Shown: in pieces, positions 1 to 64,000 of the stretch | Layout: each line of letters starts with the position of its first letter | Numbering within the stretch: the first letter of the stretch is position 1 | NCBI RefSeq assembly: GCF_000218625.1 | Contig: NC_015672.1 | Span: forward strand, 1,116,001-1,180,000 | Reading direction: 5' to 3' | Origin: Flexistipes sinusarabici DSM 4947 | GTDB lineage: Bacteria; Chrysiogenota; Deferribacteres; Deferribacterales; Flexistipitaceae | DNA: 64,000 bases | Made by a program: the position numbers and the translations under genes | The notes under the pieces: model-generated | What the model saw: the letters and a program-made list of their open reading frames with translations, nothing else | Database searches by the model: none | What the model was told of the DNA's origin: nothing

Positions 1-1082
1 CCGATTCTTTGAACGTTAAATTATATGATGATATGGAAAAGTTGCTGGCTGATTCGGATGTACTTACCTTTCATACCCCTCTCACGAAAGAAACGCATGA
101 TATGATCAGAGCAGAACATTTTTCCTTAATGAAGGATAATGTTATAATAATAAATTGCGCCAGAGGTGGAATTGTAAATGAAAGTGCACTTTATGAAAAC
201 GCTAAAAACGGCAAAATATTCAGTGTGGGAATAGATGTTTTTGAAAAAGAACCGGCAACTGAAAACAGACTTCTTGAGCTGGATAATGTGTTTGTGACAC
301 CCCATATAGGAGCAAACACCTCGGAAGGGCAAAAGGGTGTGGCAGTAATTATTGCTGAGCAGGTTATCAACGCATTAAAGGGCAAGTCGTATATTAATGC
401 AGTCAACATTCCTTTTATGAAATCCCAGCTGCCTGAAGAACTTCAGTTATATTTCAACACCATGGAAAAAATGGGCAGGCTTGCAGCCCAGATTACCAAA
501 GGACGGGCAGAGGCTATCAATGTCAAACTTGTGGGCAAAAATTTTGAAGAGGATGTTTGTGAAAAAACTTTTGATACCCCTTTTAGTTACCAGCCGTATA
601 CGGTTGCAGCATTGAAAGGGTTTTTGCAGGTAAGTCTCATGGAAAGCATCTCCTATATTAATGCCCCCTATTTTGCCAAAGACAGAGATATACACGTTTC
701 TGAATCCAAATATGAGTATTATGAGCATTACAGCGATCTGATAGTACTTGAGGTTAAAACGGATAAAGAAACTAAAGTACTGGGGGGAACGGTATTTACT
801 AATAATGAAGGGCGTGTTGTATTTATCGACGATTTTCATATCGATATGGAGCCGTTCGGCATCTATCTTTATTTCAGAAATTATGACAAACCCGGTGTAA
901 TCGGCAAGGTGGGTACTATCCTCGGGAATCACGGGATTAACATTGGCGGCTTTGATCTGTCCCGGCAGAATGAAGGTCAGGCTATGGCTTTTGTTTCTGT
1001 TGATAATAAAATAAACAAAAAAATTCTTGAAGAGATAAAGCAGATAGAAGGTATGATTGAGGCCAAGATTGTGGAGATATAA
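1..1082 (+). CDS. serA: D-3-phosphoglycerate dehydrogenase, C-terminal part (5' end outside window)
   Basis: Catalyses the first step of serine synthesis, oxidising 3-phosphoglycerate with NAD. The reading frame is open from the window edge (first full codon at base 3), so roughly the first 170 residues lie upstream. Visible motifs are TFHTPLTKET and NCARGGIVNE (substrate/NAD-binding Arg), then FEKEP and PHIGANT, which carry the catalytic Glu and His of the 2-hydroxyacid dehydrogenase fold. An intervening ASB-type domain follows. The last 70 or so residues form an ACT domain (NYDKPGVIGKVGTILGNHGI), as in the long, serine-regulated SerA type. The stop overlaps the next gene's start (TAATG), so the two are probably translationally coupled. 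The family call is secure; only the start is missing. Confidence 0.95.
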   Translation, partial: DSLNVKLYDDMEKLLADSDVLTFHTPLTKETHDMIRAEHFSLMKDNVIIINCARGGIVNESALYENAKNGKIFSVGIDVFEKEPATENRLLELDNVFVTPHIGANTSEGQKGVAVIIAEQVINALKGKSYINAVNIPFMKSQLPEELQLYFNTMEKMGRLAAQITKGRAEAINVKLVGKNFEEDVCEKTFDTPFSYQPYTVAALKGFLQVSLMESISYINAPYFAKDRDIHVSESKYEYYEHYSDLIVLEVKTDKETKVLGGTVFTNNEGRVVFIDDFHIDMEPFGIYLYFRNYDKPGVIGKVGTILGNHGINIGGFDLSRQNEGQAMAFVSVDNKINKKILEEIKQIEGMIEAKIVEI

Positions 1083-1480
1083 TGGAAATATTTAAAATAA
1101 ACTCCACTGAAAACAAGCAGCTGATCGATATAACTTCCAAAGTTACGTCGATTGTTGATAAAGCTGGGTTTCTTGAAGGTGCTGTTTTTGTATATACACC
1201 TCATACAACAGCCGGAATAACAATTAATGAAAATGCCGATCCGGATGTCAGCAGGGATATTGTGGGTTTTTTAAGTAAACTTATTCCCAAAAGTTATCCG
1301 TTTGCTCATATGGAAGGCAATTCGGATGCACACCTTATGTCATCTGTAATAGGGTGCAGCGAATTAATTCCGGTGGAAAACGGTAAACTGATGACAGGCA
1401 CCTGGCAGGGAATTTACTTTTGTGAATTTGACGGTCCCAGAACGAGAAAAGTATACCTCAATTTTCTGCAGCCACTGTAA
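1082..1480 (+). CDS. YjbQ/UPF0047 family protein
   Basis: A 132-residue protein of the YjbQ (UPF0047) family. Signature motifs are HTTAGITINENADPDV in the middle and HMEGNSDAHLMSSVIG further on, followed by GTWQGIYFCEFDGPR. The conserved His residues and the trimeric beta fold are typical of the family. E. coli YjbQ has weak thiamine-phosphate synthase activity, but the physiological role is unsettled, so no function is assigned here. The start codon shares its first base with the last base of the serA stop, so the gene is probably co-expressed with serA. Length equals the family norm. Confidence 0.88.
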   Translation: MEIFKINSTENKQLIDITSKVTSIVDKAGFLEGAVFVYTPHTTAGITINENADPDVSRDIVGFLSKLIPKSYPFAHMEGNSDAHLMSSVIGCSELIPVENGKLMTGTWQGIYFCEFDGPRTRKVYLNFLQPL

Positions 1481-1542
1481 TCAACCGGATTTACTTTTGG
1501 TATATTTGCTAATCTGCCTGTTGGTAAATTGATTATTTAACA

Positions 1543-1640
1543 TTGAACGCTGAACCTTGGACCTCGAATCTATCACCTATTACCTATCACCTATCACCCA
1601 TCACCCATCACCCATCACTCATCCCCCATTACGCCTCACG
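1543..1640. repeat. Composite heptanucleotide tandem array
   Basis: Fourteen consecutive 7-bp units can be read in one register. The first four are of a TTGAACN type (TTGAACG, CTGAACC, TTGGACC, TCGAATC). These are followed in phase by TATCACC, TATTACC, TATCACC, TATCACC, CATCACC, CATCACC, CATCACT, CATCCCC, CATTACG and CCTCACG. The array ends over the 3' end of the ROK gene on the opposite strand. No promoter or terminator is apparent in it. Confidence 0.85.
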
Positions 1641-2535
1641 GCTTTTGCACATCACGGTATCTTTGTTTACACAAAGCGGCTGCTCCATATACACCGGCTT
1701 TGTTGTCCAACTCAGCCGGGAGCAGTTTGAACCTATTTCCGTATGCCGGATAAACAAGCTTTTTCAGATTCTGTTCTGTAATATCAAGAAAAAATCTATG
1801 CAGATGTGACAGGCCTCCGCCTATTTTTACCTTTTCCGGTGCCAGGAGATTTATACAATCGGCGATACCGGCAGCTAAATGCTTTGAAAACAAATCAAAC
1901 GTTTTTACGGCAGACTTATTTCCATATTCAGCCAATTGAGTCAAGTTACTTATATCGGATTTTCGGTTTTGGGATATCTCTTCAAAAGTTGTTAGTATTC
2001 CGCTTTCGCTGCAGTAAGTTTCAAGGCAGCCCAGTCTGCCGCAGTTGCATTGCCGTCCGTTGTAATCAATTGATGTATGACCGGCCTCAAAAGCTGTAAT
2101 GCTGCCAGTAAAAAGCAGTCTGTTAACTATAGCGCCGCCGCCCACTCCTGTCCCAAGTGTTATAAACAGCATATTGTCAACAGCTCCTTGTTCAATGATG
2201 GTGTATTCTCCTAAGGCGGCAAGGTTTGCATCATTTTCTATAAAAACGGGATTATCAATAAATTTTGCAATTTCTGCCTGCAGCTTTCTGCCATTTAAAA
2301 AATCAAGATTCGGAGCATAAAGCATTAAATCATTCTCAAAATCGTAAGCTCCGGGATACCCCACTCCAACGGCTTTTGTGTGGGAAAAGCGGGTTGTGAT
2401 ATTTTTAATTTCCTCAATAAACTCTTTATAGTTTTTAGGGGTCGGCACGGTGTAAAATTCCTTCAGTAACATATCTTTGGAGATTACTCCGTATTTTATT
2501 GTTGTTCCTCCGATATCAACACACAGAAAGTCCAT
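1636..2535 (-). CDS. ROK family sugar kinase (glucokinase-like)
   Basis: A 299-residue ROK (repressor, ORF, kinase) family protein without an N-terminal helix-turn-helix, so a sugar kinase rather than a repressor. The N-terminus has the ATP-binding loop DIGGTTIKYGV. ENDANLAALGEY carries the catalytic Asp, and TLGTGVGGG is the second phosphate loop. The zinc-binding ROK signature CNCGRLGCLET follows EAGH. The likely reaction is ATP-dependent phosphorylation of glucose or a related hexose or amino sugar; the exact substrate cannot be told from sequence. It stands alone, convergent with serA-yjbQ, with its end inside a heptamer repeat array. Confidence 0.88.
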   Translation of the reverse strand: MDFLCVDIGGTTIKYGVISKDMLLKEFYTVPTPKNYKEFIEEIKNITTRFSHTKAVGVGYPGAYDFENDLMLYAPNLDFLNGRKLQAEIAKFIDNPVFIENDANLAALGEYTIIEQGAVDNMLFITLGTGVGGGAIVNRLLFTGSITAFEAGHTSIDYNGRQCNCGRLGCLETYCSESGILTTFEEISQNRKSDISNLTQLAEYGNKSAVKTFDLFSKHLAAGIADCINLLAPEKVKIGGGLSHLHRFFLDITEQNLKKLVYPAYGNRFKLLPAELDNKAGVYGAAALCKQRYRDVQKP

Positions 2536-2845
2536 TTTTTATCCTTTTTTTAATGTAGTACAATGTTTTTTTGAAGTATTTATTAAGTTCGCATAAAAAT
2601 AAGCATAATGCAAAAATATTTTTTTATGTTATACTGATTTTCTGAAAAAAAGATAAGCACCTTGGATATTTATCGCTATATTGTTTCTTATGGGAGAGAA
2701 ATGGCTACAACTTATGTCATTTCTTGCCCCGTTAAATGCCGCAAACAATCAGCGAAGCTGATATTTAACAGGGCGAGCGAGGCCGGGGGCTTTCCTATAT
2801 GCGAATAATTTCCGTGTAACTGCTTATTAGTGAGGTTTTTATACG
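2536..2845. other. Divergent intergenic region with a palindromic repeat
   Basis: This 310-bp gap separates the divergent ROK and antiporter genes, so it should hold promoters for both. A TATACT hexamer at 2630-2635 could be a -10 box for the antiporter, but no good -35 box is seen. Bases 2726-2774 are an imperfect hairpin described separately. Nothing else coding is visible. Confidence 0.5.
2726..2774. repeat. Palindromic repeat with GTTAAAT/ATTTAAC arms, copy 1
   Basis: The arms GCCCCGTTAAAT and ATTTAACAGGGC enclose a short inner palindrome (CAGCGAAGCTG). Related hairpins with the same outer arms lie at 6167-6217 and 62389-62437. Their inner loop sequences differ but keep a CGAA or TTCG centre. 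Confidence 0.75.
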
Positions 2846-4819
2846 ATGGAGCATTTTTCCTTTTTGCAGGAAATAACGATTGTTTTCATACTTTCCTCAT
2901 TTGTTATATTTCTTTTTAACAAGATGAAACTGCCTTCCATTCTTGGATTTATAATCTCCGGTTTGCTGGCAGGCCCCTATGGTTTTAAGCTGGTTAGTGA
3001 AGTGGAGCAGGTTAACCTGATTTCCGAAATCGGTATTATTCTTCTTCTTTTCACCATTGGACTGGAATTTTCCATAAAAAGACTTAATAAAATAAAAGAT
3101 ATATTCATTTACGGGGGTTCACTCCAGGTTTTCGGGACGATTATACTTACTTTTGCAGCCGCTTATTTTATTTTGGGTTTTCCTGTAAAGCTGTCTCTTG
3201 TTATAAGCTTTATCATTTCGCTGAGCAGTACCGCCATAGTTTTGAAAATTTTTCAGGAACAGGGGGAAACACAGACACCTCACGGAAATATAAGTGTTGG
3301 GATACTGATATTTCAGGATATTACAGTGGTAATAATGCTGCTGCTTATTCCATACATGAGTGCCGGAGCACAGGCTGATTTTGCAGGTATTATATATGCT
3401 CTTTTAAAAAGTGCTTTGATAATTTTGGGCTTTTTTCTTGTTGCCCGGAAGATTGTTCCTAAACTTATATATGAAGTTCTGAAATTGCAGAACAACGAGC
3501 TGTTTTTGATATTCAGTCTTTCCATATGTTTTATTATTGCATTCATTGCCAATAAAGCGGGGCTTTCACTTGCGTTTGGAGCTTTTTTGGCTGGAATTAT
3601 AATTTCAGAATCCGAGTATTCGCATCATGTTTTTGAAAATATCATGCCTTTTAAAGAGGTTTTTGTCAGTTTTTTCTTTATTTCAATCGGAATGCTTCTT
3701 AACATTAATTTCTTTTTACAAAGACCGTTTGTTATTATTTTATTAGCCCTTCTGATAATGTTTTTTAAATGTATAATTGTGATTTTAGGAATGCGTATTA
3801 TTAAAATTCCTCTTAAGGCTGCATTTCTCGCAGGTATTTCATTGTCACAGATCGGTGAATTTTCCTTTTTGCTTACCAGATTTGCTTATGAAAACGGAAT
3901 TCTGAGTGATGCCATATTCCAGTATCTGATTTCAAGCACAATAATTACAATGATGCTGAGCATTCTTTTGATAAAGGAGATGCATGCTGTTGTCGGCTGG
4001 CTGGACAGGTTTGTATCATTTGATGCACTTGAAAAGGGTGAGAGAAAATCTGCCAGCAGTCTGAAAAATCATGTCATAATAATAGGGTATGGCATAAGTG
4101 GTAAAAATCTGGTCAAAAGTTGCAAAACGTTCAACATTCCTTATGTAATAATTGAGTTTAATCCTAAAACTGTAAGATACTATTCCATAAAAGAGGAAAA
4201 TATATTTTTTGGTGATGCTTCCCAGGAGCACGTTTTAAAAGAGGCGAATATAGAGGAAGCTAAGCTTGTTTCCCTTGCAATTTCCGACCCGGTTGCCACA
4301 AGACGGACTGTCTATAAAATCAGGGAGATTGCTCCTTCCATTGATATCATTGCCAGAACCAGATTCTATCAGGAAGTGAACGGGCTGCGCAGCTTGGGTG
4401 CAGACTATGTTGTAGCTGAAGAGTATGAGGCATCGATAAGGATTTTCAATATTGTATTGAACAAGTATCTTATTTCCGGTGATGATATTGATAAATTTGA
4501 GAAACTTCTGCGGAAAAATTCTTATCAGGCTTTTGGGGATTACTCAGAAACGGATACATTTCACGATCTTTTAAACAACATTCCTGAATATGAGATTCAG
4601 ACACTGTCACTGAAAAATCTGCCCTCTTTTGTGGGTAAAACATTTGAGGATTTACAGCTTATCAGAAGATTTGATATATTGGTGCTGGCAGTTAAGAAAG
4701 GCGATGAGCTTATCGCTAATCCTTTGGCGGACAGGGTTTTGGAAAGCGGTGATCAGCTTGTTGTTTTCGGCCGGAGCGACGGAATTAAAAAACTTTTCGG
4801 TGAGCAAAAGAAAAAATAA
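2846..4819 (+). CDS. Kef-type cation/proton antiporter with RCK domains
   Basis: A 657-residue CPA2-family monovalent cation:proton antiporter. Residues 1-380 are about a dozen hydrophobic segments, including the family motifs FTIGLEFS and SLSSTAIVLKI and the segment AFGAFLAGIIISES. Around 408-525 there is an RCK_N (TrkA-N) Rossmann domain starting HVIIIGYGISGKNLV. Around 575-650 an RCK_C domain (SFVGKTFEDLQLIRRFDILV) ends in SGDQLVVFG. This is the KefB/KefC/YbaL layout, with nucleotide or ligand gating of K+ or Na+ exchange at the inner membrane. No KefF/KefG partner is adjacent, so glutathione gating is not supported. A GAGG box lies 10 bases ahead of the ATG. The next gene starts 11 bases downstream. 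Confidence 0.92.
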   Translation: MEHFSFLQEITIVFILSSFVIFLFNKMKLPSILGFIISGLLAGPYGFKLVSEVEQVNLISEIGIILLLFTIGLEFSIKRLNKIKDIFIYGGSLQVFGTIILTFAAAYFILGFPVKLSLVISFIISLSSTAIVLKIFQEQGETQTPHGNISVGILIFQDITVVIMLLLIPYMSAGAQADFAGIIYALLKSALIILGFFLVARKIVPKLIYEVLKLQNNELFLIFSLSICFIIAFIANKAGLSLAFGAFLAGIIISESEYSHHVFENIMPFKEVFVSFFFISIGMLLNINFFLQRPFVIILLALLIMFFKCIIVILGMRIIKIPLKAAFLAGISLSQIGEFSFLLTRFAYENGILSDAIFQYLISSTIITMMLSILLIKEMHAVVGWLDRFVSFDALEKGERKSASSLKNHVIIIGYGISGKNLVKSCKTFNIPYVIIEFNPKTVRYYSIKEENIFFGDASQEHVLKEANIEEAKLVSLAISDPVATRRTVYKIREIAPSIDIIARTRFYQEVNGLRSLGADYVVAEEYEASIRIFNIVLNKYLISGDDIDKFEKLLRKNSYQAFGDYSETDTFHDLLNNIPEYEIQTLSLKNLPSFVGKTFEDLQLIRRFDILVLAVKKGDELIANPLADRVLESGDQLVVFGRSDGIKKLFGEQKKK

Positions 4820-4830
4820 AGGTGGGTGTC

Positions 4831-6039
4831 ATGTTTGAAGAGATAAAGAATGCGAGCACAAGAATAGGTAAATATATAAAACATATACCGCTGTATTACT
4901 CCAACAGGATTTCAGAGCTGTACGAAGGAGATATTTTTTTGAAACTTGAAAATCTTCAGAAAACGGGATCGTTCAAAATCAGAGGGGCTTTAAATTCCAT
5001 TTTAAAGAATAAGGATAAATGTTCTTCCGGCGTTATTGCAGCTTCTGCCGGTAATCATGCCCAGGGGGTGGCTTACGGTGCACAACTATTGGATATTTCT
5101 GCAAAAATCGTTATGCCTGTGGATACCCCGCTTGTTAAGATAAAAAGTACAGAGTTTTACGGAGCCGAGGTTATTTTATACGGGGAAAACTATGATGAAG
5201 CATATAAAAAGGCTTCTGAAATTGCAGAAGATGAGAAACTATTTTTTATACATCCATTTGACAACAATGACGTTATTTGCGGACAGGGGACCATAGGAGA
5301 AGAGATTTTCAGTGAAAATAAGAAGATAGATCAAATTATTGTTCCTGTGGGAGGCGGTGGTCTGATTGCCGGTATAGGCTCATTTGTAAAGGAAATTAGC
5401 CCTTCCACAAAAATTATCGGTGTACAGGCCGACAATGTCTGCGGTATGACCAGGTTCTTGCAGGGTCGCAGTTTTTCAGACAATATGGCAGCTCCTACTC
5501 TGGCGGAAGGCATTGCTGTTAAAAAACCGGGAAAACGGACATCTGAAATATGTGAAAATGTTGTGGATGAAATGGTGACCGTTTCGGAAAATGATATTGC
5601 CAGAGCTGTTCTTGATTTTATAGAACTATCCAAGCTTGTTGTGGAGGGAGCCGGTGCTGTTCCTCTGGCGGCAGTTTATGCCTCATTGGCTGATGTGAAA
5701 AATTTGCGGACTGTGCTTGTAATTTCCGGGGGGAATATTGATGTTAATCTCATAACGAGGATTATTAATAAGGGGCTTATAAGTACCGGCCGGTTTGTTG
5801 AACTTACAATAAGCTTAAGGGACAGGCCCGGCGCCTTGGCCGGTATCACCGGTGTTATTGCCGAGACAGGGGCTAATATTCTGAATATTGAACACTTCCG
5901 TTTTGATAACACTCTGCCTGTGGGATTTACCCGGGTTACATTCAGTCTGGAAACCAAAGGGCTGGAGCATATAAGAAATGTCGTGGAAATCCTGAGACAG
6001 CACGGTTACGATGTTAATGTAAACAGTCAGATATTTTAA
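4831..6039 (+). CDS. ilvA: Threonine ammonia-lyase with C-terminal ACT domain
   Basis: A PLP-dependent enzyme converting threonine to 2-oxobutanoate and ammonia, the entry to isoleucine synthesis. The PLP lysine lies in KTGSFKIRGA near residue 50. SAGNHAQGVAYGA and the phosphate-binding GGGGLIAGIGS are clear. The last 70 residues form one ACT domain (SLRDRPGALAGITGVIAE), giving the roughly 400-residue single-ACT architecture shared by biodegradative-type and some biosynthetic enzymes. I prefer ATG at 4831 because AAAGGTGG lies at the right distance; the upstream GTG at 4822 falls inside that ribosome-binding site. It lies directly behind the antiporter and is probably in the same transcript. 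With hom and serA nearby, a role in amino-acid synthesis is plausible. Confidence 0.92.
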   Translation: MFEEIKNASTRIGKYIKHIPLYYSNRISELYEGDIFLKLENLQKTGSFKIRGALNSILKNKDKCSSGVIAASAGNHAQGVAYGAQLLDISAKIVMPVDTPLVKIKSTEFYGAEVILYGENYDEAYKKASEIAEDEKLFFIHPFDNNDVICGQGTIGEEIFSENKKIDQIIVPVGGGGLIAGIGSFVKEISPSTKIIGVQADNVCGMTRFLQGRSFSDNMAAPTLAEGIAVKKPGKRTSEICENVVDEMVTVSENDIARAVLDFIELSKLVVEGAGAVPLAAVYASLADVKNLRTVLVISGGNIDVNLITRIINKGLISTGRFVELTISLRDRPGALAGITGVIAETGANILNIEHFRFDNTLPVGFTRVTFSLETKGLEHIRNVVEILRQHGYDVNVNSQIF

Positions 6040-6049
6040 AAGATATCAT

Positions 6050-6144
6050 GAGTTAGTGCTAAGTGTTAAGTTTTAAGTGCTAAGTTAAAAGCAAAAGCAG
6101 ATGTAAAGGTAGAGGAAGATATGGTGAGAGAGTGAGGTAGTGAG
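6050..6144. repeat. Degenerate heptamer array and first copy of a 64-bp duplication
   Basis: Heptads GAGTTAG, TGCTAAG, TGTTAAG, TTTTAAG, TGCTAAG and TTAAAAG run in register from 6050 to 6091, then pass into purine-rich heptads (GAGGTAG-like). Bases 6081-6144 recur almost exactly at 7778-7841, on the far side of the IS element. Confidence 0.75.
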
Positions 6145-6166
6145 ATGGTTAATTAGTGTTAAGTTT

Positions 6167-6217
6167 ACCCTGTTAAATGCTGCCCTGCAGCCAGGCGAAG
6201 CCGAATTTAACTGGGGT
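6167..6217. repeat. Palindromic repeat with GTTAAAT/ATTTAAC arms, copy 2
   Basis: The arms ACCCTGTTAAAT and ATTTAACTGGGGT surround an inner GGCGAAGCC stem-loop. The outer sequence matches copies at 2726 and 62389 in the other intergenic regions. A half-copy (TGTTAAATGCTGCC) also lies at about 41171-41184. Confidence 0.72.
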
Positions 6218-6233
6218 GTTAAGTGCTAAGTTA

Positions 6234-7777
6234 GTTAGCCCTGAGAAACTAGATAACTATTTGATAATACTTGAGTTAACCAAGGAAATATGCTAAAGTA
6301 ATCCCACAGAAAAGTAAAGGAATAAGCAAAAAACCCGGGGGATTATATGCGTCCTAAGAAGCAAGATTCGACGACACAAGAGCTTTTAGAACCACTGCTT
6401 GTTAACATTATAGATATGAAACATCCATTAATACAATTAGCAGATAAAATAGACTGGGAATATTTTGAGAAAGAATTTGGCAGTCTTTATCACCGTAACG
6501 ATGGTCGCCCAGGAATTCCAATGCGTATGATGGTTGGGTTTCATTATTTGAAATACACGTACAATTTGAGTGATGAAGACGTGGTGCATGGCTGGAAAGA
6601 AAACCCTTACTGGCAGTACTTCACTGGAGAAAAGGTATTCCAGACAAAGGTGCCGATAAATCCAACCAGCATGACAAGATTTCGGAATCGTTTAAAAGAA
6701 GAAGATTTGTTGAAGTTTTTAGAGGAGACAATTAACACTGCTTTTCGTAGTGGTTATCTTAATAAGAATGACGTAAAGAAAGTAGCTGCAGATACGACGG
6801 TGCAGGAAAAGAACATAACGTTTCCAACGGACATAAAACTTTTTTATACAATGATCAAATATCTTGTGAAATTTTCAAAGAAGCATGAGATAAGGTTAAA
6901 GGAGACACATGAATATTCCGGCAAGAAGCTATTGATGAAATATAGTGGCTATGTTCATGCGAAACAGTACAAGAGAGCGGGTAAGGCAGTAAAAAAGATG
7001 AAGACAAAGATGGGCAAATTATATCGTTCTATAGAAAGGGTTTTACCTGAGGAATTGAGGAATTCGGATGAGTTTCAACAGCTAAAGTTATTTTACGAGA
7101 GTTTGTGGAATCGGAGTAAAAAGAGCAAGAACAAACTTTACAGTCTTCACAGTCCAGAGGTTGAGTGCATTAGCAAGGGCAAGAGCCATAAGAGGTATGA
7201 GTTTGGTAACAAAGTAGGTTTTGTTGGTACATTGAAGAAGAATTTTATACTGAGTTGCAAATCATTTCACGGCAATCCTTATGACGGTCATACATTAGAA
7301 GAGAATTTATGTGAAGCAAAAACCCTTTTGGGTAGTAACGGTACAATAGATACGATATTGGTAGATTTGGGTTACAGGAAGCACAATTATAGAGGGGATG
7401 CAAAAGTCCATGTAGTTCCACGCAGTATGAAGAAATTCAAAGTTAATTTTAAGAGGTTATTGAAAAGACGAAGTTGTGTTGAGGCGACGATAGGTCATAC
7501 TAAGCGAGATAACCGGATGGACAGAAATTATCTGAAAGGCAAAGAGGGAGATAAAGCTAATGCGATTTTGGCAGCAAGTGGACATAATTTAAGGCTGATA
7601 CTGGCCTTTCTTTTATTTTTTCTCAAAAAATTTATGGATAATATTGCAAAAAAATTAGCAAATTTTGCAAACGAAGTGTTTCTGGATAAAAAGTATGCCA
7701 AAATATATGTATAGTTTACATTTAATAAACAAAAATATTGGCAAATTTTAAGAAAATATACCTTTTTCAGGGTTAAC
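6234..7777 (+). mobile_element. IS5-like insertion sequence, copy 1
   Basis: A 1544-bp element. Its left end GTTAGCCCTGAGAAA and right end (reverse complement GTTAACCCTGAAAAA) form terminal inverted repeats. It is flanked by 7-bp direct repeats TAAGTTA at 6227-6233 and 7778-7784. Joining the flanks restores GTGC-TAAGTTA-AAAGC, which occurs intact at 6078 in the neighbouring repeat. An inverted copy of equal length lies at 17946-19489. One transposase gene fills the element. Confidence 0.9.
6347..7714 (+). CDS. IS5-family transposase (copy 1)
   Basis: A 455-residue DDE transposase. The N-terminal domain resembles the InsH/DUF772 type (GRPGIPMRMMVGFHYLKYTY). Probable catalytic acidic residues lie in AADTTVQEKNI, ILVDLGYRKHN and CVEATIGHTKRDNRMDRNYL, consistent with the DDE fold of IS4/IS5-type enzymes. 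It is the only gene of the element, starts about 113 bases from its left end, and has an intact frame, so it may still be active. The protein is identical in sequence to the one at 18009-19376, which points to recent transposition or gene conversion. The family assignment rests on domain style, not a search. Confidence 0.9.
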   Translation: MRPKKQDSTTQELLEPLLVNIIDMKHPLIQLADKIDWEYFEKEFGSLYHRNDGRPGIPMRMMVGFHYLKYTYNLSDEDVVHGWKENPYWQYFTGEKVFQTKVPINPTSMTRFRNRLKEEDLLKFLEETINTAFRSGYLNKNDVKKVAADTTVQEKNITFPTDIKLFYTMIKYLVKFSKKHEIRLKETHEYSGKKLLMKYSGYVHAKQYKRAGKAVKKMKTKMGKLYRSIERVLPEELRNSDEFQQLKLFYESLWNRSKKSKNKLYSLHSPEVECISKGKSHKRYEFGNKVGFVGTLKKNFILSCKSFHGNPYDGHTLEENLCEAKTLLGSNGTIDTILVDLGYRKHNYRGDAKVHVVPRSMKKFKVNFKRLLKRRSCVEATIGHTKRDNRMDRNYLKGKEGDKANAILAASGHNLRLILAFLLFFLKKFMDNIAKKLANFANEVFLDKKYAKIYV

Positions 7778-8101
7778 TAAGTTAAAAGCAAAAGCAGATG
7801 TAAAGGTAGAGGAAGATATAGAGAGAGAGTGAGGTAGTGAGGTGTGATGTGATGTGTAGTATGGGTAGTATGGGTCATGGGTTAAACGTTCAAGGTTCAA
7901 GGTGCAAGGTGCAAGGTTCCAATCAACCAATCAACCAATATACAAATACACCAATATGCTTTTTTGGTTTTATTACTCTCTTGACTGCAACTTGGTATCA
8001 GACATCGATCTCTTCATTCGTGAAAATCCCTTTCTCAATCTAATGTATTGTCAAATTATATGAATGTGTAATTTTTGCGAAGGCTCCAACTGTTTTTTTT
8101 G
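7715..8101. other. Intergenic repeat-rich region before lexA
   Basis: After the IS right end (7777) come the second copy of the 64-bp duplication (7778-7841), a 9-bp repeat around TAGTATGGG, heptamers CAAGGTT, CAAGGTG, CAAGGTG and CAAGGTT (7891-7918), and an 8-bp repeat of CCAATCAA. A fragment of a MITE-like element follows at 7957-7998. No credible gene is seen; short open frames here are simply repeats read through. Confidence 0.7.
7957..7998. repeat. Fragment of MITE-like repeat (end GCAACTTGGTAT)
   Basis: This stretch matches the right-hand 43 bases of the element at 16479-16661 with only a few differences (shared cores TTATTACT and CTTGACTGCAA, ending TTGGTAT). The left half is absent here. 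Confidence 0.7.
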
Positions 8102-8131
8102 TTGACAAAGGCATGGATTGCTCTCTATAAT
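8102..8131 (+). promoter_or_regulatory. lexA promoter
   Basis: TTGACA at 8102-8107 and TATAAT at 8126-8131 are exact sigma-70 consensus hexamers separated by 18 bases. They lie 41 bases ahead of the lexA start codon. Confidence 0.8.
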
Positions 8132-8136
8132 TAGGA

Positions 8137-8148
8137 GAACAAATGTTA
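8137..8148 (+). promoter_or_regulatory. Probable LexA operator (SOS box)
   Basis: GAACAAATGTTA is one base from the GAAC-N4-GTTC box recognised by Gram-positive-type LexA. It starts six bases after the -10 box, over the expected transcription start. This position suits autorepression of the lexA-dinB operon. Inferred from sequence alone. Confidence 0.6.
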
Positions 8149-8171
8149 CCCTTTAGAATACGAGGCAGCTT

Positions 8172-8762
8172 ATGGGATTAACCGGCAGGCAAAAGGAATT
8201 TTTTCTGTTTATAAAAGATTTTCTGGATGAATACGGATATCCTCCGTCGGTGAGAGATATTGCAAAAGGTATGGGAGTTGCTTCCATATCAAGTGTGAAG
8301 AAGATGCTGGACAGACTGGTCGAAGCCGGCGTTATAAAAAAAGATTCATCCAAAGCCAGAGGGATTGAGCTTATATATCACCAGGGAGTACCTTTGCTGG
8401 GGAGGATTAAGGCCGGCACTCCCGTTTTTTCTGAAGAAAATATCGAAGGTTATGTTGACCTTGCTGAGAAATTTAAAAATACGGAAAACCTGTTCTGCCT
8501 CAAAGTTGAGGGCGACAGTATGATAGATAAAGGGATATTTGAAGGTGATACAGCTGTAATAAAAAAACAGCCGGATATAAGTGAAGGGGAGACCGGGGCC
8601 TTTCGTATAAATGATGAGGTTACTTTGAAAACATTTGCCAGAAAAAAAGGATGCGTTTTCCTTATTCCGGCTAATAAAAGATATAAAAGTATCAGGGTCA
8701 CCCCCGCAGATTCTTTTGAAGTTATAGGAAAACTTAAACTTGTTTTAAAAGACTTTAACTAA
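8172..8762 (+). CDS. lexA: LexA repressor
   Basis: SOS-response repressor with self-cleavage activity, 196 residues, close to the usual length. Residues 1-65 form the winged helix (PPSVRDIAKGMGVASISSVKKML). After a linker, RIKAGTPV contains the Ala-Gly cleavage site. The S24 peptidase domain shows the catalytic Ser in GDSMIDKGI and the catalytic Lys in EVTLKTFAR. GAGG at 8162 supports the ATG at 8172. It heads an operon with a small protein and DNA polymerase IV, and its own promoter carries a likely LexA box, so the unit should be damage-inducible. A heptamer repeat array separates it from the next gene. Confidence 0.95.
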   Translation: MGLTGRQKEFFLFIKDFLDEYGYPPSVRDIAKGMGVASISSVKKMLDRLVEAGVIKKDSSKARGIELIYHQGVPLLGRIKAGTPVFSEENIEGYVDLAEKFKNTENLFCLKVEGDSMIDKGIFEGDTAVIKKQPDISEGETGAFRINDEVTLKTFARKKGCVFLIPANKRYKSIRVTPADSFEVIGKLKLVLKDFN

Positions 8763-8774
8763 ATTTATGAGTTT

Positions 8775-8823
8775 AAACCTTGAACATTGAACGTTGAACG
8801 TTGAACCTTGAACATTGAACGTT
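8775..8823. repeat. GAACNTT heptamer array
   Basis: Six perfect-register heptamers run from 8782 to 8823: GAACATT, GAACGTT, GAACGTT, GAACCTT, GAACATT, GAACGTT. A degenerate unit precedes them. The array lies inside the lexA-dinB transcription unit, just before the ribosome-binding site of the small gene. Confidence 0.88.
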
Positions 8824-8842
8824 ACAGAGGAGCTGTTTTATT

Positions 8843-9091
8843 ATGATTTTTACATCGGATGTGGAAATCAGCAGAGCAGGAGTGGTTTTCAAATATGGAA
8901 ATCCGCTGCCCGTATGGATTGAAAGCAATGGGGAGAAAATTTCTGTAAAAGAAATTTTCTACAGCTGGACTGAAAGAAAAGGACATTATCTTATTTATAA
9001 ATACACATTTACAGACGGTTTTGATGCTTATGAGATAGCCCTTAACTCTCTTTCTATGAAGTGGTTTTTAATAGCCAGGGAGGAATTGTGA
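8843..9091 (+). CDS. Small conserved-context protein between lexA and dinB
   Basis: An 82-residue protein that I do not recognise with certainty. It is beta-rich and basic/aromatic, with GNPLPVWIESNGEKISVKEI near the start, SWTERKGHYLIYKYTF in the middle and WFLIAREEL at the end. The pattern of a short beta barrel ending in a tryptophan strand vaguely recalls the DUF6504-type proteins found beside Y-family polymerase genes in other phyla, but the match is weak. It has a good ribosome-binding site (CAGAGGAG ahead of the ATG), and its stop overlaps the dinB start (GTGA). Placement in a LexA-controlled operon suggests an accessory role in lesion bypass; this is inference. Confidence 0.7.
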   Translation: MIFTSDVEISRAGVVFKYGNPLPVWIESNGEKISVKEIFYSWTERKGHYLIYKYTFTDGFDAYEIALNSLSMKWFLIAREEL

Positions 9092-10293
9092 TTCTTTGTG
9101 TGGATATGGATGCTTTTTTTGCTTCGGTTGAAAAAGCGAGTAAACCCCACCTGAAAGATAAGCCTGTGGCGGTAATAGGTGCAAAGGAACGGACAGTTGT
9201 AACAACGGCCTGTTATATTGCAAGAAAATATGGTGTAAGAACAGGGATGAGTAAATATGAAGCTGAGAAAATATGCCCTTTTATCAATATGGTAACGGGC
9301 AATAACAGAAAATACACATATATTTCCTCCCAAATCATGGATTTTTTCAAAACCTTGACCGATAAAGTGGAAATATATTCTGTAGATGAAGCTTTTTTGC
9401 AGATTCCGGGTGAAAAAGCAGAGGATGTTATTTCGGATATTAAAAATTATGTGAAAAAGCGTTTCGGTATCACCTGTTCCGTAGGTGCAGGCAAAAGTAA
9501 GCTTGTGGCGAAAATGGCAAGCGGGATAAATAAGCCTGACGGATTCCTTGTGATAAGTGATGGTGAGACTATTGATTTTCTGGATTCATTTAAGCTTGAA
9601 GATATCTGGGGAATCGGCAAGAAACTTTCGGAGCGTTTTTACAATATGGGTGTTTTCAATACTGCCGATATGAGGAAGCTCGGCAGGGATAAACTCTGTA
9701 ACATATTCGGCAAAAACGGCTATTATTACCATATGATGGCATGCGGAGATGATCGGGAAGGGGTTCGGGTTGAAGATGAAGCTGTGAAATCGATTGGTCA
9801 CAGCATGACTTTTCCCGAAGATGTAAGGGATACCAGGATGTTTAATGCGTATCTCCTTCAGCTTTGTGAAATGGTTTCCGGAAGAGCCAGACATCATAAC
9901 GTTTCGGGAAAGACGATTACCCTCAGTATAAGGTTTCCCGATATGAGCACCCTCAGTAAAAGACATACCATTAACTATTTAACCTGTGCCACTCATCATA
10001 TTTATGATGTAAGCAGATATATAGCAACAATGTTTCCTGAAAATTTTCTCGAAAATGGAATCAGGCTTATAGGCGTTACTCTGTCAAATTTGATACATGA
10101 TACCCAGGAGTTGTGTTCTGTTTTCGATGGAAGGGATATGGGAAAAGTATATAAAGCAATGGATGCTATAAATGAAAAATACGGCGGTTTTACCGTTTCT
10201 TTTGCTTCCATCCTGAATTGCCGGCGAAAAGGTGCGAGGACGATCTCCCCTGCATGGAAGCCAAAAGGTTTAAGAAAAGTCGACGTTTTGTGA
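9088..10293 (+). CDS. dinB: DNA polymerase IV (Y-family, error-prone)
   Basis: Translesion DNA polymerase. The N-terminus CVDMDAFFASVEKA carries the first metal-binding Asp and the second catalytic segment is YSVDEAFL, together the palm active site. The thumb has helix-hairpin-helix residues around DIWGIGKKLSERF, and the little finger domain follows from about residue 235. Length of about 400 residues is slightly longer than E. coli DinB. I choose the GTG at 9088 because GGGAGGA sits directly upstream and it overlaps the preceding stop; starting further upstream would add residues without family support. It is last in the lexA operon. The C-terminus lacks an obvious clamp-binding peptide that I can name confidently. 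Confidence 0.93.
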   Translation: MILCVDMDAFFASVEKASKPHLKDKPVAVIGAKERTVVTTACYIARKYGVRTGMSKYEAEKICPFINMVTGNNRKYTYISSQIMDFFKTLTDKVEIYSVDEAFLQIPGEKAEDVISDIKNYVKKRFGITCSVGAGKSKLVAKMASGINKPDGFLVISDGETIDFLDSFKLEDIWGIGKKLSERFYNMGVFNTADMRKLGRDKLCNIFGKNGYYYHMMACGDDREGVRVEDEAVKSIGHSMTFPEDVRDTRMFNAYLLQLCEMVSGRARHHNVSGKTITLSIRFPDMSTLSKRHTINYLTCATHHIYDVSRYIATMFPENFLENGIRLIGVTLSNLIHDTQELCSVFDGRDMGKVYKAMDAINEKYGGFTVSFASILNCRRKGARTISPAWKPKGLRKVDVL

Positions 10294-10420
10294 AACAATG
10301 TTTGTTTTTAGCTATAGCTTGCGTTGTTATTATAGGTTATTATGAGTAATTATTTTTCTAAGTATCTGATAAAATATTGTTTTTATATTTGGAATATATC
10401 TAAAAATCTTTATATTCCGT

Positions 10421-10448
10421 TTGACAAAATAAAAAAAGGTCTTATTAT
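10421..10448 (+). promoter_or_regulatory. Probable promoter of the formate dehydrogenase locus
   Basis: TTGACA at 10421-10426 and TATTAT at 10443-10448 are separated by 16 bases. They lie about 80-115 bases ahead of the polyferredoxin gene, in a 235-bp AT-rich gap after dinB. No obvious activator site is recognised. Confidence 0.55.
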
Positions 10449-10564
10449 TAATAAATAAGGAAGTTTTTTGGATTATCATGATCACACTTATCGGTAAGTT
10501 AACTAATAACAGATAATACGAAGAATAAATGTGGTATAATCTGCAATTTTTCAGGGATGTGAGG

Positions 10565-12217
10565 ATGTTTCCGAAAACGCTGTTTAAAAATTTTAATTAC
10601 ATTCATTTTCCGGCTGAAAGAAAAGCGACAATGCTGGAAATTCCACCTAAAGCTGTCGTTATGGCTGAAAATGAGGAGATGCTGGAAAAGTTTACGACTG
10701 TTTACAGCGGTGTCCTTGATATTATACCCATTGTAACCGGAAAAACCAAAAGCGGCGGCGAATTTTATTCGGCAGTAAATCATGAACTTTCAGGCTCATT
10801 CCCCGAAATTCAGGTGAAATGCGAATGCAGATATCCTCTGAACGAAGATTTATGTACACTGTGCGGCGAATGTGTTATTGCCTGTCCGCTTGATGCAATA
10901 GATGAGGAAATCATTATTGATTTTACCAAATGCGATTACTGCGGCAAATGTGTTGATACTTGTCCGGAAAACGCCATTGATCTTTACCGGTATGAAAATC
11001 ACATTTTTGATGCTCCGCAGGTACTTTTTCTGGATGATAATAAAAAAATAAACGAATATTCTGAAATTAACGGTGTTTATCATTTAGATGAAAAAGAAGA
11101 ATTGTTTGCCAACATAGGTACATTTCAAATAGAGCAATCTGTGAGTCATAACAAAGAGATTTGCCAGTATAGCGGAAGGCTTGATTTGGGCTGCCAGCGC
11201 TGTATGGAAGCATGTGAATATAAAGCAGTGCGTAAAAGTTCAAACGGAATAGAAGTGGATCATTTTGCATGTGAAGACTGCGGTCAATGTATCTCCGTCT
11301 GTCCCACAGGAGCCATGCAGTCGGAGGATGTCAGTGATGAGGCTTTTGGGGATTTAATTTACGAAAAACTGCAGGAACAGGGGGGAGATTACAGACATGT
11401 TATTTTTGTGCAGGAAAGTGATACCGTTTTTTTCTACAAAAATTATTATGACAAAATTGCTGAAGATGTTTTACTGGTTATACTCCCCAATGTTTATATC
11501 TTAAATATTTTTCATTTCCTTTTACTGTTAAGGCTTGGAATTGCCAACATTCATGTATTTCAGGAAATTTTCAAAGAGTCGGGGTTGTATAAACATATAC
11601 AGTTTACCAATGCATTGTCATCGTATGCTTTCTCCGGCAGAAAGATTGTATCAAAAGGGCAAGCTCCGGAATTCAGTGAGGAGAAGGATAAACTTTTTAC
11701 TTCTGATTTTACCTTTCCGGGATATAAAAATAAACGTAAATTCCTCGCTCCCATATTAAGAGATATTTATGAAAAATCTGAAAATAAGAGAGTTCTTTTG
11801 CAGGAAAATATACTGAATACATTTGGCAGTGTGGTCTGTGACGAGAAAAAGTGCAGTCTTTGTTTGGCCTGCCTTAACCATTGCAAGATAGGCTCCCTTA
11901 TGGCCGATTCCTCTAACTATACACTTTCCCATATTGCTGCAAACTGTATTCAGTGCGGGATATGTCTGAACGTCTGTCCCGAAAATGCATTGGAGCTGGT
12001 AGCCGGGCTGCTTCTTGATGAAGAATTCTTTCAACCGAGGATACTTGCCAAAGATGAGCCTGTTGCCTGTGCTGAGTGCGGCAAAGTTTTTGGGAACAGA
12101 AAAAGCCTTGAGCAGGTTAGAAATAAATTAAAATCTGCCGGCAGGTTTGAGGATGAAATGGAACTGCTGGATTATTGCGACAAATGCCGGGTTAAAAAAC
12201 AGTTAGAGGTGGGTTGA
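10565..12217 (+). CDS. Polyferredoxin with six 4Fe-4S motifs and a central MvhD-like segment
   Basis: An electron-transfer protein of about 550 residues. Cysteine motifs in order: CTLCGECVIACP, CDYCGKCVDTCP, a looser CQRCMEAC set, CEDCGQCISVCP, a cysteine-free middle region, then CSLCLACLNHC and CIQCGICLNVCP. The C-terminus has a zinc-ribbon-like pair, CAECGK and CDKC. The central hydrophobic stretch (LLVILPNVYILNIFHFLL) resembles the MvhD/hydrogenase-delta fold, though this is tentative. An in-frame ATG at 10529 exists, but ATG at 10565 has AGGGA seven bases upstream and is preferred. It overlaps the chaperone gene by one base, so it belongs to the formate dehydrogenase operon. A maturation or cytoplasmic electron-input role is possible. 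Confidence 0.8.
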   Translation: MFPKTLFKNFNYIHFPAERKATMLEIPPKAVVMAENEEMLEKFTTVYSGVLDIIPIVTGKTKSGGEFYSAVNHELSGSFPEIQVKCECRYPLNEDLCTLCGECVIACPLDAIDEEIIIDFTKCDYCGKCVDTCPENAIDLYRYENHIFDAPQVLFLDDNKKINEYSEINGVYHLDEKEELFANIGTFQIEQSVSHNKEICQYSGRLDLGCQRCMEACEYKAVRKSSNGIEVDHFACEDCGQCISVCPTGAMQSEDVSDEAFGDLIYEKLQEQGGDYRHVIFVQESDTVFFYKNYYDKIAEDVLLVILPNVYILNIFHFLLLLRLGIANIHVFQEIFKESGLYKHIQFTNALSSYAFSGRKIVSKGQAPEFSEEKDKLFTSDFTFPGYKNKRKFLAPILRDIYEKSENKRVLLQENILNTFGSVVCDEKKCSLCLACLNHCKIGSLMADSSNYTLSHIAANCIQCGICLNVCPENALELVAGLLLDEEFFQPRILAKDEPVACAECGKVFGNRKSLEQVRNKLKSAGRFEDEMELLDYCDKCRVKKQLEVG

Positions 12218-12819
12218 TGGATATAGAGTCTTTGAACAGTATGAGAAACGGAGTTTACAATCTGATAAAAAGTTTTTTCTGGGAGTCCCCAAAGGAAGAA
12301 GATATCAAAGCCTGGCGGGCTTTTGTTGCAAATCTTAATGACGATAGCATTAACAAAGAATTTGATAAAACCGTTTCGTTTATGAAAGAAGCTTTGGATA
12401 ATTCTGATTTAGAAAGCATAAAAAATGAGTATTATGAGCTTTTCGAAAATCCCTTCGGTGAACGTCTGTCCAACCTTAATGCGTCTTTTCTTCTCGAAGG
12501 CAAAAACTTTGGGGAGCCTTTGGTGGAAATAAGGGATTTCCTTGAAGATTTGAAAGTAGTTAAGGATACGGATTATAAGGATACAGAGGACTCGATACTC
12601 TTTATGATCGATCTTATGTTATACTTAATAGACAGCGGTGATTGTACCGATGTGCAGCAAAATTTTTTGAAGAAGTTTTTATACCCGTCTTTTGAAAGGC
12701 TTGCTGAAATATTAAAAACAAACGAAAAGGCTTACTTTTATGCAACAGCCGGTTTGTTTTCAAGGGATTACCTGGAAATGGATATGAAATTTTTGGAAGG
12801 TATTAAGTCTTTAACTTAA
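12217..12819 (+). CDS. TorD/DmsD-family molybdoenzyme chaperone
   Basis: A 200-residue, probably all-helical protein matching the TorD family of redox-enzyme maturation chaperones. These bind Tat signal peptides and help insert the molybdenum cofactor before export. The core motif EYYELFENPFGERLSNLNAS followed by GEPLVEIRDFL matches the family pattern around the conserved E-Y-x-x-L-F and later G-E/N residues. The start is ATG at 12217, overlapping the upstream stop (TGATG) with GAGGTGGG ahead of it. Its client is most likely FdhA, encoded two genes downstream with a twin-arginine signal. Confidence 0.85.
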   Translation: MDIESLNSMRNGVYNLIKSFFWESPKEEDIKAWRAFVANLNDDSINKEFDKTVSFMKEALDNSDLESIKNEYYELFENPFGERLSNLNASFLLEGKNFGEPLVEIRDFLEDLKVVKDTDYKDTEDSILFMIDLMLYLIDSGDCTDVQQNFLKKFLYPSFERLAEILKTNEKAYFYATAGLFSRDYLEMDMKFLEGIKSLT

Positions 12820-12843
12820 GATTATATCAGCAGGAGGTCTGTT

Positions 12844-13023
12844 ATGAAAAATGAGCTTTTTGACAGAAGAAAATTTTTGAAAGGGATGGCTGTAACCGGG
12901 GCTACTCTGGGGGTGGCTGCCATTGTGAAACCGGCTATGGCAAAAGACGGTGAAATTGTAAATGAAAATCTCTACAGAGAGACAGAGCACTTTAAGAAGT
13001 ATTATAAATCTCTAAGAGATTAA
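12844..13023 (+). CDS. Small Tat-targeted protein of formate dehydrogenase operons
   Basis: A 59-residue protein starting [17 protein letters not shown], a clear twin-arginine signal (RRKFLK), then a hydrophobic run ending in AMAKDGE, a probable cleavage site. The mature tail is only about 25 residues and ends [12 protein letters not shown]. This fits the little-studied family known as the formate dehydrogenase region Tat target, found beside fdhA in epsilonproteobacteria and others. Its exact role is not established. It has an AGGAGG ribosome-binding site, and its stop codon is part of the ribosome-binding site of fdhA, so the two are tightly linked. It was too short to pass a 60-residue ORF cutoff. 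Confidence 0.85.
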
Positions 13024-13033
13024 GGAGGTTTCT

Positions 13034-15817
13034 ATGCCAAGCAAAAAATTACTTAAAAAAGGGGAATTCAGTGGAAATTCCACAAAGACGATAAATTATA
13101 ATTTTGACAGGAGAACATTCTTAAAGTTTTCAACTGCAACGGCAGCTTTAGCCGGTTTATCCACTATGCCGAGTGTTGTAAAAAAATCCAGTGCTGCAAA
13201 CGCAAAATCACCTTATCCGAAATCTGAAATTATCAGGACAGTATGCACCCATTGTGCTGTGGCATGCGGGGTGTATGCCGAAGTACAGAACGGTGTATGG
13301 CTAAGGCAGGAGATAGCGCAGGATCACCCCATATCAAGAGGCGGTCACTGCTGCAAAGGAGCCAGCGCTATTGATATGGTGAAAAGTGAAAAGCGGCTTA
13401 AACACCCTTTAAAAAAGGTTAACGGAAAATGGCAGAAAATATCCTGGAAACAGGTTCTCGATGAGGTTTCTGAAAAACTGATGAAACTCAGGAAAGAAAA
13501 CGGTCCGGATTCCGTTATGTGGATCGGGAGTGCCAAGGTCTCAAATGAAATGGCCTATCTCCAGAGAAAACTGGCTGCATTCTGGGGAACAAACAATATT
13601 GACCATCAGGCCAGAATCTGTCACTCCACAACAGTTGCCGGTGTTGCAAATACCTGGGGTTATGGAGCTATGACAAACAGTATAAATGATATACGCAATT
13701 CCAAATGCGTATTCATGATAGGCTCCAATGCGGCTGAAGCCCACCCCATATCAATGCAGCATATCTTATATGCAAAAGAGGTTAATAATGCCCCGGTAAT
13801 TGTTGTCGATCCAAGATTTACAAAAACTGCTGCCAAAGCCACTGATTTTGTTCAAATAAGATCGGGAACAGACACAGCTTACGTAATGGGGCTGATAAAT
13901 GTTATACTTGAAAACGGATGGGAAGATAAAGATTTTATCAGAAGAAGAGTTTCCGGATTTGATCAGCTCAAGAAGGAGGCAAAAAACTATCCACCTGAAG
14001 TTGTATCAGAAGTTACAGGGGTGCCGGCAGAAGATATAAAAAGGGTCGCCAAAATCCTGGCACAAAACAGACCCGGCACCATTATCTGGTGTATGGGCGG
14101 TACCCAGCACTCAATAGGAAGCAGCAATACGAGAGCGTATTGTATACTGCAGCTTGTTCTTGGAAATATGGGAGTTGCAGGAGGCGGCGCCAATATCTTC
14201 CGCGGTCACGACAATGTTCAGGGTGCCACAGATATGTGTGTACTTTCCCATTCTCTTCCGGCTTATTACGGGCTTTCGGACGGTGCATGGAAGCACTGGA
14301 GCAGAGTGTGGGATGTGGATTATGAATGGATAAAATCACGTTTTCACAATGATGAATATATGGGTAAACCAGGGTTTACACTTTCCAGATGGTATGAAGG
14401 TGCACTCCAGGATGATGAAATTACCCAGTATACGCCGTTGAAGGCGGTTGTTTTCTGGGGATGCTCCTCAAACTCTCAGTCACAGTATCATAAACTTAAG
14501 AAAGCTCTGGATAAACTTGATATGGTAGTTATTATTGACCCTTTCCCCACAATGACAGCCGTTGCATCGGACAAAGATAACGTTTATCTGCTTCCGACAA
14601 CCAGTCAGTTTGAAACCAGTGGAAGTGTTACCAGCAGCCAGAGGGGCATCCAGTGGCGCTATAAAGTTGTAGATCCGGTATACGACTCAAAGGATGACTA
14701 TACAATTTTGGCTGAACTGGTGGACAGATTCGGTTTTGCAGATAAGTTTTACAAAAACATTAAAACGGTACCTGAAGATGCCACAAGGGAGCTCAATAAA
14801 GGTTCACTAACAATAGGTTACAACGGTCAGACGCCTGAAAGAATTAAGAAACATACGGATAACTGGCATACCTTTGACGTAGTAACACTTGAAGCAAAAG
14901 GCGGACCGTGCGACGGTGAGTATTATGGACTTCCGTGGCCGTGCTGGACGGAGGAACATCCGGGTACTCCTATCCTTTATGATATGTCAAAACCTGTTAA
15001 AAAAGGCGGCCTTCCTTTCAGAGCCCGCTTTGGAACAGAATACACCTATCCTGACGGCAAAAAAGAGAATCAGCTTGCTGCTGCCGGCACAACTATGCCG
15101 GGAAGTGAAGCTGATGGAGGATATCCTGAATTCAGCGGAGTTGTAGAGGGTACCAACTGGAAAACGGATTTAAGTCAGAAAACACTTAAATACGCTCTTG
15201 ATAAAGGTATGGCACCTTTCGGTAATGCAAGAGCTAGGTGCTATGTATGGAATTTCCCCGATCCGGTGCCGATTCACAGAGAACCGCTGCACTCACCGAG
15301 TCCTGAAATGATTAAAAAATATCCCACATACGATGACAAACCGGATCACTACCGTGTATTTACCAAGTATAAGAGTGAGCAGAAACTCGACTGGCACAAA
15401 GAGTTCCCTCTCATTCTTACCACAGGCCGTATGGTTGAATATATGGGCGGCGGTGCAGAGACACGTAGCAATAAGTACCTGGCTGAACTTCAGCCGACAA
15501 TGTATGCTGAAGTAAATGTAGAGACCGCTAACAATTATGGCCTCAGGGATGGGGATATGATCTGGATTGAATCACCCAATGGTGGAAAAGTTAAAGTTCA
15601 AACCAAGATTTCCGCCAGAGTGGGCAAGGACACCATATTTCTGCCTTTTCATTTTGGAGGCTTTTTCATGGGCGATTCATGGGCCGGTAAATATCCAGAA
15701 GGAAGTGAACCATATGCTCTTGGTGAAGCGGCTAACGTGGTTACCAATTACGGTTATGATATTGTGACTCAAATGCAGGAGACAAAAACAGGTCTCTGCA
15801 AAATGAGCAAAGCGTAG
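13034..15817 (+). CDS. fdhA: Formate dehydrogenase, catalytic molybdopterin subunit (periplasmic)
   Basis: A 927-residue molybdopterin (bis-MGD) oxidoreductase of the Wolinella/Campylobacter-type membrane-bound formate dehydrogenase, oxidising formate to CO2 at the periplasmic face. The N-terminus carries a Tat signal ([18 protein letters not shown]). A 4Fe-4S motif follows: [11 protein letters not shown] then HCCKG. The metal ligand is Cys, in [11 protein letters not shown], followed by the conserved His; there is no selenocysteine codon. Other cofactor motifs are [18 protein letters not shown] and [18 protein letters not shown]-terminal molydop-binding domain begins near [22 protein letters not shown] lies seven bases ahead of the ATG. 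It forms an operon with fdhB 15 bases downstream. Confidence 0.93.
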
Positions 15818-15832
15818 GATTAGGAGGGTATT

Positions 15833-16420
15833 ATGGCACGTATGAAATTTTTATGTGATGTGGAAAGATGTATAGATTGCAGCGGCTGTGTCGTAGCATG
15901 TAAAGAAGGGAATAATGTGCCTGTTGGTATCAACAGAAGGCGCATCATTCCCATTAATGAAGGTGAGCCCGGAGAAAAAAGCATCTCCGTTGCCTGCATG
16001 CATTGCTCCGATGCACCGTGCATAGCTGTTTGCCCGGTGGATGCACTTTATCAGAGGGATGACGGCATAGTTAATTTGAGTAAAGATACTTGTATCGGAT
16101 GTGGTTACTGCTTTTTTGCCTGCCCCTTTGGTGCTCCTCAATTCCCGGAAGGCAACAGTTTTGGAGCAAGAGGCGTTATGGATAAATGCACATTCTGCGC
16201 CGGAGGTCCTGTGGAAAACTTCAGTGACAAAGAAATGCAATTGTACGGTCAGAACAGGATAGCCGAAGGTAAAGTCCCCCTTTGTGCCGGAATGTGTGCA
16301 ACCAAGGCCCTTTTGGCAGGTGACGGCGACAAAGTGGCGAATATTTACAGAGAAAGAGTGTTTAAACGCGGTTCAGGAGCGAATGCTTGGGGTTGGTCCA
16401 GAGCCTATAATAAGAAATAG
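15833..16420 (+). CDS. fdhB: Formate dehydrogenase iron-sulfur subunit
   Basis: A 195-residue electron-transfer subunit linking FdhA to the membrane cytochrome. Four 4Fe-4S clusters are suggested by CIDCSGCVVACKEGNNVP, CMHCSDAPCIAVCPVDAL, CIGCGYCFFACPFGAP and the split pair CTFC with CAGMC. This is the arrangement of the FdnH/FdhB/HybA family. No signal peptide is present, so it presumably travels with the Tat-targeted FdhA. A GGAGG box is well placed. A strong hairpin with a T-run begins four bases after its stop, so transcription may partly end here before fdhC. Confidence 0.93.
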   Translation: MARMKFLCDVERCIDCSGCVVACKEGNNVPVGINRRRIIPINEGEPGEKSISVACMHCSDAPCIAVCPVDALYQRDDGIVNLSKDTCIGCGYCFFACPFGAPQFPEGNSFGARGVMDKCTFCAGGPVENFSDKEMQLYGQNRIAEGKVPLCAGMCATKALLAGDGDKVANIYRERVFKRGSGANAWGWSRAYNKK

Positions 16421-16423
16421 CAA

Positions 16424-16455
16424 GGGAGACGGCTTTAATCGCCGTTTTCCTTTTT
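16424..16455 (+). terminator. Intrinsic terminator or attenuator between fdhB and fdhC
   Basis: GGGAGACGGC pairs with GCCGTTTTCC (10 bp, two G-U pairs) around a 7-base loop, and five T follow directly. It begins immediately after the fdhB stop. Confidence 0.65.
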
Positions 16456-16478
16456 ATACAGCTCTGTATTACCAATTA

Positions 16479-16661
16479 ATACCAAGTTGTATTTGTTTGA
16501 GTAGTATTTGAAGGTTTTTAATAACACTTGATGCATGGCTTTAGCCGTGCCAAAGTGGTTTTCCAAAGCTATCGTTGTAGTCATGGTGGGGTTGAAGCCC
16601 CATTTCCAAAAGATGAACATGCTTTTTTGGGTTTATTACTTTCTTGACTGCAATTTGGTAT
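16479..16661. repeat. MITE-like repeat inserted between fdhB and fdhC
   Basis: Ends ATACCAAGTTG (16479-16489) and CAATTTGGTAT (16651-16661) are inverted repeats with one mismatch, giving a 183-bp non-coding unit. It contains inner stem-loops such as GGCTTTAGCC near 16536. Its right 43 bases recur at 7957-7998. It has no coding capacity, and its end lies just ahead of the fdhC ribosome-binding site. Confidence 0.7.
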
Positions 16662-16674
16662 AAGGGGCGTTGAA

Positions 16675-26079: not shown

Positions 26080-27048
26080 TCAAGGGTGTGAGAGGCTTCT
26101 GATTGAATCCAGAAAGCGGGCATATTCTTCATTAGAAACAGGAGAATTCCAGTGTCCTGTAAAGTATGCAGCAATAAATATAAGCAAGAATATCAAGGTC
26201 GCTGCTATTGATAATAAGTTTTCATTTTTTTCAAAATACCTGTCTTTGTTAATCATTCTGAGACAATGCTGTTTTACAGCCGTTTCATTCTGTGCGCATT
26301 CTCTGCAGCCTATACAGTTTACGGCAAAGATATTTTCTTTATTATATACCTTTATATCAGAAGGGCAGGCTTCCCGGCATTTTTGGCAATCGATACAGTT
26401 GGCTTTTTCCCTTTTTATTTTAAAAGGTGACAGCCAGGATAAAATACCCAGCAGAGCACCGTAAGGGCAGAGAAACCTGCACCAAAAATTTTTAAAAAGA
26501 TAAGTCAGTAAAATCAAACTTATAATAACTATAAATCCCGTTGTTGAGATGTCCAGGAAAAAATAAAGCATTTTTGCATCAGCTATTTTATTGTAAGGAC
26601 TGTTTTGAAAAAAGATTATCTGCTGCAGGCTCATCTGATAAAAAATGACATACAGAAAAAACAGGAGCAGTATATATTTCACGCTTCCAAGAAAACCTGA
26701 TATCCACCTGTTAATTGTGAATCTGAAACCGGCATTTGAAATAAGTTCCGAAAGAAAACCCACAGGACATATATGGCTGCAGAAACTTTTTTTAACAAAT
26801 ATGCTCATTACAATTGCAGCAATCAGGATGGTTAGGCCTGCCGGATGAACAGGGTCGTATGTACCGGTAAGCAGGAACCTTTTTAAACCTAAAAGGGCGC
26901 TGATTGGCAGAAAACCTTCAACTGAGGAGGGTTTTAAAATACTATAATTTTCGTTTTTAAGCTCATTGATATAGACATAGAACCATATGCCTGCAAAGAT
27001 GGTGTAGATAAAAAATATTGTCTGAATAATTTTTCTTATGCTCACCAT
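26080..27048 (-). CDS. Membrane 4Fe-4S protein, NapH/CcoG/YccM-like
   Basis: A 322-residue inner-membrane protein with about five or six hydrophobic segments. Two CxxxCP motifs, CSHICPVGFLSE and CRFLCPYGALLG, follow transmembrane helices as in NapH and NosR-type proteins. Two 4Fe-4S ferredoxin motifs (CIDCQKCREACP and CIGCRECAQ) follow. It probably passes electrons between quinol and a periplasmic or cytoplasmic partner that is not encoded nearby. ATG at 27048 is preferred because AAGGAG precedes it; earlier in-frame starts have no ribosome-binding site. It is divergent from queC. Confidence 0.85.
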   Translation of the reverse strand: MVSIRKIIQTIFFIYTIFAGIWFYVYINELKNENYSILKPSSVEGFLPISALLGLKRFLLTGTYDPVHPAGLTILIAAIVMSIFVKKSFCSHICPVGFLSELISNAGFRFTINRWISGFLGSVKYILLLFFLYVIFYQMSLQQIIFFQNSPYNKIADAKMLYFFLDISTTGFIVIISLILLTYLFKNFWCRFLCPYGALLGILSWLSPFKIKREKANCIDCQKCREACPSDIKVYNKENIFAVNCIGCRECAQNETAVKQHCLRMINKDRYFEKNENLLSIAATLIFLLIFIAAYFTGHWNSPVSNEEYARFLDSIRSLSHP

Positions 27049-27133
27049 TAACTCCTTGTTGAATAAATCCAAAGTGGTTATAATGATAAGAGAATCAAAA
27101 AAAATTGACATTTATCAATTTTATGGAGTTTTT

Positions 27134-27820
27134 ATGAAAAAAGCAGTAGTTTTAATGAGCGGGGGTTTGGACAGCTGTGTGACAGCGGGAATAGCTTCCC
27201 TGGATTATGAATTATATTTTTTGCATGTTAATTATGGCCAAAAAACGGAAAAGAGAGAGCTTAAGTCTTTCAATGACCTTTACAAACACTTCAACGGCAG
27301 GGATAAACTTATCGTGGATATAGGTTATTTAAAAAAGATCGGAGGCTCTTCTCTTGTAGATGATAAAGAAAATATTGAAGCAGGTAATGTCGAAAGGAAA
27401 GACATCCCGCGAACATATGTGCCTTTCAGAAACGGGAACATATTATCCATTGGTGTCAGCTGGGCTGAAGTTATCGGCGCACAGAAAATATTTATCGGGG
27501 CAGTTGCTGAGGACAGCAGCGGCTATCCGGACTGCAGGAAAGAGTTTTACGATGCTTTTAATGAAGTGTTAAAAGTGGGATTGAAGCCTGAGACTGAACT
27601 ATCAATAGAGACACCTATAATTGATATGACTAAAAGTGAAATAGTCAAAATCGGCAGCGAGCTGAATGTCCCTTTTCATCTTACTTGGTCGTGTTATAAA
27701 AACGAAACCAAAGCATGTGGAGTATGTGACAGCTGTCTTTTGCGTCTAAGAGGTTTTGAGAAAGCCGGAATAAAAGATCCAATTCCTTATGATAAAGTTA
27801 ATTCTTCCGTGGAGGATTAA
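27134..27820 (+). CDS. queC: 7-cyano-7-deazaguanine synthase
   Basis: A 228-residue ATP-dependent enzyme converting 7-carboxy-7-deazaguanine and ammonia to preQ0, in the queuosine tRNA modification pathway. The N-terminal PP-loop is VLMSGGLDSCV. The zinc site is the cluster CYKNETKACGVCDSC at the C-terminus. Start: ATG at 27134 with GGAG six bases upstream; the longer frame back to 27038 overlaps the divergent gene. The pfkA gene begins two bases after its stop. No preQ1 riboswitch is evident upstream. Confidence 0.95.
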   Translation: MKKAVVLMSGGLDSCVTAGIASLDYELYFLHVNYGQKTEKRELKSFNDLYKHFNGRDKLIVDIGYLKKIGGSSLVDDKENIEAGNVERKDIPRTYVPFRNGNILSIGVSWAEVIGAQKIFIGAVAEDSSGYPDCRKEFYDAFNEVLKVGLKPETELSIETPIIDMTKSEIVKIGSELNVPFHLTWSCYKNETKACGVCDSCLLRLRGFEKAGIKDPIPYDKVNSSVED

Positions 27821-27821
27821 A

Positions 27822-28784
27822 GTGAAAAGAATTGCAGTGATGACAAGTGGTGGTGATTGCCCAGGAATGAATGCCGCTATTAGAAGTGTGGTAAGAACTG
27901 CTTTGAACTATGAGATGGAAGTATACGGTATAGAGCAAGGTTACAGTGGACTGATGGAAGATCAGTTTATTAAACTCGAAAGCAGAAGTGTAGCCAATAT
28001 GATACAGAGAGGGGGAACTTTCCTGAGAAGTGCCCGGGCTCCAGAATTCAAAGAAGAAGAAGGACAGCTGAAAGCAATGGAGAATCTTAAAAATCAGGGT
28101 ATAGAAGGACTTATTGTTATAGGGGGAGATGGTTCTCTGGCTGGTGCCAAGGTCATACATGATAAATATCATTTTCCGGTAATAGGTATTCCCGGGTCAA
28201 TAGATAACGACATATACGGAACAGATATGTCTATCGGAGTGGATACTGCTTTAAACACCATTTTGTGGTGTATAGATACTATTAACGATACGGCAAGTTC
28301 ACATGACAGAACATTTATAATAGAAGTTATGGGGCGAAACTGCGGCTATCTAGCCCTTATGTCTGCAATAAGCGGAGGTGCGGAAGCAGCTCTTATCCCG
28401 GAAGTCCCTTTTAAAATTGAAAATATCATCAAGAAAATAAAAGAGAGATACGAAGAGGGAAAAACCCGAAGTGTTATAATTTTGGCAGAAGGAGTGGGTT
28501 CTGCCGGCGATTTCGGAAAAACTTTCGATATGATAGGCGGTTTTGAAACGAGAATTACCGTTTTGGGTCATATCCAAAGGGGGGGCAGCCCCACACATTT
28601 TGACAGGATTCTTGCGACCAGAATGGGGGCTTCTGCAGTGGATTCACTGCTTAACGGCGAAAGTGGGGTGATGACCGCTTTGCAGGAGAGAAAAATAGAA
28701 CTTGTTCCTCTGGGAGAGGTTCTTAACAACAAACGTAAAATGGATAAAAAACTTTTGGAAATTGCAGAGGTGCTGAGCAAATAA
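27822..28784 (+). CDS. pfkA: ATP-dependent 6-phosphofructokinase
   Basis: A 320-residue glycolytic enzyme phosphorylating fructose 6-phosphate. The N-terminal motif TSGGDCPGMNAAIRS, the ATP loop GGDGSLAGA (Gly in place of the second Asp of the PPi-dependent enzymes), the catalytic GSIDNDIYGTD and the substrate segment VMGRNCGYLAL are present. These point to the ATP-using bacterial form. GTG at 27822 has GGAGG just before it and is the right start by length. It sits one base behind queC and is probably translated from the same mRNA. Confidence 0.94.
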   Translation: MKRIAVMTSGGDCPGMNAAIRSVVRTALNYEMEVYGIEQGYSGLMEDQFIKLESRSVANMIQRGGTFLRSARAPEFKEEEGQLKAMENLKNQGIEGLIVIGGDGSLAGAKVIHDKYHFPVIGIPGSIDNDIYGTDMSIGVDTALNTILWCIDTINDTASSHDRTFIIEVMGRNCGYLALMSAISGGAEAALIPEVPFKIENIIKKIKERYEEGKTRSVIILAEGVGSAGDFGKTFDMIGGFETRITVLGHIQRGGSPTHFDRILATRMGASAVDSLLNGESGVMTALQERKIELVPLGEVLNNKRKMDKKLLEIAEVLSK

Positions 28785-28839
28785 AGCATGTAGATTTGGT
28801 GTTAAGCAGAAACGCAGAAATTATTAGCATATAGACTGA

Positions 28840-28975
28840 GACCTCTCGGGTAACTCGAGGTGACAACTACCAAATGTGTCTAGCATCTGCCTTGGGCGGA
28901 TATATGTGCCCTTTGCCCGTCATTGGGCGAACAAAGACGTGTAAAAAGTGCAAGTGCGAAACTTAAATTATATTA
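28840..28975. repeat. Intergenic repeat with hairpin and AAGTGCGAAACTT end
   Basis: Bases 28852-28872 form an ACCTC...GAGGT hairpin. Bases 28929-28965 match the reverse complement of 62352-62390, sharing GAACAAAGACGTG and AAGTGCGAAACTT with minor changes. This copy lacks the partner end. Confidence 0.6.
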
Positions 28976-28984
28976 TAATAAGGA

Positions 28985-29539
28985 GTGAAAATGAGCATAG
29001 CTACAGGAAAAGGTGATTTCGGAAACACAAGCCTGTTCACTGGGGAAAAAATTTCCAAAGCTGATCTCAAGGTTGAAACATACGGCACAGGTGATGAGTT
29101 GATATCATTTTTGGGATGGCTGAAACATGATGCAAAATATTTTGCTGATTTTATAGAGTGGGTTCAGATTAAACTATACAAAATGAATGCTGTTTTGGCT
29201 TCTTCTGTTGAAACAAAAAAGAATGAATGTGTTGACAATTTCAAAGAGGACAAACAGTATTCACTTGATTTTTTTCTATCAGAGCTGGAAAAGGAATACG
29301 GCAGATTGGATGGTTTTATTATACCCTCGGAAACACTTTCAGCATCAAAGGCGGATATTTGCAGAAGTATCTGCAGGAGATTTGAAAGAAGGGTGATCTC
29401 ACTATCAGCCCATGAAAAGATTGACAAAGAGATATTAATTTTTATAAATAGATTGTCCGATGTGCTGTTCATGATGGCGCGTGTGATGGCAAAAAGAGAA
29501 GGAGGAACAACCTATGGCTTTAAAAGAACAGATACTTGA
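28985..29539 (+). CDS. PduO-type cob(I)alamin adenosyltransferase
   Basis: A 184-residue enzyme transferring adenosyl from ATP to cob(I)alamin to make the B12 coenzyme. The N-terminal GKGDFGNTSLFTGEKISK is the ATP site and the C-terminal segment CRRFERRVISL with FINRLSDVLFMMARV is typical of the trimeric PduO/MMAB fold. Length matches the family norm. AAGGAG lies eight bases ahead of the ATG. Its 3' end overlaps the next gene by 26 bases. No cobalamin riboswitch was seen upstream. Confidence 0.9.
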   Translation: MKMSIATGKGDFGNTSLFTGEKISKADLKVETYGTGDELISFLGWLKHDAKYFADFIEWVQIKLYKMNAVLASSVETKKNECVDNFKEDKQYSLDFFLSELEKEYGRLDGFIIPSETLSASKADICRSICRRFERRVISLSAHEKIDKEILIFINRLSDVLFMMARVMAKREGGTTYGFKRTDT

Positions 29540-29966
29540 AGATATGAAACAGTTTATGAGGGATAAAAACCAGGTTGCTCTTGGAGCCGTGAGAATGCTT
29601 AGATCTGAAATCAGAAATGCTGAAATAGAAAAAGGCGGCGATCTGAACGATGATGAAATTGTTAAATTGGTTTCAACCGCCGTTAAGAAAAGAAAGGATT
29701 CCGCAGGCCAGTACAAAGAGGCGGGCAGGGAGGATTTGGCTTCCAAAGAGCTGGAGGAGATCAAAGTACTTGAAAAATATATGCCGGAGCAGCTTTCAGA
29801 AGATGAAATTCGCAGCCTTGTTAAAAATGAAATTTCAAAGCTTGACTCCCCGGATAAAAAATATTTCGGTCAGGTAATGAAAGCGGTTATGGCAGAAGTG
29901 GGAAACAAGGCGGATGGAAAGGTGGTTAACAGAATAGTGAAAGAGGCTTTTGATGCCAATAACTGA
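29514..29966 (+). CDS. GatB/YqeY family protein
   Basis: A 150-residue YqeY-family protein whose fold matches the C-terminal tRNA-binding domain of GatB. The first half is AVRMLRSEIRNAEI followed by KKRKDSAGQYKEAGREDLA; the later half has LEKYMPEQLSEDEI and NRIVKEAF. It may bind tRNA, but its role is not known. GGAGG is present eight bases before the ATG. It overlaps the cobalamin gene upstream and the cvpA gene begins 14 bases before its end. Confidence 0.9.
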   Translation: MALKEQILEDMKQFMRDKNQVALGAVRMLRSEIRNAEIEKGGDLNDDEIVKLVSTAVKKRKDSAGQYKEAGREDLASKELEEIKVLEKYMPEQLSEDEIRSLVKNEISKLDSPDKKYFGQVMKAVMAEVGNKADGKVVNRIVKEAFDANN

Positions 29967-30465
29967 TATAGTAATACTTATCATTATAGGATTCTTTGCA
30001 GTGAAAGGATTGTTTAAAGGCTTGATCAATGAAGTTTTCGGACTGCTTGGACTTATTCTCGGTTATATACTCTCTTTCCAATTTTATATCCCGTTATCCA
30101 AAATTTATATCTATCTGGGGATATCTGAAGAAGTATCAATGGGGCTGGGTTTTGTAACGGCTTTTCTATTGATCTACATTGTTATTTTTCTTTCAGGTAA
30201 ACTGCTTGCACGATTTTTTAAAGCCATACAGCTTGGATGGGCTGACAAAAGCGGCGGTTTTGCTTTTGGAGCGTTTAAATCGGCTGTAATTACAGGGCTC
30301 GCTCTCTCATTTTTATTGACATTAACTCCGGATAATTCGGCTTTCAGCAAGAATATCAGAAATTCAGCAATATCAAAAAGACTTATAAAAATTACACCCT
30401 ATGTCTTCGATATGCTTAATAAATTACCTGAAGTCCGCAAAGAAAACCCTTTCAGCAGAGAATAA
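29953..30465 (+). CDS. CvpA family membrane protein
   Basis: A 170-residue protein with four hydrophobic segments and the CvpA signature at the start (DIVILIIIGFFAVKGLFKGLINE, then LGLILGYILSF). E. coli CvpA is linked to colicin V production and cell-envelope function, and in others the gene lies before mutS2, as here. The ATG at 29953 overlaps the end of the YqeY gene. mutS2 follows after ten bases. Confidence 0.85.
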   Translation: MPITDIVILIIIGFFAVKGLFKGLINEVFGLLGLILGYILSFQFYIPLSKIYIYLGISEEVSMGLGFVTAFLLIYIVIFLSGKLLARFFKAIQLGWADKSGGFAFGAFKSAVITGLALSFLLTLTPDNSAFSKNIRNSAISKRLIKITPYVFDMLNKLPEVRKENPFSRE

Positions 30466-30475
30466 CTAAAGATTT

Positions 30476-32773
30476 ATGAAATATTCCGATAGCCTTGAGT
30501 TTGAAAAGTTTAAAGAGATAGCGGATAGCGAATTTACCTCTTTATTTGCCAAAGAGAAACTTTCCTCTTTACACCCTGTAAATAATCTAAGAAAAATCGA
30601 TGAAAAGCAGAAACTGCTTGGAGAAACATTAACCATTCGTGAGATTTTAAAAATAGCCCTCCCTGATGATTCGGGATATCATGAATTTTACTATAGGCTG
30701 AAAGACCCTTATGCATCGTTTATGGTGGAGGATATAGGAAAATTCCGGGATTTTCATAAGGATGTTTCCGAGCTTAAAAAAACTCTTATTGAAAGTGATA
30801 ATGTTGTTAGCCTGAGAGATATCTTAAAAAACATGTTTTCCCTTTCAGGGCTGATTGAGACAATCGACAAAAAAGTAACGTATGACTGCAAGGTTAAAGA
30901 CAGTGCCACTCCAGAGCTCAAGAAGATAAGGTCATCCCTGAAAACTACAAGACAGCGTCTGATAGACAGCCTGAATAAATTAATGTTTGGCAGAAATTCC
31001 GATAAATTTGTACAGGAACAGGTGATTAAGGAAATAAAAGGCAGATTTGTGATTCCAGTCAAATCAAATTTCAGGCAATATTTTTCCGGGGTGGTTTATT
31101 CATCCTCCAATACCGGTCAAACCCTTTATGTTGAGCCAACTGCTGTTATCGATCTTAATAACGATTTCGAGAATCTTAAAAGCAGGGAAAGTGATGAGGT
31201 TTATAAAATACTCAGGATGCTGCTTGATGCCATTAAGTCCCACATATATGAAGTCACGACGACTGTAAATGCCTACACCGATTTTGCATATTATTTTGAA
31301 ATGGCAAAATTTTACAAAAACAAAATGTATACATTCCCTGAATTTGGTGAGGATGTTATTTTTGATAGTGTGCATCACCCCCTTATTTATCTGTTAAAAG
31401 GAGCTGAGTCTGTACCTATAGACTTTGTGTTGAGAAGGGATAATGATCTGGCCGTTATAACCGGACCTAACACAGGCGGTAAAACCGCTGCACTGAAATC
31501 AGCCGGTTTAAACTGTATTATTGCCAAATGCGGGCTGCCTGTTTTTGGCAATACTCTCAAAATGGCCGACTTTCACTCTGTGTTTGCAGATATAGGTGAT
31601 AAACAGTCACTTATTCTGGACTTGAGTACGTTTTCTTCCCACATGCTGAATATAAAGAATATTCTGGAGGAAGCAGATAAAAACAGCCTGGTTCTTTTGG
31701 ATGAACTGGGTACAGGCACCGAACCCAAAGAAGGTGCTGCTCTTGCGGTATCGATAATAGAATACCTGCTTGAAAAAGATGCAAAAGTTGTGGTTACAAC
31801 CCATTTTTCAGAAGTTAAAAATTATGCATTGAAATATAAAGAAGCAATTATCTATTCGGTGGATTTCGATTATGAAAATTTTCTGCCGAAATACCGGCTG
31901 CTTTCAGGGGTGGTAGGAAAATCAAATCCTCTTGTTATTGCCGGAAAGCTTGGTTTTAATGAAACTGTTATAAAAAATGCTGAAAATATTATTGCCAGAA
32001 ATTCCAGTCAGGCTGAATTTAAACTGGATGAGTTGAATGAACAAAAAGCTGCACTTGAGCGCCGGCTTTTTGAGCTGAGACAACATGAACAAAATGTTCT
32101 TGAACAAAAAGAAGACGTTGAAAGAAGGGAAAAAGAGATAAACAGAAAACTTAGAATGAAGGAATCGGAAATTCTTGAAGAATCCTATTCGCTGCTTCAA
32201 AAATTAAAAAGAAAAGTGAAAAGCAAAAAGCCGGTTTACCCGGAAAAGCAGCTGGATGAAGATATAAATGCTACAGAGGAAAAGTTAAATAATGTAAAAA
32301 AACACGATAAGCCTGTTGAAAATATCAGTAAAGGCGATACCGTCTTTTTGGAAAAGTACAATAAAGAAGCAGAGATACTCGATGTTGACAAAGACAGAGT
32401 TTATGTTGATATGGGCGGGATTAAAGTAAAAATGAGTAAAAATGACATTATTGGCAGGAAGATAAATAAAAACGCTAAAGAAAGCGTAAAAAGCGCAAAA
32501 AAGGTGAAGGTAAGTACTCCGCCAAATACAGCGGTTAAAAGGGAAATAGTAGTAGTGGGAAAAACGGTGGATGAAGCATGGGACAGGGTTGATAAATTCA
32601 TAGATGAAGCTATTCTTGCAAATATTTCAGAGATTTTTATAATACATGGCAGGGGCTCGGGAGCTCTAAAGAGGGGGATTCGTGACTTTTTAAAAGATGA
32701 TGTCCGCGTTAACTCTTATAAGGAAGCCTCCCCTAAAGAAGGTGGTTCAGCGGTTACTGTTGTGAATCTGTAA
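30476..32773 (+). CDS. mutS2: MutS2 family ATPase/endonuclease
   Basis: A 765-residue MutS2 protein. It lacks the mismatch-binding domain of MutS and has the core clamp region from about 100-320. The ATPase has Walker A GPNTGGKTAALKS, Walker B LVLLDELGTGTEP and a downstream TTHFSEVKNYA segment. A coiled coil runs from about 515 to 620. The C-terminal Smr domain (HGRGSGALKRGIRDFL) could nick DNA. Roles include recombination control and, in other bacteria, rescue of collided ribosomes. The start follows the cvpA stop by ten bases, with an AAAG rather than a strong ribosome-binding site. Confidence 0.93.
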   Translation: MKYSDSLEFEKFKEIADSEFTSLFAKEKLSSLHPVNNLRKIDEKQKLLGETLTIREILKIALPDDSGYHEFYYRLKDPYASFMVEDIGKFRDFHKDVSELKKTLIESDNVVSLRDILKNMFSLSGLIETIDKKVTYDCKVKDSATPELKKIRSSLKTTRQRLIDSLNKLMFGRNSDKFVQEQVIKEIKGRFVIPVKSNFRQYFSGVVYSSSNTGQTLYVEPTAVIDLNNDFENLKSRESDEVYKILRMLLDAIKSHIYEVTTTVNAYTDFAYYFEMAKFYKNKMYTFPEFGEDVIFDSVHHPLIYLLKGAESVPIDFVLRRDNDLAVITGPNTGGKTAALKSAGLNCIIAKCGLPVFGNTLKMADFHSVFADIGDKQSLILDLSTFSSHMLNIKNILEEADKNSLVLLDELGTGTEPKEGAALAVSIIEYLLEKDAKVVVTTHFSEVKNYALKYKEAIIYSVDFDYENFLPKYRLLSGVVGKSNPLVIAGKLGFNETVIKNAENIIARNSSQAEFKLDELNEQKAALERRLFELRQHEQNVLEQKEDVERREKEINRKLRMKESEILEESYSLLQKLKRKVKSKKPVYPEKQLDEDINATEEKLNNVKKHDKPVENISKGDTVFLEKYNKEAEILDVDKDRVYVDMGGIKVKMSKNDIIGRKINKNAKESVKSAKKVKVSTPPNTAVKREIVVVGKTVDEAWDRVDKFIDEAILANISEIFIIHGRGSGALKRGIRDFLKDDVRVNSYKEASPKEGGSAVTVVNL

Positions 32774-32844
32774 AGAGGTAAAGACTAAGAGACCAGTTTA
32801 CAGGGCTGGGGAACAAGGTTCAGGGGGCAAGTCAATTGAATGGG

Positions 32845-32968
32845 ATTGAAACAGTTGATAAAATTGAGGTGGAGAGGTAGTGAAGTAGAGAGATAGTGAG
32901 GCAGGGAGGGAATTCAACATTGAATGTTGAACATTGAACTTTGAACTTGTCTCACACGCATCACGCAT
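32845..32968. repeat. Heptamer arrays, purine-rich then TTGAACN type
   Basis: Purine-rich 7-bp units (AGGTAGT, GAAGTAG, AGAGATA, GTGAGGC) give way to TTCAACA, TTGAATG, TTGAACA, TTGAACT, TTGAACT, TGTCTCA, CACGCAT and CACGCAT at 32913-32968, all in one register. This is the same composite style as 1543-1640. Confidence 0.82.
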
Positions 32969-32991
32969 TACGGTTTTTAAGTGAAATTTTA

Positions 32992-33028
32992 TTGTTTTTG
33001 AAGTTAAAATGAGTTAGAATATGCTAAC
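32992..33028 (+). promoter_or_regulatory. Promoter with overlapping palindromic operator of the DtxR-like gene
   Basis: TTGTTT at 32992-32997 and TAGAAT at 33015-33020 are 17 bases apart. A perfect inverted repeat GTTAG-N6-CTAAC (33013-33028) overlaps the -10 box and resembles the half-site spacing of DtxR/MntR operators. Autoregulation by the product of the next gene is likely. Confidence 0.6.
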
Positions 33029-33046
33029 AATATTTCAGGAGATATT

Positions 33047-33484
33047 ATGCAAAACAGAAAACTCTCAACAAGCATGGAAGATTATCTGGAGACTATTTTC
33101 ATTTTGCAAAATGAAGGAAAATCTGCCAGGTCTAAAGATATTTCCGAAAAACTTAGTGTGAAAAAATCCTCTGTTACCAATGCATTGCAGCTGCTTTCCG
33201 AAGGAGGGTATATAAATTATAACAAATACAGTGAGGTAACGCTGACGGATAAGGGGATGAAATATGCCCGTGAAGTATACAAAAGGCATGAAACCATAAA
33301 AGAATTTTTTGAGCATGTACTGCAGGTGGATTCAGAGCTGGCCGAAGAAAATGCCTGTAAAATTGAGCATGTTATAGACAAAAAAGTTTTTGATAAATTA
33401 TCCTGTTTCCTTGAGTTTATAATGCAAAGTGATATTACTTGTGTGAATATTGAAAAATTCAGGCAGGTATGTGAAGAAAATTGA
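33047..33484 (+). CDS. DtxR/MntR family metal-dependent regulator
   Basis: A 145-residue metalloregulator. The winged helix at residues 8-70 (MEDYLETIFILQNEGKSARSKDISEKL) and the dimerisation helices with KRHETIKEFFEHVL and ENACKIEHVI are typical of the MntR/IdeR group, without an SH3-like third domain. The residues His, Glu and Cys in these helices are the expected Mn or Fe ligands. It has a probable self-regulating operator just upstream. It overlaps the alpha/beta hydrolase gene by four bases. Whether it responds to Mn or Fe cannot be told. Confidence 0.85.
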   Translation: MQNRKLSTSMEDYLETIFILQNEGKSARSKDISEKLSVKKSSVTNALQLLSEGGYINYNKYSEVTLTDKGMKYAREVYKRHETIKEFFEHVLQVDSELAEENACKIEHVIDKKVFDKLSCFLEFIMQSDITCVNIEKFRQVCEEN

Positions 33485-34434
33485 ATATTTATACGAACAA
33501 AAAAAAGACGATTTTCAGGTGGTTTATACTCCCCTGGATTATCGGACTGATTTTAATATTTCTGGCTGTTGGTTTGGTTACTGATATGGATAAAAACCTA
33601 AAACCTATTGTTGCTTTGGATAACGTGAGTTCCGAGGAATTGTACCAGCTTGATCTTAAAAGAAGCTACGCTGAAGGGGTAAAGTTGGATGAGAATCTTC
33701 CTCTTTATACTGAAGGAACCGATAATTCTGTCGGAATCCTTTTGATACACGGTTTTACAGGCTCCCCTTATGAAATGCACGAACTTTCAGCATATCTTAA
33801 CAGTTTCGGATACAGTACTTATTCAGTAAGGCTGCCCGGAAGCGGTACAACTCCTGAAAACCTTAATGAGTTTACTTATAAAGATTGGTATGAATCTCTG
33901 AAATTCGGTTATTTCGCATTGAAAAACAGTTGCAATCAGGTTTATGTGGCGGGACAGTCCCTTGGTGGTCTTCTGGCTTCTGCTGTGGGTTATTATAACG
34001 AAGTTTCGGGGATAATAATGTTGAATCCTGCTTTTAAAATCAAGGACTGGAGGTTTCAGTTTATCCCTTTAATGCAATTATTTAATAGTATTTCCAAAAA
34101 ATCTGATTTTGATGCAAATTACGCAGGTTATTTTTACGATGTCTGGCCGTTAAAAGGCATGTATCAGCTTTATTTGACACAGAAATATGTGAAAAAGAAA
34201 TTGCACGACTATGACTCGCCCGTTCTCCTGGTGCAGGCTATAGAAGATGAAGTTGTTGACTACAAAGGCGTTTTAAGATATTTTGAAAATATCAAGGCAA
34301 AAGATAAGAAAAAAGTTCTGGTTGAGGGCAAAGAAGATATGCATGTACTCACCCTCAGTAAAAACTCAAAGCAGCAATTTGTCTTTGAAGCTATCAGTAA
34401 TTGGATAAAGGAGAAGTCAAATGTTCAGCGGTAA
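33481..34434 (+). CDS. Membrane-anchored alpha/beta hydrolase
   Basis: A 317-residue hydrolase with one N-terminal membrane helix (WFILPWIIGLILIFLAVGLV), so the enzyme domain probably lies outside the cytoplasm. The oxyanion segment is LLIHGFTGSPYEM, the nucleophile elbow is VAGQSLGGLLAS, the acid is in VQAIEDEVVDY and the His in KEDMHVLTL, completing a Ser-Asp/Glu-His triad. It is similar in style to carboxylesterase/lysophospholipase-type proteins. It starts with TTG at 33481 overlapping the regulator stop, and overlaps proC by 14 bases. The substrate is unknown. Confidence 0.82.
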   Translation: MNIYTNKKKTIFRWFILPWIIGLILIFLAVGLVTDMDKNLKPIVALDNVSSEELYQLDLKRSYAEGVKLDENLPLYTEGTDNSVGILLIHGFTGSPYEMHELSAYLNSFGYSTYSVRLPGSGTTPENLNEFTYKDWYESLKFGYFALKNSCNQVYVAGQSLGGLLASAVGYYNEVSGIIMLNPAFKIKDWRFQFIPLMQLFNSISKKSDFDANYAGYFYDVWPLKGMYQLYLTQKYVKKKLHDYDSPVLLVQAIEDEVVDYKGVLRYFENIKAKDKKKVLVEGKEDMHVLTLSKNSKQQFVFEAISNWIKEKSNVQR

Positions 34435-35248
34435 AAAAATAGGTTTCATAGGTTCCGGGAATATGGCTTCGGTTTTAATCAAAGGTATATTAAAAGCCGG
34501 TCTTGTGGAGGAAAAGTCCGTTTTTGCAAGTGATATCGATCCAGAGAAGCTTGAAAGTCTAAAATCTGAATACGGTATTAATACGGTATTTAAAGATAAC
34601 AAAAAAGTTGTAGAAGATAGCGATATAATTGTGCTGGCTGTAAAGCCGCAGATAATGAGCAGAATATTATCTGAAATTGATGAGAAGCTTGACTCAAGTA
34701 AGCTGGTAATCTCAATAGCTGCTGGTATTTCAACGGAGTACATTGACAGTCTTACCAGCAATGATCTGAAAATAATCAGAGCAATGCCGAACACACCGGC
34801 TTTAATTATGGAAGGTGCCACTGCAATATGCCCCGGTGAGAATGTTTCAGAAGATGATTTGAAGCTTGCACGGGAAATATTTAGCGCAGTTGGCGTAGTG
34901 GTGGTTGTTGATGAAACTCAGATGGATGCTGTTACAGGTTTGTCCGGAAGCGGCCCTGCTTATATCTTTATGATGATAGAGGCGCTTAGTGATGCCGGTG
35001 TTAAAATGGGGCTTTCAAGAAATGTATCAATGAAGCTGGCAGCCCAGACTGTAATGGGTGCCGCAAAACTTCAGATAGAGACGGGAATGCACCCCGGAAG
35101 ACTAAAGGATATGGTTACATCTCCAGGCGGAACTGCAATAGCGGGCATACATACCCTTGAGCAGGGTGCATTAAGAACAACACTGATCAATGCTGTGGAA
35201 AATGCCACCCTTAGGTCAAAAGAACTGGGAAAGAAAAATGGAAGATAA
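34421..35248 (+). CDS. proC: Pyrroline-5-carboxylate reductase
   Basis: A 275-residue NAD(P)H-dependent enzyme for the last step of proline synthesis. The N-terminal Rossmann motif is IGFIGSGNMASVLIKG. Motifs AVKPQIM, RAMPNTPALIMEG, the catalytic-region GLSGSGPAYIFMMIEAL and the C-terminal TSPGGTAIAGIHTLEQG are complete. GGAG precedes the ATG, and the gene overlaps its neighbours on both sides. The downstream regulator overlaps its final 11 bases. Confidence 0.95.
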   Translation: MFSGKKIGFIGSGNMASVLIKGILKAGLVEEKSVFASDIDPEKLESLKSEYGINTVFKDNKKVVEDSDIIVLAVKPQIMSRILSEIDEKLDSSKLVISIAAGISTEYIDSLTSNDLKIIRAMPNTPALIMEGATAICPGENVSEDDLKLAREIFSAVGVVVVVDETQMDAVTGLSGSGPAYIFMMIEALSDAGVKMGLSRNVSMKLAAQTVMGAAKLQIETGMHPGRLKDMVTSPGGTAIAGIHTLEQGALRTTLINAVENATLRSKELGKKNGR

Positions 35249-35816
35249 AATACCTAAATTTGATGTCATTTTGAAGGCTGCCATAAAAGTCATAGGTCAA
35301 AAAGGATATCATAACGCCAAAATTAAGGATATTTCCAACGAAGCTGATGTTGCAGACGGGACTATTTATAACTATTTCAGTAACAAGGAAGGCATTTTAG
35401 TTACAATTTTCAGGATAAAACTGGAAGATTATGTCAATAAAGCACAACAGGAAATTGAGGGCATTGACGATACCGTTGAAAAGCTCCGTATACTTATCAG
35501 ATATCATCTTAAAGTAATGAGTGAAAATCCTGATCTTGCCAATGTTTTACAAATTGAACTGAGACAGCCCAGCAAAGAAATGCGCATGAAGGTCAGAAAA
35601 CATCTGAAAAATTATTTTAATGTAATTGAAAATGTAATTAACGACGGGATAGAAAAGGGTGTATTCAAAAAAGATTTACACATATATCTTGCCCGGGAGA
35701 TGTATTTCGGAACATTGGATGAGGTGGTTTCCACATGGGTGTTTTCAGAACAGCATTGGGGGCTGATGGATCATGTTGATGAGCTGACCGGAATGTTTCT
35801 TAAAGCTTTTAACTAA
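35238..35816 (+). CDS. TetR-family regulator, FadR-like
   Basis: A 192-residue TetR repressor. The N-terminal helix-turn-helix contains KIKDISNEADVADGTIYNYFSNKEGIL, very close in style to Bacillus FadR (fatty-acid responsive). The C-terminal ligand domain is helical. ATG at 35238 gives the normal TetR length; a start at 35190 would sit far inside proC. It overlaps proC by 11 bases. Control of lipid genes is suggested only by similarity of the DNA-binding region. Confidence 0.8.
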   Translation: MEDKIPKFDVILKAAIKVIGQKGYHNAKIKDISNEADVADGTIYNYFSNKEGILVTIFRIKLEDYVNKAQQEIEGIDDTVEKLRILIRYHLKVMSENPDLANVLQIELRQPSKEMRMKVRKHLKNYFNVIENVINDGIEKGVFKKDLHIYLAREMYFGTLDEVVSTWVFSEQHWGLMDHVDELTGMFLKAFN

Positions 35817-35824
35817 ACATTTTT

Positions 35825-37399
35825 ATGCATTTAGAGATAATATTTCAACTGTTTTTGATTATTACACTGGGCTACATTGTTGGCAGCATAAAAATCAAAG
35901 GTTTTTCTCTTGATATTTCAGCAATACTTATTGTGGCGCTTGTTGCAGGCCATTTCGGAGTTCGCCTTCCGGAAGAATTTAAATATTTTGGCCTTGCTAT
36001 TTTTATTTACTCCGTAGGTCTACAGTCCGGCCCCGGCTTTTTCGAAACTATCAGAAACAAGGGATTAAAACTTAACATTATAGCTGCATGTCTTGTCGGA
36101 ACAATTTTCCTGGAAATTATGGTTGTTTCCAAAATGCTGGGGTTTACAAAGGATGTTCAGGCCGGCCTTTTTACCGGCGTTATGACAAATGCTCCGGCAC
36201 TTGCTGCCAGTCTGGAGGCAAGCAGCTCTCCTTCAATATCTGTTGTTTTCGGTCTTGTGTATCCTTTTTGTATCGTACTGACAATACTTTATCCTAAAAT
36301 TATTCCCGGTCTTCTGAAGGTGGACTTGAGCGAGGAAAAAAGGAGATATGAAGAAAGTGTCAGGCAGCGTTATCCGTCTATTGCGACAAAAAACTTCAGA
36401 ATAACCAATGAGAATTTCAAAAACCAGCATATAACAAAATCCGAAGTTCAGGAGATGACCAACACAATTATCGAAAGAATCGAATCAGAATATCCGATTG
36501 AAGATACGGAAATGGATCACACAATGCATTTCGGAGATATTGTGAGAGTTACCGGTACAAAAGACCAAATGGACAAGGTTAAAGTAATTCTCGGGGAAGA
36601 AGTGAGTGACAGAGTCACTTTTCATGACAACCTTAAGGTTCTTAGACTGCTTGTTACAACAAAAAAAGTAGTCGGCAAAAAAATATCTGAACTTAAAGAG
36701 CTTACAGCTGTAGGAGCAAGCATTTCAAGGGTAAGGAGAGCCGGTATTGACATTAACCCGACACCGAATCTCACACTTATGTTGGGAGATAAGTTGTACA
36801 TTACTGTTCCTGAAAAGTTTGAGAAGAGGGTAACAAATTTTATCGGCAACAACCTTCTTAATTTTCCGGCGGGTGATTTTCTGCCTATTTCCATGGGGAT
36901 TTTAATTGGTATGAGTATCGGTTTTATTCCGTTGAATATTCCGGGATTCGGATATTTTAAGTTAAGTTTTGTCGGAGGTATTTTGCTTACGGCTTTGGTT
37001 CTGGGTAGAGTAGGGCGTACAGGAAAACTTGTCTGGCAGCTTTCACCTCATTCTACAAGTCTGATGAAAACATTGGGACAGCTGATTTTTATGGCCACTA
37101 TAGGTACAAATGCCGGTGCTTATCTTCTGCAATCGATTAATACGCTGGGTTTTACATCAATTTATGTTGCATTGGGAATATTATTGATTACGTATAGTGC
37201 TTTTACTTTTGTCATGTTTAAAATGTTAAAATACAATGTACTGGATATCCTTGGCGTCTTTTCCGGCAGTATGACTTCAACGCCGGCACTTTCCATGGCA
37301 ACAGAAGTATGTGATTCGGGCAGACCTTCCGTTGCTTATGCTGCAGTTTATCCTTTTGCTCTCATAATTACAATTTTTCTTGCACAGGCGATACTGTGA
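35825..37399 (+). CDS. AspT/YidE/YbjL-family transporter with RCK_C domains
   Basis: A 524-residue membrane protein made of two repeats of the aspartate-alanine exchanger fold (about 5-170 and 350-524), separated by two RCK_C domains (about 200-345; AVGASISRVRRAGIDINPT). Motifs SVGLQSGPGFF and TNAPALAASLEA in the first half match GTNAGAYLL and MTSTPALSMATE in the second. This is the layout of AspT and the YidE/YbjL proteins, which exchange organic acids or amino acids. The substrate is not predictable. The following VTT-type gene overlaps its stop. Confidence 0.87.
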   Translation: MHLEIIFQLFLIITLGYIVGSIKIKGFSLDISAILIVALVAGHFGVRLPEEFKYFGLAIFIYSVGLQSGPGFFETIRNKGLKLNIIAACLVGTIFLEIMVVSKMLGFTKDVQAGLFTGVMTNAPALAASLEASSSPSISVVFGLVYPFCIVLTILYPKIIPGLLKVDLSEEKRRYEESVRQRYPSIATKNFRITNENFKNQHITKSEVQEMTNTIIERIESEYPIEDTEMDHTMHFGDIVRVTGTKDQMDKVKVILGEEVSDRVTFHDNLKVLRLLVTTKKVVGKKISELKELTAVGASISRVRRAGIDINPTPNLTLMLGDKLYITVPEKFEKRVTNFIGNNLLNFPAGDFLPISMGILIGMSIGFIPLNIPGFGYFKLSFVGGILLTALVLGRVGRTGKLVWQLSPHSTSLMKTLGQLIFMATIGTNAGAYLLQSINTLGFTSIYVALGILLITYSAFTFVMFKMLKYNVLDILGVFSGSMTSTPALSMATEVCDSGRPSVAYAAVYPFALIITIFLAQAIL

Positions 37400-37964
37400 G
37401 AAAGCCTGTATTAAAACCCTTCAGCAAAGTTTTTCTTGCTCTGATAATTTCGTTTATGCTTCTTTTAACAGTTTTCGTATTTCTTAATTACTACAAAATT
37501 GAGCATGAACTCCTTGATTTTGTAAAAGATTACGGTCAGTTGGCCATATTCTTAATAAGTTTTTTTACTGATATCCTTTTTCAACCTATTGGACCTGATG
37601 TTGCAGTGATTGGCGGTGTCCTGATTTACAAGGAATTTCTTTATTCCGTATTTTTTGCCTCACTGGGAAGTGTTTGTGCCAGTTTTTTAAGTTATTTCTT
37701 TGGAAGAATGTTCAGATCATACGGAATGCAGAAGCTGAATTCTTCTGCAAAATATCTAAATGGAGGAGGATTTATGCCAGATATGGGCTTATAAGTCTGA
37801 GTATAGGAGCGCTTACCCCGGTACCATATGTGCCTATGTGCTGGATTGCCGGTTTGTTTAATGTGAAAATATATAAATTTATCCTGTTTGGTATTGTTCC
37901 AAGAGTTATAAGGTTTACAACATTGGGAATGATTGCCCACTATGTTAATATGTCGATTTCATAA
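37396..37964 (+). pseudogene. VTT/DedA-like membrane protein, frameshifted
   Basis: The first frame (from GTG at 37396) covers a membrane helix, DYGQLAIFLISFFTD and the VTT segment SLGSVCASFLSYFFGR, but stops at 37792-37794. The rest of the domain (RYGLISLSIGALTPVPYVPM and AGLFNVKIYKF) is in another frame to 37964. Adding one T to the T-run at 37771-37773 restores GGGFYARYGLISLSIG without a break, so a single-base deletion explains it. It could be a sequencing or assembly error, or real decay next to an IS1380-family transposase. Confidence 0.8.
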
Positions 37965-38100
37965 AATGTGATTAGTTTAGATGTGTTACACAATTGAATG
38001 TTTAACTTTAAGATTGCATTAGGAGTTGCAAGCCACCTTTAAGATGTTGTAGATTAAGGTTTTAAGAAAACAAAAACCACAACCAAAAAGGTGACTTACA

Positions 38101-39420
38101 ATGAGCAAACTAAACTACAAATTAGAAAGAAGCAATGATAAAATTACCCCATTTGGTGGAATATCTTTGTTAATCCCACTGTTAGATAAGATGGGCATCC
38201 GAGATTTCCTTGATAAAGAACTTGATCATCCAGGCTCTAACAGAGGCAAACCGCCATCTTCTAAAATAATTCCTGTTATTCTATCGATGATATGCGGTGG
38301 CAGGAGTTTCAGTGATATCGACAAACTTTCTTTTGATAAGGTTTTAAGCTATATCAGCGGTATTGAAGATATCCCGGATAGTTCCAGCATCAGTAGGTAT
38401 TTTTCAAAAACAGAAAGCATGTTGGATGAAGTAGCAGTTAATAAAACAATCAGCAAACTGGGCAGTCTCAACTATAAAATAGTGAAAGATGCTTTAAAAA
38501 GAGAAAATTTATTTTCAGTTACTCTGGATCAGGACGCCACTTATGCAAAGGTGTATAAAAGGGATGCCAAGTATTGTTATAAGAAATTTAAAGCATACAG
38601 TTCTATGACGTGTTTTATAGGAGAGAGCGGTTATTGTATAGACGAGGAATTTCGGGAAGGCAATGTAAGTGCCCAGGTTGGCATACTTGAACAGCTTCAG
38701 AGAGTCCATAAATATCTTGAATCTTGTGGTATAGAAGTATCCAATGTTCGTAATGATTCTGCCGGTTACCAATCTAAAGTATTGAATTACTGTTTTGATA
38801 ACGATTTAACGTTTTTTATAGGAGGTGACCTTGATAGTTCAGTTCGTAAAGGAATAAATCATATACCATCTGATTCATGGAAAAGATATAGAAATAGGTA
38901 TGGAGATGAAAGCGATAATGAGGAAATAGCAGAGTTTATTCACTGTATGGAAAACACTAAGGAGAGTTTCCGTATAATAGTTGTTCGTAAGAAAATTGAG
39001 TCAGACAACCCCACAGTTCCGGAGCTTCTTGGTGATAAATATGAATATCGTGTTATTGCAACTAATTCAAAACTGGATGCAGAAAAGGTGGTACATTTTT
39101 ATAATTTGCGCGGTGTTTGTGAATACAATATAAAAGAAGCAAAGTATGGTTTTAATTTAAAAAGCTTTCCTTCGGGTAATCTTGCGGGTAACGGCTTATG
39201 GTTTAAGACAGGAATACTGGCATATAATCTGATTATGTACCTCAAACGAATCATAATGGGAGGTGTCTATAAAAATAAAGAGATGGGTAGTATACGTTAT
39301 CAGGTCATATCTATAGCGGGGAAACTTGTGTCCCACGGCGGTAATAAACTGAAGTTGTGCTGCAGTGTGGATATGTTCAAAAAAATGGAACAGTGGAGGA
39401 CAGAATGTTTAACGTTGTGA
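38101..39420 (+). CDS. IS1380-family transposase
   Basis: A 439-residue transposase of the IS1380 family. The DDE contexts are VTLDQDATYAKVY, RNDSAGYQSKVL and GVCEYNIKEAKYGF, and SGYCIDEEFREGNVSAQVG is characteristic. The frame is intact. It is flanked by broken genes on both sides (VTT gene upstream and csaA downstream). I could not define terminal inverted repeats or a target duplication with confidence, so only the coding part is annotated. AAGGTG is the ribosome-binding site. Confidence 0.87.
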   Translation: MSKLNYKLERSNDKITPFGGISLLIPLLDKMGIRDFLDKELDHPGSNRGKPPSSKIIPVILSMICGGRSFSDIDKLSFDKVLSYISGIEDIPDSSSISRYFSKTESMLDEVAVNKTISKLGSLNYKIVKDALKRENLFSVTLDQDATYAKVYKRDAKYCYKKFKAYSSMTCFIGESGYCIDEEFREGNVSAQVGILEQLQRVHKYLESCGIEVSNVRNDSAGYQSKVLNYCFDNDLTFFIGGDLDSSVRKGINHIPSDSWKRYRNRYGDESDNEEIAEFIHCMENTKESFRIIVVRKKIESDNPTVPELLGDKYEYRVIATNSKLDAEKVVHFYNLRGVCEYNIKEAKYGFNLKSFPSGNLAGNGLWFKTGILAYNLIMYLKRIIMGGVYKNKEMGSIRYQVISIAGKLVSHGGNKLKLCCSVDMFKKMEQWRTECLTL

Positions 39421-39637
39421 CCTTTTTTCTTTACTTATGTTAACTTTGTGGACAATTCAGGCAATAGGCAGTATTGCTGTGTCTAAAAACGGTGTAAATG
39501 GAGAAAATTTATGCTTTAGTAAAGTATGAATGAAGTAATATTTGGAAAATCTTTTCTTGTATTTTAAAAACAACAGGAAAAATATCAAAATCGGAGTTTG
39601 TTATTTTCTAATGCAAAATTAAAGTTTAAAATTTGAT

Positions 39638-39666
39638 TTGACCCAATTTTATTGCCAAGCTATCAT
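39638..39666 (+). promoter_or_regulatory. Probable promoter of csaA remnant
   Basis: TTGACC (39638-39643) and TATCAT (39661-39666) are 17 bases apart and lie 42 bases ahead of the csaA ATG. Confidence 0.55.
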
Positions 39667-39708
39667 AAAATGATTGAATAATATTTGTTATACAAAAAAG
39701 AGGGTGAA

Positions 39709-40047
39709 ATGATTGAAATTGATTGGAGCGATTTTCAGAAAGTTGAGCTAAGAGTAGGGACTGTTGTTGATGTACAGGACTTTCCTGAAGCAAGAAAACC
39801 TGCTTACAAACTTGAAGTAGATTTTGGCAGTGAAATAGGCGTTTAAAAGTCCTGTGCTCAAGTCACGGACCTTTACTCAAAAGAGGATCTGCTCGGCAAA
39901 CAGGTCATGGCTGTTGTCAATTTCCCGCCAAAGCAAATTGGACCAATGTTGTCTGAATGCTTGGTTACAGGCTTTTATCGGGAAGATGGAGCGGTAGTTT
40001 TAGCGGTACCGGATAAAAGTGTACAAAATGGTGAACGTCTTGCATGA
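39709..40047 (+). pseudogene. csaA: CsaA/YgjH-type tRNA-binding protein with in-frame stop
   Basis: The frame reads MIEIDWSDFQKVELRVGTVV, an OB-fold tRNA-binding domain, to EIGV, then TAA at 39844-39846. It continues in the same frame as [17 protein letters not shown] and [12 protein letters not shown] to a stop at 40045-40047. In CsaA proteins this position is a Lys (normally written GIKKSSAQIT), so AAA to TAA is the likely change. The total of 112 codons equals an intact CsaA. A ribosome-binding site (AGAGGG) and promoter remain. It is adjacent to an IS1380-family gene. Confidence 0.85.
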
Positions 40048-40125
40048 TAAGGTAAATGCAGTCGACGCAAAAAACGCACAGCTGAAATGTTCCGTTTGGC
40101 AAAGTTCACAAAACAGAGGGTCGAG

Positions 40126-40752
40126 ATGTTATCCGTTGAAACACTTGTAACATTTATTACAGCTTCAGTTTTACTTGGACTGGCTCCGGGGCCGGATAAC
40201 ATATTTGTGTTAACCCAGTCCGCTTTACGCGGGAAAGGTTCGGGCCTAATCGTTATGTTTGGTTTATGTACAGGGTTAATAGTTCATACCACAGCTGTAG
40301 CTCTTGGTGTTGCAATAGTTTTTAAAACATCTGCAATTGCTTTTACTGCTCTCAAGTTCATCGGTGCGGGTTATCTCCTTTATCTTGCCTGGAAAGTCTT
40401 TACTGCTCCCGTTGAACAAATTAAGGGCAGATCTGAGCAAAAAAACAATTATCGTAAGCTTTATTTTCGCGGGATAATCATGAATATCACGAACCCTAAA
40501 GTATCTATTTTCTTTTTGGCCTTTTTGCCACAATTTGCGGATCCAACAAGAGGATCTATAACATTACAACTGATTCTGTTAGGAGGGCTATTTATTCTTG
40601 CTACAATATTAGTATTCGGAAGCATTGCGCTTCTTGGGGGCACTATTGGGCAAATTATAAATCAATCAGGCCATATCCAAAGAATATTAAATAAATTTGC
40701 TGGGGCTGTTTTTGTTGCTTTGGCACTAAAACTGGCTACCTCAAGTAGATAG
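40126..40752 (+). CDS. LysE/RhtB-family amino-acid exporter
   Basis: A 208-residue membrane protein with about six helices. The family motif GLAPGPDNIFVLTQSALRG lies near the start, IMNITNPKVSIFFLAFLPQF in the middle and a final helix at the C-terminus. It should export an amino acid such as threonine, homoserine or lysine; the substrate is not set by sequence. ATG at 40126 has AGAGGG upstream and suits the family; a longer frame from 40087 does not. It lies beside a csaA remnant and an IS element, so the pair may have been acquired together. Confidence 0.88.
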   Translation: MLSVETLVTFITASVLLGLAPGPDNIFVLTQSALRGKGSGLIVMFGLCTGLIVHTTAVALGVAIVFKTSAIAFTALKFIGAGYLLYLAWKVFTAPVEQIKGRSEQKNNYRKLYFRGIIMNITNPKVSIFFLAFLPQFADPTRGSITLQLILLGGLFILATILVFGSIALLGGTIGQIINQSGHIQRILNKFAGAVFVALALKLATSSR

Positions 40753-40865
40753 CAGCTGGTCACCCCCTACCTCAGGGAATACATCATTGATATTTCCCTT
40801 TCCCCTGTTTTATCACAGTAAATTTTTGGAAAAATTAACTTGTTGGTAATATAGAAGAAAAAGAA

Positions 40866-40953
40866 CGGAGAGGGAGGGATTCGAACCCTCGGTACGCGTT
40901 AACGTACACACGATTTCCAATCGTGCTCCTTCGGCCAACTCGGACACCTCTCC
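40866..40953 (-). tRNA. tRNA-Ser (anticodon GGA)
   Basis: Read on the minus strand it starts GGAGAGGTGTCCGAG and ends CCTCTCC plus discriminator G, so the 7-bp acceptor stem pairs fully. The long variable arm and the GGTTCGAATCC T-loop are typical of serine tRNA. The anticodon loop TTGGAAA gives GGA, reading UCC and UCU. CCA is not encoded. Confidence 0.95.
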
Positions 40954-41189
40954 TGAATTGACAAGGATGTTTTATATCAACTTAATAATAAATTGTAAAG
41001 TATAAAAATCCTTTAAAACTGTTAATACAAAGCAGCATAAATATTTAAAAAAGAGACTCAAGACCCCCCGGCTTCACTCTATATGACGTACATTTTTTGT
41101 TGTTTGTATTTTTTAGAGAATTTTATAGATACGAAAATTTTGGGAGGGCGTTGATAAAAAACGGGCATTGTGTTAAATGCTGCCGATGG

Positions 41190-42140
41190 TTACAGCCATC
41201 CTTTCTTTTTGAATATGAATATAGGCAGTATTGCGGAAGCAAGCATCAGTCCTAATGAAAATGGATAGCCTAATAACCAGTCCAACTCCGGCATGAACTT
41301 AAAATTCATCCCGTAAATACTTGCGATAAGGGTAGGGGGCAGGAAGATAACGGAAACCACGGTGAAAATTTTCACCACTTTGTTTTGTTCTATCCCCAGG
41401 AGTCCCAAAAAAATGTTGTGTATATAGTCAAGACGATCAAAATTGTATTTTGTATATTCGATCAAAGAGTTAACATCTTTTATCATTATTTTCAGATTGT
41501 TCAGTAAAGACTGTGGTACTTTCGGTGATTTTAACATGGAAGATATTATGCGCTGTTTATCGATCAAACTGTCTCTTATCATCGTGTTCATATCTTCAAA
41601 ACGGGAAATTATCTCCAAAATATCTTCATTATCTGTTTCGTCTGAGAAAAGCTGCTTTCTGAGTGTAGTAACTGATCTGGACAAATTCTCAATAATATCC
41701 GCATCTATATCAATTCGTGATTCAAGTATGTACCCGAATACATCATAGCCGCTGATGAATAAATTTGGTGCGGATAAAAGCTTCTTCTCGCAGTCGTTAA
41801 ATGTCTTGAATTCCCTGTATCTGATTGTGATAAGCATATGGTCTTTCAGAATAAAACTGATACTTTCATTATAAGAATGTTTATCTTCAGAAATCATAAA
41901 GAAACTGTTTATCGTAATATCATCTTCATCTTCCCAAAAACGGGAACTTACCTCAATTTCCTGAGATTCCTGACGGGTGGGAAACTCAAGGTTGTATTCA
42001 CTTTCTATTATTTTGAAATCATTCTGTGATGGGAATGTTATATCTATCCACAGTATATCTTCTTTAGCCGGAAGTGTTTCAAAAGAGTCCTGAGTGTACA
42101 GACTAATTTTGCCCTTTTTCTTAAGGTAAAATTTGATCAT
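41190..42140 (-). CDS. corA: CorA-family magnesium transporter
   Basis: A 316-residue CorA-type Mg2+ (or Co2+/Ni2+) channel. The long helical cytoplasmic N-terminal domain is followed by two membrane helices at the C-terminus, with the signature YGMNFKFMPE after the first helix. The acidic tail is replaced by FKKKGWL. ATG at 42140 has AAGGGG before it and gives the usual CorA length; an upstream ATG at 42197 is less likely. The gene is divergent from proV. Confidence 0.92.
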   Translation of the reverse strand: MIKFYLKKKGKISLYTQDSFETLPAKEDILWIDITFPSQNDFKIIESEYNLEFPTRQESQEIEVSSRFWEDEDDITINSFFMISEDKHSYNESISFILKDHMLITIRYREFKTFNDCEKKLLSAPNLFISGYDVFGYILESRIDIDADIIENLSRSVTTLRKQLFSDETDNEDILEIISRFEDMNTMIRDSLIDKQRIISSMLKSPKVPQSLLNNLKIMIKDVNSLIEYTKYNFDRLDYIHNIFLGLLGIEQNKVVKIFTVVSVIFLPPTLIASIYGMNFKFMPELDWLLGYPFSLGLMLASAILPIFIFKKKGWL

Positions 42141-42398
42141 GTTCCCCTTCCAATGTTTAATTAAACTATTCCCTATAACTAATTCCAGAGTCATCAAAAG
42201 TCAATGAGTTTGTATTTTTTGTGTATAGGAAATTTCAGAATATTATTTCTATTTTTATGATATACTTAAGATATTACCCCGCTTGACATTTGTATAAAAT
42301 ATGATAAGTTCAAATTTACATTAGAAAATATTCATGTTGAAAAAAGTTATGTAGAAGTTATTTTTGTTTAGTAAAATAAAATTTAAAATGGAGCTGAT

Positions 42399-43604
42399 AT
42401 GGACGACAAAGTTAAAATTAAAATCAAAAATGTTTCCAAGATTTTCGGCGATTATCCTGAAGAAGCTCTGAAGTTACTTGATGACGGCTACGACAAAGAC
42501 ACAATTATGGAAAAAACCAAACAGGCTGTAGGCGTTGCCAAAGCCTCTTTTAATGTCTATGAAGGTGAAATTGTTGTTGTTATGGGGCTTTCTGGCAGTG
42601 GAAAATCAACACTTGTAAGATGTATAAACAGGCTTATCGAACCCACTGCAGGTGAGATTTATGTGGATGATATAAATGTTTTAAAGCTTGATGAGAAAGA
42701 ATTAAGGGAGTTCAGACAAAAGTATACTGGCATGGTTTTCCAGCATTTTGCTCTGTTCCCACATTGGACGGTGTTGAGAAATACGGCATACGGTCTTGAG
42801 ATTCAGGACGTTGACAAAGCTGAAAGAGAAGAAAAGGCAATGAAAGCACTTGAAATGGTTGGATTGAAAGGATGGGAAGATAATCTGCCGGAACAGCTTT
42901 CAGGTGGTATGCAGCAGAGAGTTGGTCTTGCCAGAGCATTGGCTCTTGATCCGGAAGTATTGCTTATGGATGAGGCATTCAGCGCACTTGATCCTTTGAT
43001 CAGAAGCGATATGCAGGATGAACTTATTAATCTCCAGGAAAAGATGCAGAAAACCATTCTCTTCATCAGTCACGACCTTGATGAAGCTCTGAAGCTTGGT
43101 GACAGAATTGTGCTTATGAAAGACGGCGGTGTTGTTCAGATCGGTACTCCGGAAGAAATTCTTACCAATCCTGCCGATGAATATGTCAGAAGATTTGTGG
43201 AGGATGTTGATTCTACAAAGGTTTTAACTGCTGAATCGGTCATGAAAAAATCTGAAGCGGTTGGTTATCTGAAAAGTGACGGACCGAAAACTATTTTGAG
43301 AAAAATGCGGAAAAATAACATTGCCAGCCTTTTTGTTGTTGATGAAAATCATAAGGTGGTTGGAATAGTTAATGTCAGTGATGTTGCCAAATATGTGAAC
43401 AAGGGCATGGATTCTGTACGTGATATTGTTGACAGAGATATAATAAAAGTAAAACTTGATACTCCTGCTCATGATCTTTTCGACCTTATAAAGGGGTCTA
43501 AATATCCGCTTGCTGTGGTCAATGATGATGATCATTTGAAAGGAGTGGTGGTCAGAGGTTCGCTTATATCGATGTTGTCCAGAGAGGAGGTAATTGATGA
43601 GTAA
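42399..43604 (+). CDS. proV: Glycine betaine/proline ABC transporter, ATP-binding subunit
   Basis: A 401-residue ATPase of the ProU/OpuA uptake system for compatible solutes. Walker A is GLSGSGKST, the signature is LSGGMQQRVGLARAL and Walker B is VLLMDEAFSALD. C-terminal CBS domains (from about 285; VGYLKSDGPKTILRKMRKNN) are typical of OpuAA/ProV and sense ionic strength. It is first in proVWX, overlapping proW by eight bases. TTGACA at 42283 is present upstream but no well-spaced -10 is seen, so the promoter is not assigned. Confidence 0.95.
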   Translation: MDDKVKIKIKNVSKIFGDYPEEALKLLDDGYDKDTIMEKTKQAVGVAKASFNVYEGEIVVVMGLSGSGKSTLVRCINRLIEPTAGEIYVDDINVLKLDEKELREFRQKYTGMVFQHFALFPHWTVLRNTAYGLEIQDVDKAEREEKAMKALEMVGLKGWEDNLPEQLSGGMQQRVGLARALALDPEVLLMDEAFSALDPLIRSDMQDELINLQEKMQKTILFISHDLDEALKLGDRIVLMKDGGVVQIGTPEEILTNPADEYVRRFVEDVDSTKVLTAESVMKKSEAVGYLKSDGPKTILRKMRKNNIASLFVVDENHKVVGIVNVSDVAKYVNKGMDSVRDIVDRDIIKVKLDTPAHDLFDLIKGSKYPLAVVNDDDHLKGVVVRGSLISMLSREEVIDE

Positions 43605-44424
43605 TATTCCGAGGATACCCTTAGGTGACTGGATAGAAGCTTTTATAAATTTTTTGGTTGATAATTTGTCTGTGCTTACGCAGGCTTTCTCTACTGTAAC
43701 TGAAAAGGGACTGGACTGGCTGGAAGCTGCATTTTTGTTTTTACCGCCATGGTTGTTTATAATTATAGTAGCTGCCCTTACTTACTGGGCAACAAAAAGG
43801 AAAGGCGTTACACTTTTTGCACTGTTGGGTCTTTTGCTGATTTGGAATCTGGATTTATGGCGCGTATCTATAAGTACTATATCACTTGTTATTGTTGCTA
43901 CACTTTTTTCAATATGTATGGGGGTACCTATAGGTATTTTGGCAGCGCTTTATCAGAAAATATATAAAATAGTTACTCCAATTCTGGATTTTATGCAGAC
44001 ACTGCCTGCTTTTGTCTATCTGATTCCTGCTATTTCTTTTTTCGGCCTGGGTAAAGTTCCTGCGATATTTGCTACGGTTATTTTCTCCATTCCTCCTACG
44101 ATACGTTTAACAGCTCTTGGAATCCGTCAGGTTCCGAAAGATCTTGTTGAATGTTCGGAAGCTTTTGGTTCTGATAAGAAGCAGCGTTTGTTTCAGCTGC
44201 AGCTTCCCATTGCCAAGCCGACGATAATGGCCGGAGTCAACCAGACGATTATGCTTGCTCTCTCAATGGTTGTTATTGCAGCTATGATTGGTGCGGCCGG
44301 ACTTGGTGGCGAAGTTTGGCGTGGTATTCAGAGACTTTGGGTTGGCAGAAGTTTCGAAGCCGGTATAGGTATTGTTATTATCGCTATAATACTTGATCGA
44401 ATCACACAAAGTGTGACGAAATAG
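43597..44424 (+). CDS. proW: Glycine betaine/proline ABC transporter, permease
   Basis: A 275-residue integral membrane permease of the ProW/OpuAB family. The binding-protein-dependent transport domain contains MQTLPAFVYLIPAISFFGLGKVPA and the coupling segment ECSEAFGSDKKQRLFQLQLP, followed by membrane helices. ATG at 43597 has AGAGGAGG in front and the gene overlaps proV by eight bases. The N-terminal 60 residues lie ahead of the first helix, as in family members with an amphipathic N-terminal stretch. Confidence 0.93.
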   Translation: MSNIPRIPLGDWIEAFINFLVDNLSVLTQAFSTVTEKGLDWLEAAFLFLPPWLFIIIVAALTYWATKRKGVTLFALLGLLLIWNLDLWRVSISTISLVIVATLFSICMGVPIGILAALYQKIYKIVTPILDFMQTLPAFVYLIPAISFFGLGKVPAIFATVIFSIPPTIRLTALGIRQVPKDLVECSEAFGSDKKQRLFQLQLPIAKPTIMAGVNQTIMLALSMVVIAAMIGAAGLGGEVWRGIQRLWVGRSFEAGIGIVIIAIILDRITQSVTK

Positions 44425-44451
44425 AAGCACAAAAATAAAAAGGAGGTCAAA

Positions 44452-45327
44452 ATGAAAAAATTGACTAAAATTATTGCTGTAATGCTGACAATGTTAATTT
44501 TGTCTGCAAGTGCAGTTATGGCTAAGCAGGAGAAGGTTACCATACCTTATGTTGAGTGGGCAAGATGTGTGGCAATTACACATGTTGCAGGCGGTATCCT
44601 TGAAGATATGCTGGGCTATGAAGTACAGCTCAGATCTGTTGCAAATGCTGCAATGTGGGCATCTGTTGCAAGCGGAGATTCTGATGCTCTGATGTGTGCA
44701 TGGTTGCCACTTACTCACGGTGATCTTTATAAAAAATATAAAGATGACATTGTTAACGCCCAGACAAACTATAAGGGCGCAATTACAGGACTTGTAGTAC
44801 CTTCATATGTTAAAGCTGACAGTATTTCAGAACTGGCAAAGTATAAAGAGAAGTTCAACGGTGAAATCATAGGTATTGACCCGGGAGCCGGTATGTCCAA
44901 GGCAATTGATAAGGCAATTAAAAATGATACCTCAAACCTTGGTGAGTTCAAATATGTGACCGGCAGTGGTGCTATCATGATGGCAAGTCTTGACAGAGCA
45001 ATCAAAAATCACGAATGGATCGTTGTTCCTCTTTGGAAACCTCATTGGGCATTTGGTGCTTATGACCTGAAAATTCTGAAAGATAAAAACGGTATTTTCA
45101 GTGAAGCTGAAACAATTGACACCATTGTACGTGAAGGTTTGAAGAAAGATGATAAACTTCTTTACAGCTTTTTCAGCAACTTTGACTGGACACAGCTGGA
45201 CCTCGGTCCTGTTCTTGTTGATAACAAGAACCAGATGGCTCCTGAAAAGAGTGCCGAGAAATTTATCGAGAATAACAAAGAGAAGATTAAAAAGCTGTTA
45301 GAACCTGTTAAAGAAGCAGCTAAGTAA
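44452..45327 (+). CDS. proX: Glycine betaine/proline ABC transporter, substrate-binding protein
   Basis: A 291-residue periplasmic binding protein of the OpuAC/ProX family. The signal peptide is MKKLTKIIAVMLTMLILSASAVMA, cut after MA. The mature part has tryptophans and tyrosines typical of the aromatic betaine pocket (YVEWARCVA, ANAAMWASVA, LWKPHWAFGAYDL). AAGGAGG lies before the ATG. An intrinsic terminator follows the stop by ten bases, so proVWX is a complete operon. Confidence 0.94.
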   Translation: MKKLTKIIAVMLTMLILSASAVMAKQEKVTIPYVEWARCVAITHVAGGILEDMLGYEVQLRSVANAAMWASVASGDSDALMCAWLPLTHGDLYKKYKDDIVNAQTNYKGAITGLVVPSYVKADSISELAKYKEKFNGEIIGIDPGAGMSKAIDKAIKNDTSNLGEFKYVTGSGAIMMASLDRAIKNHEWIVVPLWKPHWAFGAYDLKILKDKNGIFSEAETIDTIVREGLKKDDKLLYSFFSNFDWTQLDLGPVLVDNKNQMAPEKSAEKFIENNKEKIKKLLEPVKEAAK

Positions 45328-45337
45328 ATAGTATCAG

Positions 45338-45370
45338 CCCTGTCACTAAAAGTTAGTGGCAGGGTTTTTT
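45338..45370 (+). terminator. Intrinsic terminator of proVWX
   Basis: CCCTGTCACTAA pairs with TTAGTGGCAGGG (one internal T/G wobble) around a 3-base loop, followed by six T. Confidence 0.9.
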
Positions 45371-45470
45371 ATTTCCTGTTTTTCTATCACAGCATACAAA
45401 CCGACTAACCTATACAACATTTACAACCTTTACTACTTTTCCAACTCATTACCTCTCCATTTCATAAGTC

Positions 45471-46427
45471 TTATTTTTGCAAAAGCGGGTGATGACATTT
45501 GTAGTTAATACTTTCATTTATTTTGGGTTTTTTCGTTTCACATATATTTGTCATATAATTGCATCTGTCGTGAAATACGCATCTGTTATCATCTTCAGCG
45601 GTATTGGATTTAATTGTACCCGGAATGGAAAAAAGAAAATCTTCTTTTTTATTAATATCAGGGATACAGCTTTTCAGAGCATAGGTATACGGATGCCTTA
45701 TCATATCTGATTTAAGATCAGAAGCACTTATCTTTTCCATTAATTCCCCGGCATATAAAATTAAAATGTTGTCACATATTGTCTGCAGCAGTGACAGATC
45801 ATGGGAGATGAATATAATTGAGATTGATTTCTGCTTATTCAGTTTAAGCAGTAAATCTATTATCTGAGCCTGAATTGTAACATCCAGAGCAGTTGTGGGT
45901 TCATCAGCAATAAGAATTTCTGGATTTGTTGAAAGGGCTAGTGCTATCATAACTCTTTGGTTCATACCGCCGCTCAAATTATGCGGATAACTTTTCATGC
46001 GTTCCTCAGGATGGTCTATTTCAACTTCCGAAAGCAGTTTGACAGCCTCTTTTTCTGCTTCTTTTTTGTTCATCTCTTTATTGAACGTCATCAGCGTTTC
46101 AATAAGCTGATAACCCACTGTAAATACAGGATTGAGTGAAGCAGAAGGGTTCTGAAATATCATTGAGAAAAAGCGGCCGCGATACTTTTTCAAATGGGAA
46201 AGAGTGGAATATTTTTCACCTTTTATACTGATTGTGCCGTCTGTTTTTATGAGAGGCTCCTTTATCAGCCCCATCAATGTTTTTGAAAGGACTGTTTTTC
46301 CAGAGCCTGATTCTCCGGCAATTCCAAGGATCTCACCTTTTTTAAGTTCCAGTGAGATATCTCTTAAGATATAAGTTCTTGGTTGGGAATGCGTTAGTTC
46401 TACAAAGAGGTTGTGTACATGAATCAT
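45471..46427 (-). CDS. Oligopeptide/dipeptide-type ABC transporter ATP-binding protein
   Basis: A 318-residue ATPase of the OppD/DppD class. Walker A is [11 protein letters not shown], the signature is [15 protein letters not shown] and Walker B is [12 protein letters not shown]. The C-terminal oligo_HPY region with [11 protein letters not shown] and CHHPLL holds the conserved Cys residues of this class. It may serve peptide, nickel or sugar uptake. No permease, binding protein or second ATPase is encoded nearby, so it is an orphan in this window; the rest of the transporter may be elsewhere. Confidence 0.88.
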
Positions 46428-46529
46428 GGGAAAATAATATTTGAAAAATTTTACTTTGTCTATAAAATTATATTAAAGAGCTTTGGTAATTTAAAAACAA
46501 AAAATAATATTCGGTGATTTTCATATTAT

Positions 46530-47099
46530 ATGCAAAAGTTAATTTTTTTAAACGACTGGTTCTTTAATGAAAAACTGCTGTACGATAGTTTTGAGCCGTT
46601 GACAAACCGTTTTGATGTGGAAATATCCAAATCTTCTGATTTGTTGAATATAGGAGAAAATGCCATCATTGCAGGGTGGGGCAGCGGTTGCCTTGATATC
46701 CTGGAAGCCATGAATAAAAACGACTTGAATAATATTAAAATTTTAATTTCACCATACCTCGATTACGATTATTTTGTTTACAACAGAAGCGATAAATCAG
46801 GTGAATTTGAAGCGACGTATCGAAAAAAAACAGGTATACTCGAAGATGAATATATTGATCCTGATAGAGATGTAAACAAAAATCGCGGCAGAGTTGTATA
46901 TCCTGATAAAAATCGATGGTTCAAGAATACATACGTTTTTATCGGGGATTCTGACCGTCTTGTGCCTTTTAAGTACCATCTGTATTTTGCAGAAATGTAT
47001 AACGGATGCTCTTTTCACCTTATTGAAAACGCTGGATTTTCCCCTTTTTACAAAAGTGGTGATTTCCTGGATATTCTGGAGGCTAATACACCCTTATGA
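46530..47099 (+). CDS. Small alpha/beta hydrolase-like protein, unusual active site
   Basis: A 189-residue protein, not recognised with certainty. The segment IIAGWGSGCLDIL resembles a nucleophile elbow, but the Ser is shifted by one from the expected GxSxG position. Near the C-terminus, VFIGDSDRLVPFKYHLYF and ENAGFSPFYKS resemble the acid and His regions, with Phe where the catalytic His would be. The fold is thus hydrolase-like but probably without the usual triad. Its stop overlaps the dnaG start (ATGA), so it is translated with primase and RpoD. Function unknown. Confidence 0.6.
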   Translation: MQKLIFLNDWFFNEKLLYDSFEPLTNRFDVEISKSSDLLNIGENAIIAGWGSGCLDILEAMNKNDLNNIKILISPYLDYDYFVYNRSDKSGEFEATYRKKTGILEDEYIDPDRDVNKNRGRVVYPDKNRWFKNTYVFIGDSDRLVPFKYHLYFAEMYNGCSFHLIENAGFSPFYKSGDFLDILEANTPL

Positions 47100-48817
47100 C
47101 AAGATCAGAAGGTTTGCTTGAAGAAATTTTGGAAAGGGTGGATATCGCTGAGTATATTTCCCAATTTGTCGATTTGAAGAAAACAGGCACCAGCTTTAAA
47201 GGGCTATGCCCTTTTCATGATGAAAGGACCCCTTCATTTTCTGTAACCCCTGAGAAAAAGCTTTATCACTGTTTTGGATGCGGTGCGGCCGGAAATGTCG
47301 TTGGATTTGCAATGAAATATCATAATCTGGATTTTGTGGATGCAATGAAAATGCTGTGTGAGCGTTACAATATCGTATTCGAGCAGCGTGAAAGACCAAA
47401 ACATTACAATGAGATTTTTGAAATTCATAACGAGCTCCTTATCCGTTCCAAACAGGATTTGTTTGCCAATACAGGCAGGCATGCTTTGGAGTACATGCTG
47501 AAAAGAGGTTTTGACAGGCAGATACTGGATGAGTTTGATATAGGTTATTTCCCGCAAAATTTTGACATATCGTTCTTAAGAAAAAAATATTCCAAAAATT
47601 CACTTGCAGCTACAGGTCTTTTTTACGAATATTCCGGGCGGTTGAACTTTAAGTTTGCAGGCAGGCTGAGTTTTCCCATTAAAGATACGATGGGTAATGT
47701 TATTGCTTTCAGCGGACGGGCACTCAAAGATGACGTGAAACCGAAATATATAAATTCACCCACGACAGATATTTTTGAAAAACGCAAATTTCTTTACAAT
47801 ATGGATGGTGCCAGGTCTGAGATGAAAAAGGAAAAAACGGGAATTGTTGTAGAAGGTTATATCGACGTAATGCGGTGCAGTCAGGCAGGTATCAAAAATA
47901 CCGTTTCTCCTATGGGAACATCCTTTACTAAAGAGCAGGCGGCACTTCTGAAACGTTACTGTGATGATGTAATACTCGTGTTTGACGGAGATTTTGCGGG
48001 TAAAAAAGCAGCTTATAGATCGCTGGAAACGTTTATAGATATAAATTTTTTTCCACAGGTTGTTTTTTTGCCGGAGGAGGATGATCCTGATTCTTTGATA
48101 AAAGAAAAGGGTGTTTCTGCTTTTTTGGAAAAGCTTGAGAGCAGAAAGGATTTGTTTGTCACTTATATAAACAATTTGTCAAAGTATGCAGATTCATACC
48201 AGAAAAAGCTCAAAATTATTGAAAGGATTAAATCACTCCTGATTAAAGTTAAAAATCCTTATTTAAAAGATGAGTATTTTGCCCAGACAGCAAAGATTTT
48301 TGACTTAAATGAAGAAACTTTACGCAAAGATATTGAATTTTCTTCACATAAGAATACTTTTAAAAGAATTGAAAAAGGCGAAGGCAGATTAAATTATTTT
48401 TGCGAGGAAAATTTTCTCGCTTCCCTGTTCAGTCTTTCAGAAGATGTTATCGATTCTTTACTGGAAGATATGAACGAGGACTATTTCAGTGATGAAAATT
48501 TTAAAAAAATTTATAAAAAAATCATTGATGTTTTGCAAAATGGTGATATTATGCATGTTCTGCTCAATGATGAAGAGATAGGGGAGATTGCCTCGAACAT
48601 CTTAATCACGGACTTTGGGGATGAAGATCCTTATGCCGTGGCTCTTAAAAACAAAAATAAGTTAAGATTTAATTATCTGGAAAGGATGAAAAAAATTAAA
48701 ATCAATGAACTTAGTCAGTTCAAAAACGATCCTGTTAAATCTGAAGAAATACTTGAAAAACTCAATAATATATTAACTGAAATAAAAGAACTCAGATCGT
48801 CAGTTTTGGAGGTTTAA
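47096..48817 (+). CDS. dnaG: DNA primase
   Basis: A 573-residue DnaG primase that makes RNA primers for replication. The N-terminal zinc finger is CPFHDERTPSFSV with CFGCGAAG. The TOPRIM core has VEGYIDVMRC and the Asp pair in LVFDGDFAGKKAA, and SFTKEQAALL follows between them. The C-terminal helicase-binding region is shorter than in E. coli. It overlaps the preceding gene by four bases and is followed by rpoD after six bases, the common primase-sigma arrangement. Confidence 0.95.
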   Translation: MTRSEGLLEEILERVDIAEYISQFVDLKKTGTSFKGLCPFHDERTPSFSVTPEKKLYHCFGCGAAGNVVGFAMKYHNLDFVDAMKMLCERYNIVFEQRERPKHYNEIFEIHNELLIRSKQDLFANTGRHALEYMLKRGFDRQILDEFDIGYFPQNFDISFLRKKYSKNSLAATGLFYEYSGRLNFKFAGRLSFPIKDTMGNVIAFSGRALKDDVKPKYINSPTTDIFEKRKFLYNMDGARSEMKKEKTGIVVEGYIDVMRCSQAGIKNTVSPMGTSFTKEQAALLKRYCDDVILVFDGDFAGKKAAYRSLETFIDINFFPQVVFLPEEDDPDSLIKEKGVSAFLEKLESRKDLFVTYINNLSKYADSYQKKLKIIERIKSLLIKVKNPYLKDEYFAQTAKIFDLNEETLRKDIEFSSHKNTFKRIEKGEGRLNYFCEENFLASLFSLSEDVIDSLLEDMNEDYFSDENFKKIYKKIIDVLQNGDIMHVLLNDEEIGEIASNILITDFGDEDPYAVALKNKNKLRFNYLERMKKIKINELSQFKNDPVKSEEILEKLNNILTEIKELRSSVLEV

Positions 48818-48823
48818 ACGTCT

Positions 48824-50626
48824 ATGCCTAAAAAAATAAAAATACCAGAAGTTAAGCAACTCATCTCCATGGGTAAAGAGAAAGGCTTTGTTACCTTTGA
48901 TGAAATAAACGAGCTTTTGTCAGAAGATATAATTTCTACGGAACTTATCGATGATGTTTTGATGCTTCTTGCACAGTTAAAAATCGACGTTCTTGACAAT
49001 AACAACAAGAAAAACTCATTACTGTCTCACAGCAATATTGAAGAAGAAAGCTCTGAAAGCGGTGAGGAAGAAGTGAGTGTTGAAGCAGCTATCAGTACCG
49101 ATGATCCAGTGAGGCTTTATCTGCGTGAAATGGGTAACATACCCCTTTTAAGCAGAGAAGAAGAAATAGAAGTTGCCAAAGAAATTGAAGAAGGCCAGCG
49201 AAAAGTTATTAAGAGTGTCCTTTCATTTCCCACAACAGCCAAGCAGATTATGGAAATAGCTGAAAATATCAAAATGGGCGAAATGAAAATAAAAGATATT
49301 ATCGATGTTGATGATGACCTGGATACTGAATCTGATGAAATTGTCGATTATGAAGAGCTGGATGAAGAGGAAATTAAAGTACTGAAGGATGAAAGGGAAA
49401 TCAAAATAAAAGAGGATTTCCTGGGTGTTCTTGAAGATATTGTTGCTCAGCTTAAAGAAAACATTGCACTGACTAAAAAGATAAAGCAAAGTGATATGAG
49501 TATTGACAATATACTCACTTATAAGCAAAAGATACAGGATTCCGTTTCCGATATTGCTGAAAAACTCCTGGAAATAAAGGTCAACTATAACAGTATATGC
49601 AAGATTGCTCAGAACATCAAAAAAATGTATGAAGATATTTCCAATGCCGAAGAGGATTTAGGCAAGATATTCAAAATCATAAAACTGGATTCTTCCGAAC
49701 TTCATTACGATCCTGAGAGGGATATGGTATTGGTAAATGAAAAGATAGAAATTACCGGTCTTTCTGCGAAAGACAGAAATATGCTCAGCAAAAAATTTAC
49801 CAATGCGTATGACAAAATTTGCAGTCAATATCAAAAAATCGGTTTGGATAAGAGCGAGATGCAGCTGGTGTACGAAAGTCTTCTTGAAGGTGAATATGAA
49901 ACGGAACTTGCAAAATCAAAGCTCATTGAGGCCAATCTGAGGCTGGTGGTGAGTATTGCTAAAAAGTATACCAACCGTGGTCTTCAATTCCTGGATCTTA
50001 TCCAGGAGGGCAACATAGGGCTCATGAAGGCTGTTGAAAAATTTGAATACCAGAGGGGGTATAAGTTTTCAACTTATGCCACATGGTGGATAAGACAGGC
50101 TATAACACGTGCAATTGCTGATCAGGCTAAAACAATAAGAATCCCTGTGCATATGATAGAGACGATAAACAAGATGATAAAAGTTTCCAGACAATTGCAG
50201 GTGGAAACGGGTAGAGAACCGACGCCTGATGAAATTTCTGAAAAGATGGACATTCCTGTCGAGAAAGTGAAGAAAGTTCTTAAGATTGCCAAAGAGCCTG
50301 TTTCTCTTGAAACACCCATAGGCGAAGATGAAGACAGTAACTTAGGGGATTTTATAGAGGATAAAAAGGCTCTGAATCCCACTGACGAAGTCACTTATTT
50401 AAAACTGCAGGAACACACCCAGCATATTTTGGACACTCTTTCGCCGAGAGAAGCCAGCGTACTGCGACTGAGGTTCGGCATAGACTGCGCTTCGGACCAT
50501 ACTTTGGAAGAAGTGGGTAAAAAATTCAACGTAACCAGAGAGCGCATCAGACAGATCGAAGCAAAAGCCCTCAGAAAGCTGAGGCATCCAACCAGAAGCA
50601 GAATCCTCAGAACTTTTTCAGAATAG
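48824..50626 (+). CDS. rpoD: Primary sigma factor RpoD
   Basis: A 600-residue housekeeping sigma-70. Region 1.1 is at the N-terminus; the acidic non-conserved stretch lies at about 175-210. Region 2 contains [20 protein letters not shown] and [19 protein letters not shown], region 3 follows, and region 4.2 has [25 protein letters not shown] is upstream of the ATG. An intrinsic terminator follows the stop directly. Confidence 0.97.
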
Positions 50627-50629
50627 ATA

Positions 50630-50656
50630 AATCCGCCTTTTTGGCGGATTTTTTTT
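50630..50656 (+). terminator. Intrinsic terminator of rpoD
   Basis: AATCCGCC pairs with GGCGGATT around a TTTTT loop, followed by a run of T. Confidence 0.92.
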
Positions 50657-50689
50657 GCTATGGTTTTTCTTTAAATATTGTTTTGATTA

Positions 50690-50738
50690 AAAAAGTGAAG
50701 TAGTGAGATAGGGAAATAGAGAAGTAGACAAATTGGGC
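50690..50738. repeat. Purine-rich degenerate heptamer stretch
   Basis: Units such as AGTGAAG, TAGTGAG, ATAGGGA, AATAGAG and AAGTAGA run in a 7-bp register, resembling those at 6120-6144 and 32864-32905. Confidence 0.5.
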
Positions 50739-50885
50739 AGGGGAGCAGCAGAAAAGTTCTTGAAAATTAGTGTTAAAATTTGGTAGTTTAATAGCCTGAT
50801 ACTTACTCATTGTAACATTGTTTCAGAATGATTGTTTTTAAGTACCTACATTTACTTTTTGAACTAAATTAAAAAGGAGAAAACA

Positions 50886-51596
50886 TTGGACACCAAGATT
50901 ATTGTTGCGCTTGATTTTCCGGACTTTTCAAAAGCTGCAGATCTTGTAACTAATCTCTCGGATACTGTGGATTTTTATAAAGTGGGACTGGAATCTTTTA
51001 TAAGCTGCGGAGAAAAACTGATACATTTTCTAAAATCCAACGGCAAAAAAGTTTTTCTGGATCTCAAATTTCATGATATACCCAACACCGTTGCCTCTGC
51101 AAGCCTTGCAAGCCTTAAATACGATATTGATATGCTCAATGTTCACGCTCAGGGGGGCAGTATAATGATGAGTACCGTTAGTTCTGAAATAGAGAACTAT
51201 TGTGATAAGCATAGTTTGCAAAAGCCATATCTGATAGCGGTGACACTTTTAACATCATTAAATGAAACCCATTTGAGGGAATATAAGATTAATGCAAAAA
51301 GCACGCTGGAATATGTTGTTGACTTGGCCAAAATTACTCAGAAAAGCGGTTTTGACGGAGTGGTCGCTTCAGCCAGAGAGGTTTCTGCTATTAAAAATAC
51401 TTTAGGAAATGATTTTTTAACTGTTACTCCCGGCATTAGACCGGCATGGGCTGCAAAGAACGATCAACAGCGTGTTGTGACACCTTCTGAAGCAAGCAAG
51501 CTTGGCTGTGACTATATAGTTATAGGAAGACCTATTACTGCAAGCAGCAAACCTTATAAAGCTGCGGAAAAAATATTGGAGGAATTAAATGACTGA
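50886..51596 (+). CDS. pyrF: Orotidine 5'-phosphate decarboxylase
   Basis: A 236-residue enzyme making UMP from OMP. The active-site tetrad is in FLDLKFHDIPNTVA, and VVTPSEASKLGCDYIVIGRPIT is the phosphate-binding end. It starts with TTG at 50886, with AGGAG just upstream; no ATG alternative fits. It overlaps pyrE by eight bases. Confidence 0.95.
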   Translation: MDTKIIVALDFPDFSKAADLVTNLSDTVDFYKVGLESFISCGEKLIHFLKSNGKKVFLDLKFHDIPNTVASASLASLKYDIDMLNVHAQGGSIMMSTVSSEIENYCDKHSLQKPYLIAVTLLTSLNETHLREYKINAKSTLEYVVDLAKITQKSGFDGVVASAREVSAIKNTLGNDFLTVTPGIRPAWAAKNDQQRVVTPSEASKLGCDYIVIGRPITASSKPYKAAEKILEELND

Positions 51597-52164
51597 CAAG
51601 GAAATCATCGAGATCTACAAAAAACACGATGCACTGCTAAAAGGACATTTTCTGCTTTCATCCGGACTTCACAGCGATATGTATCTCCAGTCGGCACTTG
51701 TCATGCAGTATCCGGTTATTGCCGAAAGTATAATAAACGAATTGGTTAAGAAAGTTTATTTCATGAATTTTACAACGGTTGTCAGCCCGGCAATCGGAGG
51801 AATAAGGTTCGGATATGAGCTGGCAAGGTTATTGAAAAAACGCTCTGTTTTTACAGAAAGGACAAACGGACAAATGAGTTTCAGAAGAGGTTTTTCATTG
51901 CAGGAAGGTGAGTCAGTACTTGTGGCCGAAGATGTTGTTACAACAGGAAAATCCACAAAGGAGTGTATAAAAGTTGTTGAAGATACCGGTGCAAAAGTTG
52001 TGGGTGTTACTTCACTGATTGACAGAAGCGGCGGAGATGTGGATTTTGGTGTTCCTTTTATCCCGTTAATAACAGTTGAAGTCAACACATACGAGCCGGA
52101 AAAATGCCCTTTATGTAATGAAGGTATCCCTTTGACAAAACCTGGGAGCAGGGAGATTGTCTGA
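51589..52164 (+). CDS. pyrE: Orotate phosphoribosyltransferase
   Basis: A 191-residue enzyme joining orotate and PRPP to give OMP. The PRPP motif is VLVAEDVVTTGKSTKE, with the N-terminal LLSSGLHSDMYLQ segment. It is the last gene of a two-gene pyrimidine operon with pyrF, overlapping it by eight bases. The C-terminal CPLCNEGIPLTKPG tail carries two cysteines, as in family members from other phyla. Confidence 0.94.
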   Translation: MTDKEIIEIYKKHDALLKGHFLLSSGLHSDMYLQSALVMQYPVIAESIINELVKKVYFMNFTTVVSPAIGGIRFGYELARLLKKRSVFTERTNGQMSFRRGFSLQEGESVLVAEDVVTTGKSTKECIKVVEDTGAKVVGVTSLIDRSGGDVDFGVPFIPLITVEVNTYEPEKCPLCNEGIPLTKPGSREIV

Positions 52165-52340
52165 TTATTACACTAACTGCCTCAACTACCTCTAACGACC
52201 TTTAATTACTTTTTTCATAATGCACCTTGAGTTACGTTTATAAATGTGTAAGTTTTGGGAAGATAGTAGAACTTTTTAAATTTAATCAACTGTTTTTATG
52301 TTATATTTAAATGTAAGGTTTAGGTTTAGAAGGAATATTG

Positions 52341-52380
52341 ATGAAAAAGAAGATTGTTACAAATGCTTATTTGTAATTTT
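52341..52380 (+). other. Possible leader peptide and attenuator-like hairpin
   Basis: An 11-codon frame (ATG AAA AAG AAG ATT GTT ..., stop at 52374-52376) has AGAAGGA ahead of it. Its end coincides with an 8-bp stem TTACAAAT/ATTTGTAA with GCTT loop and four T. It precedes the kinase gene by 27 bases. The stem is AT-only apart from one pair, so chance is a real possibility. Confidence 0.25.
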
Positions 52381-52406
52381 ATTATTGCGAATGAAAAGGT
52401 GCTTTG

Positions 52407-53894
52407 ATGTACAGAATTCTTTATGCTGAAGACAATTTTGAGAACTACAAACTTGTGGAGTTTGTTCTTAAAAAAAACGGTTTTGATGTGAAAAACGCAG
52501 TGGACGGTTTGGATGTTATAGATAAGGTAGAGAGCTATAAACCTCATCTGATCATTATGGATATAGATCTTCCCAATCTTATGGGCTACGAGGTGACATC
52601 CTGGTTAAAATCTAAAGTGGAGTATAGAGATATTCCCGTGGTTGCTCTTACAGCGGATTATTCAGGTAATTATGAAGTTGTTTCAAGGATATCAGGATGC
52701 GCTGCATATTATTCAAAGCCGGTTGATCCTGTTTCTTTTGCCAGAGAAATCAAAAAATTTATAGAAACAGGTCAAAAAATCCCCGATGCAAAACCTTTAT
52801 CAGAGCAAATGTCAAAATCCCTTGAAAACAAAGCAAGGCAGGTGCATGAACTTAATAAACAATTAAAAGAGTATGAAAATCGGTTCTCAGGCATACTGTC
52901 TAAACTTTCGGATATTATTATAATAACTGACAGAGATTTTAGTATCACTTATTATAACAGCAGTGCTATTGAGAAGGAAGCTTTCAGGGAACATTACATA
53001 TCCGGGATGAATTTCTTTGAATTATTCAGCTGCGTTGGTATGAATACTGAAGAATTAGGAAAAAAGCTGGAAGAAAATGGGAAACTGTCAAATGTTGATA
53101 TAGAACTCGAATCTACGGGCGGAACCGGCAGTTTTTTCCTGGCAAATTTTAACCTGACGGATGATGAGATTGTGATCTCATTGAGAGAGGTAAGCGGTGA
53201 TGTGAAAAATTTTAATACCATGGATCAAGTGGATAAAATGGCAGGCTTGGGGGTAATTACATCCGGCATCATACATGAGATTAACAATCCTTTGACAGCT
53301 ATTAAAACATATTTGGAAGTTTTAAAGATGAAAACAAACGATGAAACTTTGAGAGGTGTGGTTGAAAAAATTGACACGGGATTTCAAACTATAGAGAAAT
53401 TGACGAACAGTCTTTTGGGGTTTGCAAAACCATCCAGAGAAAAACCATATCCTATAAACATCAATAATATTGTTAAAGAGGTGATGAGTTTCAGTGAATA
53501 TGAAATCAGACGGGGCAACGTTAAAATAAATTTTGATATGCAGGATGATATCCCTGTTTTTAAAGGCACTAAATCACAAATTGAGCAGGTTGTTTTAAAT
53601 TTGCTTATAAATGCAAATCATGCTGTCTCTAAAAGTGAAAACCCCGAAATCACCATTAAAAATTATGAGGAAGACAGTTGTACAGTTTTTGAGGTTTCAG
53701 ACAACGGACCGGGAATAAGAGAAGACATAAAAAATAGAATTTTTGAGCCTTTTTTCACCACAAAGGGCAAAGACAAAGCAACCGGGCTCGGATTAACAAT
53801 GGTGAAGCAAATCGTGGAGAGGCACAATGGAACTCTTGGGTTTACATCTGACGATAAAGGGACTAATTTTATTATAAAGTTTGCAAAGGAATAA
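52407..53894 (+). CDS. REC-PAS-histidine kinase
   Basis: A 495-residue soluble signalling protein. An N-terminal receiver (about 1-120) has the phospho-Asp in IIMDIDLPNLMG and Lys in YYSKPVDP. A coiled segment and a PAS domain (155-255) follow, then HisKA with the phospho-His in SGIIHEINNPLTAIK, and an ATPase with NLLINANHAV, VSDNGPGI and GLGLTMVKQIV. As the receiver comes first, the kinase is probably controlled by phosphorylation from another kinase. AAGGTG precedes the ATG. A diguanylate cyclase gene follows after 42 bases. Confidence 0.9.
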   Translation: MYRILYAEDNFENYKLVEFVLKKNGFDVKNAVDGLDVIDKVESYKPHLIIMDIDLPNLMGYEVTSWLKSKVEYRDIPVVALTADYSGNYEVVSRISGCAAYYSKPVDPVSFAREIKKFIETGQKIPDAKPLSEQMSKSLENKARQVHELNKQLKEYENRFSGILSKLSDIIIITDRDFSITYYNSSAIEKEAFREHYISGMNFFELFSCVGMNTEELGKKLEENGKLSNVDIELESTGGTGSFFLANFNLTDDEIVISLREVSGDVKNFNTMDQVDKMAGLGVITSGIIHEINNPLTAIKTYLEVLKMKTNDETLRGVVEKIDTGFQTIEKLTNSLLGFAKPSREKPYPININNIVKEVMSFSEYEIRRGNVKINFDMQDDIPVFKGTKSQIEQVVLNLLINANHAVSKSENPEITIKNYEEDSCTVFEVSDNGPGIREDIKNRIFEPFFTTKGKDKATGLGLTMVKQIVERHNGTLGFTSDDKGTNFIIKFAKE

Positions 53895-53936
53895 TTTAGA
53901 TAAATAATAACAGACACAAATTAAGAGTATTAATCT

Positions 53937-55271
53937 ATGAACAAAAATTTTCTTCTGTGTTTTCACGATAAAAAATACCTTCAAAGTCTATTCAAAGATT
54001 TTTCCTGCGATTATGCTTTAGATAAATATGAGGCTTACAGCAAGTTAATTGCAAAAAATTACAATGCCGTATTTATCTCTGAAAAATTTCTTTATAACAA
54101 CAAATTTTGTATTTCGATTTTTGTTAAGGAAATATGTTCGTCAAAACCGCCTTTGATTGTGATTTCTGGAAATTATTATTTTCTGCCGGATTTGATAAGT
54201 GTTCCGGAAAGTGATTTACCTAAAGTTCTGAAAAGTTTTACAGAAGAATTGCTGAAGCCCGTCAAACATAATGAATCTGATGTTTTCCAGAACCTTGTTG
54301 TTCATATGGAGGAGCTGTTTTTAAATAAATATTTCCATGAAATGATCCTTAAAGGTTTGAAAAGTCTGGATCAGTGTTTTTTAAAAATTATAGAAATAGT
54401 TGATATCGTTCTGCTGCCGGAATTGTTTGTGATCGGCAGAGTCACAAAAGATAAAACAGAATATTTTGTATCCCCTAATAACAGGCTGTCAAAAGATATA
54501 ATAGATGAAATACTTGTAGAGAATAAATTGACTGAAGGTAAATTAGTTTTAAGAAATGAATTTAAAATAAAAGAAAAAAACATCGATATCTCAGAGTTGG
54601 GTTATTTTATAAAAAAGAACATCTTAGCGGATGAAACCATATTTACTGTAATAGGTATTAAAAGGTCGGCAGCCGATGAAAATGTCAAAATCATGGCAGA
54701 GGCGTTGCAAAACCAGATAAAATCCACAATTTTTTATATATCATCACTTATAAAACAGCAGAAAATGTATATTACAGATTATTTGACAGATGTTTATAAT
54801 CGGAGATTTTTTGATGAAACGGTAAAAAAAGAGCTTCAAAGAAGCAAAAGACACAGGGAAAGCTTTGTGGTGATTTTTTTCGACATTGACAATTTTAAGT
54901 ATATTAATGATAACTATGGGCACAGTGCCGGGGATCATATTTTGGTTTCACTTACCTCTTATGTCCATTCACTAATAAGAGATTCAGATATTTTTGCAAG
55001 ATTAGGCGGGGAAGAATTTGGGATTTTGCTTCCTGAGACCGACGCGGATGGAGGGCGTTTTTTGGCCGAAAAAATCAGAAAAAAAGTTGCAGAAAAGACC
55101 TTTTCATATGAGTCATCAAAAATAATCCTTACAATATCAGCCGGTGTGCTTACAGTGAAAAATTCTGAAGATGCTGATTATGATTATGATATCATTTATA
55201 AAATGTGTGATAATGCAATGTATGAAGCTAAAAGGCTTGGGAAAAACAGATCGGTGGTAAGTGAAATATGA
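53937..55271 (+). CDS. Diguanylate cyclase with degenerate receiver-like N-terminus
   Basis: A 444-residue protein making cyclic di-GMP. The first 110 residues resemble a receiver (ALDKYEAYSKLIAKNYNAVFIS), but without the phospho-Asp. A middle domain (about 115-275) is not recognised. The C-terminal GGDEF domain has the active loop GGEEF and an upstream RDSD I-site. It overlaps the rlmN start by four bases. Probable partner of the preceding kinase, by position. Confidence 0.88.
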   Translation: MNKNFLLCFHDKKYLQSLFKDFSCDYALDKYEAYSKLIAKNYNAVFISEKFLYNNKFCISIFVKEICSSKPPLIVISGNYYFLPDLISVPESDLPKVLKSFTEELLKPVKHNESDVFQNLVVHMEELFLNKYFHEMILKGLKSLDQCFLKIIEIVDIVLLPELFVIGRVTKDKTEYFVSPNNRLSKDIIDEILVENKLTEGKLVLRNEFKIKEKNIDISELGYFIKKNILADETIFTVIGIKRSAADENVKIMAEALQNQIKSTIFYISSLIKQQKMYITDYLTDVYNRRFFDETVKKELQRSKRHRESFVVIFFDIDNFKYINDNYGHSAGDHILVSLTSYVHSLIRDSDIFARLGGEEFGILLPETDADGGRFLAEKIRKKVAEKTFSYESSKIILTISAGVLTVKNSEDADYDYDIIYKMCDNAMYEAKRLGKNRSVVSEI

Positions 55272-56308
55272 AATTTCTGGATGATTTAAGCAGGCAGAAC
55301 CTCGAGTACGAAATGACTGAATTGGGGGAAAAACCTTTCAGAGGCAGGCAGCTTTACAAGTGGATGTACTCAAAAGGGATTTTTGATTTGCAGGAAATGA
55401 CCGATCTGTCTAAACAGCTTCGCCAAAAACTCGAACAGAAATATGGTTTTCGGAAAATAGAAGTGATTGAAAAAATACAGTCGAAAAAAGACGGATCTAC
55501 AAAAGTGCTTTTGGAACTTGGTGACAAAAACCGGATTGAGACGGTAATTTTAAGAGACGGTGAAAGACTTACAGGATGTGTATCCACACAGGTCGGATGC
55601 AGAATGGGGTGTTCCTTTTGCAGTACCGCCAAAATAGGACTTATAAGAAATTTAAAAATAGGGGAGATTGTCAGGCAGATAATTATTATGAACAGACTTC
55701 TCTCTGAAAAGAATGAAAAGCTTTCAAATATTGTATTTATGGGAATGGGGGAGCCGCTTGATAATCTTGATAACCTCAATGAAGCCATAAAAATAATACT
55801 TGATGAAAACGGGCTTAATTTTTCTCACAGAAAAGTTACTGTTTCCACATGCGGAATGGTTAATGAATTGAAGAAAATGTATGAAGAACTGGATTCTCCG
55901 GTAAATCTTGCTGTTTCACTTAACTTTACGGATAACAAGATTCGGCAAAGGTATATGCCCGTCAGTAAAAAATATCCTGTTGAGGCTTTAATCAGCACTT
56001 TAAGAAACCTCCCTTTGCAGAAAAGAAAGCGCATAACTATCGAATATGTACTATTGAAAAATATAAATGATAGTCAAATGGATGCAAAATATCTGGCTGA
56101 GGTCTTAAGGGGACTGCCGGTTAAGATAAATCTTATCGTATATAATGATTCCGATATAGGTTTTAATTCAGCTGCGGATGAAAATGTTTTAGCATTTCAG
56201 AAGGTTTTGCTGGATAAAGGTTTATCCGCTTTTATCAGGAAGAGTCTGGGGAGTGATATTGAAGGCGCTTGCGGACAATTATACGCCAAGTACAACAAGA
56301 AGATTTAA
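55268..56308 (+). CDS. rlmN: 23S rRNA (adenine-C2)-methyltransferase
   Basis: A 346-residue radical-SAM enzyme that methylates A2503 of 23S rRNA and A37 of some tRNAs. The cluster motif is GCRMGCSFCSTAKIG (C-x3-C-x2-C). Further motifs are FMGMGEPLDNLDN, VSTCGMVNEL and the C-terminal SDIEGACGQL with the catalytic Cys. It overlaps the cyclase gene by ATGA. A heptamer array lies just after its stop. Confidence 0.95.
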   Translation: MKFLDDLSRQNLEYEMTELGEKPFRGRQLYKWMYSKGIFDLQEMTDLSKQLRQKLEQKYGFRKIEVIEKIQSKKDGSTKVLLELGDKNRIETVILRDGERLTGCVSTQVGCRMGCSFCSTAKIGLIRNLKIGEIVRQIIIMNRLLSEKNEKLSNIVFMGMGEPLDNLDNLNEAIKIILDENGLNFSHRKVTVSTCGMVNELKKMYEELDSPVNLAVSLNFTDNKIRQRYMPVSKKYPVEALISTLRNLPLQKRKRITIEYVLLKNINDSQMDAKYLAEVLRGLPVKINLIVYNDSDIGFNSAADENVLAFQKVLLDKGLSAFIRKSLGSDIEGACGQLYAKYNKKI

Positions 56309-56317
56309 CTCTCCATC

Positions 56318-56352
56318 CTTAGTGCTTAATACTTAGCACTAAGCACTAAGTT
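56318..56352. repeat. CTTAGCA-type heptamer array
   Basis: Heptamers CTTAGTG, CTTAATA, CTTAGCA, CTAAGCA and CTAAGTT lie in register after rlmN and before the convergent merR gene. The central sequence is self-complementary, so RNA could form a hairpin. Confidence 0.75.
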
Positions 56353-56358
56353 TACCGG

Positions 56359-56688
56359 TCAGTGTTTCAGAATATCAAGTATTTTTTCCAATTCTGATCT
56401 GACTTCGCTGATAATATTGTCTTCTGCCGGATTCAGATTTTTTGACCAAAGATTATCTTCATCCAGCTTTCTTTTAGCTCCTTCTATTGTCATTTTTTCG
56501 GTGTAAAGCAGCTCTTTTATCTGCTGCAAAGTCTTAAGATGATTCTTTGTGTAATACCTGTGATTTGAACCGAATTTAACTGGCTTAAGTTGTCTGAATT
56601 CCTTTTCCCAAAAACGGATAATAGACGGCTTCAGACCGGTGATTTCACAAACTTCGCCAATTTTATAATAAAACTTGGCTTTATGCAT
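56359..56688 (-). CDS. MerR-family regulator
   Basis: A 109-residue regulator with a MerR-type helix-turn-helix and wing (KIGEVCEITGLKPSIIRFWEKEF and NHRYYTKNHLKTL). The C-terminal effector part is short and has no Cys ligands, so the family subgroup is unknown. It overlaps ihfA by eight bases and is expressed with it. In many genomes an IHF gene is followed by such a MerR-type gene. Confidence 0.85.
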   Translation of the reverse strand: MHKAKFYYKIGEVCEITGLKPSIIRFWEKEFRQLKPVKFGSNHRYYTKNHLKTLQQIKELLYTEKMTIEGAKRKLDEDNLWSKNLNPAEDNIISEVRSELEKILDILKH

Positions 56689-56956
56689 TTACCTCTTCTT
56701 TAAATATCTGGCTGGGTCTGAAAACAACCACCGTTCTCGGTTCAATAACTGTTTCCACACCGGTTTTGGGATTCCTGCCGATTCTTCTGCCTCTGACTTT
56801 GACGTCAAAATTTCCGAATCCTGAAATTTTAACGTTGTTTTTGTTAAGAATTTCGCCTTTCATAATTTCAAAAACACTGTCTACAACATCAGATATGTCT
56901 TTTTTTGTAATACCCAAAGATTCGTAAATGTTTTCAACTATATCCGCTTTTGTCAT
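56681..56956 (-). CDS. ihfA: Integration host factor alpha subunit (HU/IHF family)
   Basis: A 91-residue DNA-bending protein. The core ISGFGNFDVKVRGRRIGRNPKTG and the C-terminal EPRTVVVFRPSQ are typical of IHF/HU. It is more IhfA-like than HU by the RxGRNPxTG and VVxFRPS residues. ATG at 56956 has AGGAGG upstream; the longer frame to 57007 lacks support. It is co-transcribed with merR. Confidence 0.9.
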   Translation of the reverse strand: MTKADIVENIYESLGITKKDISDVVDSVFEIMKGEILNKNNVKISGFGNFDVKVRGRRIGRNPKTGVETVIEPRTVVVFRPSQIFKEEVNA

Positions 56957-57031
56957 AATACACCTCCTGCTTATTATAATTTTATCTAAATATTTCTTTA
57001 TCGTCAATAGTTTTCACTAATCACCAATAAA

Positions 57032-57172
57032 AGACCTTTGAATAATTTGTTTTTCCATGTTTTAGGAAGTGGGACTTTAGTCCCGCAGGCCTGTGAATAC
57101 TGAATTTTAAAAGAAAGCTTGCCCGGCTAAAGCCGCGCTTCCTGAGTTATTCAAAAGTCTCAATAATTAAAC
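57032..57172. repeat. MITE-like palindromic repeat, family B copy 2
   Basis: Reverse-complement relative of 17717-17888. The ends AGACCTTTGAATAA and TTATTCAAAAGTCTC form inverted repeats. The arms TTTAGGAAG and CTTCCTGA match, and inner stems GGGACTTTAGTCCC and CGGCTAAAGCCG replace those of copy 1. Confidence 0.7.
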
Positions 57173-57212
57173 ACGCAAATTATTGTTTACTGACAAAGCG
57201 TCCTGAAAACGC

Positions 57213-57250
57213 CGAAGCAATCTCAAAACGAAGTGTGAAACTTGATTTAC
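57213..57250. repeat. Short copy of CGAAGCAATCTC/AAGTGTGAAACTTG repeat
   Basis: It shares CGAAGCAATCTC and CAAAACGAAGTG..GAAACTTGATTTA with the larger element at 62352-62541. Confidence 0.6.
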
Positions 57251-57262
57251 TAATTTAAATTT

Positions 57263-58087
57263 CTATTTTATCTTTTCTGCAAATTCTTTAGCTTTATTTA
57301 TACTTTTAAAACCTTCGATTTTAACATTATATTCTTCATTCATAATATTTTCTTTTTTTATAAAAAATTTACCTTTCCTTTCTTTGGCAAAATTTACTGC
57401 TTTGTTTTTATCTGCAAATGTTGCAACTGTTTTGACTCTGATATCGCCTATTTTGATATCAGAATTTACATCTGCCACATACACGCGCCACAGTTGTTTT
57501 CCCGTCTGTAACTGTAAGGTTTTTGATACTTTCACACCAAAAGTTTCACTTAATTTTTGCACTTTATCTATTTTGCTTTTATACAGTCCTTTTACTATAA
57601 TAACATATGATTTTTTATTTTGCTGTTCTTTTTTATTTTTTATCGGTTTTATTGATGACGAAGGAATATTTTTATCGCTCTTTTTTCCCAAAGTTTCCTG
57701 TTTAACGGTTTTTATTGCACCTGTTTTAACTGCTTCTTGCTTTTTATCATTTACTCCCCTGGTGTCATTATCAATGGTAACCGGTATAACCTCTTTTTTT
57801 ACAATTTGTTCTTTGACCGGCGGACTTTTTCTGACTATTTCTGTTCTGTCATTTGTCTGAATATTGCTGTCCATCCCGGATATTGTTGCCCGTAAGCTGT
57901 ACAGGCTCAATGCAAACAGAATCAGCAAAAACAGCAGTACGGGCAGGTAAACTTTTGGATTTGTGGATAAATTAATAAAAAACTTTTTGGGCAGAGCCTT
58001 TTTATCTGAAACTTCACTCTCATTCTCAATTTTGTATATCTCTGAAAAACTTTTATCAAAATATTTAAGGAGATTTATGTCAATCAT
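57263..58087 (-). CDS. SPOR-domain membrane protein
   Basis: A 274-residue protein. The first 55 residues are cytoplasmic, with one membrane helix (VYLPVLLFLLILFALSLYSL) after them, then a basic, low-complexity linker (110-170). The C-terminal half has SPOR-like repeats (SYVIIVKGLYKSKIDKVQKL, LWRVYVADV, NKAVNFAKER). SPOR domains bind denuded peptidoglycan glycans, so a cell-envelope or division role is likely. The start is taken as ATG at 58087, which lies only six bases after the T-run of the fusA terminator and has no good ribosome-binding site. The earlier GTG at 58129 is inside that terminator hairpin. Confidence 0.75.
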   Translation of the reverse strand: MIDINLLKYFDKSFSEIYKIENESEVSDKKALPKKFFINLSTNPKVYLPVLLFLLILFALSLYSLRATISGMDSNIQTNDRTEIVRKSPPVKEQIVKKEVIPVTIDNDTRGVNDKKQEAVKTGAIKTVKQETLGKKSDKNIPSSSIKPIKNKKEQQNKKSYVIIVKGLYKSKIDKVQKLSETFGVKVSKTLQLQTGKQLWRVYVADVNSDIKIGDIRVKTVATFADKNKAVNFAKERKGKFFIKKENIMNEEYNVKIEGFKSINKAKEFAEKIK

Positions 58088-58093
58088 AGTAAT

Positions 58094-58127
58094 AAAAAAG
58101 CCTCTGTATAAGAAATTATACAGAGGC
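58094..58127 (-). terminator. Intrinsic terminator after the EF-G-like gene
   Basis: On the minus strand, GCCTCTGTATAA and TTATACAGAGGC form a perfect 12-bp stem with a TTTC loop, followed by six T. Confidence 0.92.
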
Positions 58128-58138
58128 ACGAATATTTA

Positions 58139-60220
58139 TTATTGCTGTTCAACTTTAGACTGTTCTTTAACTTTTTCCACCACATGGGACGGCGCCTCTT
58201 CATAGTGGGAAAATTCAATTGTAAACATTCCCCTGCCGCCTGTCATACTTCTCAGGTCAGGTGCATATTTCAATATTTCACCCATAGGCACCTGAGCTGT
58301 AATATGCTGACCTGTGGTCTGCGGCTCAACATTTTGGACACGCCCCCTTCGGGAGTTAAGATCTCCTATTACTGTACCCACAGTTTCTTCCGGAACGAAA
58401 ATATCCATATTTACAATAGGTTCCAGCAGTACTGGTTTGGCTTCCATTGCAACCTTTTTGAATGCCATTGATGCTGCAATCTTGAAAGCCATTTCTGATG
58501 AGTCCACAGAATGATAAGATCCGTCGTACAAAGTGACTTTAAAATCAATAAGGGGATATCCGGCCAATACACCTTCCAGCGCAGCTTCCCTGATACCTTT
58601 TTCAACTGCCGGGATATAGCCTTTCGGAATAACGCCGCCCACAATTTTATCAATAAATTCTATGCCTCCGCCTCTTTCATTGGGTTCCATTTCAATCCAG
58701 ACATCACCATACTGGCCGCGTCCACCGGATTGTTTCTTATATTTCCCCTGTCCTTTGGCACTTATTTTTATAGTTTCCTTGTAGGGGACTTTGGGGGTTT
58801 TCAAGTCCACATCGACGTTAAATTTTTTCTTAAGTTTCTCTGTTACAACCTCTATGTGCATCTGCCCCATACCGCTTAGAATTTGTTCTCCGGTTTGTTC
58901 GTCTCTGGTGACCCTGATTCCCAAATCCTCTTCCATCAGTCTGTGTAAACCCGTGCTGACTTTTTCTTCGTCTTCTTTGGATTTTGGTACAAGTGAAAAG
59001 GATAGAACAGGTTCTGCAAGAGGCACCGGATCTATAATACAGCTCTCTTTCTTATTGGAGCAAAGTGTGTCAAATGTTTCCGTAAATTTCAATTTATTCA
59101 CCATGGCAATCTGTCCGGCCACAACTTTATCTGTTTTGACGAAATTTTTACCCTGAAGCAGGTAAAGCTGAGTAATTTTTTCCACTTCATCCTTGCTTGC
59201 ATTGTACACATCTGTGTCATTGGTTATTTCACCAGAATAAACCCTGAAAATGGACAATTTGCCGGAAAAAGGGTCGATAAAAGTTTTGAAAACATAAGCC
59301 ACAAAATCTTTATTTTCCGGATCAAGCATTACTTCCTCACCGGTTTTCTTGTTTTTGGCAACTTTCTGTTCCCTTTCAAGCGGTGAGGGCATAAAATCTA
59401 TTATTGATTCCAGCAGAAATTTACTTCCCACATTTTTTACTGCTGAGCCGCATATAACAGGTATAAATCTTTTGGTTATCGTGGCTTCACGTATCCCCTT
59501 TAAAATTTCTTCTTCGGAAAACTCCTCACCTTCAAGATACTTTTCAATCAACTCGTCGTCTGTTTCACTGATAGCTTCCAGCAGTTTATTTCTTTGACTC
59601 TCCACAGCTTCCTTCATGTCAGCCGGGATATCCATTTCCTTAAATTCTGCAGTTGGCTCGCTGGGATATTCATAGGCTTTCTGTTTTATAAGATCTACAA
59701 TACCCCTAAATGATTCTTCTTTTCCGATTGGCAGGTAAAGGGGAATGGGTGTGATACCGAAGGATTGTTCAATGTCCCCCAATGTGCGGTAAAAGTCCGC
59801 TCTTTCTTTGTCCATTTTGTTGACAAAAATTATCTTGGCAAGGTCGAAATCATCTGCAAAATTCCAGACACGCTCTGTTTCGGCTTTAATGCCGCTTATT
59901 GCACTGGCAATGACAACAGCTCCTCCAACCGCTGAAAGGGCTGATTTTGTTTCATGGAGGAAGTTACCGTATCCTGGGGTATCAACAAGATTAAGCAGAT
60001 GTTTATTCCATTCAATTGAGCATAACTTGGGATTTATAGTAATCTTCCTGTTTATTTCCACCGGATCAAAATCCATTATACTTGTTCCGTTATCTACACT
60101 GCCGATTCTTTTGGTGGCTTTTGCATTAAACAGGATTGCTTCTATTAAACTCGTTTTTCCTGCTCCTCCATGTGAAATAAAAGCTACATTTCTGATGTTT
60201 TTCACTTCGTCAACCTGCAT
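58139..60220 (-). CDS. Elongation factor G-like GTPase (EF-G paralogue)
   Basis: A 693-residue translational GTPase with the EF-G domain order. G1 is SHGGAGKTSL, G3 is VDTPGYGNF and G4 is NKMD. In true EF-G these read AHIDAGKTT and DTPGHVDF, so the catalytic His is replaced by Tyr. This variant marks the EF-G-2/spd-like paralogues, whose role is not fully known. Domains II-V are complete (GRGQYGDVWIEMEP, then RRGRVQNVEPQ near the end). GGGAGG precedes the ATG at 60220. It is not in a ribosomal operon, which supports a paralogue rather than the main EF-G. Confidence 0.88.
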   Translation of the reverse strand: MQVDEVKNIRNVAFISHGGAGKTSLIEAILFNAKATKRIGSVDNGTSIMDFDPVEINRKITINPKLCSIEWNKHLLNLVDTPGYGNFLHETKSALSAVGGAVVIASAISGIKAETERVWNFADDFDLAKIIFVNKMDKERADFYRTLGDIEQSFGITPIPLYLPIGKEESFRGIVDLIKQKAYEYPSEPTAEFKEMDIPADMKEAVESQRNKLLEAISETDDELIEKYLEGEEFSEEEILKGIREATITKRFIPVICGSAVKNVGSKFLLESIIDFMPSPLEREQKVAKNKKTGEEVMLDPENKDFVAYVFKTFIDPFSGKLSIFRVYSGEITNDTDVYNASKDEVEKITQLYLLQGKNFVKTDKVVAGQIAMVNKLKFTETFDTLCSNKKESCIIDPVPLAEPVLSFSLVPKSKEDEEKVSTGLHRLMEEDLGIRVTRDEQTGEQILSGMGQMHIEVVTEKLKKKFNVDVDLKTPKVPYKETIKISAKGQGKYKKQSGGRGQYGDVWIEMEPNERGGGIEFIDKIVGGVIPKGYIPAVEKGIREAALEGVLAGYPLIDFKVTLYDGSYHSVDSSEMAFKIAASMAFKKVAMEAKPVLLEPIVNMDIFVPEETVGTVIGDLNSRRGRVQNVEPQTTGQHITAQVPMGEILKYAPDLRSMTGGRGMFTIEFSHYEEAPSHVVEKVKEQSKVEQQ

Positions 60221-60487
60221 ACGTTACCTCCCAATAGTTTTGGAGCTTTTTATTATGACTATAAAAGCTCAGAATTCATTTTGTTAATATTTTACTATAA
60301 AACTTTTTTATTTACTTTACCAAACAATTTTATAACCTTCAATATTTTTGAACGAAAATTGCCTTTAACTTCCTCTTTTAATCAGTTTTAACAAATGACA
60401 GATCAATAAATCAGTTACATTATAAACCATGATTGATTTTGCCGGTATACTTCTATATTATTTGATTAATATTTATGGAGGTATCAT

Positions 60488-61480
60488 ATGAGTGAAGAAA
60501 AAGATCCGTGGGGTATGGATAAGTATAAATTTAATATTCCAAATATCCCCAAGTTTAAGTTTAAAAAAGCACTGATTATTCCGATAATTCTCGTTATTGT
60601 CGTAATATGGATGTTGACAGGAATCTATCTGGTGGATACAAATCAGCAGGCTGTAGTAAAGAGGTTCGGTAAAGTAATCAAAGTCGTGGGACCCGGTCCG
60701 CACTATCACTTCCCTTATCCCATTGAAACTGTAGACAAAGCTAATGTTACAGATGTTCACAGACTGGAAATAGGCTATAGAAGCTATAAAAATGGGGAAT
60801 CAAGGCTTATTGAAGATGAAGCGCAAATGCTTACCGGCGATGAGAATATTGTCAATCTGGACGTTATAGTGCAGTACAGGATCGGCGATATTGTTAAATA
60901 TCTGTATAATATTCAGGGTGTTGTTTCTACAATTAAACAGGTGTCAGAATCAAGTATGAGGGAGATTGTTGGTAAACAGAAAATCGATTATATACTGACC
61001 GTCGGTAAAGATGAAATCCAGATAAAAGCTCATGAAATGATTCAAAACATACTCAGGGAATACAATGCAGGTATCCAGATCGTGGCTGTGCAGCTTCAGA
61101 ATGTTAACCCCCCTGATGAAGTGGTATCCGCTTTCAGAGATGTGGCGAGTGCCAGAGAAGATAAAAGCAGGTTTATTAACGAGGCTGAAGCTTATGCCAA
61201 CCAGGTTATCCCCCAAGCCAGGGGTACTGCAGCTTCCATGATTCTTGATGCTGAAGCATACAGAGAGGAGAAGGTGAAAAGAGCTTTAGGGGATGTCGAT
61301 AGATTTAGTGAAATTCTTAAAAACTACGAACAAGCTCCGCAGCTAACGAGAAAAAGGCTTTATCTTGATAAAATGGAAGAGGTTATAGGCAAAAGTGATT
61401 TTCATGTTTTTGATTCTCAGATTTCTGACATCAATACTTTTATAGGCCTTGAGAATCTTAAAGGGAGTGTGAATAAATGA
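60488..61480 (+). CDS. hflK: FtsH protease modulator HflK
   Basis: A 330-residue membrane protein of the SPFH/band 7 family that with HflC forms the cage around FtsH. A short basic N-terminus precedes the single helix (ALIIPIILVIVVIWMLTGIYL), then the SPFH domain (QQAVVKRFGKVIKVVGPGPHY) and long helices ending with NQVIPQARGTA. The stop overlaps the hflC start by four bases. GGAGG precedes the ATG. Confidence 0.93.
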   Translation: MSEEKDPWGMDKYKFNIPNIPKFKFKKALIIPIILVIVVIWMLTGIYLVDTNQQAVVKRFGKVIKVVGPGPHYHFPYPIETVDKANVTDVHRLEIGYRSYKNGESRLIEDEAQMLTGDENIVNLDVIVQYRIGDIVKYLYNIQGVVSTIKQVSESSMREIVGKQKIDYILTVGKDEIQIKAHEMIQNILREYNAGIQIVAVQLQNVNPPDEVVSAFRDVASAREDKSRFINEAEAYANQVIPQARGTAASMILDAEAYREEKVKRALGDVDRFSEILKNYEQAPQLTRKRLYLDKMEEVIGKSDFHVFDSQISDINTFIGLENLKGSVNK

Positions 61481-62334
61481 AAAAAATAATTTCAATTGCA
61501 GGTGTCCTGCTAATACTTGCCGTAATGTTGATTGGCGGCGCTTTTTATGTTGTAAACGTTGATCAGCAGGTTGTTGTTACCTATCTTGGTAAACCTGTGA
61601 AAAACATAAAAAAACCTGGTTTGTATGTGAAAATCCCATTTTTGCAGCAAGCCACATATTTTTCCAAAAAAATACTGGATTATGATGCTGATCCGAGGAT
61701 CGTGATTACAGAGGATAAGAAAAACCTCCTGCTGGACAATTATTGTAAATGGCGCATTGCAGATCCTTTGAAATTTTTTCAGGCTGTGAGAACCACTAAT
61801 GGTGCTATGTCAAGGCTTGATGATATTATTTACTCGGAAATAAGAGTTGAACTGGGGAATCATACTTTAACGGAAGTTATTGCAGCCAACAGGGCTGAAA
61901 TTATGAAAAATGTCACAATGGCTTCTAAGAAAAAAGCAGAAGAGTACGGGATTAAAATTGTTGATATACGTATCAAAAGGGCGGATCTACCCCCTGAAAA
62001 CGAGAAGGCTGTATTTGCCAGGATGGTATCAGAGAGGGAAAGAATTGCAAAAAGATACAGATCCGAGGGTAAAGAGGAAGCTAAAAAAATTCGTGCTAAT
62101 GCTGACAAAGAAAAACGTATAATCCTCGCTGAAGCATACAGAAAAGTTCAAAATATTAAAGGTGAGACGGATTCCAAAACAATTAAAATATATGCCGATG
62201 CATATAGTGCCAATGAATCTTTTTATGCATTTAACAAAAAACTTGAGATTTTTGATTCATTGAGTGAAAACAACAAATATTTTCTGACAACTCAATCGGA
62301 TATTTTTGAATTATTAGAAAAGGGAGTGAAGTAA
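61477..62334 (+). CDS. hflC: FtsH protease modulator HflC
   Basis: A 285-residue partner of HflK. An N-terminal signal-anchor helix (IISIAGVLLILAVMLIGGAFYV) precedes the SPFH domain (QQVVVTYLGKPVKNIKKPGLY) and a coiled-coil region with VDIRIKRADLPPEN. The ATG overlaps the hflK stop (ATGA), so equal amounts are likely to be made. Length and order match the usual hflKC pair. Confidence 0.93.
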   Translation: MKKIISIAGVLLILAVMLIGGAFYVVNVDQQVVVTYLGKPVKNIKKPGLYVKIPFLQQATYFSKKILDYDADPRIVITEDKKNLLLDNYCKWRIADPLKFFQAVRTTNGAMSRLDDIIYSEIRVELGNHTLTEVIAANRAEIMKNVTMASKKKAEEYGIKIVDIRIKRADLPPENEKAVFARMVSERERIAKRYRSEGKEEAKKIRANADKEKRIILAEAYRKVQNIKGETDSKTIKIYADAYSANESFYAFNKKLEIFDSLSENNKYFLTTQSDIFELLEKGVK

Positions 62335-62351
62335 TCAAACAAATTAAAATT

Positions 62352-62541
62352 CAAGTTTCGCACTTACACTGTTTTCACGTCTTTGTTCACCCTGTTAAAT
62401 ATCAGCTTCGCTGATTGCCTGTGGCATTTAACAGGGCAGGGAGTGAGAACGACGAAGCAATCTCTTTATTTTCTTGTTTTGAGATTGCCACAACCCTGTT
62501 TCCACAGGGTTTCGCAATGACAAAACGAAGTGCGAAACTTG
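62352..62541. repeat. 190-bp inverted-repeat element with a nested palindromic repeat
   Basis: The ends CAAGTTTCGCACTT and AAGTGCGAAACTTG are perfect 14-bp inverted repeats. Inside are the GTTAAAT/ATTTAAC palindrome (62389-62437), a GCAATCTC/GAGATTGC stem and the CCCTGTTTCCACAGGG stem. The GCAATCTC and GCAATGACA sequences resemble a short repeat found in many unrelated bacterial genomes. Related pieces lie at 28929-28965 and 57213-57250. Confidence 0.78.
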
Positions 62542-62593
62542 ATTTAAAATAATAAAAAATCTTGTTTGACAGCTTAGTTTAAAAGTTAACCGC

Positions 62594-62622
62594 TTGACTT
62601 TAAACAGGCGAAATAGTAGTAT
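62594..62622 (+). promoter_or_regulatory. Probable hom promoter
   Basis: TTGACT (62594-62599) and TAGTAT (62617-62622) lie 17 bases apart and 30 bases before the start codon. The short leader leaves no room for a riboswitch. Confidence 0.5.
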
Positions 62623-62652
62623 CCCAAGCTATATTTTCAGGAGGTTTTTTAA

Positions 62653-63966
62653 GTGAAAAAGAGCATTAATGTTGGAATTATCGGTTACGGCACAGTGGGC
62701 AGAGGTACACTGGAAGTGCTTTTGGATAACAAAGACGTTATTAAGGACAAAACCGGCTTTACCCTTAATGTTAAAACTGTGGCCGATTTAAAGATCGAGG
62801 AAATTGAAGATGATTACCTGGAAAACGTTACCAATAAAACCACCGATGCTTACGACGTTATAAACGATAAAGAGATAGATATCGTTATAGAGCTGATCGG
62901 GGGCTACAGCCCTGCAAAGACCTTTATTATGGACTCTATTGCCAATAAAAAGCATGTTGTAACAGCAAACAAAGCTCTGCTTGCAGTGGACGGACAGGAT
63001 ATTTTTCAGGCTGCAGAAGAGAATAATGTTTGTCTCGGTTTTGAAGGGAGTGTCGGCGGCGGGATTCCCGTTATCAGAGTTCTAAAAGAAGATCTGGCTG
63101 CCAATAACGTTAAAGAGATTTACGGTATTATTAATGGAACAGCAAATTATATTCTTACCAAAATGGAGGAAGAGGAAAAGGAATTTGCCGATGTGCTGAT
63201 AGATGCCCAGAGTCTTGGGTATGCTGAAGCTGACCCCACTTTTGATGTGGAAGGGACTGATACTGCACATAAAATTTCCATCCTTTCATCAATAGCATTC
63301 AATACTGTAGTGCCTTTTGAAAATGTTTTTGTGGAAGGTATCTCTAATATCAAATGTGTGGATGTTGAGTTTGCCAAAAAACTGGGTTGTAAGATAAAAC
63401 TGCTGGCCATTGCAAAAAAGAATGATAACGATATTGAAGTTCGGGTACACCCGACTATAATTCCCCACAACTATATTTTATCCAAAGTTCAGGATGTTTT
63501 TAATGCAGTTTATTTTGTATCCGATAAACTTGACAGAACAATACATTACGGGCGCGGGGCAGGCAGTCTTCCCACCGGCAGTGCAGTTGTTTCCGATATT
63601 ATAACAATTGCCAGGGATATGAAATGTAAATGCCCGTCACGGGTTCCTGTTCTCGGTTTTACAAAAGAGTATAAGTCATATTTTCCTGTAAAGGATATAA
63701 ATGATATCGAGTCTGCATTTTATCTGCGTTTCAGTGCTGAAGATAAGCCCGGGGTTTTGTCAAAAATAGCCGGAGTACTTGGGAAATATAATATCAGTAT
63801 CAATTCAGCTATACAACCGTCCCAAACTTCGCCTGGTGAGATTGTTCCTCTTGTTTTTATGACTTATGAAACAATTGGAAGAAATGTAAAAAATGCTGTG
63901 GATGAGCTTGATAATTCCGATTTCGTGAGAGACAAAACTGTTGTTATCAGAGTGGAAGGCATATAA
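62653..63966 (+). CDS. hom: Homoserine dehydrogenase
   Basis: A 437-residue NAD(P)-dependent enzyme reducing aspartate semialdehyde to homoserine, for threonine and methionine. The N-terminal Rossmann motif is IIGYGTVGRGTLEVL. Motifs TANKALLA, FEGSVGGGIPVI and GYAEADPTFDVEGTD include the catalytic Lys/Glu region. The C-terminal ACT domain (SAEDKPGVLSKIAGVLGKY) gives threonine feedback in many members. It starts with GTG at 62653, with AGGAGG eleven bases ahead. A further gene starts 19 bases after the stop. Confidence 0.95.
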   Translation: MKKSINVGIIGYGTVGRGTLEVLLDNKDVIKDKTGFTLNVKTVADLKIEEIEDDYLENVTNKTTDAYDVINDKEIDIVIELIGGYSPAKTFIMDSIANKKHVVTANKALLAVDGQDIFQAAEENNVCLGFEGSVGGGIPVIRVLKEDLAANNVKEIYGIINGTANYILTKMEEEEKEFADVLIDAQSLGYAEADPTFDVEGTDTAHKISILSSIAFNTVVPFENVFVEGISNIKCVDVEFAKKLGCKIKLLAIAKKNDNDIEVRVHPTIIPHNYILSKVQDVFNAVYFVSDKLDRTIHYGRGAGSLPTGSAVVSDIITIARDMKCKCPSRVPVLGFTKEYKSYFPVKDINDIESAFYLRFSAEDKPGVLSKIAGVLGKYNISINSAIQPSQTSPGEIVPLVFMTYETIGRNVKNAVDELDNSDFVRDKTVVIRVEGI

Positions 63967-63984
63967 TATTTACAAGGTGTTTAA

Positions 63985-64000
63985 ATGAAATATTTTGTTT
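63985..64000 (+). CDS. Start of a further gene, cut by window edge
   Basis: ATG at 63985 has AAGGTG eight bases ahead, and the frame reads MKYFV before the window ends. In several bacteria a cofactor-independent phosphoglycerate mutase gene (apgM) with a similar MKYI/V start follows hom, so that is the best guess. Five residues cannot prove it. Confidence 0.35.

Follow-up and report, generated by a model that had tools for sequence, protein, structure and literature searches.

Flexistipes sinusarabici DSM 4947 encodes a small protein of 82 residues between lexA and a gene for a Y-family DNA polymerase, and the locus raises the question of what this protein is and what it contributes to an operon of this kind. 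The gene was analysed within a stretch of 64,000 nucleotides (NC_015672.1, positions 1,116,001 to 1,180,000; hereafter the window, with positions counted from its first base), which belongs to a genome consisting of a single contig of 2,526,590 bases. The features of the locus are as follows.

8102–8131, + strand: promoter-like TTGACA-18-TATAAT, 5' of lexA (12 of 12 consensus matches)
8137–8148, + strand: SOS-box-like palindrome GAACAAATGTTA with one mismatch to GAACN4GTTC, just 3' of the -10 hexamer
8172–8762, + strand: lexA (TIGR00498, 174 bits; cut-off 111)
8773–8823, + strand: array of TTGAACN heptamers separating lexA from imuB-C (TTGAACNTTGAAC is matched 14 times with at most one mismatch, all arrays together, versus 0.68 expected)
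8843–9091, + strand: standalone imuB-C, 82 residues, DUF6504-related and predicted all-beta (homology, synteny, a chain of profile comparisons and an AlphaFold2 model)
9088–10293, + strand: dinB, Y-family polymerase of 401 residues with a C-terminal tail (start GTG at 9088; Pfam)
10105–10125, + strand: QELCSVF, a candidate for a clamp-binding motif of the polymerase, picked out by eye, its form not being kept in relatives
10150–10212, + strand: RecA-NT-like motif of the polymerase tail, matching the beginning of DUF4113 (PF13438) at E 0.0066, short of the curated cut-off

Organization of the lexA–imuB-C–dinB locus

The reading frame starts with ATG and encodes 82 residues on the + strand, exactly as given in a preliminary description made from the sequence alone, and an AGGAG is present upstream of the start at 8828–8832. 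The gene begins 80 bases after the end of lexA (8762), and its TGA stop codon (9089–9091) shares bases with the GTG start codon of dinB at 9088, forming a GTGA overlap; both this overlap and the position behind lexA had been described correctly. As the gene is present in 24 of the 45 genomes of the order Deferribacterales (profile search, own genome counted), it is a real, conserved gene and not a chance reading frame.

The promoter-like sequence upstream of lexA is one of nine such sites in the region, which is no excess over the shuffle mean of 9.6. Similarly, the window contains 11 matches to the SOS-like box within one mismatch where 19.6 are expected, again no excess, and the weight of the box therefore rests on its conservation. 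Among 22 lexA upstream regions of the order (own region counted), which come from related species and are not independent, the exact GAACN4GTTC was found in 12 and a box within one mismatch in 20, compared with means of 0 and 1.04 and largest values of 0 and 4, respectively, in 100 shuffles. The upstream region of recA, as fetched, contained no SOS-like box within one mismatch.

Further arrays of TTGAACN heptamers are found at 1536–1555, 7881–7907 and 32920–32946; in a genome of the same genus (G001) the gap between lexA and imuB-C is longer and the array only short. A 455-residue ORF (6347–7714), transposase-like by eye, ends about 460 bases 5' of lexA. Its 3' part contains a repeat (7624–7671) with a possible inverted counterpart at 18052–18099, which may represent a second copy.

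Assignment to the ImuB-C family

The window protein was not matched by any Pfam or NCBIfam model at E ≤ 10. An identity as an ImuA or RecA-like protein, which the preliminary description had already doubted, was dropped, no such match being found in either database. PF20114 (DUF6504; curated cut-off 24.2 bits), to which a distant likeness had been proposed, gave no match at E ≤ 10 to the window protein or its genome, but the proposal holds for the family as a whole: PF20114 was detected at E ≤ 1 in 31 of 50 family members scanned singly (best E 2.8e-6), and hhalign aligned the profile of these 50 sequences to 19 DUF6504 proteins with a probability of 98.4 (E 1e-14). A 16-sequence profile, comprising 15 sequences of the order and one from a genome of another phylum (G052), gave 95.8 (E 7e-9). 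The 19 proteins are those PF20114 loci whose ORF was also found by the family profile at E ≤ 1; of 27 PF20114 places, seven were family members themselves and one (L114) was missed by the family profile.

DUF6504 was in turn compared to the C-termini of ImuB proteins, which were gathered first beside ImuA-like matches and then by a C-terminal profile in two classes. The six starting loci (two beside an ImuA match over the cut-off, four beside weaker matches) together with the best 30 from one class (34 of 114 genomes matched) and the best 25 from the other (72 of 77 genomes matched) amounted to 61 loci, of which 36 C-termini were kept after removal of near-identical ones. The comparison of DUF6504 with these gave a probability of 93.4 (E 2.6e-7), versus at most 0.4 for 12 column shuffles and 11.6 (E 0.0026) for the reversed alignment. 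When the family profile was compared directly with the same 36 C-termini, the result was 5.9 (E 0.0064), which is below the usual thresholds, the best of 12 shuffles reaching 1.7 (E 0.029). An earlier ImuB profile of six sequences had given 59.9 (E 9e-5) when compared to DUF6504 and 1.0 (E 0.054) against the family. Judged from these profiles, the link between the family and ImuB is good via DUF6504 and weak on direct comparison. Searches of other collections gave scattered matches, with 18 PHROGs families matched by one member each (best E 0.014) and eight NCBIfam families likewise matched by one of the 50 members each. We consider it almost certain that the 82-residue protein is a member of the ImuB-C family. 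Standalone ImuB-C is the small beta module that elsewhere is fused to the C-terminus of ImuB.

Proteins of this kind have been described previously. According to Aravind (2013), the ImuB-C domain was named from the Geobacter protein GSU0042 of about 80 residues together with ImuB C-termini, and standalone ImuB-C is found mostly with dinB and often with lexA (PMC3765255). Operons of the type lexA-imuB-C-polY were later reported in Deferribacteres by Timinskas & Venclovas (2019), and a 2026 survey lists PolYs associated with ImuB-C and includes published models for representatives of the association types (PMC12926913). The name DUF6504 was not found in the literature searched. The idea of a new protein family was dropped, as standalone ImuB-C is already present in the 2013 and 2019 papers; of the initial suggestion of a new polymerase IV accessory factor, the link to a Y-family polymerase thus stands and the novelty does not.

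Predicted structure

An AlphaFold2 model based on eight Deferribacterota sequences (mean pLDDT 90.6, pTM 0.79) predicts eight strands and no helix. Among solved structures, the best relative found by sequence had an E of 0.24. Foldseek returned no confident match (best E 0.14 in the PDB and 0.077 among viral models), and the best VIA-align hit (Z 5.3 over 55 residues) did not represent a confident fold relative either. The best structural matches appear to be common beta arrangements, which would not support an SH3 fold or a novel one. In the 2026 survey, modelling gave an ImuB-C barrel unlike SH3 barrels, including those of UmuD' and YqjX, and without close PDB relatives (PMC12926913). The predicted all-beta model agrees with this published beta-barrel and would by itself be no proof of a new fold.

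Occurrence and genomic context of ImuB-C

A single-sequence search already detects ImuB-C across the order. Of the 24 Deferribacterales genomes carrying the gene, 22 show the arrangement lexA-imuB-C-dinB, and imuB-C and the polymerase gene are joined by a four-base NTGA stop/start overlap in 16 of these 22 loci (hand count). When 384 genomes were searched with the 16-sequence profile, 69 were matched at E ≤ 0.01, comprising the 24 of the order and 45 others. The latter contained 47 places with a match, of which the three weakest (G269, G218 and G202; E 5e-4 to 9e-3) were left out and 44 kept; at one of the omitted places (L106), a lexA-like gene lies on the other strand. Of two contig scans, the first confirmed none and the second gave seven Deferribacterota loci.

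A Y-family polymerase is encoded on the same strand within the fetched stretch at 41 of the 44 non-Deferribacterota places (the farthest about 3.4 kb away), and a LexA/UmuD-like gene at 20 of the 44. The polymerase misses are two places where the contig ends shortly after imuB-C (L075 and L094) and L082, where about 3.8 kb on each side contained no Y-family polymerase; in the L082 genome, which is 84% complete, no polymerase was matched at E ≤ 1e-20 either. Rather than lying mostly away from lexA or Y-family polymerases, the homologues bear out the polymerase linkage on which the preliminary description had relied.

Two further contexts were observed. In G052 (L103, 3958–4236 and downstream), the ImuB-C relative is encoded directly 5' of a LexA/UmuD-like gene and a Y-family polymerase gene, the latter resembling umuC by eye. 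On a plasmid of Geobacter anodireducens, a hypothetical protein of 84 residues is encoded between lexA and a polymerase; the small protein matched the family profile at 2.9e-27, and the polymerase is unannotated, with matches split over two ORFs. A plasmid search using a G100 member as query gave two weak places, in Geobacter and Pelobacter.

The polymerase partner and its tail

The dinB product matched IMS, IMS_HHH and IMS_C over their Pfam cut-offs as well as the NCBIfam model NF002677 'DNA polymerase IV' (264.8 bits, cut-off 256), the sole such model over cut-off. The label 'polymerase IV' is thereby defensible, the partner being the long form with a C-terminal tail. The residues D6, D100 and E101, which we take to be the equivalents of the catalytic acids of E. 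coli DinB, are invariant in 16 orthologues, and the polymerase is apparently active.

PF13438 (DUF4113) was detected in 15 of the 16 orthologues at E ≤ 0.1 (best 4.8e-4), and the start of DUF4113 has been connected with the RecA-NT-like motif by Timinskas and Venclovas. By eye, the tail segment KVYKAMDAINEKYG resembles KAIDLALGKIERDFG of the RecA from the same genome. An ImuA-ImuB-DnaE2 mutasome, taken as imuA together with a second, DnaE2-type DnaE, was not found in this genome: one DnaE match (DNA_pol3_alpha) was obtained and no second one of the DnaE2 type, and the sole genome-wide match to the ImuA model at E ≤ 1e-10 (46 bits, cut-off 150) is located in recA.

Co-occurrence of ImuB-C and the polymerase tail

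Each of the 24 Deferribacterales genomes with imuB-C encodes a tailed polymerase of full length, the match extending at least to position 391 of 400. In the genus g11, 8 of 10 genomes lack ImuB-C and encode, next to LexA, a polymerase of about 350 residues that has no tail. In seven of them (L224, L228–L233; genomes G014, G030, G032, G034, G041, G020 and G044) lexA adjoins dinB, and in the eighth (G038) the two are adjacent by coordinates, the polymerase match crossing one stop codon. The short DinB perhaps represents a polymerase replacement inside the same operon, and the joint absence of ImuB-C and tail may be one evolutionary event. The two genomes of the family f8 have lexA and dinB in divergent orientation, with imuB-C about 20 or 127 kb away; a short distance 5' of their start, the relocated copies carry an SOS-like palindrome, GAACATATGTTT with one mismatch or AAACATTTGTTT with two.

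Three g14 genomes encode a tailed polymerase and have neither ImuB-C nor a LexA match; because they keep the tailed polymerase without it, ImuB-C is not strictly required. The absence of a LexA match (E ≤ 1e-10) extends to four g14 genomes (G025, G027, G036 and G040). Among the other genomes of the order lacking imuB-C, the polymerase match reaches position 363 in G023 and is partial in G043. Eight of the 21 genomes of the order without imuB-C, several of them incomplete and including G002 from the same genus as F. sinusarabici, gave no polymerase match at E ≤ 1e-20.

Outside the order, a tail was scored as reached at model position 366 of 400 or beyond. Using a model made from 16 polymerases of the order, all of which are from imuB-C loci and thereby favour the result, a tail-reaching polymerase was found in 39 of 42 genomes with imuB-C versus 12 of 38 without (hand count), the latter genomes being taken in handle order and not at random. 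Counted by polymerase, the tail was reached in 38 of 41 near imuB-C, 13 of 22 others in the same genomes, and 12 of 28 in genomes lacking the gene. The tail is not specific to ImuB-C, as seen from the 12 of 38 genomes without it and the 13 of 22 polymerases not beside it.

Proposed role of ImuB-C and alternative explanations

The locus as a whole is best explained by a standalone ImuB-C that is probably an SOS-induced subunit of an assembly of the tailed polymerase and RecA; from the sequence data we infer induction of the operon, a physical complex and an effect on bypass. DNA damage would cause RecA to trigger LexA cleavage, which would induce the lexA-imuB-C-dinB operon, and the overlapping stop and start codons would couple the synthesis of ImuB-C to that of the tailed, apparently active polymerase. 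The RecA-NT-like motif of the polymerase tail would then dock on RecA, and ImuB-C would join the polymerase–RecA assembly as a third subunit, licensing lesion bypass without DnaE2 or ImuA. The third-subunit step is modelled on the mycobacterial mutasome, where ImuB-C supports ImuA' binding; in that system, the binding of ImuA' depends critically on the RecA-NT motif of ImuB, and ImuB-C appears to stabilise the contact (PMC11791113). For this particular mechanism, with SOS-induced ImuB-C as the third subunit of a polymerase–RecA complex, we see the case as evenly balanced.

More tentatively, ImuB-C could be the dedicated partner of the RecA-NT-bearing tail and serve as the RecA-docking subunit of a DnaE2-free, three-part mutasome, a reading that is somewhat doubtful and draws on the absence of ImuB-C where the polymerase of the same operon is tail-less (g11) and on the separate SOS-like boxes of the relocated copies (f8). 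If it were true, ImuB-C would have a function independent of DnaE2 binding, and the Deferribacterota would provide a simple DnaE2-free system with natural absences for studying the role of ImuB-C.

Alternatively, ImuB-C could be a DNA-damage-binding module that guides the polymerase to lesions by way of DNA and not of RecA. A damage-binding role was proposed in the 2013 work on the grounds that ImuB-C is associated with repair systems of differing mechanism and has conserved basic residues (PMC3765255). In the 50 family sequences, two tryptophans are kept in at least 90%, one of which is the C-terminal W74 of the window protein, and basic positions reach majority-level conservation only. With 41 of 44 places near a Y-family polymerase, no confident fold match and hence no nucleic-acid-binding fold to cite, and a region that in mycobacterial ImuB stabilises a protein contact (PMC11791113), a damage-binding function seems unlikely.

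The coupling of a small-subunit gene to a Y-family polymerase gene would also fit an action in the manner of UmuD or YolD, with the small subunit binding directly to the polymerase to gate its activity and contact with RecA being secondary. The G052 locus, with imuB-C directly 5' of a LexA/UmuD-like gene and a polymerase labelled umuC-like by eye, points in this direction, but the coexistence of ImuB-C with a UmuD-like gene at the same locus implies that it is not a simple substitute. Neither a UmuD nor a YolD match was obtained in Pfam or NCBIfam, and the 2026 survey reports a barrel for ImuB-C other than the SH3 barrel of UmuD'/YqjX (PMC12926913), which makes such a mode of action rather improbable; the fold search gave no confident match to any structure. 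Modulation of LexA or of SOS shut-off instead of the polymerase is very unlikely: imuB-C does follow lexA in 22 of the 24 Deferribacterales genomes that have it, but elsewhere a LexA/UmuD-like gene is found at 20 of 44 places versus a polymerase at 41, and the genus g11 keeps lexA without imuB-C.

Comparison with known systems

Standalone ImuB-C is of a kind already described, also in this phylum, and is a poorly understood polymerase partner. What is contributed here is the joint absence of ImuB-C and tail in one genus and the two relocated copies with SOS-like boxes. Also of note are the conserved box upstream of lexA and the tie between DUF6504 and ImuB-C, by which an anonymous ORF becomes a named subunit and the Pfam family is connected explicitly to the ImuB-C literature.

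At the profile level DUF6504 (PF20114) is like the family, and by eye a basic insertion is additionally present in many DUF6504 proteins. GSU0042, the standalone ImuB-C of Geobacter, likewise has about 80 residues and is encoded between lexA and a tailed Y-family polymerase, a likeness drawn from its description, the sequence compared being the G. anodireducens plasmid copy; the operon of Geobacter sulfurreducens is co-transcribed and damage-induced according to a 2003 study, as related in a citing paper. The C-terminal domain of canonical ImuB, from the ImuA-ImuB-DnaE2 mutasome, is linked to the family through DUF6504 and is a beta-barrel in published models. In contrast to the canonical mutasome, ImuB-C is here a separate protein, the polymerase is apparently active, and a single DnaE match was obtained in the genome, with nothing above the ImuA cut-off. 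The ImuY-ImuB-C-DnaE2 cassette of Deinococcus also includes a standalone ImuB-C of 80 residues in a lexA operon, but differs in that its Y-family protein is predicted to be inactive and DnaE2 is the polymerase (PMC8072749).
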